Below, piece by piece: positions 1-41,815 of a stretch of DNA of 41,815 nt. The stretch comes from Anaerolinea sp. (GTDB lineage Bacteria; Chloroflexota; Anaerolineae; Anaerolineales; Anaerolineaceae). The notes below the pieces were generated by a model, which did no database searches, was not told the origin of the DNA, and saw only the letters and a program-made list of their open reading frames with translations. The stretch is from positions 1-41,815 of the forward strand of contig DYEC01000015.1 of NCBI GenBank assembly GCA_020725865.1. The letters are read 5' to 3'. Within the stretch, counting starts at the first letter, position 1; each line of letters begins with the position of its first letter. The translations under genes were made by a program, and so were the position numbers.

Positions 1-1
1 C

Positions 2-280
2 ACGCGGTTCTCGGCGCAGGTGTACGTGCTGAAGAAGGAAGAAGGCGGGCGGCACAAGCCGTTCTTTCCTGGGTATCGGCCGCAGTTTTACATTCGGACG
101 ATGGATGTAACGGGGACGATCAAGCTGCCGGAAGGGGTAGAAATGGTAATGCCTGGGGACAACATCAACATGGAAGTAGAGTTGATAGTGCCGGTGGCGT
201 TGGAGCAGGGTTCGAAGTTTGCCATTCGGGAAGGCGGCTTGACGGTTGGAGCTGGTGTGATCACCCAAGTTTATGATTAG
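2..280 (+). CDS. tuf: Elongation factor Tu, C-terminal part (5' truncated by window edge)
   Basis: EF-Tu carries aminoacyl-tRNA to the ribosome as a GTP complex in the cytoplasm. Only the last 92 codons, domain III, are visible; the reading frame is open from base 2. Typical EF-Tu strings are present: [29 protein letters not shown] and the ending [12 protein letters not shown]. One residue departs from the EF-Tu sequences I remember: GGLTVGAG where GGRTVGAG is usual. The gene is followed 10 bp later by rpsJ, so this is the end of a str-type operon. The GTPase domain lies outside the window. Confidence 0.95.
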
Positions 281-290
281 GCAGAAGAGT

Positions 291-599
291 ATGGCTAAAC
301 AAAAAATACGAATTCGTCTTAAAGCTTACGATCATCGAGTTCTGGATCAATCTGCTAGGCGCATTGTTGAAACAGCAGAACGCAGTGGTGCCCATGTAGT
401 TGGGCCGGTTCCTCTGCCCACTAAAATTGAGCGGTTTACTGTTCGACGTTCTACTTTTGTTGATAAAGATTCGCACGAGCATTTTGAAATTCGCACGCAC
501 AATCGCCTTATTGATGTCCTCGATCCAGATGCGAAGACAATTGACATGCTAATGCGACTCAACCTGCCTGCAGGCGTGGATATTGAAATCAAAATTTAG
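291..599 (+). CDS. rpsJ: 30S ribosomal protein S10
   Basis: S10 is a small-subunit head protein and, in many bacteria, the NusE transcription partner. The product is 102 residues, the usual family length, opening [16 protein letters not shown] and containing [17 protein letters not shown], which is characteristic of S10. The ATG at 291 is chosen over an in-frame ATG at 273 because it gives the normal N-terminus and has an AGAAGAG ribosome site just upstream; the 273 start would overlap the tuf stop. It follows tuf directly, while a hairpin and a new promoter separate it from rplC, so it probably belongs to the tuf transcript. Confidence 0.97.
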
Positions 600-606
600 G
601 ATATTT

Positions 607-636
607 GAGATTGCCAGCAAAAATGCTGGCAATCTC
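607..636 (+). terminator. Perfect 12-bp hairpin after rpsJ
   Basis: GAGATTGCCAGC (607-618) and GCTGGCAATCTC (625-636) pair perfectly around a 6-nt loop. It begins 8 nt after the rpsJ stop. There is no long T-run behind it, so it may be a weak terminator, an attenuator or a 3'-end stabiliser. It lies directly upstream of the rplC promoter. Confidence 0.6.
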
Positions 637-665
637 TGGCACTTTGAGAATATTTGTGGTATAAT
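636..665 (+). promoter_or_regulatory. Extended -10 promoter for the rplC operon
   Basis: TATAAT at 660-665 is preceded by TGG at 657-659, giving the extended form TGGTATAAT. CTGGCA at 636-641 matches the -35 consensus at 4 of 6 positions with an 18-nt spacer. The predicted start is near 672, leaving a leader of about 157 nt before rplC. Confidence 0.7.
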
Positions 666-697
666 AAAAAGGTTTTGAATTCAAAGCAGTACAAGAG

Positions 698-760
698 CGG
701 TATTGTAGGCGCACGAAACAAAACATAGGGTGTCGCAGCAAGCTGCTGACTATACTGCCG
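698..760 (+). promoter_or_regulatory. Folded leader RNA upstream of rplC (candidate)
   Basis: CGGTATTGTAG (698-708) can pair with CTATACTGCCG (750-760) with one mismatch and two G-U pairs. The enclosed region holds a second inverted repeat, GCAGC then GCTGC (735-746). Ribosomal protein operons are often self-regulated through such leaders; the regulator here (for example L3 or L4) is a guess. Confidence 0.4.
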
Positions 761-828
761 GAGATGATGCAGCCAAGCCCAGGCTGACAGTCTCTTGAAA
801 ATAAACGTGATAGAAGGAGAAAACCGAG

Positions 829-1464
829 ATGTTTAAAGGGCTGATTGGCAAGAAAATCGGCATGGCTCAGATTTTCGATGAAGATGGTGTGGCAATTCCG
901 GTCACCCTTATCGAAGCTGGGCCTTGCTATGTTACTCAGGTTCGCCTACCCGAAAAGGATGGCTACTCTGCAGTCCAACTGGGGTTTGAGGAAACCAAAC
1001 CCAAACGCCTGACGGGTGGTGAACTGGGTCATCTTAAACGCAATAGTCTCAACCTGCCCCCCTTGCGTTTTCTGCGTGAGTTTCGAGTTAAGAATCCAGA
1101 AGTTTCCGAAGGGGACGTCGTTAAGGTAGATGTCTTCAATGTGGGTGAGCGAGTGGATGTGGTGGGCACCAGTAAAGGCCGCGGTTTTCAGGGAGGTGTG
1201 AAACGTTACCACTTCAAAGGTGGACCAAAGACCCATGGTCAGTCTGATCGTCACCGCGCCCCTGGCTCCCGTAGCTCTGGAACGACACCAGGACGTGTTT
1301 ATAAAGGATCGCGCGGTCCGGGTCATATGGGCAATGATCGGGTGACTGCGCAGAACCTGAAAGTCGCTATCGTTGACCCTGAACGCAACTTGATAGGCGT
1401 TAAGGGCGCTATTCCGGGCGCGCGCGGCGGTTTAGTATTGATTAAGGAGGCTCGGAAACAGTAA
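829..1464 (+). CDS. rplC: 50S ribosomal protein L3
   Basis: L3 is an early-assembling large-subunit protein whose long loop reaches the peptidyl transferase centre. The 211-residue product starts MFKGLIGKKIGMAQIFDEDG and has the family core KGRGFQGGVKRYHFKGG followed by the loop GSRSSGTTPGRVYKGSRGPGHMG, quoted here in overlapping pieces of family sequence. The ATG at 829 follows GAAGGAG (813-819). It is the first gene after the promoter at 636-665 and so heads the main ribosomal transcript. Confidence 0.97.
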   Translation: MFKGLIGKKIGMAQIFDEDGVAIPVTLIEAGPCYVTQVRLPEKDGYSAVQLGFEETKPKRLTGGELGHLKRNSLNLPPLRFLREFRVKNPEVSEGDVVKVDVFNVGERVDVVGTSKGRGFQGGVKRYHFKGGPKTHGQSDRHRAPGSRSSGTTPGRVYKGSRGPGHMGNDRVTAQNLKVAIVDPERNLIGVKGAIPGARGGLVLIKEARKQ

Positions 1465-1517
1465 GCGCATTTTTTATGTGCAAGACTGTTTTCGTGTATC
1501 AAGGGAGCGAAGCAACT

Positions 1518-2144
1518 ATGGTAGTGGATGTTTATAACATGGAGGGCCAGAAGGTCAACACGGTGGAGCTTCCACCGAGCATCTTTGAAGCCCCAATTTA
1601 CCTAGATCTGATGCATCAGGCATATGTTCGTCAGATGGCAAATGCTCGTCTGGGTACTCATGATACCAGAACACGCGGTGAAGTAGCTGGTGGCGGGAGA
1701 AAGCCCTGGCGCCAAAAAGGCACCGGACGCGCTCGGCAAGGTTCCATTCGCGCGGCCCAGTGGAAAGGTGGTGGTAAGGTGCACACACCTCACCCGCGCA
1801 AGTACACTCAGGCGATGCCATTAAAAATGCGCCGTATGGCGTTGCGATCGGCGCTTTCGGTAAAGGCTTCAGAAGCGGGTATTGTTGTGGTGGATGAGTT
1901 AAGACTGCCGGAGGCAAAAACGCGTTTGATGGCACAGGCTTTGGATACGCTGGTTGGAAATGCCAGTGCGCTTATTCTCATCCCGGCCAAGGAAAATTAC
2001 GAGATGGTTATTCGGTCGACCAGTAATATTCCGGATGCCAAAGTGTTGCTGGCCAATTATCTCAATATCCGCGATTTGATGGTGTTTGACAAAGTTGTGA
2101 TGCCTTTGTCGGCGCTGGAAGCGATAAACACCCATCTGGGTTAG
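1518..2144 (+). CDS. rplD: 50S ribosomal protein L4
   Basis: L4 (also called L1e) lines the peptide exit tunnel and in E. coli also represses its own operon. The product is 208 residues. GEVAGGGRKPWRQKGTGRAR, followed by QGSIRAAQWKGGG, is the conserved tunnel-loop signature; the C-terminal part reads RDLMVFDKVVMPLSALE. The frame is open to an ATG at 1476, but the ATG at 1518 is preferred because the family begins there and GGGAGCGA (1503-1510) sits just upstream. It lies between rplC and rplW as in the standard S10 order. Confidence 0.96.
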   Translation: MVVDVYNMEGQKVNTVELPPSIFEAPIYLDLMHQAYVRQMANARLGTHDTRTRGEVAGGGRKPWRQKGTGRARQGSIRAAQWKGGGKVHTPHPRKYTQAMPLKMRRMALRSALSVKASEAGIVVVDELRLPEAKTRLMAQALDTLVGNASALILIPAKENYEMVIRSTSNIPDAKVLLANYLNIRDLMVFDKVVMPLSALEAINTHLG

Positions 2145-2157
2145 GCTGGAGGAAAAG

Positions 2158-2460
2158 ATGAGCACAATTTATGATGTACTCCGCCGTCCATTGGTGACTG
2201 AAAAATCGAATTATCAATTGAGCAAACTGCATCAATACGCCTTTGAAGTGGCGGATGATGCCACTCGAACGCTCGTAAAAGATGCGGTAGAAACCCTGTT
2301 TAAAGTAACCGTACTGCGGGTAAATATCATCAATACACCAAGAAAATTGTCTCGCCGAGGCCGCAGTCGCCGGATTGGCATCCGAAAGAGCGGTTTTAAA
2401 AAGGCGATTGTTACCCTGGCGCCAGACGATCGGATTCCTTTCTTTGAAGGGGTAGAGTGA
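2158..2460 (+). CDS. rplW: 50S ribosomal protein L23
   Basis: L23 sits at the exit of the peptide tunnel and is the docking site for trigger factor and the signal recognition particle. The product has 100 residues, normal for the family, with the N-terminal RPLVTEKSN motif and the central [14 protein letters not shown] strand. GGAGG at 2148-2152 serves the ATG. Its stop codon overlaps the rplB start (TGATG), so the two are probably translationally coupled. Confidence 0.96.
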
Positions 2461-3299
2461 TGGCTGTTAAAGTATATAAACCGGTAACACCCGGTCTGCG
2501 AGGTATGACCGGTTACTCTTTTGAGGAAATTACAAAGACCGAGCCGGAACGTTCGTTGGTTGTCGTGCTGAAAAAGCATGCTGGCCGTAATTTTTACGGC
2601 CGCGTTACAGTCCGTCATCGTGGCGGGGGCAATCGCCGTTTCTTGCGTGTCATTGATTTCAAGCGCGATAAACGTGATATCCCGGCGCGGGTCACAGCGA
2701 TTGAATATGATCCCAATCGCACAGCCCGCTTGGCACTGTTAACCTATGCGGATGGTGAAAAGCGTTATATTATCGCTCCGCTTGGTTTGAAAGTGGGTGA
2801 TGTCGTAATGGCTGGGCCTGGTGCAGAAATTCGCCCAGGTAATAGCCTGCCGATTTCCAGCATTCCGGTTGGTACGGTTATCCACAATATCGAACTGCGG
2901 CCGAATGGCGGTGGTCAGTTGGTACGTGCTGCGGGTGGATCAGCTCAGTTGCTGGCGAAAGAAGGCGACTACGCCCAGATCCGTTTGCCCTCTGGTGAGG
3001 TCCGGTTAGTGCGCCAGGTTTGTTACGCAACGATTGGACAGGTTGGCAATGTGGAGCATAGCAATATCAAACTGGGCAAGGCGGGACGCAAGCGCCATCT
3101 GGGCATTCGCCCGACCGTGCGTGGTACGGCAATGTCGCCGCGTGATCATCCGCACGGTGGTGGTGAAGGACGTCAACCTGTTGGTATGCCCGGACCGAAA
3201 ACTCCGTGGGGCAAGCCAACGCGTGGTTATAAAACCCGTCGCAACAAACAGACGGATAAGTACATCGTTCGTCGTCGCAATCAGGGCGGCGGTCGGTAG
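2460..3299 (+). CDS. rplB: 50S ribosomal protein L2
   Basis: L2 is a primary 23S rRNA binder needed for subunit joining and peptidyl transfer. The 279-residue product shows [37 protein letters not shown] and the C-terminal signature [17 protein letters not shown], which includes the conserved histidine of the peptidyl transferase region. The ATG at 2460 overlaps the last base of the rplW stop; a GTG three bases earlier is less likely. The C-terminus is very basic (RRNQGGGR). Confidence 0.97.
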
Positions 3300-3337
3300 T
3301 CTGGTCCAGGAAATTTCTGGTAAGTGAGGGACGAATT

Positions 3338-3613
3338 ATGTCACGTTCTTTGAAAAAGGGGCCGTTTGTATCGCCCAAGCTACTCAAGAAGATCGAAGCT
3401 ATGAATGCTCGAGGCGAAAAGAAGGTCATTCGTACCTGGAGCCGGGCAAGCACGATTTTCCCGCAATTTGTCGGGCACACTATCGCAGTTCATGATGGGC
3501 GCCGTCACGTGCCGATTTACATTACCGAGAATATGGTGGGGCACCGGCTAGGTGAGTTTGCACCTACCCGACATTTTCGTGGGCACGTAGCAGAGAAATC
3601 AAGCAAGAGGTAA
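3338..3613 (+). CDS. rpsS: 30S ribosomal protein S19
   Basis: S19 is a small-subunit head protein that contacts S13 and helps bind tRNA. The product is 91 residues with the standard start [11 protein letters not shown], the core [16 protein letters not shown], and the signature [24 protein letters not shown] (3326-3331) is the ribosome site. It is 38 bp after rplB and 3 bp before rplV. Confidence 0.97.
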
Positions 3614-3616
3614 GCT

Positions 3617-3958
3617 ATGGCGACCGATATTCGTGCAAAACTAAGTTATTGTGGTGTTTCGGCTCAAAAAGCTCGCCTGGTGATTGATCTGGTGCGTGGA
3701 AAACCGGCGGTGGAAGCCTTGAACATCCTGAAATTTACACCTAAGGTAGCTGCTCGCCATGTGCATAAGTTGCTGTTGTCTGCGGTGGCTAATGCTGAGG
3801 AAAACTTTGGTGTCAGCCGGGATGATTTATATATTTACAAGATTACTGCAGACGAAGCCCCAACCCGTAAGTGGCGCCGCTTCGGTGCACGTGGACGGTT
3901 CAAACCGATTTTGAGACGTTCATCGCATATTACGATTGTGCTGCGAGAACAACAGTAA
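3617..3958 (+). CDS. rplV: 50S ribosomal protein L22
   Basis: L22 lines the peptide exit tunnel and is a known site of macrolide resistance changes. The 113-residue product has the N-terminal helix [18 protein letters not shown], and the beta-hairpin region [20 protein letters not shown], ending in [10 protein letters not shown]. The start follows the rpsS stop after 3 bp, with AAGAGG in the end of rpsS as ribosome site. Length and motifs are normal for the family. Confidence 0.96.
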
Positions 3959-3980
3959 AGGAAAGACACCAGGAGAGCAT

Positions 3981-4658
3981 ATGGGTCGAAAAGTTCATCC
4001 GATAGGATTTCGTCTGAAGATTAACCGCCCATGGGATGGGCGTTGGTATGCCGATGGTATGGAGTATACCGAACAGCTTCACCAGGATTTAGCCATTCGC
4101 AAGTTGGTGCATCAGGAAGCAGGTAAGGCGGGTGTCTCGTTGGTTGAAGTGGAGCGCTTCCCGGGTAAGGTGAAGGTTGTTATCAATACTGCCAAACCGG
4201 GCATTTTGATCGGCCGCAAAGGCGAAACGGTCAAGAAGATTCGTCAGGATTTGGAAGCATTGACCGGTAAAAAGATTGATCTGGAAATCAAGGAGATCAA
4301 GTATCCGGATTTGGATGCCCATCTCGTTGCGTTGAACATTGCCGGTCAGATTGAGCGGCGTGTCAGCTATCGCCGTGCAATGAAGCGCGCCATCCAGCAA
4401 GCCATGCGACAGGGTGCGCAGGGTTGCAAGATTGAAGTCGCTGGCCGGTTAAGTGGTGCGGAAATGGCGCGCAGCGTCTGGCTGCGCGAGGGTCGCGTCC
4501 CATTACAAACCTTGCGAGCGGATATTGATTTTGCCCGTGCAGAAGCATTAACCACTTATGGGCAAATCGGCATCAAGGTCTGGATATACAAAGGTGAGGT
4601 TTTGCCGGAAGTGGAAGAGAAAGTTGAAGCCACGGAAGGCGTGTATGTCAGTGAATAA
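3981..4658 (+). CDS. rpsC: 30S ribosomal protein S3
   Basis: S3 is at the mRNA entry channel of the small subunit and has helicase activity together with S4 and S5. The 225-residue product begins [17 protein letters not shown] domain with the motif [10 protein letters not shown] and a C-terminal domain with [20 protein letters not shown] are present. The frame opens earlier at 3936, but the ATG at 3981 gives the family N-terminus and has AGGAGAG (3971-3977) upstream. The acidic C-terminal tail after YKGEVLPE is common in S3 and of variable length. Confidence 0.97.
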
Positions 4659-4704
4659 TCATAAAGCCGGGGATATTTCCTGGCTGGGATGAGAGGTTGT
4701 CATG

Positions 4705-5139
4705 ATGTTAATGCCAAAGCGAGTTAAATACCGCAAGCAACAACGTGGCCGAATGCGAGGTAAAGCATTACGGGGCGCCGAGGTGACATTTGGCGAGTTT
4801 GGCTTGCAAGCATTAGAACCTGGTTGGGTAACCGCGCGACAGATTGAAGCTGCACGCCGCGCTCTTGTGCGTGTGATGCGCCGCCGTGGCAAGTTGTGGA
4901 TTCGCATATTTCCGGATAAGCCCTATACACAAAAGCCTCCTGAAACCCGTATGGGCAAAGGGAAAGGTGGCGTGGAGTACTGGGTTGCCGTGGTTCGTCC
5001 GGGTCGTATTATGTTTGAAATTGGCGGACTGCCGCCTCATGTTTCTGTGGAGGCTTTAGAACAGGCAGCTTATAAATTGTCCATCAAAACTAAAGTTGTT
5101 GCGCGCCACGAGGGCGTTGTAGTAGGAGAGCAAGAATGA
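4705..5139 (+). CDS. rplP: 50S ribosomal protein L16
   Basis: L16 helps organise the aminoacyl-tRNA site of the large subunit. The product is 144 residues from [16 protein letters not shown]. Signatures are [20 protein letters not shown] and [19 protein letters not shown], which includes the conserved arginine-glycine loop. Two tandem ATGs occur at 4702 and 4705; the second gives the usual MLxPKR start and a better distance from GAGAGG (4691-4696). The 46 bp after rpsC contain a short inverted repeat (AGCC then GGCT). Confidence 0.95.
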
Positions 5140-5348
5140 AAACGGCAGAGATTAGACTCTTGTCTACGGAAGAGTTGCGAACAAAACTGGCAGATGCACG
5201 CCAGGAGTTAATGAACCTGCGTTTCCAGTTTGTCACCGGGCAATTAACCGATACCAGCCGTTTAAGCAAAGCTCGTCGTGTAGTTGCGCGCTTTGAGACT
5301 ATTCTGCGCGAGCGCGAACTTGGCTTGAATCAGGAAGGTGTGAAATGA
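5136..5348 (+). CDS. rpmC: 50S ribosomal protein L29
   Basis: L29 is a small helical-hairpin protein near the tunnel exit, beside L23. The 70-residue product has the family pattern [18 protein letters not shown] then [16 protein letters not shown] and a second basic helix ending ETILRERE. It overlaps the rplP stop by 4 bp (ATGA), and its own stop overlaps the rpsQ start in the same way, so the genes L16, L29 and S17 look translationally coupled. Confidence 0.95.
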
Positions 5349-5611
5349 ACGAGCGACGCCGTCTAATTGGGGTTGTCAAAAGCAATAAGATGACAAAAAC
5401 GGTAGTTGTCGAGATTAAGCGTACATTTCGACATCCCCTGTACCAGAAGGTGGTGCATGCTACAAAACGTGTTAAAGCCCACGATGAACATGCCTGTCAG
5501 GTTGGGGACGAAGTGCAAATTGTTGAATCTCGCCCGTTATCTGCTCAGAAACGCTGGGTTGTTGAAAAAGTCATCAAGCGATCTGTGGAAGATCTTGAGT
5601 CGGGAGAGTAA
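5345..5611 (+). CDS. rpsQ: 30S ribosomal protein S17
   Basis: S17 is an OB-fold protein that binds 16S rRNA early in assembly. The 88-residue product contains RRRLIGVVKSNKMTKTVVVE, a typical S17 N-terminus, and HPLYQKVVHATKRVKAHDE followed by CQVGDEVQIVESRPLS, the family signature. The start overlaps rpmC by 4 bp; rplN follows after 3 bp. Confidence 0.96.
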   Translation: MNERRRLIGVVKSNKMTKTVVVEIKRTFRHPLYQKVVHATKRVKAHDEHACQVGDEVQIVESRPLSAQKRWVVEKVIKRSVEDLESGE

Positions 5612-5614
5612 GCC

Positions 5615-5986
5615 ATGATTCAACAGGAAACACGTTTGAAGGTAGCCGACAACACAGGCGCACGCGAACTGCTGGTGATTCATATCATGGGCGGGTCTAA
5701 ACGCCGCTATGGTCATGTTGGTGATGTGGTCATTTGCACGGTTAAATCCGCTGCTCCGCAGGGTTCTGTTAAAAAAAGTGACATTGTCAAGGCGGTGATT
5801 GTGCGCTGTGCAAAGGAATGGCGGCGTGAAGATGGTTCATCTATCCGCTTTGATGACAATGCTGCGGTGATTCTGGATAATGAAGGCGTCAACCCGCGTG
5901 GTAGCCGTATTTTTGGCCCTGTAGCACGTGAGCTACGTGAGAAGGGCTTTATGAAAATCGTTTCCCTGGCACCGGAAGTATTATAG
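5615..5986 (+). CDS. rplN: 50S ribosomal protein L14
   Basis: L14 forms part of the inter-subunit bridge and binds the silencing factor RsfS. The 123-residue product starts [20 protein letters not shown], has the signature [20 protein letters not shown] and [20 protein letters not shown]. Length is exactly normal. GGGAGAG just before the rpsQ stop supplies the ribosome site. Confidence 0.97.
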
Positions 5987-6001
5987 GGACAGGAGCTGGA
6001 A

Positions 6002-6334
6002 ATGAAAGTGAAGATTCGTAAAGGTGATACCGTTGAAGTTATCGCCGGTCGTGATGAGGATAAAGGCAAACGAGGTGAAGTCATTAAAGTGATGCCGGAT
6101 GAACATCGGGTAGTAGTTCAGGGTGTCAATCTGCGCACCAAACATCAGCGCCAGGTTCAGGCGCAGGGTCGAACTGTGAACCCCGGAAAAGTTCGCTTCG
6201 AGTCCTCAATTGATATTTCAAATGTCATGTTGGTCTGCCCGAAGTGCAATAAGCCCACCCGGGTTGGCCTTTCGCGAGATGGAAACAAGGTGCAGCGGGT
6301 TTGCAAAGAATGTGCTGCTCTGATTGATGAATAA
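6002..6334 (+). CDS. rplX: 50S ribosomal protein L24
   Basis: L24 starts large-subunit assembly and later lies near the tunnel exit. The 110-residue product carries the KOW motif KGDTVEVIAGRDEDKGKRGE followed by VVVQGVNLRTKHQR. The C-terminal part contains CPKCNKPTRVG and VCKECAALID, two CxxC pairs that could bind zinc, as in many L24 proteins. AGGAG (5991-5995) precedes the ATG. Confidence 0.96.
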   Translation: MKVKIRKGDTVEVIAGRDEDKGKRGEVIKVMPDEHRVVVQGVNLRTKHQRQVQAQGRTVNPGKVRFESSIDISNVMLVCPKCNKPTRVGLSRDGNKVQRVCKECAALIDE

Positions 6335-6356
6335 ATGACCCGCGTGGAGTGTGCCG

Positions 6357-6899
6357 ATGAATAGGTTAAAAGAAAAGTACTTGAAGGAAGTAGCGCCAGC
6401 CTTGATGAAATCGTTGGGCCTGGGCAATGTGATGCAGGTTCCGCGCATTGAGAAGGTGGTCATCAATATTGGTTTAGGTGAAGCGCTGGATAATCCGAAG
6501 GCGTTGGACGCGGCAACCAATGATTTGATGATGATCACCGGGCAAAAGCCGATTATCACCAAAGCCCGTAAGAGCATCGCCAACTTTAAATTGCGCGAAG
6601 GTCGCGCGATAGGATGCAAGGTGACGTTGCGTGGCGAGCGAATGTGGGCATTTTTAGATCGCTTATTAAACATTGCATTGCCGCGTGTACGCGATTTTCG
6701 CGGGGTTTCACGCGATGCGTTCGATGGACGTGGTAGTTATACGTTAGGTTTGCGCGAGCAACTGATTTTTCCCGAAATTGAGTATGACAAAATTGACAAA
6801 ATTCGCGGGATGGAGATCACGGTTGTGACCAGCGCTTCATCTGATGACCAGGCAGCTTTGCTGTTGGAAATGCTGGGCATGCCTTTCAGGAAGGGTTAA
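6357..6899 (+). CDS. rplE: 50S ribosomal protein L5
   Basis: L5 binds 5S rRNA and contacts the P-site tRNA. The 180-residue product has the signatures [36 protein letters not shown] and [19 protein letters not shown], ending [14 protein letters not shown] at 6351 is in frame, but ATG at 6357 lies 7 nt behind GGAG (6346-6349) and gives the usual MNRLKEKY start. It is followed by one base and then rpsN. Confidence 0.96.
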
Positions 6900-6900
6900 T

Positions 6901-7083
6901 ATGGCAAAGAAGTGCATGATGTATCGTGAAATGCGGCGAAAATATCCAAATCAGGTGCGAAATCGCTGTCGGGTTTGCGGACGCCCGCGCGGTTACCTGC
7001 GCCGGTTTGGGTTGTGTCGGATCTGTTTTCGTGATTTGGCACTCAGGGGACAAATCCCTGGCGTTGTAAAATCATCCTGGTAG
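6901..7083 (+). CDS. rpsN: 30S ribosomal protein S14, zinc-binding short type
   Basis: S14 belongs to the small-subunit head. The product is 60 residues, the short C+ (type Z) form, with zinc ligands in two CxxC pairs: CRVCGRPR and LCRICFRD. The typical C-terminus [11 protein letters not shown] is present. ATG at 6901 is preferred to the longer upstream frame (from 6844), which would overlap rplE and is not family-like. AGGAAGG at the end of rplE is the ribosome site. Confidence 0.96.
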
Positions 7084-7102
7084 GCAGGCGGAGGGAACAA
7101 CA

Positions 7103-7516
7103 ATGAGCGTGAACGATCCGATAGCTGATATGTTAACTCGCATTCGCAATGCGGTAATGGCTGGACAGACTGTAGTAGCGATGCCAGCCTCGAAAATAAA
7201 GCTCGAGATAGCTCGAATTTTGAAAGAAGAAGGCTTTATCGAGGATTATGAAGAGGTAGAGGGTAGTAAGCCTTCTCACAAAACCCTGCGCGTGCGGATT
7301 AAATATGTGGGTGAGCGACGCCAACGTCGTCCTGTGATCACGGGCATTGAACGGGTGAGTCGTCCTGGGCGTCGTGTTTATACTCAAAAGCAGAATATTC
7401 CCTGGGTGCTGTCCGGGATAGGTGTTGCTATCCTGTCCACCCCGAAGGGTGTCATGACCGGCCAGCGCGCCCGTCAATTGGGTGTGGGTGGCGAGATCAT
7501 TTGCAAGGTCTGGTGA
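7103..7516 (+). CDS. rpsH: 30S ribosomal protein S8
   Basis: S8 binds central-domain 16S rRNA and in E. coli represses the spc operon at L5. The 137-residue product begins [20 protein letters not shown], has [17 protein letters not shown] and ends in [22 protein letters not shown], the family terminus. GCGGAGGG (7088-7094) is the ribosome site. Order and length are normal. Confidence 0.97.
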
Positions 7517-7541
7517 CCTGCGGGAATAAGGAGGTAAGAAC

Positions 7542-8090
7542 GTGTCTCGAATTGGACGTTTGCCAGTCACTATTCCGGCTGGTGTGCAGGTCAATATTGA
7601 CGGAAGTGAAGTGCAGGTGAGGGGCCCCAAGGGCGAACTCAAACGCAGCTTCTCCCCGCTGGTTTCAATCTCGATGGAAGGGGACCAGCTACTTGTTCAA
7701 CGCAGCTCAGATGAGCCCACTGCGCGAGCGTTGCATGGAACGACGCGAGCCTTAATTCAGAATATGGTAACAGGCGTTAGCTCTGGCTTCACCACGATTC
7801 TGGAAATTGATGGGGTCGGGTATCGTGCGGAAATGGATGGTAAAAACCTGGTGCTTTATGTTGGATACTCTCATCCAGTTGTTGTTGAACCGCCAGCAGG
7901 TATTACATTTGATGTGGACACTAAAACACGGCAAGTGAAGGTGATGGGTTTTGATAAAGAGCAGCTAGGTCAGCTTTGCGCAAATATCCGCAAAATCCGT
8001 CCTCCTGAACCCTACAAGGGTAAAGGGATTCATTATCTGGGCGAGAAGATTCGCCGCAAAGCTGGTAAATCTGGAAAGGCCAAGAAGTAG
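7542..8090 (+). CDS. rplF: 50S ribosomal protein L6
   Basis: L6 lies near the factor-binding site of the large subunit. The 182-residue product begins [17 protein letters not shown] and ends with the signature [20 protein letters not shown] and the basic tail [12 protein letters not shown]. The start codon is GTG at 7542, backed by a strong AAGGAGGT about 7 nt upstream; no better ATG exists at the conserved N-terminus. Confidence 0.96.
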
Positions 8091-8098
8091 GAGTAGCT

Positions 8099-8464
8099 AT
8101 GGCAAAATTATCTCGAAAAGAAGCCAGGTTGCGAAGACACCAGCGAGTGCGCAAGCATCTTGAGGGATCGCCGGAACGCCCCCGTCTTAATGTGTTTAGA
8201 AGCACCGCAGAAATCTATGCTCAGGTGATTGACGATCAGGCAGGACATACGCTGGTGGCAGCCTCGAGCATTGATCATGAACTACGTGATAAGGTCAAAG
8301 GCCTGAACAAAACAGAACAGGCTCGTCTGGTTGGCAAGACAATTGCCGAACGTGCCAGGGAAAAAGGCATTCACACGGTTGTGTTTGACCGTGGTGGCTT
8401 CAAGTATATTGGTCGGGTGAAAGCTCTGGCAGATGGCGCTCGTGAAGCCGGTCTGGAGTTCTAA
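8099..8464 (+). CDS. rplR: 50S ribosomal protein L18
   Basis: L18 binds 5S rRNA together with L5. The product is 121 residues with the basic N-terminus [20 protein letters not shown], the motif [20 protein letters not shown] and the C-terminal [20 protein letters not shown] stretch followed by EAGLEF. AGGAG overlaps the rplF stop, giving close coupling to that gene. Confidence 0.96.
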
Positions 8465-8493
8465 GGCGAAGAAACAGAAAAGAGGCTTTGACG

Positions 8494-9030
8494 ATGGACT
8501 TGATGGAATATACACCTTTGGTAGATGAACAGTACGATGAGCGCGTGATTGAAATTGCGCGCGTGGCGAAAGTGGTTAAAGGCGGTCGCCGGTTTCAGTT
8601 TCGTGTAACGGTGGTTGTTGGTGATAATCGCGGTAAAGTCGGACTGGGTGTTGGCAAAGCGAATGCGGTGCCGGATGCGATGCGCAAAGCCAGCGAGCAT
8701 GCCCGCAAGGCAATGAAAGATGTTGTCATTACCGGCACAACGATCCCACATGAAGTGATCGGCAAGGTCGGCGGGGCACGTGTGCTGCTCAAGCCAGCTT
8801 CACCCGGTACGGGTGTGATCGCCGCAGGCGGCGTGCGCGCAGTGTTGGAAGCGGCAGGTATCCGGGATATCTTAACCAAGTCGCTGGGGAGTGCGAATGT
8901 ACTGAATGTGGTTAAGGCAACATTCCTCGCCTTGGATCAGTTGAAATCTGCCGAAGAAGAAGCTGCCCGTCGCGGAAAATCCGCACAGGATCTCATTCCA
9001 TTCTGGGAGCGGAGGAAACAGCATGCCTAA
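8494..9030 (+). CDS. rpsE: 30S ribosomal protein S5
   Basis: S5 controls decoding accuracy and lines the mRNA entry channel. The 178-residue product has [37 protein letters not shown] and the loop [19 protein letters not shown], all S5 signatures, and ends with the DLIPFWERR region. An in-frame TTG at 8488 exists, but ATG at 8494 is well spaced from AGAGG (8481-8485). rpmD starts inside its last codons. Confidence 0.96.
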
Positions 9031-9229
9031 GAAGAGTCAACCTGTAAAGAAGTTGCGCATCACACTGGTGAAAAGTGCGATTGGTTATTCGGAACGTCAT
9101 AAAGCGACTGTGCGGGCGCTAGGCTTGCGCCATTTGAACCAAACGGTTGAACATGTGGATAGCCCTACCCTGCGGGGTATGCTGGCGAAAGTTAATCATC
9201 TGGTTGTAGTTGAGCAGGTAGAGCAATGA
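9023..9229 (+). CDS. rpmD: 50S ribosomal protein L30
   Basis: L30 is a small large-subunit protein found in bacteria and archaea. The product is 68 residues: [19 protein letters not shown], then [20 protein letters not shown] and a final strand [11 protein letters not shown], matching the family throughout. It overlaps rpsE by 8 bp with GGAGG at 9011-9015, and overlaps rplO by 4 bp. Confidence 0.95.
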
Positions 9230-9678
9230 AATTGCATGAACTTATTCCAAACGAAGGCGCCAAAAAGGCGCGCAAACGAGTGGGACGTGGCATTGCTGCC
9301 GGGCAAGGAAAAACGGCAGGTCATGGTACAAAAGGTCAAGGTGCACGCTCTGGTGAAGGTGGACATCTTTACCGACAGGGTGGCAACCTGCCTTTCTATC
9401 GCCGGTTACCCTTCATGCGAGGTGAAGGTTTCACCCCGCCCAATCAGGTTGAATACAACGAAATCAACCTGTCGCAACTGGAACGTTTTAATGCTGGGAC
9501 GGAAGTAACTCCGGAATTGTTGGCCAGTGAGAATATGCTGAAGAAGAACAGCAATCCAATAGTGATTTTGGGTAATGGCGAAATTAATGTACCTCTCAAG
9601 GTTCGTGTGCATCGCGTGAGCAAGGGCGCACGCGCCAAGATTGAAGCTGCAGGTGGCAGCGTCGAAATTATCTCCTGA
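9226..9678 (+). CDS. rplO: 50S ribosomal protein L15
   Basis: L15 is a late-assembling large-subunit protein. The 150-residue product has the glycine-rich basic N-terminus [33 protein letters not shown] in the middle, and the globular C-terminal domain with [20 protein letters not shown]. The start overlaps the rpmD stop (ATGA). The stop lies in a small perfect hairpin (CTGATT/AATCAG, 9675-9690) just before the secY ribosome site. Confidence 0.96.
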
Positions 9679-9707
9679 TTGTCCAATCAGGTAAAGGAGA
9701 ACCACAC

Positions 9708-11051
9708 ATGAAGCGTTCAGCCTGGCGCTATCTGTGGAAGTCAATTGATATCCGAAAGAAGCTGTTAATTACGCTACTGATTCTGATCTTGTATCGTCTG
9801 GCTGCGAATATTCCAGTGCCGGGTATTGACCGGACAGTGCTGGAACAGCTTGCGCAACAGGGTGGAGCGGCAGGTAACCTGTTTAACCTGCTGGATTTGC
9901 TCTCCGGTGGTACGGTGTCCAATTTCTCAATCCTGGCAATGGGCGTGTATCCGTATATCACTGCGCAAATTATCTTGCAGCTTTTAGTTCCAATTATCCC
10001 GGCACTCGAACGCAGAATGAAAGACAATCCGCGCGAGGGGCAGAAGTTTATGGAGCGCTGGACGGTGATTTTGACTGTCCCGATGGCTCTGCTTTCGGCA
10101 GTCGGGCAGATCAATATCTTTAACTCGTTTGTACCTGGACAATCCATCCTGACTGCTTACGGCTTCTCTGGTGAGGCTTTATTGCCAACCCTGGCGACCC
10201 TGTTAAGCATGGTGGCAGGCACAATGTTCGGTATCTGGCTGGGACAATTGATTTCAGAGTATGGCATTCCCAATCAGGGTCTTTCGTTGATTATCTTTTC
10301 GGGAATTGTGGCGCGCATTCCCAGCCATTTGGGTTCAATCCTCAGTGATAGAACCAATGGTTGGTGGCTGTTGTTAGTGATCCTGGTCATTTTGAGTCTG
10401 GCGATCTTTGCTATCGTCTTTGTCCAACAGGGGCGTCGGAATGTGCCTGTTCTCTTTCCGGGGCGGCGCATTGGCAATCGCATGTCCATGCCGGTGCGTA
10501 GCAACCTGCCATTGATGGTCAATATGGCAGGTATGATCCCGTTGATTTTTGCTCAATCCTTTCTTACCTTCCCAACTATCGTGGCAAGCTACTTTGTTCA
10601 ATCACAATCGGAGTTTGTCAAGAATGTGGCGTTGGGAATTACACGAATTTTCGGAGCAAACACGGGGTGGTATTCGTTAGTATATTTTGTGACTGTTGTG
10701 CTGTTTACCTTCTTCTACACCGATGTGCTTTTTACACAACAGAATTACGGTGAAAACCTGAAGAAACAAGGTGCGCAGATTCCCGGCGTGGTACGCGGTG
10801 CGCCCACACAAAAGTATCTGACAAAAGTCCAGCGCCGCATCACGCTGCCAGGGGCTGTCTTTCTGGGTGCTATTGCTGTGCTTCCCTATTTATTGGGGAT
10901 GATCTTGCCAGTGGGCGCTCGACAGGCAGGGTTGTTCCTAATCTCTTCGGCTGGATTGCTCATTGTTGTCGGTGTTGTGCGGGATACGTTCAATATCATT
11001 GAGGCAGAGCTTAAGCTGCACGGTTACGAAGAGAGTCTGCTCAAGGGGTAA
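9708..11051 (+). CDS. secY: Protein translocase subunit SecY
   Basis: SecY forms the membrane channel for protein export together with SecE and SecG. The 447-residue product has about ten hydrophobic segments and the family signatures IPVPGID near the N-terminus, the plug-region LLSGGTVSNFSILAMGVYPY, the QGLSLIIFSGI helix and the cytoplasmic loop RRNVPVLFPGR. A strong AAGGAGA (9694-9700) lies upstream. Its position between rplO and adk is the common bacterial one. Confidence 0.97.
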   Translation: MKRSAWRYLWKSIDIRKKLLITLLILILYRLAANIPVPGIDRTVLEQLAQQGGAAGNLFNLLDLLSGGTVSNFSILAMGVYPYITAQIILQLLVPIIPALERRMKDNPREGQKFMERWTVILTVPMALLSAVGQINIFNSFVPGQSILTAYGFSGEALLPTLATLLSMVAGTMFGIWLGQLISEYGIPNQGLSLIIFSGIVARIPSHLGSILSDRTNGWWLLLVILVILSLAIFAIVFVQQGRRNVPVLFPGRRIGNRMSMPVRSNLPLMVNMAGMIPLIFAQSFLTFPTIVASYFVQSQSEFVKNVALGITRIFGANTGWYSLVYFVTVVLFTFFYTDVLFTQQNYGENLKKQGAQIPGVVRGAPTQKYLTKVQRRITLPGAVFLGAIAVLPYLLGMILPVGARQAGLFLISSAGLLIVVGVVRDTFNIIEAELKLHGYEESLLKG

Positions 11052-11057
11052 GAGGCA

Positions 11058-11717
11058 ATGGCGTTGTATATTGTCCTGCTGGGTCCTCCAGGTGCCGGAA
11101 AAGGTACACAGGCAAAAGTGATTGCCGAAAGGGAGAAATTGGTTCATGTTTCTTCCGGTGATCTGTTTCGCGAGAACCTGAAGCTGCAAACTGAACTGGG
11201 CAAGCTGGCACAGAGCTATATGGACCGCGGCGAACTGGTGCCAGATGATATTACCATTGCAATGGTGCGCGAGCGGCTATCCCAACCAGATTGCACACAG
11301 GGTGCTCTGCTGGATGGTTTCCCCCGCACACCGGCGCAGGCAAAGGCATTGGACGATTTGCTGGCAACATGGGGAAGCCGGATCAATCTCGTCCCGTATA
11401 TCGCTGTTGCACCTGAAGTATTAATTGAGCGGTTAGGCGGACGTTGGTCATGTCGCGCTGAAGGGCATGTCTATCATGAGAAGTATAACCCACCTAAGGT
11501 GATGGGGCGCTGTGATATTGATGGTTCCGAATTGTATCAGCGCGAGGATGATAAACCTGAAACAGTTAAAAACCGCATTCGCGTGTATATGGAACAAACT
11601 GCGCCTTTGATCGCCTATTACCGCGAGCGCGGGCTTTTGGTCGAGGTGGATGGCACCCAGCCAATTGAACTCGTGTCAGAGCAACTGTTGAAAGCAATTG
11701 CAAAGGTGCGTTCATGA
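11058..11717 (+). CDS. adk: Adenylate kinase
   Basis: Adenylate kinase converts ATP plus AMP to two ADP in the cytoplasm. The 219-residue product has the P-loop GPPGAGKGTQ (9-18), the AMP-site region SSGDLFRE, the motif LLDGFPRTPAQA and the long LID form ending YQREDDKPETVKNRI. In the LID the four zinc positions, usually cysteines, read C132, E135, C152 and D155; aspartate at the fourth is known in this family, glutamate at the second is unusual to my memory. The stop overlaps the map start by 4 bp. Confidence 0.96.
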   Translation: MALYIVLLGPPGAGKGTQAKVIAEREKLVHVSSGDLFRENLKLQTELGKLAQSYMDRGELVPDDITIAMVRERLSQPDCTQGALLDGFPRTPAQAKALDDLLATWGSRINLVPYIAVAPEVLIERLGGRWSCRAEGHVYHEKYNPPKVMGRCDIDGSELYQREDDKPETVKNRIRVYMEQTAPLIAYYRERGLLVEVDGTQPIELVSEQLLKAIAKVRS

Positions 11718-12544
11718 GTTGGGATCGCCAGATCACGATTAAGAGCCCCGAGGAAATTGCCATCATGCGAGAAGCCGGCAAGATCAACGCTGAAGCGCTG
11801 GCTGCGGCACATGCTGTGATTCGCCCAGGTGCCACGACGGCGGACGTTAACGCGGCAGTGGAAGAGGTTTTGAAAAAATATGGCGTTTATTCGCCTTTCA
11901 AGAATTACCCTGGACCATATCCTTATCCTGCCAGCAGTTGCGTCAGTGTTAACGATGAGCTGGTGCATGGTATTCCAAATCCAAAGCGGAAACTGCAACA
12001 GGGTGACATTGTCTCTGTGGATTGTGGGACGGTTTATGAGGGCTTTGTGGCCGATTCGGCGTTCACTGCGCCGGTTGGTGAGGTATCAGAGCAGGTTAAA
12101 AAGTTATTGTATGTTACTGAGCAGGCGTTGTTTGTTGGAATCGCTCAAATGATGGCTGGGAAACGGGTTGGCGATGTATCTTCGGCGATCCAAAAGTTTG
12201 TCGAGGGTAATGGTTTCTATGTAACCCGGGTGTACACTGGCCATGGGGTTGGGCGCCAAATGCATGAGGGTCCGCAAGTGCCGAACTATGGTAGCGCCGG
12301 ACGCGGTATGCTTCTGCGACGCGGAATGACAATAGCCCTGGAGCCAATGGTGTTGATTGGGACCCCGGAAACCAAGGTGTTAAGCGACCAGTGGACGGTG
12401 GCTTCCCGTGATGGATCCTACACTGCTCATTTTGAACACACGGTGGCGATCACCGAGGATGGGCCGATGATTTTGACTTTGTTAGATGATGGTCGGAATC
12501 CCTGGCAAGTGGAGACTGGACATATTTTATATCATTCGATATAA
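11714..12544 (+). CDS. map: Methionine aminopeptidase, type I
   Basis: MAP removes the initiator methionine from new proteins in the cytoplasm. The 276-residue product shows all five metal ligands of the pita-bread fold in context: the aspartates in [18 protein letters not shown], the histidine in [13 protein letters not shown], and glutamates in IALEPMVL and [13 protein letters not shown]. The start overlaps adk (ATGA). Its last codons and stop carry the promoter for the rpmJ operon. The frame ends about 12 residues past the usual conserved end. Confidence 0.96.
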
Positions 12545-12545
12545 T
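12517..12545 (+). promoter_or_regulatory. Sigma-70-type promoter for rpmJ-rpsM-rpsK-rpsD-rpoA-rplQ
   Basis: TGGACA (12517-12522, 5 of 6 to consensus) and TATAAT (12540-12545, 6 of 6) are separated by exactly 17 nt. The -10 box covers the map stop codon (12542-12544). Transcription would start near 12552, about 39 nt before rpmJ. Confidence 0.75.
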
Positions 12546-12590
12546 CTTTGTTTTGGCTATCAAGCCGCTGTATTTTTAGAAGGAGAGATT

Positions 12591-12704
12591 ATGAAAGTAT
12601 CTACATCTATCCGTAAACGGTGTGCAAAATGCAAAATTGTCAAGCGAGGCGGCCGTTTATACATCATCTGTGAAAATCCTAAGCACAAGCAGCGACAGGG
12701 GTAG
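12591..12704 (+). CDS. rpmJ: 50S ribosomal protein L36
   Basis: L36 is the smallest large-subunit protein, organising 23S rRNA near the factor site. The product is 37 residues, [20 protein letters not shown] and onward, with zinc ligands C11, C14, C27 and H32. ATG at 12591 has AAGGAGAG immediately upstream; the longer frame from 12486 is an artefact reading back into map. It directly follows map, and infA, which often lies between the two, is not there. Confidence 0.97.
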
Positions 12705-12710
12705 GAACCT

Positions 12711-13100
12711 ATGGCGAGAATTGAAGGTGTTGATCTTCCGCGCAATAAACGGGTCGAAGTAGCTTTGACCTACATTTATGGCATTGGACTTTCGCGCTCG
12801 CGTCAGATTTTGAATGCAACTAAAGTGAATCCTGATACACGGGTGAAAGATCTGAGTGAGGCTGAGGCAAGCGCCTTAAGAGATTATATTGCCAAGAATT
12901 ACAAGGTCGAAGGTGACCTGCGCCGCGAGGTGCAGATGAACATTAAACGATTGATTGAAATTGGCTGCTATCGTGGGTTGCGCCATCGCCGGAATTTGCC
13001 TGTTCGCGGACAGCGCACACGCACGAACGCCCGCACGATGAAGGGCCCGCGCAAGACTGTGGCAGGTCGTGGACGCCGTCGAGGAGCAGCGAAGAAATAG
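12711..13100 (+). CDS. rpsM: 30S ribosomal protein S13
   Basis: S13 sits at the top of the small-subunit head and contacts the large subunit and tRNA. The 129-residue product begins [20 protein letters not shown], has the helix-hairpin-helix text [14 protein letters not shown], and the C-terminal signature [20 protein letters not shown] followed by a basic [19 protein letters not shown] tail. Six bases separate it from rpmJ. Confidence 0.97.
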
Positions 13101-13116
13101 CCTTCTATGCACCCGG

Positions 13117-13164
13117 CTCGACCAGTTTGGGAACCTTCCTCTCCCTGCGGCTGCCTGGTCGGAG
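13117..13164 (+). promoter_or_regulatory. Inverted repeat in the rpsM-rpsK gap (candidate r-protein leader)
   Basis: The 114-nt gap is long for this operon. CTCGACCAG (13117-13125) pairs with CTGGTCGGAG (13155-13164) with one bulged G, and GGGA/TCCC (13129-13132/13142-13145) can pair inside. A site for self-regulation by S4 or S11 is possible but not shown. Confidence 0.4.
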
Positions 13165-13214
13165 GCTGATGGCAAGGAGGTTGGAGGTAGAAACGAGACT
13201 GAAAACGAGGGAAT

Positions 13215-13619
13215 ATGGCACAAAATGTACGTTCAACGCGTCGCGCAGCTTCTGCGCGCAAAACAAAGCGCACGCTGTCCTCTGCACAGGTGCACATTTT
13301 CGCTTCCTTCAATAATACGATTGTGACGGTGACGGATCAACAGGGCAACACTGTATGCTGGGGGAGCTCTGGATCAGCGGGTTTCAAGGGTTCTCGCAAG
13401 AGCACACCTTTCGCTGCCCGTCTGGCTGCCGAACAGGCAATCAAAGCTGCCCAGGGTATGGGTGTTCAGGAAGTTGATCTAATCATTAAGGGACCTGGTC
13501 CCGGACGCGAAGCGGCTATTCGCGCAGTGCAGTCCATGGGGATCAAGGTGCGTTCGATAGCAGATGTGACGCCGGTTCCACATAACGGTTGCCGGCCTCC
13601 GAAGAAACGCCGCGTGTAG
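13215..13619 (+). CDS. rpsK: 30S ribosomal protein S11
   Basis: S11 forms part of the platform where mRNA leaves the decoding site. The 134-residue product has a basic N-terminal tail, then the core [38 protein letters not shown] and the ending [17 protein letters not shown], all S11 signatures. The AACGAGGGA preceding the ATG is very close (2-nt spacing), so initiation may be weak or depend on the upstream fold. Confidence 0.97.
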
Positions 13620-13634
13620 GAGTGAGGGAGAAAT

Positions 13635-14273
13635 ATGGCAAGATATATTGGTCCGGCTTGTAAATTGTGCCGGCGTGAAGGTGAAAAGTTGTTTTTGAAG
13701 GGCGAACGCTGTTTTACGCCCAAATGCGCCTTTGAGCGGCGCAGTTATGCACCGGGTGAGCATGGCCGCGCAAGTCAATCGCGTGGTGAGCGAGTGTCAG
13801 ATTATTCGCGGCAATTGCGCGCCAAGCAAAAAGCGCGCCGGCTCTACGGTATCCTGGAACGGCAATTCCGCCGCTATTTTTCCGTTGCTTTGCGCAAGCG
13901 CGGTCTGACTGGTTTGAACCTGTTGCAGACTCTGGAATTGCGGCTGGATAATGTGGTCTTCCGCATGGGGTTGGCAGAAAACCGCGCTCAGGCGCGCCAG
14001 CTGGTTACGCATGGCCATTTTTTGGTTAACGGCCGACGGACAGACATTCCATCTATGCTTCTCCGCCCGGGTGATAAAATTTCCGTGCGCGAAGGCTCAC
14101 GGTCTCGTCCCTTCTTTAAGGAGCTGGCAGATTTCGCCGAGAAACGCAATTGTGCTCTCTGGCTCGACCGCGATTTGAGCACTTTGAGCGGGCGTGTGTT
14201 GCGCTTGCCGGAACGAGCCGAAATTGATGGAAACCTGAGTGAGCAGCTCATTGTTGAGTACTACTCGCGCTAG
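13635..14273 (+). CDS. rpsD: 30S ribosomal protein S4, zinc-binding type
   Basis: S4 nucleates small-subunit assembly and is a translational repressor in several bacteria. The 212-residue product keeps an N-terminal four-cysteine site (C9, C12, C26, C31; [10 protein letters not shown] and CFTPKC). The motif YAPGEHGR and the S4 RNA-binding domain, with [20 protein letters not shown] and [12 protein letters not shown], follow. GAGGGAGA precedes the ATG. Gene order S11-S4-alpha is standard. Confidence 0.97.
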
Positions 14274-14326
14274 TATTGATTTATCCAGTGCGCGGGAACA
14301 TGGGGTGCGCTGGAAAGAGGTGAACC

Positions 14327-15292
14327 GTGACAATGCTAAGTAATTTGGTTACACCAAAGGTTGAACGAGAAGCTGAAGCGCGTAACTATGGTAAGTTTGT
14401 CATCAGCCCCCTCGAACGGGGATATGGTGTCACACTGGGTAATGCGCTGCGGCGAGTCTTGCTCTCCTCTCTGGAGGGTGCAGCGGTTACATCTATTCGT
14501 ATCTCGGATGTGCTGCATGAGTTCAGTGATATTCCCGGGGTGCGTGAGGATGTGATCCAAGTCATGCTGCAGATCAAGCAATTGCGGATGAAATTGCATG
14601 ATGTGGACACAGCTCATCTTCACCTTGACGTGCGTGGCAGCGGCATTGTAACCGCGGCTGATATTCAAGTGCCTGCCGAGGTGGAGATCGTTAACCCGGA
14701 TCTCTATCTGTTCACGGTGGATGCCAGCCGGCTGAACCTGGAAATTGACATGACGGTTGAGCGTGGGCGTGGTTATTCACCGGCGAACGAACGCAGCGGT
14801 CGTTTGCCGATTGGTGAATTGCCGGTGGATGCTGTCTTTAGTCCTGTGCGCCGGGTGAATTGGTCAGTGGGTGCTGCGCGCGTTGGGCAAAGCACCAATT
14901 ATGACCGCTTGCTGCTTGAAATTTGGACAGATGGCACAATAACGCCGGAGAATGCTCTGGGAACCGCTTCAAAAATTTTGATCGAGCATTTGCGTTATAT
15001 CTCCGGCATTGGAGAAGAGCCGCTGTTTGTCAGTCCTGAAAGAGAGCAGGTTGCAGGTCGGTTGACCAGCGAAGCCGCTGAAACGCCGATTGAAAATCTT
15101 GACCTTTCTGTCCGGGTATTCAATTCACTCAAACGTACTGGCATTACCACTGTTGGCGATGTGTTGGAACTGCTCGAAAAGGGTAATGAGGCGGTAATGT
15201 CCATACGCAACTTTGGCGAAAAGAGCCTGGACGAGTTGCGACAGAAAATGATAGAAAAAGGCTATCTGCAAGAAGAGAAAACTAGGGAGTAA
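14327..15292 (+). CDS. rpoA: RNA polymerase subunit alpha
   Basis: The alpha dimer is the scaffold on which RNA polymerase is built. The product is 321 residues. The N-terminal domain shows YGKFVISPLERGYGVTLGNA and LRRVLLSSLEGAAVTSIRI; the C-terminal DNA- and activator-contact domain shows LDLSVRVFNSLKRTGITTVG and IRNFGEKSLDEL. The start is probably GTG at 14327, 6 nt after AGAGG, with an ATG at 14333 as alternative two codons in. Confidence 0.97.
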   Translation: MTMLSNLVTPKVEREAEARNYGKFVISPLERGYGVTLGNALRRVLLSSLEGAAVTSIRISDVLHEFSDIPGVREDVIQVMLQIKQLRMKLHDVDTAHLHLDVRGSGIVTAADIQVPAEVEIVNPDLYLFTVDASRLNLEIDMTVERGRGYSPANERSGRLPIGELPVDAVFSPVRRVNWSVGAARVGQSTNYDRLLLEIWTDGTITPENALGTASKILIEHLRYISGIGEEPLFVSPEREQVAGRLTSEAAETPIENLDLSVRVFNSLKRTGITTVGDVLELLEKGNEAVMSIRNFGEKSLDELRQKMIEKGYLQEEKTRE

Positions 15293-15297
15293 GTGAG

Positions 15298-15678
15298 ATG
15301 CGACATCAAGTTGCTGGTAAGAAACTTGGGCGAAGCAAAGGCCAACGCAATGGATTGCGCCGGACGATGGTGCGGCAACTGTTCGCGCATGAGAAGATTA
15401 AAACGACTCGCGCCAAAGCCTTGTTTATTCGTGGTGAGGCGGAACGGTTGATCACACTGGCACGGAATAGCGAAAAAGCCAGTGAGGTTGAGAAAGTCAG
15501 CGCCCGCCGGTTGGCTGCGGCTCGTCTTGGCAATGATCCGGATACGGTAAAGAAGTTATTTGATGAAATTGGACCACGTTACGCTAACCGCGCTGGAGGC
15601 TATACGCGCATCTTTCGTTTAGGACCCCGGCAGGGTGATAATGCTGAGATGGTCCTGTTGACCCTGGTTGAGGGATAA
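15298..15678 (+). CDS. rplQ: 50S ribosomal protein L17
   Basis: L17 lies near the tunnel exit. The 126-residue product begins MRHQVAGKKLGRSKGQRNGL and has RRTMVRQLFAHEKIKTTRAK, then the C-terminal GGYTRIFRLGPRQGDNAEMV stretch of the family. GGGAG before the rpoA stop is the ribosome site. It ends the alpha operon core; truA, rplM and rpsI follow on the same strand. Confidence 0.97.
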   Translation: MRHQVAGKKLGRSKGQRNGLRRTMVRQLFAHEKIKTTRAKALFIRGEAERLITLARNSEKASEVEKVSARRLAAARLGNDPDTVKKLFDEIGPRYANRAGGYTRIFRLGPRQGDNAEMVLLTLVEG

Positions 15679-15703
15679 ACCATCCGGAAAAAGCCGGATT
15701 GGG

Positions 15704-16444
15704 ATGGCACGTTACCAGTTGATTCTTGCCTACGATGGGACGCACTTCTATGGTTTTCAGCGCCAGGGAAGACAGCGTACCGTGCAGATAGAGGTTGAGG
15801 CAGCCTTACGGAAACTTGGATGGCAGGGCAAAACACTGCTGGCGGCTGGGCGAACGGATAGCGGTGTCCATGCGGCTGGGCAGGTAGTAGCGGTTGATCT
15901 GGATTGGCAGCATACGCCGGAAGAACTAGGTCATGCGCTGAATGCTCATCTGCCGGAAGATATTGCGGTAAAAGATGTTCTGCCAACAAACCCGAATTTT
16001 CACCCGCGCTATGATGCTGTTGCTCGCTGTTATGAATATCACATTTATTGCGAGCCTCAGCGCAACCCGCTCTATGAGCGGTATGCCTGGCGGGTTTGGC
16101 CAGCGATTGACCTGACAATCCTGGAAGCTGCCGCTGAACTTTTTGGTGGTACACATGACTTTGTTGCTTTTGGAACCCCGCCCCGTACCGGAGGCAGCAC
16201 GCGGCGTACCATCATGGCGACTGGCTGGCGAAAGGCAGAGGAACGCCTTCGTTTTGAAGTTACTGCCGATGCGTTTCTCTATCATATGGTTCGCCGAATG
16301 GTCTTTGTTCAGGTGGCAGTGGCACAAGGCAAAATCAGCCTGAAAGATTTGGAAATGGCTATTCATCAGGCAACAGCGTTACCCCCTGGCCTTGCGCCAG
16401 CAAAAGGTCTGGTTTTGAAACAGGTTGTATATGCCGGAAGTTAG
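15704..16444 (+). CDS. truA: tRNA pseudouridine(38-40) synthase TruA
   Basis: TruA isomerises uridines 38, 39 and 40 of the tRNA anticodon stem. The 246-residue product has YDGTHFYGFQRQ, the catalytic motif AAGRTDSGVHAAGQV with Asp52 as nucleophile, and a C-terminal half with FGTPPRTGGSTRRTI and FLYHMVRRMV. The frame also opens at a TTG (15668) inside rplQ, but ATG 15704 gives the family start. A small perfect hairpin (ATCCGG/CCGGAT, 15682-15699) lies just before it. The rplQ-truA-rplM-rpsI order is common in Gram-positive bacteria too. Confidence 0.95.
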   Translation: MARYQLILAYDGTHFYGFQRQGRQRTVQIEVEAALRKLGWQGKTLLAAGRTDSGVHAAGQVVAVDLDWQHTPEELGHALNAHLPEDIAVKDVLPTNPNFHPRYDAVARCYEYHIYCEPQRNPLYERYAWRVWPAIDLTILEAAAELFGGTHDFVAFGTPPRTGGSTRRTIMATGWRKAEERLRFEVTADAFLYHMVRRMVFVQVAVAQGKISLKDLEMAIHQATALPPGLAPAKGLVLKQVVYAGS

Positions 16445-16483
16445 CAGGCAAGAGTCAGAAAACAAGAAATTTTGTCAGTGGAG

Positions 16484-16918
16484 ATGATGACAGTGGAAAA
16501 GACCTACGTCATTAAAGGAAAAACCGAACCGAACTGGATGTTGGTGGACGCGAGCCAACAAAATCTAGGTCGGTTGGCTACCAGAATTGCCAGTGTGTTG
16601 TTGGGTAAGCATAAGCCTACTTATACCCCTGGCGTGGATATGGGTGATTATGTGATTGTGATCAACGCCAGCCAGCTTGCTTTCAGTCCAAAACGACTGG
16701 AGACTAAATGGTATCATCGGCATTCTGGTTATCCGGGCGGACTTACTTCAACCCGGTTGCGCGACATGATGAAAACCTACCCGGAACGCGTCGTCCGCGC
16801 TGCGGTTTGGGGTATGTTGCCACATAACAGAATGGGCCGCAAGCTGCTTAAGCGCCTCAAAGTCTATGCGGGGAATGAACACCCGCATGTAGCACAGAAT
16901 CCGCAACCCATGCTTTAA
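16484..16918 (+). CDS. rplM: 50S ribosomal protein L13
   Basis: L13 is an early-assembly large-subunit protein. The product is about 144 residues, with NWMLVDASQQNLGRLATRIA, LLGKHKPTYTPGVDMGDYVI, the HRHSGYPGG loop and the signature VWGMLPHNRMGRKLLKRLKV followed by YAGNEHPH. The start is uncertain: ATG at 16484 or 16487, or a GTG at 16493, which gives the shorter family-like MEKTYV N-terminus and stands 9 nt after GGAG (16480-16483). Confidence 0.95.
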   Translation: MMTVEKTYVIKGKTEPNWMLVDASQQNLGRLATRIASVLLGKHKPTYTPGVDMGDYVIVINASQLAFSPKRLETKWYHRHSGYPGGLTSTRLRDMMKTYPERVVRAAVWGMLPHNRMGRKLLKRLKVYAGNEHPHVAQNPQPML

Positions 16919-16933
16919 AGGAGTTAAGAAAAA

Positions 16934-17329
16934 ATGTCTGTTCAATATTTTGAGGGCGTTGGTCGTCGTAAGGAAGCCACGGCTCGCGTACGTGTGATGA
17001 TGGGAAGCGGGCACTTTACAGTCAATGAGAAACCGTTGGAAGATTTTTTCACCAGACTAGGCGATGTGGAAGCCATTCTGGCGCCTCTGCAGGCTGCCGG
17101 TTATGAGCGGGGCGCTTATGATGTCACTGTAAAGGTACATGGCGGCGGCGTTACCGGTCAGACCGATGCAGTACAGCTTGGTCTGGCGCGCGCTCTGGTT
17201 AAAATGAACCCCGAACTTGTTGCCACACTGCGCAAAGGCGGTTTCCTGACCCGCGATCCGCGCATCAAAGAGCGGAAGAAACCTGGTCTCAAACGCGCAC
17301 GCAAGGCTCCAACCTACACCAAACGTTGA
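16934..17329 (+). CDS. rpsI: 30S ribosomal protein S9
   Basis: S9 reaches with its C-terminal tail to the P-site tRNA. The 131-residue product has YFEGVGRRKEATARVRVMMG, VKVHGGGVTGQTDAVQLGLA and the invariant basic tail ending YTKR. A strong AAAGGAG (16917-16923) precedes the ATG. It forms a pair with rplM, 15 bp upstream, and is the last gene before a strong hairpin. Confidence 0.97.
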   Translation: MSVQYFEGVGRRKEATARVRVMMGSGHFTVNEKPLEDFFTRLGDVEAILAPLQAAGYERGAYDVTVKVHGGGVTGQTDAVQLGLARALVKMNPELVATLRKGGFLTRDPRIKERKKPGLKRARKAPTYTKR

Positions 17330-17404
17330 TTTTTGCATGGCAGTTTCCCTGTCGTTCAAGGTTTTTGCAACTGGCAGGGGCATTGCTTGGCAAGAATACT
17401 GGCG

Positions 17405-17442
17405 GGTTTCCCCTCTTCTTGGTTTTGAGAAGAGGGGAAACC
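17405..17442 (+). terminator. Perfect 15-bp hairpin after rpsI
   Basis: GGTTTCCCCTCTTCT (17405-17419) and AGAAGAGGGGAAACC (17428-17442) pair without mismatch around an 8-nt loop. A long T-run is absent (TGAATTTATC follows). Its position 75 nt after the ribosomal operon and before mazG suggests transcription termination. Confidence 0.65.
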
Positions 17443-17466
17443 TGAATTTATCTTGAGTATTGAAAT

Positions 17467-18939
17467 ATGAAACAAAATGATCAGTCCAGTGGGATAACCA
17501 TTCTGGGTTTAGGACCCGGTAATCCGCAGCATCTCACCCGTTCGGCATGGGAGTGGCTCAACCAAATTACCGAAGTATATCTACGGACAATTCATCATCC
17601 GCTTGTTTCAGCTCTCCCATCTGGTTTGAAAGTACTTTCATTTGACGAATTCTATGAGCAGAATGAGACCTTTGAGAGAGTATATCAACAAATTGTGGAG
17701 AAAGTGCTGGAGTTGGGCCAAAGCTCATCAGGGGTAACGTATGCGGTGCCTGGACATCCATTTGTTGCCGAAGCGACCTGCCCGGAAATTGTGCGCAGGG
17801 CAGAGGCATTGGGTATCCCCGTGCAGGTGATTGAGGGATTGAGTTTTCTCGAACCAACTTTTACCGCTTTGGGAGTGGATCCTTTCCCCCAAATGACACT
17901 GGTGGATGCCCTGGAGCTTGGTACGGCTTATCATCCGACATTTCCGCCATCAGTTCCGGTGCTGATTACACAGATTTATTCGCGTGAGGTTGCTGCGAAT
18001 GTCAAACTGACGTTGAACGAAGTGTATCCTGATAACTATCTGGTGCGTCTGGTGCATGCCGCGGGAACGGAGCATCAAGTTGTGGAAGATTTACCACTAT
18101 ATGAAATTGACCGTAGCTCGCGAATAGGTTTGCTTACGACATTGTACCTTCCGGCGATGGAGAAGGAAACCTCGTTTGAGGAATTTCAGGCACTCATTGC
18201 TCACCTGCGTTCACCGGAAGGTTGCCCCTGGGATCGCGAACAAACCCATCAGACTTTGCGCACTAATTTGTTGGAGGAATCTTATGAGGTGCTGACGGCA
18301 CTGGATGCTGATGATCCGGCAGCATTGTGTGAGGAGCTTGGGGATTTGATGCTTCAAATCGTCTTGCATGCGCAGATTGCCTCTGAGTTAGGAGAATTTA
18401 AGATGACGGATGTACTGGCAGGGATTCACCACAAGATCGTTCGCCGTCATCCGCATGTATTTGGAGAATTGAAGCTTGATAGCTCAGATCGAGTAGTGCG
18501 CAACTGGGAAGCGTTAAAGGCTGCGGAGCGACGAGCGAACGGCGAGAATGAGATCAAGGGTTTACTTGAAGGTGTATCAAAAGCGTTGCCGGCACTAGCA
18601 CAAGCGCAGGCTTATCAGGCACGTGCGGCGCGTGTTGGGTTCGACTGGCACGAGATAGCTCCGGTGGTCGAAAAGGTGCGCGAAGAGCTGGATGAATTGC
18701 TCCATGCCGGTGATGGAAACGAACGTGAGGATGAGCTGGGTGACTTGTTATTTGCGGTGGTCAACTTGGCGCGTTGGTACAAGGTGGACGCCGAGTCAGC
18801 GTTGCGTAGGACGAATGAACGATTTTACAGGCGGTTTAAGTACATTGAAGAGAAAGCCCGACAGAGCGGTCGCGATTTGCACCAGATGAGCCTTGAGGAA
18901 ATGGACGTACTTTGGGAGGAAGCGAAGGGATTGGAATAA
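17467..18939 (+). CDS. mazG: Fused SAM-methylase-like and MazG nucleotide pyrophosphohydrolase
   Basis: MazG hydrolyses nucleoside triphosphates to monophosphates and diphosphate, cleaning the pool of damaged nucleotides. The 490-residue product has an N-terminal tetrapyrrole-methylase-like half (about 1-225; ITILGLGPGNPQHLT and VTYAVPGHPFVAE), as in YabN of Bacillus. The MazG half follows from about residue 235: LRSPEGCPWDREQTHQTLR, with metal-site motifs EESYEV and EELGDL, repeated in degenerate form as EELDEL and EDELGDL. No clear ribosome site precedes ATG 17467. The methylase half's substrate is unknown. Confidence 0.92.
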   Translation: MKQNDQSSGITILGLGPGNPQHLTRSAWEWLNQITEVYLRTIHHPLVSALPSGLKVLSFDEFYEQNETFERVYQQIVEKVLELGQSSSGVTYAVPGHPFVAEATCPEIVRRAEALGIPVQVIEGLSFLEPTFTALGVDPFPQMTLVDALELGTAYHPTFPPSVPVLITQIYSREVAANVKLTLNEVYPDNYLVRLVHAAGTEHQVVEDLPLYEIDRSSRIGLLTTLYLPAMEKETSFEEFQALIAHLRSPEGCPWDREQTHQTLRTNLLEESYEVLTALDADDPAALCEELGDLMLQIVLHAQIASELGEFKMTDVLAGIHHKIVRRHPHVFGELKLDSSDRVVRNWEALKAAERRANGENEIKGLLEGVSKALPALAQAQAYQARAARVGFDWHEIAPVVEKVREELDELLHAGDGNEREDELGDLLFAVVNLARWYKVDAESALRRTNERFYRRFKYIEEKARQSGRDLHQMSLEEMDVLWEEAKGLE

Positions 18940-19260
18940 AAAGTTGGGTTTTTAGCGGACAAGTTGGTCGTCTTGGGGGGATTTGTATCCAGAGAGTTTA
19001 CTGCGGCATTTTGTGAGGATTCTTGGCTGGGCTTTATAAACCTGGCAGATTACCATCATGGTTTGGTTACGCATGAGTGGTGAGTGTATTTGTTTTACCC
19101 TAAAAGATATAGATTCTTTGGCGTGAAATTAGTGCTATGATTGAAAAAGAAGAGTTCTTTGCTTTTCACTTGGGAAACGAGAAAACAGGCATCTGTTTTG
19201 GTGGGTTCAATCAATCTATGAAAGTATGTTGACAAGCGGTTGTGACCCTGGAGAATCGAA
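18940..19260. other. 321-bp gap without a supported gene
   Basis: No convincing coding frame, RNA gene or long hairpin is seen. A 31-codon frame (19137-19232) lacks family features. TTGACA at 19229-19234 faces a poor -10 (GAGAAT at 19251) and is not called as a promoter; GGAG at 19250-19253 serves the next gene. Confidence 0.5.
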
Positions 19261-20787
19261 ATGAGCAAGCGACCGGGGTGGTGGCAGGGAATGAATAATG
19301 AAGTAGCGCCGATATGCCTGCTTTTACTTCTTATTATGGGCTGCATTCCGGGATCGGTGAAGCCTCTGATTGTTGAGACTCCCATGACTATTGTGTTTAC
19401 CGAGATGCCGGTGGTCACGCCATTGTCACCGCCCGCAAGTCCGGGTGCTGTTACACCGACAAGTATGCCAACCGTGGTTTTAAACATGATGCCCACGTTG
19501 ATACCTGTACCGCCAATGGGGGCATACTTTGTTGCTCCCACGGGTAATGATGCTAACCTTGGAACGATAGATCAGCCTTGGCAAACGATCCAAAAAGCCG
19601 CCGATACTCTCACTGCAGGTAGTATCGTTTATATTCGCTCGGGAATATACCACGAACGAATCATTGCTAAAAATTCTGGAAACCCAGGTAACGAAATTAC
19701 ATATGCAGCCTACCCGGGTGAAACCGCCACGATTGATGGAGACAGCATCATTTTGCCAGATGACCTTGCTGGTCTTTTTGAGATTGAGGATAAAAGCTAT
19801 ATTCGTATCATGGGTTTACGCTTAATCAATTCTGGACCCTTTGCTAATAACACAGCGATTTTGGTTAAGGGTTCAAATCACATTACTATTGAAAACAGTG
19901 TAACCTTCAATACAATGTCGTCAGGCATTGGTGTTTGGGATAGCCAAAATATCATTGTAGCTGGTAATACAATCGAAGCGGGAGGCGTTGGTGGTGGTCA
20001 AGAATGCATTACCATAGCTGGCACCACTCGCTTTGAGGTCCGGGACAATACTGTGGTAGATTGCCAAAAAGAGGGCATAGATGCCAAAGATGGATCGTCT
20101 CATGGGTTACTCTATCGAAATGTAGTCAATCGTCCGCGCGCTGTAGGGATATACATTGATGCTTGGGACAAAGCAACGCATGACATTGAAGTCTCTCAAA
20201 ACGTTGTATTCAACTCAAGAGAGAGTTCGGGATTTACAATTGCATCAGAGCAAGGAGGTTTTTTATCACACATCCGGCTTGAAAACAATATTGCGTATCA
20301 CAATCGTACTTACGGCATAGAAATTTCGCGCTGTTGCACGGATAATCATCCAATGGATACCATCTTTGTTGTAAATAACACTCTTTATGAAAACGGGGGA
20401 GATTGGGGCGGAGGTATCCTTGTTGATAATGCTCAAGCGCGAAATGTCGTTATTCGCAATAATGTGTGTAGCCAGAACCTGAATTTCCAAATTGCCATCG
20501 CTGCTGATGTTCCAACGCACAATGTATTGGTGGATCACAACATGATTGACGGATATCGTGGTTATGAAGACGAGGTATACGGCAACGATTATAGACTGGG
20601 TGATCCACAATTTGAGGACCCCGCGCATGGAAATTTTGGTCTTCGCCGCGGTTCGCAGGCTGTAGATGCTGGATCTGCTATTGGCGCTCCTGATGTGGAC
20701 TTTGAAGGCAATGTACGGCCGCTGGACGGGGATGGCGATGGAAATGTGCTATTCGATATTGGAGCAGATGAACTGTCATTGGAGTAG
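19261..20787 (+). CDS. Predicted lipoprotein with right-handed parallel beta-helix
   Basis: The 508-residue product starts with a basic stretch, a hydrophobic segment and a lipobox ending IMGC (C28), so it is probably exported and lipid-anchored. A proline/threonine-rich linker of about 60 residues follows. From about residue 87 the sequence is that of a pectate-lyase-like beta-helix: YFVAPTGNDANLGTIDQPWQ, then many short N-rich strands such as NHITIENSVTFN and VVFNSRESSGF. It ends with the common cap DVDFEGNVRPLDGDGDGN. Such proteins bind or cleave polysaccharides; no catalytic site is recognised, so activity is unknown. It shares N-terminal style with the protein at 21182. Confidence 0.8.
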   Translation: MSKRPGWWQGMNNEVAPICLLLLLIMGCIPGSVKPLIVETPMTIVFTEMPVVTPLSPPASPGAVTPTSMPTVVLNMMPTLIPVPPMGAYFVAPTGNDANLGTIDQPWQTIQKAADTLTAGSIVYIRSGIYHERIIAKNSGNPGNEITYAAYPGETATIDGDSIILPDDLAGLFEIEDKSYIRIMGLRLINSGPFANNTAILVKGSNHITIENSVTFNTMSSGIGVWDSQNIIVAGNTIEAGGVGGGQECITIAGTTRFEVRDNTVVDCQKEGIDAKDGSSHGLLYRNVVNRPRAVGIYIDAWDKATHDIEVSQNVVFNSRESSGFTIASEQGGFLSHIRLENNIAYHNRTYGIEISRCCTDNHPMDTIFVVNNTLYENGGDWGGGILVDNAQARNVVIRNNVCSQNLNFQIAIAADVPTHNVLVDHNMIDGYRGYEDEVYGNDYRLGDPQFEDPAHGNFGLRRGSQAVDAGSAIGAPDVDFEGNVRPLDGDGDGNVLFDIGADELSLE

Positions 20788-20909
20788 CTCATTTTCTGGT
20801 GCGTGTTCAACCCCAGGGTGTTGAAGCAGAAACATTTGTGTTATATCGTACCAATTAACAGGATTTAATCCCTGATTGGTTATTCACAGAACTTCTGGAC
20901 TGACATCAG

Positions 20910-20915
20910 TATAAT
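20910..20915 (+). promoter_or_regulatory. Possible -10 box before the small membrane gene
   Basis: A perfect TATAAT lies at 20910-20915, about 100 nt upstream of the ATG at 21014. No good -35 is found at 16-18 nt; TTCACA at 20883-20888 is 21 nt away. Weak support. Confidence 0.3.
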
Positions 20916-21013
20916 AAAAGATAAGACAATTTATTTATAAGAGTTAGTTTTCTCTGCTGAGATTTGAGAGGCAGGTAATTGTCTGGCTGGAAAACTGAAG
21001 TAATACTGTGGTT

Positions 21014-21154
21014 ATGAAAAGACGTTCACTGCGCTTCTGGTTGTTTCTGATTTTGTTGCTACTTTCGCTGGCGTTAGTGCTTTATGCAAGCCTGCCTTTT
21101 CAGGTTCAGCGGCAGGTATTAACGATGCCAACGCTGCTGGTGCCTGTGCCGTAG
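21014..21154 (+). CDS. Small single-span membrane protein, 46 residues
   Basis: An ATG-to-TAG frame of 46 codons reads MKRRSLRFWLFLILLLLSLA, continuing LVLYASLPFQVQRQVLTMPT and ending LLVPVP. It has a strongly basic N-terminus and one hydrophobic helix (about 8-27), as expected for an anchored peptide with its C-terminus outside. The ribosome site is weak. It ends 27 bp before the next lipoprotein gene, suggesting co-transcription. No family is recognised; it could also be a degraded signal-peptide fragment. Confidence 0.5.
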   Translation: MKRRSLRFWLFLILLLLSLALVLYASLPFQVQRQVLTMPTLLVPVP

Positions 21155-21181
21155 GGCAGGCGGTGTGTTTGGGGAGGTAAT

Positions 21182-21943
21182 GTGATCCGGCGGTGGGATT
21201 GGAGACCAGTTATTGCAACCGGCGCGCTGGTATGCTTGCTGGCACTTTGGGGGTGTATGCCGGGATTGGTGCAAACTATTACCGTTGAACCTACGGCGGT
21301 TGTTCTAGTTACGAAAACACCAGAGGCAACTCGCGCACCTCTGCCTACACCTACAGCACTGGCAATGGAGCAGCGGCTGATGGTTGTGGAATTGCCCAAA
21401 AAAATTCGCGCTGGAGATTCGGATGTTCTACGTCTATCGCTGGTTATGGATGAAAGCGGACAAGTCACACCTACTGCTGAGGCTGGAGGGCATGCCGCCA
21501 GCGGCGAACCAGTGGAAATCCCAAACCTGTATGATTCATACAATATAATCGCTGAAGCACGGCTGGACTTGGCGGGTATGGAGGTTCAGCCGCAGGGTTC
21601 GGTAAAACAGCCCATGCAGCCGGGTGTGCCTGTTGAGTTTGTTTGGAGTCTCAGTCCGAATCATCCGGGAAATTTTCGTGGAATGTTGTGGTTGTACTTA
21701 AACCTGATCCCCAAAGCCGGCGGAGCACAGGATCAACGCGCTTTACTGGCGCGCCCGGTTGAGATTAAGGCGGTTACGGTATTGGGGATGGCAGCACCGC
21801 TGGCGCGTTGGATTGGGGCGGTTGGATCGGTATTAAGTTTTGTCTTCGGTATTCCCTTTTTGGAAGATTTCCTGCGCAGGTTCTTTAAGAACAAGGAAGC
21901 CAAAAACACAAAATCGGAGTTTGCAAAAGACAGTTCTGCTTAG
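21182..21943 (+). CDS. Predicted lipoprotein with C-terminal membrane segment, unknown function
   Basis: The 253-residue product starts at GTG 21182 behind GGGGAGG. The N-terminus has basic residues, a hydrophobic stretch and a lipobox LWGC (C25), followed by CMPGLVQ and a TP-rich linker. The middle (about 62-205) is a probable beta-rich extracellular domain (PKKIRAGDSDVLRLSL, NIIAEARLDLAGMEVQPQG, VEFVWSLSPNHPGNF). Near the C-terminus is a hydrophobic helix with RWIGAVGSVLSFVFGIPF and then a basic tail, so the protein may be anchored at both ends. The family is not recognised. Its start resembles that of the beta-helix lipoprotein at 19261. Confidence 0.7.
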   Translation: MIRRWDWRPVIATGALVCLLALWGCMPGLVQTITVEPTAVVLVTKTPEATRAPLPTPTALAMEQRLMVVELPKKIRAGDSDVLRLSLVMDESGQVTPTAEAGGHAASGEPVEIPNLYDSYNIIAEARLDLAGMEVQPQGSVKQPMQPGVPVEFVWSLSPNHPGNFRGMLWLYLNLIPKAGGAQDQRALLARPVEIKAVTVLGMAAPLARWIGAVGSVLSFVFGIPFLEDFLRRFFKNKEAKNTKSEFAKDSSA

Positions 21944-22122
21944 AGTGAGCAGGTTTACTCTGATTACCGGATGAGCGAGCTTCAAATAATTGGTGTATTT
22001 GTTTGGCTACCTCATTGATGACGAACAAATAATTAGGTCTTAAAAACTACTTAGAGGATTGAATTAAGGTTTTTTGGGACATTTGTTGGCGTGACGACGG
22101 CGAGAAATCGAGATGTGATAGC

Positions 22123-23034
22123 ATGGAACAGAAATTAGCAGGCAAAGTGATTGTTGTCACGGGTGCAACCTCCGGGATAGGACTGGCAACTGTAGATGCA
22201 CTCGTTCGTCAGGGAACTTCAGTGATTGGTGTAGGCCGTTCAGCAGAGCGTTGCCGGCAGGTTGAAGAGCATTTGCGCCGTCTCAATCCTGAAACGCGAC
22301 TGGCATACTGTGTTGCTGATCTGGGGTTGCAAAATCAGGTTCACGCTTTAGCCGACGCTATTACAGAACGTTTAGCCGAGTTTGGCGTAGATCATCTGGA
22401 TGGGCTGATCAACAATGCAGGGACGTTTTCATACTGGTTGACACTGACCGAAGAAGGTTTTGAATTGCAATGGGCTGTTAACCACTTGGCGCCCTTTTTG
22501 CTTACCCACTTGCTCATGCCACTTTTACGGAGAGCGCCCTCAGCGCGCGTGGTGACTGTCAGCTCTGCTTCACATTACAATACACGGCTGCGTTGGGATG
22601 ATATCCAACTGCGCCGCCGCTATAATGGTTTGCTGGCGTATAAACAGACCAAGCTGGCAAATATTCTCTTTACAGTGGAACTAAACCGGCGGCTGGGCGA
22701 GCAGAGCGCTATCCGAGCATTTGCTGCCGATCCGGGTCTGGTTAATACAGACATTGGACTTAAAGATAGCTCGTTGATTTCGAGGTTGGTCTGGAATATC
22801 CGCCGCAGAGGGGGCAAGCCGCCAGAGGTGGCTGCAAAGGGACTGATTTTTTTAGTCGGCGATCCGTCTCTTGATACGGCAAAGGATGTATACTGGCGCG
22901 ACGGTTATCTGAAGATTCCCAGCCGGTATGCGCGGGATCTGCAGGCTGCTCAGCGCCTTTGGAAAATCTCGGAACAGATGTGTGGAATTTCATCTTCGGG
23001 CTATGGGCTGGGTACGGTTGATGATTTGCGATGA
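22123..23034 (+). CDS. Short-chain dehydrogenase/reductase
   Basis: The 303-residue product is an NAD(P)-dependent SDR enzyme. The cofactor motif TGATSGIG (13-20), NNAG (97-100), the catalytic serine in TVSSAS (about S148) and YKQTK with Y173 and K177 are all present, so it should be active. Overall layout and the AADPGLVNTDIGL region resemble the retinol-dehydrogenase/WW-domain-oxidoreductase-like branch, whose substrates are usually lipophilic alcohols; the real substrate is unknown. The ribosome site before ATG 22123 is weak. It stands alone, with nuoA following under its own promoter. Confidence 0.88.
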   Translation: MEQKLAGKVIVVTGATSGIGLATVDALVRQGTSVIGVGRSAERCRQVEEHLRRLNPETRLAYCVADLGLQNQVHALADAITERLAEFGVDHLDGLINNAGTFSYWLTLTEEGFELQWAVNHLAPFLLTHLLMPLLRRAPSARVVTVSSASHYNTRLRWDDIQLRRRYNGLLAYKQTKLANILFTVELNRRLGEQSAIRAFAADPGLVNTDIGLKDSSLISRLVWNIRRRGGKPPEVAAKGLIFLVGDPSLDTAKDVYWRDGYLKIPSRYARDLQAAQRLWKISEQMCGISSSGYGLGTVDDLR

Positions 23035-23066
23035 ATCAGACCCCAGACGGCAAAATTTGTGAATTG

Positions 23067-23075
23067 TGATACAAT
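23067..23075 (+). promoter_or_regulatory. Extended -10 promoter for the nuo cluster
   Basis: TGATACAAT at 23067-23075 is an extended -10 (TGN plus TACAAT). No good -35 is seen. The start would be near 23082, about 43 nt before nuoA, whose ATG follows a GAGGAG ribosome site. Confidence 0.5.
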
Positions 23076-23124
23076 GATTTTATAAAAACTGTCAGGGATG
23101 GTGATCATTCTTTGAGGAGAGTCT

Positions 23125-23481
23125 ATGCTGGCTGATTGGTTATACATCGGCATTTTTTTGATCATTTCCTTGTTTTTACCCTCAGTAGCCCTCATTGTAG
23201 CAGGTATCCTTGGGCCCAAGAAACCGAATCCCGTAAAAAACTCAACGTATGAATGTGGGGTAGAAACTTTCGGGGAAAGTCTGACACAATTCAAGGTTCA
23301 ATACTATCTTTATGCGCTGGTTTTTCTTGTTTTTGACGTGGAAGCAATTTTTCTGTATCCTTGGGCAGTTGCTTATCAAGTACAGACAGTCTTCTATGTT
23401 GTAGAAGCGATCATCTTTGTTCTTATTTTACTATTCGCATTGTGGTATGCCTGGCGCAAGGGTGCACTTGAATGGGTTTAG
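23125..23481 (+). CDS. nuoA: NADH-quinone oxidoreductase subunit A
   Basis: NuoA is a three-helix membrane subunit of complex I next to the quinone site. The product is 118 residues, normal length, with GPKKPNPVKNSTYECGVETF in the loop after helix 1 and the family-typical FLVFDVEAIFLYPWAV in helix 2. It heads a cluster of only membrane-arm genes; nuoB does not follow, and nuoH comes next after 22 bp. Confidence 0.95.
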   Translation: MLADWLYIGIFLIISLFLPSVALIVAGILGPKKPNPVKNSTYECGVETFGESLTQFKVQYYLYALVFLVFDVEAIFLYPWAVAYQVQTVFYVVEAIIFVLILLFALWYAWRKGALEWV

Positions 23482-23503
23482 TGCTTAATCCCCTGGAGGT
23501 TAC

Positions 23504-24736
23504 GTGAGCTTCTGGGTAGACCCTTACCGTTTTCTTTTGGAATGGTTACGCAATCTGCTGATCGGGTGGGGGTTGCCAGCTGACTGGGCGCAGGTTGTCC
23601 TTTTTTTTGTGGGGGCATTTGCTTTAGGTACGGCAGCTCTTTTGCTTGTTGTTTTTCTGATCTGGCTCGAGCGCAAAGTTGTAGGGCGTATCCAGGATCG
23701 TTTAGGACCTAATCGAGTTGGGCCTTGGGGGATTTTCCAGACAATAGCAGATATTGGCAAGATTTTCACAAAAGAATTTATCACTCCTGTAGGAGTAGAT
23801 TGGTTGTTATATAATCTGGCGCCGGTTCTTTCGGTGGGTGCAGTGCTGATGCTCTGGGCAGTGATTCCATTGACAATGACCCTGTATGGTGTCAATTTGA
23901 ATGTGGCAGTGCTCTATATCATTGCGGTTGGCGAGTTGGGGGAAATGGCGGTTATTCTGGCTGGTTGGGGCTCAAATAATAAGTATGCTGTTCTGGCGGC
24001 CTTTCGCGCGGTGGCGCAGTTAATTTCGTATGAAGTCCCATTAATTGTGACCCTGTTGTTGCCGGTGATGTTTGCCGGTTCGATGGGGTTGAATGATATT
24101 GTGCAGGCACAGTCGGTCTGGTTTATTTTTCTGGCACCTGTGACGGCTCTAATATTCTTCATTGTCAGCATTGCCGAAGTCGGGCGTGCACCGTTCGACC
24201 TTGTAGAAGCTGAGTCAGAGCTGGTTTCGGGATTTAATATTGAGTATTCTGGATTGAAGTTTGGATTTTTCTTTGTGGCAGATTTTCTTCATGCCTTTAC
24301 TATTGCGCTGCTATTTGCAACATTGTTTTTGGGTGGCTGGCGCGGCCCGGGTGCAATCCAGTATCCCGTGCTGGGGTTTGTTTATCTGATGATTAAAACC
24401 AGTGTTGTATATTTCATTGTCATCCTTTTGCGTGCCTCGCTTCCGCGTTTCCGTATTGATCAAATGATGAACCTGAACTGGAAACTGCTGACACCACTTT
24501 CGATGACTATGCTGGTTTTGACTGCCTTGCTGGATAAGCTCCTTCCTTCATCCCCGCTATTTGTTCGGATTGTTGGAATGGTGGTGATGAATGTGCTTGT
24601 TCTGCTTATCCTCAATCAAATTCTGAAGCTCGTCGAAAACCGTCGTCCACGCCCGGTAGTTGCGCCTGTAGTACGCCCGGTGGCGCGCCCACCACAAATC
24701 TCCTCTGTGCAAAATGGATCAGGGACATCCTCATGA
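23504..24736 (+). CDS. nuoH: NADH-quinone oxidoreductase subunit H
   Basis: NuoH links the quinone chamber to the proton-pumping arm. The 410-residue product shows RIQDRLGPNRVGPWGIFQTI, IADIGKIFTKE, and the charged loop EVGRAPFDLVEAESELVSGF followed by NIEYSGLKFG, all diagnostic. Start GTG 23504 lies behind CTGGAGG. The last 30 residues are a proline/arginine-rich tail (RPRPVVAPVVRPVARPP) beyond the usual end. The stop overlaps nuoJ by 4 bp. Confidence 0.96.
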   Translation: MSFWVDPYRFLLEWLRNLLIGWGLPADWAQVVLFFVGAFALGTAALLLVVFLIWLERKVVGRIQDRLGPNRVGPWGIFQTIADIGKIFTKEFITPVGVDWLLYNLAPVLSVGAVLMLWAVIPLTMTLYGVNLNVAVLYIIAVGELGEMAVILAGWGSNNKYAVLAAFRAVAQLISYEVPLIVTLLLPVMFAGSMGLNDIVQAQSVWFIFLAPVTALIFFIVSIAEVGRAPFDLVEAESELVSGFNIEYSGLKFGFFFVADFLHAFTIALLFATLFLGGWRGPGAIQYPVLGFVYLMIKTSVVYFIVILLRASLPRFRIDQMMNLNWKLLTPLSMTMLVLTALLDKLLPSSPLFVRIVGMVVMNVLVLLILNQILKLVENRRPRPVVAPVVRPVARPPQISSVQNGSGTSS

Positions 24737-25254
24737 GTGGGACACAGTTTATCTTCTTGGTTACTGCGGGTGTTACGCTTGCAGCGGCGGTAATGACCGT
24801 CAGTGCCCGCAAAATGATGCATGCCGCGTTGTGGCTGGTGCTGGCTTTGACAGGGGTGGCAGTTCTGTTCGCGTTACTTCGGTCAAGCTTTTTTGCCGTG
24901 GTGCAGGTGCTTGTTTATATCGGCGCGATTGCCATCCTGATTATTTTTTCAGTAATGTTAACCCGTCGTGTTGTACAGGAGCAACGCCCCAGAGTTAATC
25001 GCTTGTGGTGGGTGGCTGCCCTGCTGGCGTTGATGTTATTCACAGGTCTTGTGGCGACGCTGGCCAGTTGGAATGGACTTTATCCCACTGGGCAGGCGGT
25101 CGCTGGGCATCCGGAAGATATTGGAGCTCTTGGGCTGGCATTGGTTGATCCTGCTGGCTTTGTTATCCCATTTGAGGTGGCTTCTCTATTATTGCTGGCG
25201 GCACTGGTTGGCGCTGTTTTTATTGCGCTAGAGCGGAAAGGAGGCATGCAATGA
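24733..25254 (+). CDS. nuoJ: NADH-quinone oxidoreductase subunit J
   Basis: NuoJ is a membrane subunit beside NuoK and NuoH. The 173-residue product has five hydrophobic helices, with the family motif region ALLRSSFFAVVQVLVYIGAI (helix 3, whose pi-bulge change is part of coupling) followed by AILIIFSVMLTRR. It overlaps nuoH and nuoK by 4 bp each. No nuoI precedes it, unlike in most nuo operons. Confidence 0.94.
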   Translation: MSGTQFIFLVTAGVTLAAAVMTVSARKMMHAALWLVLALTGVAVLFALLRSSFFAVVQVLVYIGAIAILIIFSVMLTRRVVQEQRPRVNRLWWVAALLALMLFTGLVATLASWNGLYPTGQAVAGHPEDIGALGLALVDPAGFVIPFEVASLLLLAALVGAVFIALERKGGMQ

Positions 25255-25559
25255 TTCCACTTTCGTGGTATTTGATTTTCGCTGCCCTTTTATTTTGTGT
25301 GGGTTTATACGGTGTATTGGCGCGCCGCAATGCAATTGGCATTATGATGGGGGTGGAGTTGATGTTGAACGCGGTGAATATCAATCTGCTTGCGTTTTGG
25401 AGCTATCTTTATGCGGACCGTTTAAATGGTCTGGTGTTTGTTGCCATAGTTTTTGTGGCTGCAGCGGCTGAAGCAGCGGTCGGTCTGGCGTTGATTATTT
25501 CTGCTTATCGCCGGCGCAATACAGTGATTGCTGAAGAGCTCACTATGCTCAAGGGTTGA
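25251..25559 (+). CDS. nuoK: NADH-quinone oxidoreductase subunit K
   Basis: NuoK is a small three-helix subunit with two membrane glutamates needed for proton movement. The 102-residue product has both in context: MGVELMLNAVNINLLAF and VAAAEAAVGLALI. Length is normal for the family. The start overlaps nuoJ by 4 bp; nuoL follows 13 bp on. Confidence 0.95.
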   Translation: MIPLSWYLIFAALLFCVGLYGVLARRNAIGIMMGVELMLNAVNINLLAFWSYLYADRLNGLVFVAIVFVAAAAEAAVGLALIISAYRRRNTVIAEELTMLKG

Positions 25560-25572
25560 TTCCGGAGGTAGG

Positions 25573-27753
25573 ATGACGATAGAAACCCTGATATGGTTAA
25601 TTCCGCTTCCACCAGTTCTGGCTTTCTTTCTGATAGCTGTTTTTGCTTTTAGAAACCGCTCGCTCAGCCATTCGCTTGCGGTAGGCTCAGCAGTGATTTC
25701 CTGGGCTGTGAGTATGGTGGTCTTTTATCAGGCAGTCACTACGCCGGCGTTCAACCATCACCCGTTTGTTTCGCAAATTAACTGGTTGCCCTTAGGACAG
25801 GGCTGGTTTCGCATTGGTGTACAGGTTGATCCACTGGCAGCCGTAACCTTGTTTTTCGTTGCTTGGACGATTTTGATGATTTTCATCTATAGTGTTGGGT
25901 ATCATAATTACGGACAGCCGATTGGCGAACACGACCGTCCCGGGCTGCAACCCCATGGGGCGAGTGTAACCGGGGCAGATGGTAAGGTCACACGTGTTCC
26001 TTCTGTTGAACCGATGTATGCCCGTTTTTTTGCTTTTATTGCCTTATTCGCTTTTGGGATGTATGCGCTGGTGGTGACGGATAATCTCCTGACGCTCTAT
26101 ATGGCGTGGGAAATTATGGGGTTGTGTTCTTATCTGCTGATTGGTTTCTGGTATGGAAAACCTTCGGCAAGGGATGCAGCGGTTAAGGCTTTTTTGACCA
26201 CGCGTGTTGGCGATATGTTTATGTTGCTGGGACTGGTAGCATTATACTGGTTAACTGGTACGCTTAATTACCGTCTGATTCTTTCCAATCCTGGTGTTCT
26301 GGAACAACTGTCTGAGGCAACATCACCGGTTTTGGGATTGTCTTGGGCGGGGCTGGTAGGCTTACTCATCTTTTTTGGGACGGTGGGAAAGTCCGCTCAA
26401 TTTCCATTGCATGTCTGGCTGCCGGATGCAATGGAAGGTCCAACCCCGGTTTCAGCAATGATCCATGCAGCAACGATGGTCTCAGCGGGAGTGTATCTGG
26501 CGTTGCGTTTCTTTCCGCTTATTTCCGCTGGCTGGACACCGGGCAGCGCGTTGACACCGACTCTGATGGTCATGGCAGCGATTGGCGCGTTTTCTGCTTT
26601 GTTTGCCGCATCCATTGCGCTGGCACAGCGGGATATTAAGCGTGTGCTAGCATATTCGACCATTTCTCAACTGGCTTACATGGTGGCAGCTCTAGGGGTT
26701 GGGGCATATGTTGCGGCGGCATTTCACCTAGTGACACACGCGTTTTTCAAGGCTTTGCTCTTTTTAGGTTCTGGATCGGTCATTCATGGAATGGAACACG
26801 GTGTGTTGCATACTGGCGAGCATATTGACCCGCAGGATATGTTCAACATGGGCGGGTTAAGAAAGAAAATGCCGGTTACGTTCTGGACGTTTCTAATTGG
26901 TGGTCTGGCGCTTTCTGGTTTTCCACTGGTGACTGCGGGCTTTTGGTCAAAAGACGAAATTCTATCTGGCGCGCTGGATGGCGGCTATACAGTTGTCTTT
27001 GTCATTCTGGCATTTTCAGCTTTGCTGACTGCGTTTTACACTGCCCGCCAGATAACGCTGACCTTTCTTGGACAACCACGCACAGGTTCGGCAGAGCATG
27101 CACACGAATCAAAGCCAGTGATGACATTACCGCTGGTCGGATTGGCTGTTTTTGCTGTAGCTGTAGGCTGGGCAGGTATTCCAGAAGATTTTCCGATTTT
27201 AGGGGGATTGTTGCCAAACTGGTTTGAGCACTTCGTTGGCAGTATGCTGGCGGGACATGGTGAGGGGAGACTTGTTGGGCATAGCTCGCTCCCGCTGATT
27301 ATATCGCTGATTGTGGCGCCGCTTGGTTTGGGGTTGGGCTGGTGGGTTTACCGAGCTGTTCCGGCAAAGGCTGCTGACCCATTGCAGTATGTTCTGGGTC
27401 CGGTTTATCCACTTTTGAAAAACAAATATTATGTTGATGAGTTATATAAGTGGATTTTCATCCGTCCGGCAGTGTGGCTGGCTGATGTCTTCACCGTGCA
27501 GTGGGTAGATCATAACGTAATTGACGGGATTGTGGATGGCATTGGGCGGCTTGGGCTTTGGCTGGGGCGTGTTTTCAGCCGGTATTTTGATATCCCTGTC
27601 ATTACAGGCACCGGCGATATGATAGCGTTTGGGACGCGTAAGCTGGGTATCAGCTTGAAATGGATCCAAAGCGGAAGGGTGCAGCAATATATGATTTTGG
27701 CGATAGCAGTGATGGTCATACTCGGCGGAACACTGTATTTTCTTCTGGCATAA
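25573..27753 (+). CDS. nuoL: NADH-quinone oxidoreductase subunit L with extended lateral helix
   Basis: NuoL is the distal antiporter-like proton pump of complex I and bears the long lateral helix along the arm. The 726-residue product is over 100 residues longer than the E. coli protein as I recall it. Key residues are in place: E180 (MAWEIMG), K273 (GTVGKSAQFP) and K in FWSKDEIL. Two enlargements stand out: a hydrophilic insert at about 112-147 before MYARFFAF, and a lateral-helix region of about 82 residues between LYK and QQY instead of about 50-55. The latter contains a 27-residue tandem duplication (645-671, 672-698). ATG 25573 follows CCGGAGGT; an earlier frame opening at 25528 is inside nuoK. 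Confidence 0.95.
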   Translation: MTIETLIWLIPLPPVLAFFLIAVFAFRNRSLSHSLAVGSAVISWAVSMVVFYQAVTTPAFNHHPFVSQINWLPLGQGWFRIGVQVDPLAAVTLFFVAWTILMIFIYSVGYHNYGQPIGEHDRPGLQPHGASVTGADGKVTRVPSVEPMYARFFAFIALFAFGMYALVVTDNLLTLYMAWEIMGLCSYLLIGFWYGKPSARDAAVKAFLTTRVGDMFMLLGLVALYWLTGTLNYRLILSNPGVLEQLSEATSPVLGLSWAGLVGLLIFFGTVGKSAQFPLHVWLPDAMEGPTPVSAMIHAATMVSAGVYLALRFFPLISAGWTPGSALTPTLMVMAAIGAFSALFAASIALAQRDIKRVLAYSTISQLAYMVAALGVGAYVAAAFHLVTHAFFKALLFLGSGSVIHGMEHGVLHTGEHIDPQDMFNMGGLRKKMPVTFWTFLIGGLALSGFPLVTAGFWSKDEILSGALDGGYTVVFVILAFSALLTAFYTARQITLTFLGQPRTGSAEHAHESKPVMTLPLVGLAVFAVAVGWAGIPEDFPILGGLLPNWFEHFVGSMLAGHGEGRLVGHSSLPLIISLIVAPLGLGLGWWVYRAVPAKAADPLQYVLGPVYPLLKNKYYVDELYKWIFIRPAVWLADVFTVQWVDHNVIDGIVDGIGRLGLWLGRVFSRYFDIPVITGTGDMIAFGTRKLGISLKWIQSGRVQQYMILAIAVMVILGGTLYFLLA
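27505..27666 (+). repeat. 27-residue tandem duplication in the NuoL lateral helix
   Basis: Residues 645-671 begin VDHNVIDGIVDGIGRLGLWL and residues 672-698 begin FDIPVITGTGDMIAFGTRKL. Aligned without gaps they share D2, V5, I6, G8, D11, I13 and further similar positions. DNA identity is low, so the duplication is old. Its size equals the excess length of this region. Confidence 0.55.
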
Positions 27754-27762
27754 GGTGCGTAG

Positions 27763-29274
27763 ATGAATCTCATCAGCGAGCATTTGCTTTCTTTTATTTT
27801 GTTTGTGCCGGTTTTGACGGCGCTGATGTTGCTCTTCGTGCCATCAGGTCGGTTATCTTTATTGCGCTGGGGGACTTTGATTGCCAGCCTGATACCGTTT
27901 GGACTGGCTGTAGCACTTTGGGTAAGGTTTGATCCTCAACAGGGTGGCTTTCAGTTTGAGGAATATCTACGATGGTATCCGCCGCTCAATTCGGCTTATC
28001 ATCTTGGTGTGGATGGCATTTCACTGACACTGGTTTTGTTGACAACTTTTCTGACGCCGTTGGCGATTCTGGCTTCATTCAGTATTACTGACCGCGTAAA
28101 GGCTTATATGGTTCTGTTTCTGCTTTTGGAAACGGGTATGTTGGGGGTCTTTCTGGCGCTGGATCTGCTTTTGTTCTTTGTTTTCTGGGAAGTGGGCTTG
28201 GTACCGATGTACTTTCTGATCAACCAATGGGGCGGTACAAACCGTAACTATGCTTCCTTGAAATTTATTTTGTACACGATGGGCGGGTCGTTGGGATTGC
28301 TGCTCGCTTCTCAATTAATCGGAGTGGTTGCCGGCACCTATGACATTCCGGAACTAATTTCTATCTGGCCTTCTTTCAGCTCGGGGGAGCTGATTGGGCT
28401 TCCGGTGGCAACAGTTAAGGCGATCGCTTTTTGGGCTTTTGTGATCGCTTTTGCGGTCAAAGTTCCGGTCTGGCCTTTTCACACCTGGCTGCCGGACGCA
28501 CACACAGAAGCGCCCACTGCCGGCTCGATGATACTGGCAGGCGTTTTGCTTAAGCTGGGTGCCTATGGTTTTTTACGTCTGGTGCTGCCATTATATCCGG
28601 CGGAGGCGCGTTTATATGGCGGCTGGCTGGCTGCTTTTGCGACACTGGCGATTATTTTGGGCGCTCTGGGTGCTTTTGGGCAGACTGATTTCAAACGCTT
28701 GGTGGCATATTCTTCAATTAACCATATGGGATTTGTGGTTTTGGGAGTTGCAGTTGCTGCCTGGGCTACAGGCACCATTGACTCTATCATTGCGGTCAAT
28801 GGCGCTGTGTTGCAAATGGTGACACATGGGCTGTCCTCAGCGGGGATGTTTTTCCTGGTTGGGGTGATTTATGAGCGCACGCACAGCCGCAATTTGAATG
28901 ATTTTGGTGGTTTATATGCAGTTTTGCCAGTTTATGGGAGTATTCTGGTCTTCACGGCGATGGCGTCGCTGGGTTTGCCCGGCTTGGGCGGTTTTATCTC
29001 CGAAGTGCTGGTTGTGCGGGGTGCCTGGCCTGTATTTCCGCTGGCAACGGCGCTCAGCACAATAGGGTTGTTTTTCACTGGTGCGTATGTCCTGAAGTCA
29101 CTGCGTTTGGCGCTGCATGGCCCTCTCAATGAGCGCTGGTTAGGAAAACTAAGTGAAATCAATCCCCGTGAGCTGGTGGTTATTACACCTTTGATGGTCT
29201 TATTGCTGGTGATTGGAATCTGGCCAGCCTGGTTGCTTGGGCTGATTAATCGAGCCGTAAGTATGTGGTTCTAA
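27763..29274 (+). CDS. nuoM: NADH-quinone oxidoreductase subunit M (first copy)
   Basis: NuoM is an antiporter-like proton pump between NuoN and NuoL. The 503-residue product has the standard ion-path residues almost at E. coli numbering: E143 (FFVFWEVGLVPMYFL), K233 (AFAVKVPVWPFHTWLPDAHT), K264 (AGVLLKLGAYGFLR) and E414 (GGFISEVLV). It is 9 bp after nuoL and 10 bp before a second, divergent NuoM. Confidence 0.95.
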   Translation: MNLISEHLLSFILFVPVLTALMLLFVPSGRLSLLRWGTLIASLIPFGLAVALWVRFDPQQGGFQFEEYLRWYPPLNSAYHLGVDGISLTLVLLTTFLTPLAILASFSITDRVKAYMVLFLLLETGMLGVFLALDLLLFFVFWEVGLVPMYFLINQWGGTNRNYASLKFILYTMGGSLGLLLASQLIGVVAGTYDIPELISIWPSFSSGELIGLPVATVKAIAFWAFVIAFAVKVPVWPFHTWLPDAHTEAPTAGSMILAGVLLKLGAYGFLRLVLPLYPAEARLYGGWLAAFATLAIILGALGAFGQTDFKRLVAYSSINHMGFVVLGVAVAAWATGTIDSIIAVNGAVLQMVTHGLSSAGMFFLVGVIYERTHSRNLNDFGGLYAVLPVYGSILVFTAMASLGLPGLGGFISEVLVVRGAWPVFPLATALSTIGLFFTGAYVLKSLRLALHGPLNERWLGKLSEINPRELVVITPLMVLLLVIGIWPAWLLGLINRAVSMWF

Positions 29275-29284
29275 GAGGTGAGGA

Positions 29285-30754
29285 ATGCAATTTCCCTGGC
29301 TAAGCCTGCTTATCTTTACCCCATTGATTGCCGGGCTGGTCATTCTGGCATTGCCAGCAGGGCGGCGCGACTGGATTCGCGGTGTGGCGGTAATTGCTGC
29401 CAGTCTGGATTTGCTTATGTCGTTGCTGGTGTATTTCCGCTATGATGCAACTGTTGGTGATTATCAGTTTATTGAACGTGTTCCCTGGGTACCGCAACTG
29501 GGGATTTCCTACTATGTCGGTGTGGACGGTTTCAGCCTGCCGCTGGTGTTGCTGGGAAGTGTGGTGGTTTTTTGCGGGGTGTTGATCTCATGGCGAATTG
29601 AAGATCGTCCACGTGAGTTTTTTGCTTTCCTGATGTTTCTGGGTACAAGTGTGCTGGGTGTTTTTTGCTCGCTGGATTTGTTTCAATTATTCTTCTTTTT
29701 CGAACTGGCGGTTTTTCCCAAGTACCTGATGATCATCCTTTGGGGATATCCGAAGACGCGCGAATATGGCGGTATGAAACTGACCCTGTATCTGTTTGCT
29801 GGATCAGTAATTGCATTGGTTGGTGCGCTAGCGATTTACTTTGGTTCCGGGTTGCGCACATTTGACATGCTGGCGCTGGAAAAAGCTGGTTTTCCGCTCT
29901 GGTTTCAGCAATTCTGGTTTCCTTTTGTATTTCTGGGTTTTGCTGTTCTAGGCGGCATCTTTCCGTTTTACAGCTGGGCGCCCGATGGTCATGTGGCTGC
30001 GCCCACGGCGGTTTCGATGTTGTTGGCGGGTGTGGAGATGAAGGTGGGTGCGTTTTCAGCCCTGCGTGCCGGCATTATGTTATTGCCAGAGGGAGCACGC
30101 TACTGGGCAGTCTGGATTTTGGTATTGGCTACGGTAAATGTGGTGTATGGCGCATTTCTGGCAATGACGCAGACTGATTTTAAGTATGTAATTGGTTTTT
30201 CTTCTGTTTCTCACATGGGACTGGTGTTGATTGGTTTTGCCACGCTTTCTTCCCAAGGTCTGCTGGGGGCGGGAATGCAGATGTTTTCACATGGCATCAT
30301 GACGGCGATGTTTTTTGCTGTCGTCGGGATGGTGTATGATCGAACACACATCCGGGAAATCTCCCGACTGGGTGGATTGTTTAATAAAATGCCCTGGGCA
30401 GGGATTGGGTTTGTTATTGCTGGTCTGGTTTCGATGGGAATGCCGGGTTTCTCCGGCTTTGTTGCAGAGTTCCCGGTTTTTATGGGTGCCTGGCGGGCAC
30501 TGCCATTAGTGGCAGTAATTGCGGTCATTGGAATTCTAGTAACCGCAGGGTATATTCTGCTGGTTCTACGGCGGGTCTTTTTTGGCAAATTGCCGGACTT
30601 TGGTGAGCATGTACCGGATGTTAGCATGCTGGACAAAATTGCTATCGGGCTGCTTGGTTTTCTGATGGTGGTTTTAGGATGGTTCCCGTCCTTGCTATCC
30701 ACGGTAGTGCAATCGGGCGTGGATCGCATTCTTGTATTGTTGGGAGGTGGCTAA
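29285..30754 (+). CDS. nuoM2: NADH-quinone oxidoreductase subunit M, second divergent copy
   Basis: This 489-residue protein aligns with NuoM along its length and would be a further antiporter-like subunit. E140 (FFFFELAVFPKYLM), K253 (AGVEMKVGAFSALR) and E395 (SGFVAEFPVF) are kept. The TM7 lysine is not: FAVLGGIFPFYSWAPDGH stands where the first copy has FAVKVPVWPFHTWLPDAH, so L222 replaces it. GAGGTGAGG precedes the ATG. Paired with the long NuoL helix, it fits a complex I with two M subunits. The symbol nuoM2 is descriptive. Confidence 0.9.
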   Translation: MQFPWLSLLIFTPLIAGLVILALPAGRRDWIRGVAVIAASLDLLMSLLVYFRYDATVGDYQFIERVPWVPQLGISYYVGVDGFSLPLVLLGSVVVFCGVLISWRIEDRPREFFAFLMFLGTSVLGVFCSLDLFQLFFFFELAVFPKYLMIILWGYPKTREYGGMKLTLYLFAGSVIALVGALAIYFGSGLRTFDMLALEKAGFPLWFQQFWFPFVFLGFAVLGGIFPFYSWAPDGHVAAPTAVSMLLAGVEMKVGAFSALRAGIMLLPEGARYWAVWILVLATVNVVYGAFLAMTQTDFKYVIGFSSVSHMGLVLIGFATLSSQGLLGAGMQMFSHGIMTAMFFAVVGMVYDRTHIREISRLGGLFNKMPWAGIGFVIAGLVSMGMPGFSGFVAEFPVFMGAWRALPLVAVIAVIGILVTAGYILLVLRRVFFGKLPDFGEHVPDVSMLDKIAIGLLGFLMVVLGWFPSLLSTVVQSGVDRILVLLGGG

Positions 30755-30757
30755 ATC

Positions 30758-32212
30758 ATGACGGCTGATTTTGCGACCATGCTCTCGGCGGTTTTTCCCG
30801 AAATTGGTCTGGTGGTGTTAATGGTAGTCGTGCTGGGGTTGGACTTACTTTGGCGCGACGAGCGGGTGCGTCGTTTGGGTTGGATAACTGCGGCAGGTTG
30901 CCTCTTTCTGGTAGTGTTGAGTCTGGTTTTTGCGCTCCCGCCAGCTGAACCGCTTTTGATCTGGGGCGGGATGTTGCGATTGGATGCAGCGGGTTTTGTA
31001 TTTCGCATCGTATTTCTTTTGGGGGCTGCCTTGACCGCATTGTTCTCTCTTGGGCAGGATGATCTCCAGAAACATGGAGAGTATTATGGTTTGATGTTGG
31101 TCAGTACACTGGGGATGAGCCTGATGGCTTCGGCAGCGGATTTGATTATGCTGTATCTGGCGATTGAACTCACTTCTATTCCGTTGTATGTACTGGCTGG
31201 ATTTCGCTTCCGAGATGACAAATCGGTGGAAGCAGGCATCAAGTACCTTTTATTTGGCGCGATGACTTCTGCAGTGATGTTATACGGTTTAAGCCTGTTA
31301 TACGGTTTTAGTGGGACCACACAAATTGCCGAACTGGCTGAACAGATTGATCGCCATTCTGTGCCGGTGTCTTTGTTGGTTATATCTCTGGTGTTGGTGC
31401 TGGTTGGGTTTGGTTTTAAGGTCTCTGCAGTGCCGTTTCACTTTTGGGCACCTGATGTATATGAGGGAGCGCCCACGCCAGTCGCCGGATATCTTTCCAC
31501 TGCCTCGAAGGCTGCTGGTTTCGCTGTGCTAATGCGAGTTATACTGACGGGCTTTTGGGCAGTAACGCCAATCTGGATGGATTTGATAGCGGGATTGGCA
31601 ATTGTGAGTATGACCGTTGGTAATTTGCTGGCACTTACACAAACCAATATTAAACGTCTACTGGCGTATTCTTCGATTGCACAGGCTGGGTATATTCTGG
31701 TGGGTGTGGCAGCCGGTACATCATTTGGGATGAGCGGCGCAGTGTATTATCTTATGGCTTATTTGCTGACCAATCTGGTAGCTTTTGGGGTCGTCTCTGT
31801 GGTGGGTCAACGCGTTGGGTCAGATGATCTGTCTGCTTATGCCGGATTGAGCCGGCGGGCGCCGGCTGTGGCGCTGATTTTGCTGATCAGCATGCTTTCG
31901 TTGGGTGGCATTCCGCCCTTTGCTGGTTTTGTTGGCAAGGTGCTGGTATTTGCAGCGGCAGTAGAAGCCGGACGATGGTGGCTGGCGCTGATAGGTGTAA
32001 TCAATTCAATTGTGGCGCTATACTATTATCTGATTGTTTTGAAGAGCGCCTACTTGCTTCGTTCAGAGGATGAGCAGAAGCCGCTCCAGTTAATGGCCGG
32101 ATGGCGAGTGGCATTGCTGGTTTGTGTTACGGGTGTGTTGGTGTTAGGTGTAGTGATTGCGCCATGGTTTGAGTGGGCTGGCAAGGCTGGTTGGGCTCTC
32201 TCGATTTATTGA
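30758..32212 (+). CDS. nuoN: NADH-quinone oxidoreductase subunit N
   Basis: NuoN is the antiporter-like subunit nearest the quinone-binding end. The 484-residue product keeps a glutamate in YLAIELTSIPLYVLAGFR, the TM7 lysine in VGFGFKVSAVPFHFWAPDVY, the TM8 lysine in STASKAAGF and the TM12 lysine in AGFVGKVLVF. GGGAGGTGG at the end of the previous gene is the ribosome site; three bases separate the genes. It ends the nuo cluster. Confidence 0.95.
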   Translation: MTADFATMLSAVFPEIGLVVLMVVVLGLDLLWRDERVRRLGWITAAGCLFLVVLSLVFALPPAEPLLIWGGMLRLDAAGFVFRIVFLLGAALTALFSLGQDDLQKHGEYYGLMLVSTLGMSLMASAADLIMLYLAIELTSIPLYVLAGFRFRDDKSVEAGIKYLLFGAMTSAVMLYGLSLLYGFSGTTQIAELAEQIDRHSVPVSLLVISLVLVLVGFGFKVSAVPFHFWAPDVYEGAPTPVAGYLSTASKAAGFAVLMRVILTGFWAVTPIWMDLIAGLAIVSMTVGNLLALTQTNIKRLLAYSSIAQAGYILVGVAAGTSFGMSGAVYYLMAYLLTNLVAFGVVSVVGQRVGSDDLSAYAGLSRRAPAVALILLISMLSLGGIPPFAGFVGKVLVFAAAVEAGRWWLALIGVINSIVALYYYLIVLKSAYLLRSEDEQKPLQLMAGWRVALLVCVTGVLVLGVVIAPWFEWAGKAGWALSIY

Positions 32213-32231
32213 CGCTGATTTTTCAGTTTTT

Positions 32232-32240
32232 TGATATAAT
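32232..32240 (+). promoter_or_regulatory. Extended -10 promoter, probably leaderless, for the atp cluster
   Basis: TGATATAAT at 32232-32240 is a perfect extended -10. The box ends 6 nt before the atpI ATG (32247), so the start point should be at or next to the A of ATG. TTGACG at 32209-32214 resembles a -35 but is 20 nt away. Confidence 0.65.
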
Positions 32241-32246
32241 CGCACC

Positions 32247-32558
32247 ATGTCCAGGCAAGGAAAACCTGAAAGAAAGCAATCGGTTGTTAACCTTACATTA
32301 GCGGTTGTTGCGGGTCAGGTTGGTTTTCTCACACTTGCCATTGTTCTCGGAGCAGTGCTGGGCGGTTTGTGGCTGGACAACCACTTTGGCACTCGACCGA
32401 TAATTACGTTATTACTGGTCGTTATTAGCATACCCGTATCTGTACTGGTAATGCTTGCGGTGGTTCGGTCGGCGGTTGCGCGGATCAAAGCGCAGGCTGG
32501 ACAAAACAATCATGAGCATCATGAGGAGGAAGACATTGGAAGAAACCAAAGTTCATAA
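32247..32558 (+). CDS. atpI: ATP synthase accessory protein, AtpI/AtpZ-like
   Basis: The 103-residue product has two hydrophobic helices (about 17-42 and 49-71) joined by GGLWLDNHFGTRPIITLLL, the pattern of the small F0F1 accessory proteins that lie first in many atp operons and help assemble the c-ring. The tail is polar and His-rich (NNHEHHEEEDIG). It has no Shine-Dalgarno sequence and starts 6 nt after a -10 box, suggesting leaderless translation. It overlaps atpB by about 23 bp. Confidence 0.75.
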   Translation: MSRQGKPERKQSVVNLTLAVVAGQVGFLTLAIVLGAVLGGLWLDNHFGTRPIITLLLVVISIPVSVLVMLAVVRSAVARIKAQAGQNNHEHHEEEDIGRNQSS

Positions 32559-33516
32559 ATGGCGCTGGGGAGTAAATCGTTGGTTTGTCCTTTTATTTAT
32601 AATTCTGGGCATCATTGGCGCCAATCTATATCCTCCGGTTCAGCCTCATATTCAGGTGGCGGCTGAGCCACTAACAGAACATCCACTATTCAGTTTGCCT
32701 GTACTGGGTGATGTCTATTTGACCAATACCATGCTGGCAATGGTTGTGGTGGACATTATTTTGATCTTGGTTGTTTTGGCAGTTCAAAAAGCGGTGCGTA
32801 GCGGAAGTTTGGTGCCACAAGGGATTTCTGGCGCCGTAGAAGCCCTTTTTGAGACGCTTTACAATCTAACCGAGTCATCAGCCGGGACAAAGTGGGCAAA
32901 GACGATTTTCCCCTATTTTTCTATCATCATGCTGACGGTTCTGGTGGCAAACCTGACCAAACTGATACCCGGCTATGAAACAATAGGTTTGTTGCATCCC
33001 AGCGAGCATGGAGCGCCGATTAAGGAATTATTTCCGGGTGTTTATACGCTTATCAAAGGCGAAGTTGAACATGGCGGGGGATATGGCCTGATCGGCTTTT
33101 TGCGCGGTTTACCGACGGACTTGAATTTCACTGTGGCACTAGCTTTGTTTTCAGTGTTCATGACGCAGGTGATTGGTGTTCGAGCACAGGGCGCGCGCTA
33201 TTTCACAAAATTTTTCAATGTAACCACTTTGTTTTCGAAACCGGGTTTTGGTGCGATTGATCTGGCGGTGGGGTTGCTGGAGTTGATTTCAGAATTTGCC
33301 AAAATCCTTTCGTTCTCTTTCCGGTTGTTTGGAAATATGTTTGCCGGTTTGGTGCTGCTGGTGTTGGTTGGTTCGCTTATTCCAGTCTTTTTTCAGTCAA
33401 CAGTATTGTTATTTGAGTTTTTTATTGGTTTAATTCAAGCATTTGTTTTTGGTATGTTGACGATGGTGTTTATGGCACAGGCAACGCAGGGTCATGGTGA
33501 AGGTGACTCTCATTAA
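32536..33516 (+). CDS. atpB: ATP synthase F0 subunit a
   Basis: Subunit a forms the proton half-channels against the c-ring. The likely start is TTG 32536, 5 nt after AGGAGGA (32524-32530), giving 326 residues from MEETKVHKWRWGVNRW; ATGs at 32521 and 32512 are in frame but overlap or precede that ribosome site. The essential arginine is in SFSFRLFGNMFAGLVLLVLV, and the last helices show FIGLIQAFVFGMLTMVFMA. The periplasmic loop around GYETIGLLHPSEHGAPIK to GEVEHGGGYG is family-variable. Confidence 0.93.
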   Translation: MEETKVHKWRWGVNRWFVLLFIILGIIGANLYPPVQPHIQVAAEPLTEHPLFSLPVLGDVYLTNTMLAMVVVDIILILVVLAVQKAVRSGSLVPQGISGAVEALFETLYNLTESSAGTKWAKTIFPYFSIIMLTVLVANLTKLIPGYETIGLLHPSEHGAPIKELFPGVYTLIKGEVEHGGGYGLIGFLRGLPTDLNFTVALALFSVFMTQVIGVRAQGARYFTKFFNVTTLFSKPGFGAIDLAVGLLELISEFAKILSFSFRLFGNMFAGLVLLVLVGSLIPVFFQSTVLLFEFFIGLIQAFVFGMLTMVFMAQATQGHGEGDSH

Positions 33517-33558
33517 AGCTATTGAGTAGAAATCACTGATATGGAGGATAACTAGCAT

Positions 33559-33795
33559 ATGGAAGGGAATATTGTCCAGGCAGCAAAGTTTATTGGAGCA
33601 GGACTGGCAATGATTGGCGCTCTGGGCGCTGGCGTTGGAATTGGTTTGAGTGTACAGGGAGCGCTGGAAGGTATGGCACGTAACCCGGATACGTATGGCA
33701 CGCTGCTGACCAACATGATTCTTGGAATCGCGTTTTCAGAAGCAATTGCCATTTACTGCCTGGTAATTGCATTCCTGATGCTATTTGTGCTTTAG
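33559..33795 (+). CDS. atpE: ATP synthase F0 subunit c
   Basis: Subunit c forms the rotating ring. The 78-residue product is a helical hairpin with the polar loop ARNPD (40-44) and the proton-carrying E61 in IAFSEAIAIYCLVIAF. Where sodium-type rings have glutamine (GVGQG) and serine next to the glutamate, this protein has isoleucine (GVGIG) and alanine, so proton rather than sodium coupling is expected. GGAGGA (33543-33548) precedes the ATG. Confidence 0.96.
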   Translation: MEGNIVQAAKFIGAGLAMIGALGAGVGIGLSVQGALEGMARNPDTYGTLLTNMILGIAFSEAIAIYCLVIAFLMLFVL

Positions 33796-33820
33796 CATGT
33801 ATTGAAAAAGGAGAGCACCC

Positions 33821-34564
33821 TTGGAAGGACTGGGTATTAATCTTGGTTATTTGTTAGTGCAACTGTTCAATTTTGCGATCATGTTTATCGTGATCAATGC
33901 TTGGGTTGTCAAACCAATTTTACGGATGTTGGAAAAGCGGCGCCAGATAGTAGCCCAGGGTCTTGAGGATGCCCGTGTGGCAGCGGAGGCGCGTGCCAAT
34001 GCCGAGGTAGAGGCCAGCAAAATCATTGCAGAAGCTCAGCAAAAGGCGGCGCAAATTGTGCGCGAAGCCACCGAGAGAGCAAGTGCTGTGGAACGCGAGC
34101 TGAAAGCCGCTGCTGAGGCTGAAGCGTTCAAGGCGCGTCAGGCTGCTTTGGAGGCACTTGAAGAAGAACGCAATCAAATGCTGGCAGATTTACGCAGTCA
34201 GGTGGCTTCTCTTGCAATTGCTGCAGCGCAGCATCTCATTGGCGAATCGTTATTACAGGATGAGAGACGTCAGCGCGCTTTGCTTGATGAATTTTTTTCC
34301 GGTGTTAAGAGCGGTAAGGTGCTTGTACTTCAGGAAGCAGAGCTAAATGGGAATACAGCAGAAGTGGTCAGTGCCTTGCCGTTAACCCCTGATGAGCAGG
34401 AAACGGTGAAACGTGAGGTGTTGACCAAACTTGGTGATGAAGCTGTGGTGCAATTTCGGGTGGACCCCAAAATCCTGGGTGGTCTGGTGGTGCGTGTGGG
34501 TGACCGGGTGATTGATGGATCAGTTGCCGGTCAGCTACAGGCGCTGCGGCAGAACCTGCAGTAA
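33821..34564 (+). CDS. atpF: ATP synthase subunit b fused to a delta-type C-terminal domain
   Basis: The 247-residue product starts at TTG 33821 behind AAAGGAGAG. Residues 1-160 are a normal b subunit: one membrane helix (8-30, FNFAIMFIVINAWVVKPIL) and a long alanine/glutamate-rich coiled coil ending AAAQHLIGESLL. Residues about 168-247 match the C-terminal domain of the delta subunit: LPLTPDEQETVKREVLTKLG, then VDPKILGGLVVRVGDRVIDG and SVAGQLQALR. The delta N-terminal helix bundle that binds alpha is not recognisable. No atpA, G, D or C follow. Confidence 0.88.
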   Translation: MEGLGINLGYLLVQLFNFAIMFIVINAWVVKPILRMLEKRRQIVAQGLEDARVAAEARANAEVEASKIIAEAQQKAAQIVREATERASAVERELKAAAEAEAFKARQAALEALEEERNQMLADLRSQVASLAIAAAQHLIGESLLQDERRQRALLDEFFSGVKSGKVLVLQEAELNGNTAEVVSALPLTPDEQETVKREVLTKLGDEAVVQFRVDPKILGGLVVRVGDRVIDGSVAGQLQALRQNLQ

Positions 34565-34583
34565 GATTTTTTGCCTTATATTG

Positions 34584-34621
34584 AGCTTTGGCAGACGGCT
34601 TTTAGCCTGTCTGTCAAAGCT
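34584..34621 (+). terminator. Long imperfect hairpin between atpF and murE
   Basis: AGCTTTGGCAGACGGC (34584-34599) pairs with GCCTGTCTGTCAAAGCT (34605-34621) around TTTTA with one bulge and one G-T pair. A T-rich stretch follows (TGATTGTTTTATAAT). It probably ends the atp transcript and abuts the murE -10 box. Confidence 0.65.
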
Positions 34622-34630
34622 TGATTGTTT

Positions 34631-34636
34631 TATAAT
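34631..34636 (+). promoter_or_regulatory. -10 box of a probably leaderless murE promoter
   Basis: A perfect TATAAT (34631-34636) ends 6 nt before the murE ATG (34643). No Shine-Dalgarno sequence fits between them, so transcription and translation should begin at nearly the same base. No strong -35 is seen. Confidence 0.55.
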
Positions 34637-34642
34637 AGAAAT

Positions 34643-36211
34643 ATGACAGGTTTTGTGCGTAAGAATCTGGCGGAGCTGTTTCGGGATATTCCGGTTCAGG
34701 TAATTTCTCCATCGAGTCTTCCGCCTATTCCGATTACCGGGATTGCTTTTGACTCGCGGACGGTTCAAAACGGGAATCTGTTTGTCGCACTGGTTGGCGG
34801 GAATGCAGACGGGCATTCCTATATCCCGATGGCGATTGAGAAAGGCGCTGCGGCAATAGTTGGGTCAATGGTATTAAGTGATACTGCTGTGCCCTATATC
34901 CAAGTTTCAGATACGCGTTATGCATTGGGACACCTTTCGGCTGCTTTTTATGATTTCCCTGCCAGACATATGACGGTAATTGGGGTAACAGGCACAGATG
35001 GCAAGACCACCACAGCCAATCTAATCTATGAGATATTGTTGGCAGCAGGCTTGAAAGTGGGGATGATTTCAACTGTCAACGCAGTGGTTGGAGATGAAGT
35101 TCTGGATACTGGCTTTCATGTAACCACCCCTGAAGCACCGGATGTGCAGCGCTATCTAGCGCGGATGCGTTCAGCGGGTCTGACTCATGTGGTGCTGGAA
35201 TCTACATCGCATGGTCTGGCGCAGCATCGTGTTACCGGGTGTGAGTATGACATTGGGGTTGTTACGAATATTACACATGAGCATCTGGATTATCATGGCG
35301 ACTATGAAGCATACCGCGCTGCGAAGGCACGTTTGTTTACTATGCTGGCTGAAACACGCCCGAAACGCTGCGGTAACCCGCGCTTGGCGGTACTGAATAA
35401 AGACGACCAGTCTTATGAATATTTGCGCCAGGTGACTACTGTACGTCAGGCAAGTTACAGCCTTACATCGGGTGCAGATGTCTGGGCGGAGGAAATCCGT
35501 ATGGATTCCAGAGGCGTGCGTTTTATTGCTTGCAGTGCCGATTTTCGGATTCCGTTAAGCTGTCGTTTGATTGGGGATTATAACGTGTCAAATTGTTTGG
35601 CGGCGCTGACAGCTACGGTAATCGGTTTGGGGATCAAACCAAAAGTGGCTGCCAGGGGAATTGCTGCCCTGCGTTCTGTGCCAGGACGTATGGAACGGAT
35701 TGATGTGGGGCAAGACTTTACTGCCATTGTGGATTTTGCCCATACACCGAACGCTCTTAGGGTGGCGCTGCGAACAGCACGCAAGATGACAAAAGGTCGG
35801 GTAATCGCAGTCTTTGGTTCGGCAGGGTTGCGCGACCGACAAAAGCGGCGTATGATGGCCGAAGTGTCCATTGAGCTGGCTGACTTGACTGTTTTGACTG
35901 CGGAAGACCCGCGCACCGAGTCGTTAGATGCCATTCTGGATGATATGACAGACGCCGCAACAAAACACGGCGGCGTTTTGGGGCAGAACTTTTGGCGTAT
36001 TCCGGATCGTGGTCAGGCGATTTCTTTCGCGCTCAGTCTGGCGCGGACAGGGGATGTGGTGATTGCTTGTGGAAAAGGACATGAGCAGTCTATGTGCTTT
36101 GGAACTACTGAATATCCGTGGGATGACCGGGTTGCCATGCGTGCTGCACTGGCGCAGCTTTTAGACATGCCGGGGCCTGCAATGCCTTTCCTCCCTACCT
36201 CAAAGCAGTAA
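34643..36211 (+). CDS. murE: UDP-N-acetylmuramyl-tripeptide synthetase (MurE ligase)
   Basis: MurE adds the third amino acid to the peptidoglycan precursor UDP-MurNAc-L-Ala-D-Glu, using ATP, in the cytoplasm. The 522-residue product has the three Mur-ligase domains: FDSRTVQNGNLFVAL at the N-terminus, the P-loop GVTGTDGKTTTANLIYEIL, TNITHEHLDYHGDYEAYRAA, and the C-terminal domain with FGSAGLRDRQKRRMMAEVS. The position that is DNPR in diaminopimelate-adding enzymes reads EDPR (E421-R424), so the third residue (diaminopimelate, lysine or ornithine) cannot be read off. No other mur gene is adjacent. Confidence 0.93.
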   Translation: MTGFVRKNLAELFRDIPVQVISPSSLPPIPITGIAFDSRTVQNGNLFVALVGGNADGHSYIPMAIEKGAAAIVGSMVLSDTAVPYIQVSDTRYALGHLSAAFYDFPARHMTVIGVTGTDGKTTTANLIYEILLAAGLKVGMISTVNAVVGDEVLDTGFHVTTPEAPDVQRYLARMRSAGLTHVVLESTSHGLAQHRVTGCEYDIGVVTNITHEHLDYHGDYEAYRAAKARLFTMLAETRPKRCGNPRLAVLNKDDQSYEYLRQVTTVRQASYSLTSGADVWAEEIRMDSRGVRFIACSADFRIPLSCRLIGDYNVSNCLAALTATVIGLGIKPKVAARGIAALRSVPGRMERIDVGQDFTAIVDFAHTPNALRVALRTARKMTKGRVIAVFGSAGLRDRQKRRMMAEVSIELADLTVLTAEDPRTESLDAILDDMTDAATKHGGVLGQNFWRIPDRGQAISFALSLARTGDVVIACGKGHEQSMCFGTTEYPWDDRVAMRAALAQLLDMPGPAMPFLPTSKQ

Positions 36212-36230
36212 CTTGCCCAATCCAGAAGAA

Positions 36231-36256
36231 AAAGCGCCCCTGAAAAGAGGCGCTTT
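36231..36256. terminator. Shared terminator between convergent murE and pnp
   Basis: AAAGCGCC (36231-36238) and GGCGCTTT (36249-36256) form a perfect 8-bp stem. On the minus strand the stem is followed by a T-rich tail (TTTTTCTTCT including the stem end), a good intrinsic terminator for pnp; on the plus strand the tail is weaker. Confidence 0.75.
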
Positions 36257-36278
36257 CAAATTCTGGTTTGTAGAGTTG

Positions 36279-38564
36279 TTATCGTTTTCCACCGCCCCGG
36301 CGCGGGTCATAGCCACCACCTGAGCGAGGGGCAGGGCCTTTACTGCCACCGCCTGCACGATTGCCGCCAGATGGCTTACTGCCAGATGGTCTTCCGCTTC
36401 CGGGTCTGCTTGAAGAGGCGCGTCCGCCATTAGCTCCCTGACGGTCATGTGCGGAGGCTTCTTCGGGTGTCCAGCCTTCCAGGACCGCCTGACGAGACAG
36501 GCGAATCCTGCCATTTTCATCAATACTGGTCACCATGACGGTGACTTCATCGCCCACCTGAACAATATCCTCCACACGATTGACTCGTTCAGTGTCCAGC
36601 TGCGAGATGTGCACCATACCATCCACATTGGGCAAAATTTCGACGAACGCACCAAACGGTTCAACGCGCACAACTTTGCCAGTATAGATGCGTCCAACTT
36701 GGGCGGTTTCGGTCAAAGCAAGGATTTTTTCCCGTGCCGCCATCTCACTTTGCTGGCTGACTGCCGAAATATACACACTGCCGTCTTCACCAATGTCAAT
36801 GCGCGTTTCAGTTTCTTCTTGAATAGCGCGGATTGTTTTGCCACCCGGACCGATCACTGCACCAATTTTATCCACGGGAATTTTGACGATTGTGATGCGG
36901 GGCACATGAGGTTTTAGCTCGGGGTTAGGTGCCGGGATGGTTTCGAGGATTTTACCAAGGATGAAGAGCCGTGCCTGACGTGCCTGTTCCAGGGCTTCAG
37001 CCATTAATTCGGCGTTGATTCCTTTTATCTTGATATCCATTTGCAGTGCAGTGATGCCCGCTTCGGTGCCGGCGACTTTGAAGTCCATATCGCCCAAGTG
37101 ATCTTCCATACCCTGAATGTCGGTTAAGATGGCATAGCGGTCGCCTTCTTTGACGAGACCCATTGCAACCCCAGCCACCGGGGCTTTGATGGGAACACCG
37201 GTATCCATTAAAGCCAGCGTGGAACCGCACACGGATGCCATTGAGGTTGACCCATTTGAAGAGAGAACTTCTGAGACCAGCCGCAAGGTGTACGGAAATT
37301 CGCTTTCGGGTGGTATCACCGGCTCCAGGGCACGTTCTGCCAGCGCGCCATGTCCAACTTCACGACGTGATTGGCCGCGCAGCGGTTTGACTTCGCCAGT
37401 GGAGAAAGGCGGGAAGTTGTAATGGTGAATATAACGTTTGGTTTCGATAGGCGTCAGCGTATCCAGCTCCAGTGCTTCTTTGGGACTGCCAAGGGTTGCC
37501 AGGGTGAGCACTTGGGTTTCGCCGCGTGTGAATAAGCCGGAACCATGGGCTCGCGGGCTGATGCCCACTTCGCACCAGATTGGACGGATTTCATTAGACC
37601 TTCGTCCATCCGGGCGTAAGCCGGTTTCCAGGATGCGTTTACGAACAACTTGTTTTTCTACCTCTTTAAAGGCGGTTTTTACAACAGGGACGAGTGCAGC
37701 ATCTTCCCCAGCTAGTTCGGTAACCATTTGCGCTTCAAGCTGGTCAATTTTTTCGTATAGTTCCTGTTTTGTGTGTGGAGCGTCAAGCGCGGTTTCCAAT
37801 TCGGCTGCGATTTTCTGATGAATAGTTTCGACCATTTCGGTGTTGATGGGAAACAGCGGGACTTCACGTTTTGGCTTGCCAATTTCGGCAGCCATTTTTT
37901 CCTGAACTTCAACTAGCGGCTGGATGGCTTGAAAACCAAAGCTTAAAGCCTCTACCATGACATCTTCAGGAATTTCATTGGCGCCACATTCGACCATCAG
38001 GATGGCATCACGCGTGCCTGCCAGACGCAGATCAAGGTCAGATTGTTCCATCTCGGCGAAGGTGGGGTTGATGATAAATTTGCCATTAATGCGCCCAACG
38101 CGTACCGCACCTACCGGTCCGCCCCAGGGGATATCCGAAATCATTAACGCAGCAGATCCGGCATTGATTGCCAGGATGTCGAGAGGATTCTCAAGGTCTG
38201 CAGAAAACGAGTAAAGGATAACCTGTACCTCGTTGCGGATATCCTGAGAAAAAAGCGGACGTAAGGGGCGGTCCACCAGGCGCGCTATTAGGATGGCATC
38301 AGTGGAAGGTCTACCTTCGCGCCGGAAGAACGAGCCGGGGATTCTACCGCCGGCGTACATCCGTTCTTCATACTCGACCGATAACGGGAAGTAATCCAAT
38401 CCTTCCCTGACCTCAGAACTCATCGTCGCGGCTGCAAAGATTAAAGTGTCACCCAGCCGCACTGTGACAGCTCCGCCTGCCTGCCCGGCAAGCTTGCCGG
38501 TTTCAAAGACGACAGGACGCCCGCCAACTATGGCGGTATATTGTTTACTTTCAGGTTTTTCCAT
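36279..38564 (-). CDS. pnp: Polyribonucleotide nucleotidyltransferase (PNPase)
   Basis: PNPase degrades RNA from the 3' end with phosphate and is a core RNA-decay enzyme. The 761-residue product has two RNase PH domains (N-terminal with [12 protein letters not shown] and [20 protein letters not shown]; catalytic second copy with [13 protein letters not shown] and [20 protein letters not shown]). The KH domain ([20 protein letters not shown]) and the S1 domain ([20 protein letters not shown]) follow. The last 60 or so residues are a glycine/arginine/serine-rich disordered tail ending DPRRGGGKR, likely RNA-binding. AGAGGGA precedes the ATG. It lies downstream of rpsO, as in many bacteria. Confidence 0.97.
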
Positions 38565-38589
38565 TTTTGATCCCTCTTATATATGTTTT

Positions 38590-38659
38590 CCCGCCTGGTT
38601 AGGGACTGAGAACAGCCGGTGACATGCTCTCCGGTTCTTTTCAATTCCCAACCAGCGGG
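38590..38659 (-). promoter_or_regulatory. Long hairpin in the rpsO-pnp gap (pnp leader)
   Basis: CCCGCCTGGTTAGGGA (38590-38605) and TCCCAACCAGCGGG (38646-38659) pair with two bulges; inside, GAAC/GTTC (38610-38613/38634-38637) and CCGG/CCGG pair further. The structure ends about 25 nt before the pnp ATG. In E. coli a comparable pnp leader stem is cut by RNase III in pnp autoregulation; the same role here is inferred. Confidence 0.6.
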
Positions 38660-38739
38660 TGACTATATGATAATATTTCTTCCAGACGGGTAGATGGCCT
38701 TTACCATAATACCCGAGATATATCTGACTAACTTGATTT

Positions 38740-39009
38740 TTACTTCTGGCGCAGGTTTAGCTTTTCGGAAATGGCGACATAGCGCCCATAATCTTTGCGA
38801 CGCAGGTACATCAGCAGCCGTCGGCGCTGACCTACCAGACGCAACAAACCGCGCCGAGAAGATTCATCGTGTTTGTTAGCGCGCAAATGCTCCGTCAATT
38901 GCTTCACACGCTGGGTCAGAATAGCGATTTGTACCTCTGGCGAACCAGTATCGTTTTCGTGGGTTCGATAAGCCTCAATAATTTTTTCTTTTTCCTCTTT
39001 CTTAATCAT
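38740..39009 (-). CDS. rpsO: 30S ribosomal protein S15
   Basis: S15 is a primary 16S rRNA binder that also contacts the large subunit. The 89-residue product begins [20 protein letters not shown], with [20 protein letters not shown] and [20 protein letters not shown], the family signature, then [16 protein letters not shown]. The frame opens further upstream (39081), but ATG 39009 is the family start and follows AAGGAGAAG. A leader of about 75 nt precedes it; S15 regulates its own mRNA in several bacteria, so this is a plausible target. Confidence 0.97.
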
Positions 39010-39089
39010 GACGTTGCTTCTCCTTAAGAATTTTAGCAAGTCTCCAAGAGCACAGCTTATGCCGCACTCAGGACCAGTCAACAGGATGT

Positions 39090-39098
39090 ATTATACCA
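39090..39098 (-). promoter_or_regulatory. Extended -10 promoter for rpsO-pnp
   Basis: Read on the minus strand, the site is TGGTATAAT, identical to the extended -10 of the rplC promoter (657-665). The predicted start near 39083 gives a leader of about 75 nt before rpsO. No strong -35 is seen. Confidence 0.6.
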
Positions 39099-39163
39099 GA
39101 AGATAGGTACAGCGAGAAGTGTTCGAAGAATGCTGGCTAGGAAGGTAATCCTATCATGATGTA

Positions 39164-39194
39164 GCCTCCCGAAGTCTAGCCGACTTCGGGAGGC
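39164..39194. terminator. Perfect 13-bp hairpin between rpsO and the surface-protein gene
   Basis: GCCTCCCGAAGTC (39164-39176) and GACTTCGGGAGGC (39182-39194) pair perfectly around a 5-nt loop, 24 nt beyond the stop of the minus-strand surface-protein gene. There is no T-run, so termination is likely but not certain. Confidence 0.6.
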
Positions 39195-39218
39195 GATGCA
39201 CATGGTTCTGAGTTGTTT

Positions 39219-41815
39219 TTATGGCGGTGTTACAAAGGTCTCAGTCGTACTCCATGCACTGGGACCGTTAACACCATTGGCGCGTACTCTCCAGTAGAGT
39301 ACCTTGTTTGCTGGGAGATTGACAGCCGGTTTATATGTCGAAGCGGCGCCACCTGCAACGTTGGCATTGACCAGAAGACTGAAGAATGTATTGGTTGTTG
39401 AAACCTGAATTGTATAGCCATTTGCCCCTACAACATCCTCCCAGTCAAAAGTGGGCCTACGACTGTCTACTAGCACACCACCAACAGGTGCAGACAATAC
39501 AGGCGGGAGCATGGCGGCGCGGAGGTAGCGAACGGCTGACCAGGCGCTGTAGTCGCCGTTGGTGTTCCAGGCGCGCACACGCCAGTAGTAGCGGGTGTTG
39601 GGTGAGAGTGCGGTCTCCAGTGCGTAGAGGTGGTTGGTGAGGCCGGCGACGTCTTTATCGACGACCGGGCTGGAGAAGTTGGCGTTGTCGTCCACCTGCA
39701 CCTGATAGCGGTCAAAGGCGGTGCCCAGCGGGACAGAAGACTGTTTCCAGTCCAGGGTGGGCTGGTAGTTGGTCACCAGGGCATTGTTAGCGGGGGTGAG
39801 CAGGGTTGGAATGCTGGGCGGATTGCCGGTGGTGAAAGAACGCACTTCAGAGTAGAGGCTGGGTCCGTTGACGCCATTGGCGCGCACCCGCCAGTAGAGG
39901 GTTGTTGCGGCCGGCAAATCGGCGGCAGGGGTGAAGGTAGAAGTGGCGGTTTTGATGATGTAGGTGCCGATGATTCGGGTAAAGGTACTGTTGCGGCTGA
40001 TCTGGAGAGTGTAACCGCTGGCGCCATTCACATCGTCCCAATCAAGGACTGGGCGGCGGGTGTGGACATTCTCGCCATCAGCAGGTGTGGACAGCACAGG
40101 CGGGAGCATGGCGGCGCGGAGGTAGCGGACGGCTGACCAGGCGCTGTAGTCGCCGTTGGTGTTCCAGACGCGCACACGCCAGTGGTAACGGGTGTTGGGT
40201 GAGAGTGCGGTCTCTAGAGCATAGAAGTGGTTGGTGAGGCCGGCGATGTCTTTATCTATGACCGGGCTGGAGAAGTCGGCGTTGTCGTCCACCTGCACCT
40301 GATAGCGGTCAAAGGCAGTGCCTAGCGGGACAGAAGACTGCTTCCAATCCAGAGTAGGCTGGTAGTTGGTCACCAGGGCATTGTTGGCAAGGGCGACCAG
40401 GGCTGGGATGCTGGGCGGATTGCCGGTGGTGAAAGAACGCACTTCAGAGTAGAGGCTGGGTCCGTTGACGCCATTGGCGCGCACCCGCCAGTAGAGGGTT
40501 GTTGCGGCGGGCAGGTCAGCGGTTGGTGTGAAAGTGGAAGTGGCGGTTTTGATGATGTAGGTGCCGATCAAGCGGGTGAAGGTGGCATTGCGGCTGATCT
40601 GCAGGGTATACCCGCTGGCGCCATTCACATCGTCCCAATCAAGGACTGGGCGGCGGGTGTGGACATTCTCACCATCAGCCGGTGTGACCAGCACAGGCGG
40701 GAGCATGGCGGCGCGGAGGTAGCTGATAGTTGACCAGGCGCTGTAATCGCCATTGGTGTTCCAGGCGCGCACGCGCCAGTAGTAACGGGTGTTGGGTGAG
40801 AGTGCGGTCTCCAGCGTGTAGAAGTGGTTGGCGAGGCCGGCGATGTCTTTATCTGTGACTGGGCTGGAGAAGTCGGCGTTGTCGTCCACCTGCACCTGAT
40901 AGCGGTCAAAGGCGGTGCCCAGCGGGACAGAGGACTGCTTCCAATCCAGGGTAGGCTGGTAATTGGTCACCAGGGCATTGTTGGCAGGGGCGAGCAAGAC
41001 TGGCGTAGAAGGCGGATTGGCCGTTTTTAGCATCCATACTTCAGACCAGGCACTGAAGGAAGTATTAGTCAACTTGGCACGCACGCGCCAGTACAGTGTG
41101 GTATTCGCTGGTAAGCTGACGGTGGGTGTGTACTGGCTGGCAGTTGGAATCGCATTGAATACCAGCGAGGTAAAGTTGGCGTTGCGTGAAACTTGAATCT
41201 GATATTGCTTTGCGCCAGCGAAGTCTTCCCAGTCGAAGGTTGGAATGTTGTAATGTAGCACAGCGCCGTCTTCTGGGGTGATCAGTTCAATGCCCGGTGC
41301 GTCTGTTACCGAAATGGTGAAGTCCTTATCGAATGTGCCGCCCTGTCCGTCATCGGCACGGACGCAGATCTGATAGCTATTTTTGTTTTCGTAGTTGAAA
41401 ACCGCAGCCGTCTTCAAGATGTTACCCGTGATGCTGAACGATGCGTCATCTACGCCGCCGCAGAAGGTCAGGGTATGTGTGGTGCTATCCGGATCAATAA
41501 CGGTGAAGGTGCCAACTTCAGTGCCGATGGGTTGATTTTCAGCCACAGAAGAGTTAGAAAGAGATATGTCTGTTGGCGGCATTAATGATTCAGAGAAAGT
41601 GGCGGTGACGGAAGCGTTGCCCTGGATGGTGATGCTCTTGGGGTTGTCAGAGCCGGAGAGGTCGCCACTCCAGCCGGAGAAGGACCAGCCGGCGGCCGGG
41701 GTGGCGGTCAACTGGACGACATCGCCGTAGTGGTAGGAGGCCTGGTTGGGGTTCTTGGTGACCGTGCCGTTACCGACGATGTTGACGGTGAGGGTGTAAG
41801 GGATTTGGGAGTAGG
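39219..41815 (-). CDS. Multidomain surface protein with InlB-like, cadherin-like and seven FN3-like domains (5' end outside window)
   Basis: The frame is open to the right edge, leaving 864 visible residues. From the N-terminal side there is an InlB-type bacterial repeat (GNGTVTKNPNQASYHYGD, LTATPAAGWSFSGWSGDLSG), a cadherin-like domain (SVAENQPIGTEVGTFTVIDP), then seven fibronectin-III-like domains of about 95-105 residues with the pattern PxLDW...YQVQVDDN...YWRVRAWN. Domains 2 to 6 alternate between two types and are nearly identical in DNA. The protein stops right after domain 7 (ETFVTPP) with no anchor or sorting signal seen. It is probably secreted or surface-bound, with an adhesive or carbohydrate-related role inferred only from domain type. 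Confidence 0.82.
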   Translation of the reverse strand, partial: YSQIPYTLTVNIVGNGTVTKNPNQASYHYGDVVQLTATPAAGWSFSGWSGDLSGSDNPKSITIQGNASVTATFSESLMPPTDISLSNSSVAENQPIGTEVGTFTVIDPDSTTHTLTFCGGVDDASFSITGNILKTAAVFNYENKNSYQICVRADDGQGGTFDKDFTISVTDAPGIELITPEDGAVLHYNIPTFDWEDFAGAKQYQIQVSRNANFTSLVFNAIPTASQYTPTVSLPANTTLYWRVRAKLTNTSFSAWSEVWMLKTANPPSTPVLLAPANNALVTNYQPTLDWKQSSVPLGTAFDRYQVQVDDNADFSSPVTDKDIAGLANHFYTLETALSPNTRYYWRVRAWNTNGDYSAWSTISYLRAAMLPPVLVTPADGENVHTRRPVLDWDDVNGASGYTLQISRNATFTRLIGTYIIKTATSTFTPTADLPAATTLYWRVRANGVNGPSLYSEVRSFTTGNPPSIPALVALANNALVTNYQPTLDWKQSSVPLGTAFDRYQVQVDDNADFSSPVIDKDIAGLTNHFYALETALSPNTRYHWRVRVWNTNGDYSAWSAVRYLRAAMLPPVLSTPADGENVHTRRPVLDWDDVNGASGYTLQISRNSTFTRIIGTYIIKTATSTFTPAADLPAATTLYWRVRANGVNGPSLYSEVRSFTTGNPPSIPTLLTPANNALVTNYQPTLDWKQSSVPLGTAFDRYQVQVDDNANFSSPVVDKDVAGLTNHLYALETALSPNTRYYWRVRAWNTNGDYSAWSAVRYLRAAMLPPVLSAPVGGVLVDSRRPTFDWEDVVGANGYTIQVSTTNTFFSLLVNANVAGGAASTYKPAVNLPANKVLYWRVRANGVNGPSAWSTTETFVTPP
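39501..40097 (-). repeat. 597-bp tandem repeat, copy 1
   Basis: One repeat unit of 199 codons, encoding one domain of each FN3-like type. It starts with AGGCGGGAGCATGGCGGCGC on the plus strand, as do the next two copies. The repeat boundary is arbitrary within the array. Confidence 0.85.
40098..40694 (-). repeat. 597-bp tandem repeat, copy 2
   Basis: The same unit, again exactly 597 bp to the next copy. By eye, about 12 of the first 185 bases differ from copy 1. The spacing keeps the reading frame. Confidence 0.85.
40695..41020 (-). repeat. 597-bp tandem repeat, partial copy 3
   Basis: About 325 bp of the unit, covering one FN3-like domain; similarity fades near 41020, where a diverged FN3-like domain begins. 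Confidence 0.75.

Follow-up and report, generated by a model that had tools for sequence, protein, structure and literature searches.

The window analysed here, a stretch of 41,815 nucleotides from an Anaerolinea sp., carries genes for the membrane arm of complex I, in which two nuoM genes lie side by side and the lateral helix of NuoL is enlarged. The question that this locus raises is what such an arm would do with its additional subunit, how the helix became longer, and whether the two features belong together. Complex I with two NuoMs (2M complex I) is a leading case for the view that bacteria adjust their proton pumping through the addition of subunits. If the second NuoM is regularly without the lysine of the ion pair, it provides a natural test of the necessity of that pair, and the fifth proton that has been assumed needs to be measured.

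The operon and its known relatives

The cassette, all of it on the forward strand, has the order nuoA-H-J-K-L-M-M-N, with both nuoM genes between nuoL and nuoN. The product of nuoA (118 aa, 23125..23481) matches the NCBIfam NuoA models below the equivalog cut-offs, and that of nuoJ (173 aa, 24733..25254) matches the NuoJ models, also below the cut-offs; nuoH (410 aa, 23504..24736) and nuoK (102 aa, 25251..25559) are over the cut-offs of NF004741 and NF004320, respectively. The nuoL gene with the long lateral helix (726 aa, 25573..27753) is over the cut-off of TIGR01974 with 565.7 bits, its product comparing with the E. coli and Thermus NuoL chains at Z ~46, and nuoN (484 aa, 30758..32212) is over that of TIGR01770. 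The two neighbouring nuoM genes pointed out in the preliminary description are confirmed: nuoM1 (503 aa, 27763..29274) and nuoM2 (489 aa, 29285..30754) both pass the NuoM model TIGR01972, are separated by 10 bases and encode proteins with 35% identity. The cassette encodes four antiporter-like subunits, L, M1, M2 and N. The nuoB-nuoCD-nuoI genes are located away from the operon, on contig C10 of the same genome (locus L266), with products of 227 aa (NuoB), 593 aa (fused NuoCD) and 197 aa (NuoI), where NuoCD was named by PF00346 and NuoB and NuoI by eye. The genome also has a second complex I operon, with one NuoM, on contig C9. The nuoL-M-M-N order, the separate nuoBCDI with fused nuoCD and the insertion in the NuoL helix, by which 2M complexes are recognised, are all found here and, judged from the sequence, the membrane arm encoded in the window is that of a 2M complex I from an Anaerolineae-like member of the Chloroflexota, a type of complex described in print before.

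It is noted that the Chloroflexi 2M complex I of Chadwick et al. (2018), as related in papers citing it, shares the extra nuoM between nuoL and nuoN, and that for cultured Chloroflexi PMC7117926 describes nuoBCDI apart from the operon, a fused nuoCD and a lengthened NuoL helix, as in the window. No tested feature distinguishes the window from this group, the repeat origin of the helix and the absent TM7 lysine discussed below being properties of the family. The two-nuoM cluster of Chloroflexus aggregans, written nuoABCDHJKLMMN in PMC8004040, is unlike the window in having nuoBCD inside. An extra NuoM and a helix insertion of ~26 residues, like those of the window, are also described for the Nitrospira 2M complexes and for Complex_I_1 to I_3 of 'Ca. 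Manganitrophaceae' in PMC9040806 and PMC6606698; in the former, Complex_I_1 and I_2 have such insertions though they are termed similar to canonical forms. The Nitrospirota-type first NuoM, in its one representative (L182), lies on another branch than the first NuoM of the window. The canonical complex I, represented by the second operon of the same genome, has homologous L, M and N with one NuoM. In the Bacillota-type complex I the single NuoM belongs to the same clade as M2 of the window and is likewise without the TM7 lysine, but unlike the window this type has a short lateral helix and no lysine-type NuoM in the operon.

Length and origin of the NuoL lateral helix

In the preliminary description 82 residues were counted between the LYK and QQY anchors of NuoL. 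By residue positions (LYK at 624-626, QQY at 704-706) the spacing is 77, so that the count has to be corrected while the enlargement itself is borne out, the NuoL of the one-NuoM operon of the same genome (L009) having 49 residues between the anchors and 112 distinct short-type NuoLs having 45-50. The lengths were taken on C-terminal pieces rather than on a full-length alignment, for 250 NuoLs, of which four (L024, L169, L179, L197) were excluded, their lengths being void because a contig end cuts the frame. Among the 246 measurable NuoLs, a sample partly picked for long helices, the spacing is 45-50 in 117, 73-85 in 128 and 32 in one. The window helix (residues 618-698, 27424..27666, forward strand) is predicted by AlphaFold2 to be a single continuous helix of 81 residues, with a mean pLDDT of 84.3 and ten-residue means of 60-88 along the helix; the long helix of a NuoL from a one-NuoM operon (L077) is also predicted to be continuous, its far half with low confidence. 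By sequence, the lateral helix of the window NuoL thus exceeds the short form by roughly one unit, or 26-28 residues.

As to its origin, residues 645-671 (VDHNVIDG..., 27505..27585, forward strand) and 672-698 (FDIPVITG..., 27586..27666, forward strand) had been described as two tandem units. Both are weak in the window sequence alone: this register gives 8 identities in 27 and sums to no more than +3 with BLOSUM62, at offset 27 the top-scoring stretch of 27 residues reaches 10, which is equalled in 40 of 5000 shuffles, the best at any offset scores 12 (offset 31; equalled in 35 of 500 shuffles), and the top offset over the helix is 36 rather than 27. Across the NuoL family, by contrast, a tandem repeat of ~26 residues, not significant in the window alone, is clear. 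For 76 non-redundant long helices (an earlier 78 minus L024 and L179) the mean self-score is highest at offset 26 (-0.34, with the runner-up, -0.69, at 22), and offset 26 or 27 is best in 52 of the 76, compared with 9 of 71 short helices. The proposed repeat thus becomes evident once relatives are included.

Further evidence comes from the alignment of short and long profiles, which has one gap of 26 columns, its position varying among three runs, and from the solved cyanobacterial NdhF, of which the stretch 605-622 matches the L077 long helix twice, 26 residues apart (i-Evalues 3.8e-08 and 0.021). The short motif also has a second, separate profile match on unit 2, but a weak one (probability 0.2%, E 0.26), and at the sensitivity of phmmer the matches to NuoL chains cover single-unit stretches, with no solved chain spanning both units. 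Fresh-looking copies of the unit are present in L248 (18/28 identities), L213 (16/34), L203 (12/19) and L229 (12/24). Tandem duplication of a single helical segment (D..VIDGxVNGxG), as had been put forward before, is therefore the best explanation of the long helix. That the extra residues are an unrelated insertion, with no duplication, we consider very unlikely in view of the excess of offset 26 or 27 among long helices, the shifting gap, the one solved chain that matches twice and the fresh-looking copies, even though the units are hardly alike in the window NuoL and in Nitrospira-type 2M NuoLs and the short helices, which contain one unit, also have their top mean offset at 26, marginally (-0.725 versus -0.732 at 19). 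Because of the latter, part of the offset-26 peak is not due to duplication.

Key residues of the two NuoMs and the working of the arm

NuoM1 retains TM5 Glu143, TM7 Lys233 (codon AAA, 28459..28461, forward strand), TM8 Lys264, His321 and TM12 Glu414. NuoM2 retains the TM5 Glu, the central TM8 Lys, the bridging His and the distal TM12 Glu; Leu222 (codon CTA, 29948..29950, forward strand), with a Gly-Gly next to it, replaces the TM7 lysine, and the TM5 Glu-TM7 Lys ion pair is absent. The same holds throughout the sample: the TM7 lysine is present in 49 of 49 first NuoMs and lacking in all 48 second NuoMs scored (Leu in 39, Ile in 8, Thr in 1), which keep the TM5 Glu, the TM12 Glu and the His in 48/48 each and the TM8 Lys in 45/48. 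On the NuoM tree the absence of this lysine is one change, in a clade common to the sole NuoM of Bacillota, and the second NuoM, which falls in a separate clade, is a type of its own and not a recent copy. The hypothesis that all first NuoMs form a single clade is rejected (p-AU 0.00039) in a test with a simpler model on 48 rows chosen from the 98-row tree. There are 32 distinct lysine-less proteins that are the sole NuoM of their operon, mostly of the Bacillota-type sample, and because such sole NuoMs exist the TM7 lysine may be dispensable in that lineage. Identical NuoMs, which come from Bacillota- and Acidobacteriota-type loci, were counted once (L278 = L079, L305 = L055, L309 = L046, L295 = L294, L303 = L302). 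The literature searched, which did not cover Chadwick et al. (2018) itself, contained no report of the loss of the TM7 lysine in second NuoMs or of a duplicated NuoL helix segment; as far as these searches reach, the former is new.

We think it probable that the window encodes a 2M membrane arm with a duplicated-segment helix, the order N-M2-M1-L and, less surely, an M2 that serves as an altered relay. The arm would be assembled as N-M2-M1-L, in line with the gene order, and the longer helix would brace both NuoMs. M1 might work as an ordinary NuoM, and M2, with the central Lys, the His and the distal Glu and no Glu-Lys pair, might relay charge through the arm under altered gating. Of the four-antiporter arm proposed in the preliminary description, the four genes are present, while four equal pumps are not established because M2 is without the TM7 lysine and falls into a different clade of NuoMs.

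By contrast, M2 has been read in the literature as a complete fourth pump, with the complex moving a fifth proton in each reaction cycle, a hypothesis repeated in papers citing Chadwick et al. (2018). The conservation of the other key residues in the M2 type is consistent with this, and the 32 distinct cases of a sole lysine-less NuoM mean that the type probably works. However, the ion pair, which in E. coli NuoM is E144/K234 and has a place in a gating scheme that has been proposed (PMC9271201), cannot form in M2, and the literature search (Chadwick et al. (2018) not covered) gave no measured stoichiometry of any 2M complex. We lean slightly against this published reading: the sequences allow a full fifth pumped proton without implying it, and since the second NuoM is a distinct lysine-less type, the fifth proton needs testing.

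Helix length and the number of NuoMs

The long helix is present in 49 of 49 two-NuoM operons, and none of the 39 short-helix operons of determined order has two NuoMs; L198, a candidate for such an operon, has in fact one frame-broken NuoM. The one-to-one tie of long helix and second NuoM that the preliminary description implied nevertheless has to be given up, as the comparison of NuoLs across single-NuoM and two-NuoM operons that it called for gave an equally long helix in 57 of the 97 one-NuoM operons of determined order. The long helix alone is thus no proof of a four-antiporter arm. Long-helix operons have one NuoM in 11/11 of the KSB1 type, 9/9 of the Bacteroidota type and 12/13 of the Actinomycetota type, with no nuoM visible in the remaining one (L204). 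A long helix and contiguous nuoL-M-N together with a single NuoM-type gene are found in eight genomes (G016, G018, G266 and, in family f11, five that consist of one contig); in G087 nothing but L, M and N is matched at E 1e-15. G019 and G020, with one NuoM hit each, were left out of this count because a contig end cuts the long-helix operon (the hit of G019 is on another contig), and G017 has one NuoM-type hit plus a fragment. An unlinked second NuoM was sought with NuoM1 in 21 long-helix one-NuoM genomes and discarded, there being never more than two hits over 200 bits; the two NuoM-type hits in most of these genomes probably stand for two complex I operons. Ten one-NuoM neighbourhoods were mapped and contain no further antiporter-like frame. 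Such operons, some of them in one-contig single-NuoM genomes, raise the question of what the extra unit spans.

One answer is that the long helix is unrelated to the number of antiporters and extends to a further docking site or binding partner, the 2M complexes having arisen in lineages where the helix was already long. All the one-NuoM counts above agree with it; the uniformly long helices of the two-NuoM operons, the absence of a second NuoM from the short ones and the near-constant, ruler-like size step speak against it, and we regard it as unlikely. Another is that one-NuoM long-helix complexes hold two copies of the same NuoM, the 2M complexes having swapped the NuoN-side copy for a lysine-less NuoM. 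In accordance with this, the helix is ~one unit longer in both long classes alike, one continuous helix is predicted in one member per class (with the low confidence noted for L077), and all 70 one-NuoM long-helix operons scored have a lysine-type NuoM (in two, no nuoN is visible). The ten mapped neighbourhoods count against it, though they are silent on copy number, and such doubled NuoMs seem to us rather improbable. Slightly more doubtful still is a wider scheme in which the helix would be a ruler of ~25-26 residues per antiporter, one-NuoM long-helix arms would have a duplicate NuoM, and the 2M complexes would have come later, the NuoN-side copy having given way, on two or more occasions, to a lysine-less NuoM of a separate lineage, so that the extra slot would be a specialised charge relay and not an ordinary fourth pump.

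Finally, we note that the long helix could have arisen once on an 80-row tree (2 changes; the short group as one clade is not rejected, p-AU 0.327), whereas one origin is rejected on a wider 109-row NuoL tree (10 changes, p-AU 2e-57). The exact count of events is unreliable because the latter is a quick LG+G4 tree; 6 of its 10 helix-length changes are forced by starred branches. Repeated gain or loss of the size step is the best-supported reading.

The two-NuoM operon and its known counterparts

It is noted that the nuo genes of the window, which is part of contig C13 of its own genome (3.1 Mb, 26 contigs), lie on the + strand in the order nuoA, nuoH, nuoJ, nuoK, nuoL, nuoM1, nuoM2 and nuoN, with putative ATP synthase genes, the frames being judged by eye, behind nuoN. 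NuoL (565.7 bits with TIGR01974), the two NuoMs (519.1 and 448.5 bits with TIGR01972) and NuoN (420.1 bits with TIGR01770) all score above the NCBIfam cut-offs, and NuoA and NuoJ match their own NCBIfam models with scores below the cut-off. The two nuoM genes reported in the preliminary description are indeed present, with M1 and M2, counted from nuoL, being 35% identical. The hydrophilic core is on contig C10, where nuoB (227 aa), a fused nuoCD (593 aa) and nuoI (197 aa) are consecutive, and a second complex I operon, L009 on contig C9, has one NuoM. The closest NuoL relatives of the genome are those of Anaerolineae-type Chloroflexota. In addition, the window has at 17467-18939 a frame of 490 aa in which, by eye, an N-terminal tetrapyrrole-methylase-like and a C-terminal MazG-like domain are fused, and upstream of the nuo operon, at 19261-20787, a frame of 508 aa with a lipoprotein-like start and right-handed beta-helix-like repeats, also judged by eye.

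The operon is one more case of the already described 2M complex I, i.e., complex I with an extra NuoM. In the portions available of PMC7117926, cultured Chloroflexi are described as having nuoLM1M2N, a separate nuoBCDI and a fused nuoCD, and with this 2M complex I the window agrees in every tested point. The two-nuoM cluster of Chloroflexus aggregans, as described in the available part of PMC8004040, has nuoBCD inside, whereas nuoB-nuoCD-nuoI of the window's genome sit on C10. What is noteworthy is at the level of the family: the size step of the lateral helix by tandem duplication, the long helix without a second NuoM, and the lysine-less second NuoM. Among the open-licence papers listed by the searches, a scope outside which the founding 2M paper falls, no account was found of the origin of the helix repeat or of the missing lysine.

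Length of the lateral helix and number of NuoMs

The lateral helix of the window's NuoL is long, as had been claimed, with 77 rather than 82 residues between LYK (624-626) and QQY (704-706), and is predicted by AlphaFold2 to be one unbroken helix over residues 618-698 (mean pLDDT 84.3). For comparison, NuoLs were collected from 80 related loci, a Chloroflexota sample, the own second operon and the phylum samples of G008 (a KSB1 genome), G010 (Bacteroidetes), G210 (Nitrospirae) and G013 (Actinomycetes), giving a usable frame in 249 of 251 loci (L040 and L141 excluded), or 250 with the window. Leaving aside four NuoLs cut by contig ends (L024, L169, L179, L197), the 246 lengths comprise 117 of 45-50 residues (short), 128 of 73-85 (long) and one of 32, the last being in the one-NuoM operon L211 (genome G334, phylum sample of G013), as though the repeat region had been lost.

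Removing identical proteins leaves 233 NuoLs, among them the four that are cut by contig ends. The long ones occur with one NuoM in 57 cases, with two in 49 (the window included) and in one case, L204, with no nuoM between nuoL and nuoN in the stretch examined; the short ones occur with one NuoM in 39 cases, and 9 long and 73 short NuoLs, the latter with little flanking sequence, stay outside this count. L198, counted among the 39, was considered as a short-helix two-NuoM operon and rejected, because what look like two NuoM genes are the pieces of a single broken one. Thus, all 49 two-NuoM operons have the long helix (in L014 and L034 there is no nuoN within the available sequence). The converse, that the long helix is restricted to such operons, does not hold: it is equally long in 57 of the 97 one-NuoM operons, a proportion that should not be taken as a natural frequency, since the collection is biased: similarity to the window's NuoL brought in the 80 loci, and a long-looking match was the reason for taking many of the regions.

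When 21 genomes with a one-NuoM long-helix operon were searched throughout with NuoM1, no genome yielded more than two matches of NuoM type above 200 bits. G016 (L077, 74 residues) and G018 (L090, 75 residues) have one NuoM-type match each, with nuoL-M-N consecutive; the five one-contig genomes of family f11 (79 residues) and G266 (74 residues) have one NuoM each; and in G087, L, M and N are the only matches at E 1e-15. The puzzle of the long helix with one NuoM is partly published already, as the part available of PMC9040806 describes such insertions in two complexes of 'Ca. Manganitrophaceae' which it likens to canonical forms. Among other one-NuoM NuoLs, that of the Chloroflexota locus L047 has 85 residues and the near-identical motifs FDRNIVDGLVN and IDRNIVDGLVN, and those of L242 and L243, from the order of the window's genome, have 79; on the tree L242 is sister to the own short NuoL, L009, which points to an independent gain of about 30 residues, with units that match poorly.

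Origin of the additional helix unit

Judged on the window's sequence alone, the proposed tandem duplication of 27 residues is a hint and no result. In the proposed register (645-671 versus 672-698), 8 of 27 residues and 34 of 81 bases are identical, and the BLOSUM62 scores add up to +3. Among 27-residue stretches compared at offset 27, the highest score is 10, equalled in 40 of 5000 shuffles; with the offset free, the best score is 12, at offset 31, equalled in 35 of 500; and over the whole helix the top-scoring offset is 36, not 27.

The family as a whole argues for duplication. When self-scores are averaged over 76 non-redundant long helices, offset 26 comes out highest (−0.34, versus −0.69 at 22, −0.73 at 27 and −1.24 at the lowest). 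Taken singly, 52 of these helices score best at 26 or 27, versus 9 of 71 short ones. Note also that the mean of the short helices has its top, marginally, at 26 as well (−0.725 versus −0.732 at 19), so that a small part of the peak does not come from duplication. Aligned by hhalign with three long profiles, the short profile shows a single gap of 26 columns, the position of which shifts between runs, as expected after a tandem duplication; the motif's independent second match, to unit 2, is a weak one (E 0.26). The motif D..VIDGxVNGxG is single in short helices and double in many long ones, and residues 605-622 of the solved cyanobacterial NdhF (6hum_F) match the L077 helix twice, 26 residues apart. 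Copies look fresh in L248, L213, L203 and L229, with 18/28, 16/34, 12/19 and 12/24 identities between units. AlphaFold2 also gives an unbroken helix, 579-653, for one-NuoM L077; the mean pLDDT is 80.3, with values falling to 44-57 at residue 631 and after.

On the NuoL tree built with the helix left out, the length trait changes 10 times, 6 of these being forced by starred branches. A single clade of long types is rejected on this tree (p-AU 2e-57); on a narrower tree a single event is not rejected.

Residues, ancestry and possible working of the second NuoM

The residues corresponding to E144, K234, K265, H322 and E407 of E. coli NuoM (numbering from the available part of PMC9271201) were scored, with position and motif used to locate them in the window. 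All 49 first NuoMs have the TM7 lysine, as do all 57 NuoMs of one-NuoM long-helix operons and 32 of 38 of one-NuoM short-helix operons, the remaining six having Leu. Each of the 48 second NuoMs that were scored lacks it (39 with Leu, 8 with Ile, 1 with Thr; the cut one of L014 excluded), the lysine-less NuoM being in every pair the second from nuoL; in the window, M1 has Lys233 and M2 Leu222. The second NuoMs keep the TM5 Glu, the TM12 Glu and the His (48/48 each) and the TM8 Lys (45/48).

Two further samples, each of 30 loci, were drawn: one from the phylum to which G213 (Desulfoscipio) belongs, where 34 of 101 sampled genomes match query M2 at E 1e-60, and one from that of G211 (Acidobacteriaceae), where 34 of 40 match at E 1e-45. 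In the former, each of the 29 lysine-less NuoMs (Leu in 28, Gln in 1) accompanies a short helix, and the one lysine-type NuoM accompanies a long helix. In the latter, lysine-type NuoMs stand 12 times beside a long helix (L312 and L313 with no nuoN within the available sequence), 10 times beside a short one and 4 times with no helix in reach, one lysine-less NuoM stands beside a short helix, and three two-NuoM loci have lysine first and Leu second. With identical proteins counted once, all 32 lysine-less sole NuoMs accompany a short helix, and all 70 NuoMs of one-NuoM long-helix operons carry the lysine. Because of shared descent these cases are not independent, and the query M2 favours lysine-less matches.

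The second NuoM could have arisen as a copy of its neighbour or from elsewhere. A quickly built NuoM tree with 98 rows accounts for the lysine trait by one change, which we read as a loss because the equivalent lysine of NuoL and of NuoN is named in the available part of PMC9271201. One clade holds all 18 non-redundant second NuoMs and five sole NuoMs (Bacillota, Spirochaetota and a Verrucomicrobiota genome), and one clade of all first NuoMs is rejected in a 48-row subset (p-AU 0.00039), the single Nitrospirota-type representative falling elsewhere. These two results argue for recruitment and against copying, and the second NuoM was probably recruited, at least twice, from an old lysine-less lineage.

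Read from its sequence, the window is shown to have four antiporter-like genes, one additional helix unit and an M2 without the ion-pair lysine. The order of the arm would be N-M2-M1-L, with the lateral helix across both NuoMs; M1 would be an ordinary pump and M2 may be a relay with altered gating, for which moving a proton of its own or not are both possible. Loss of function of M2 does not follow, since a lysine-less NuoM is the sole NuoM in many Bacillota-type operons. The own genome also has two more antiporter-like clusters, L010 (contig C25) and L011 (contig C17), one with a NuoH-like and a NuoD-like match, which we read as hydrogenase-like, and the other Mrp-like, as judged by size.
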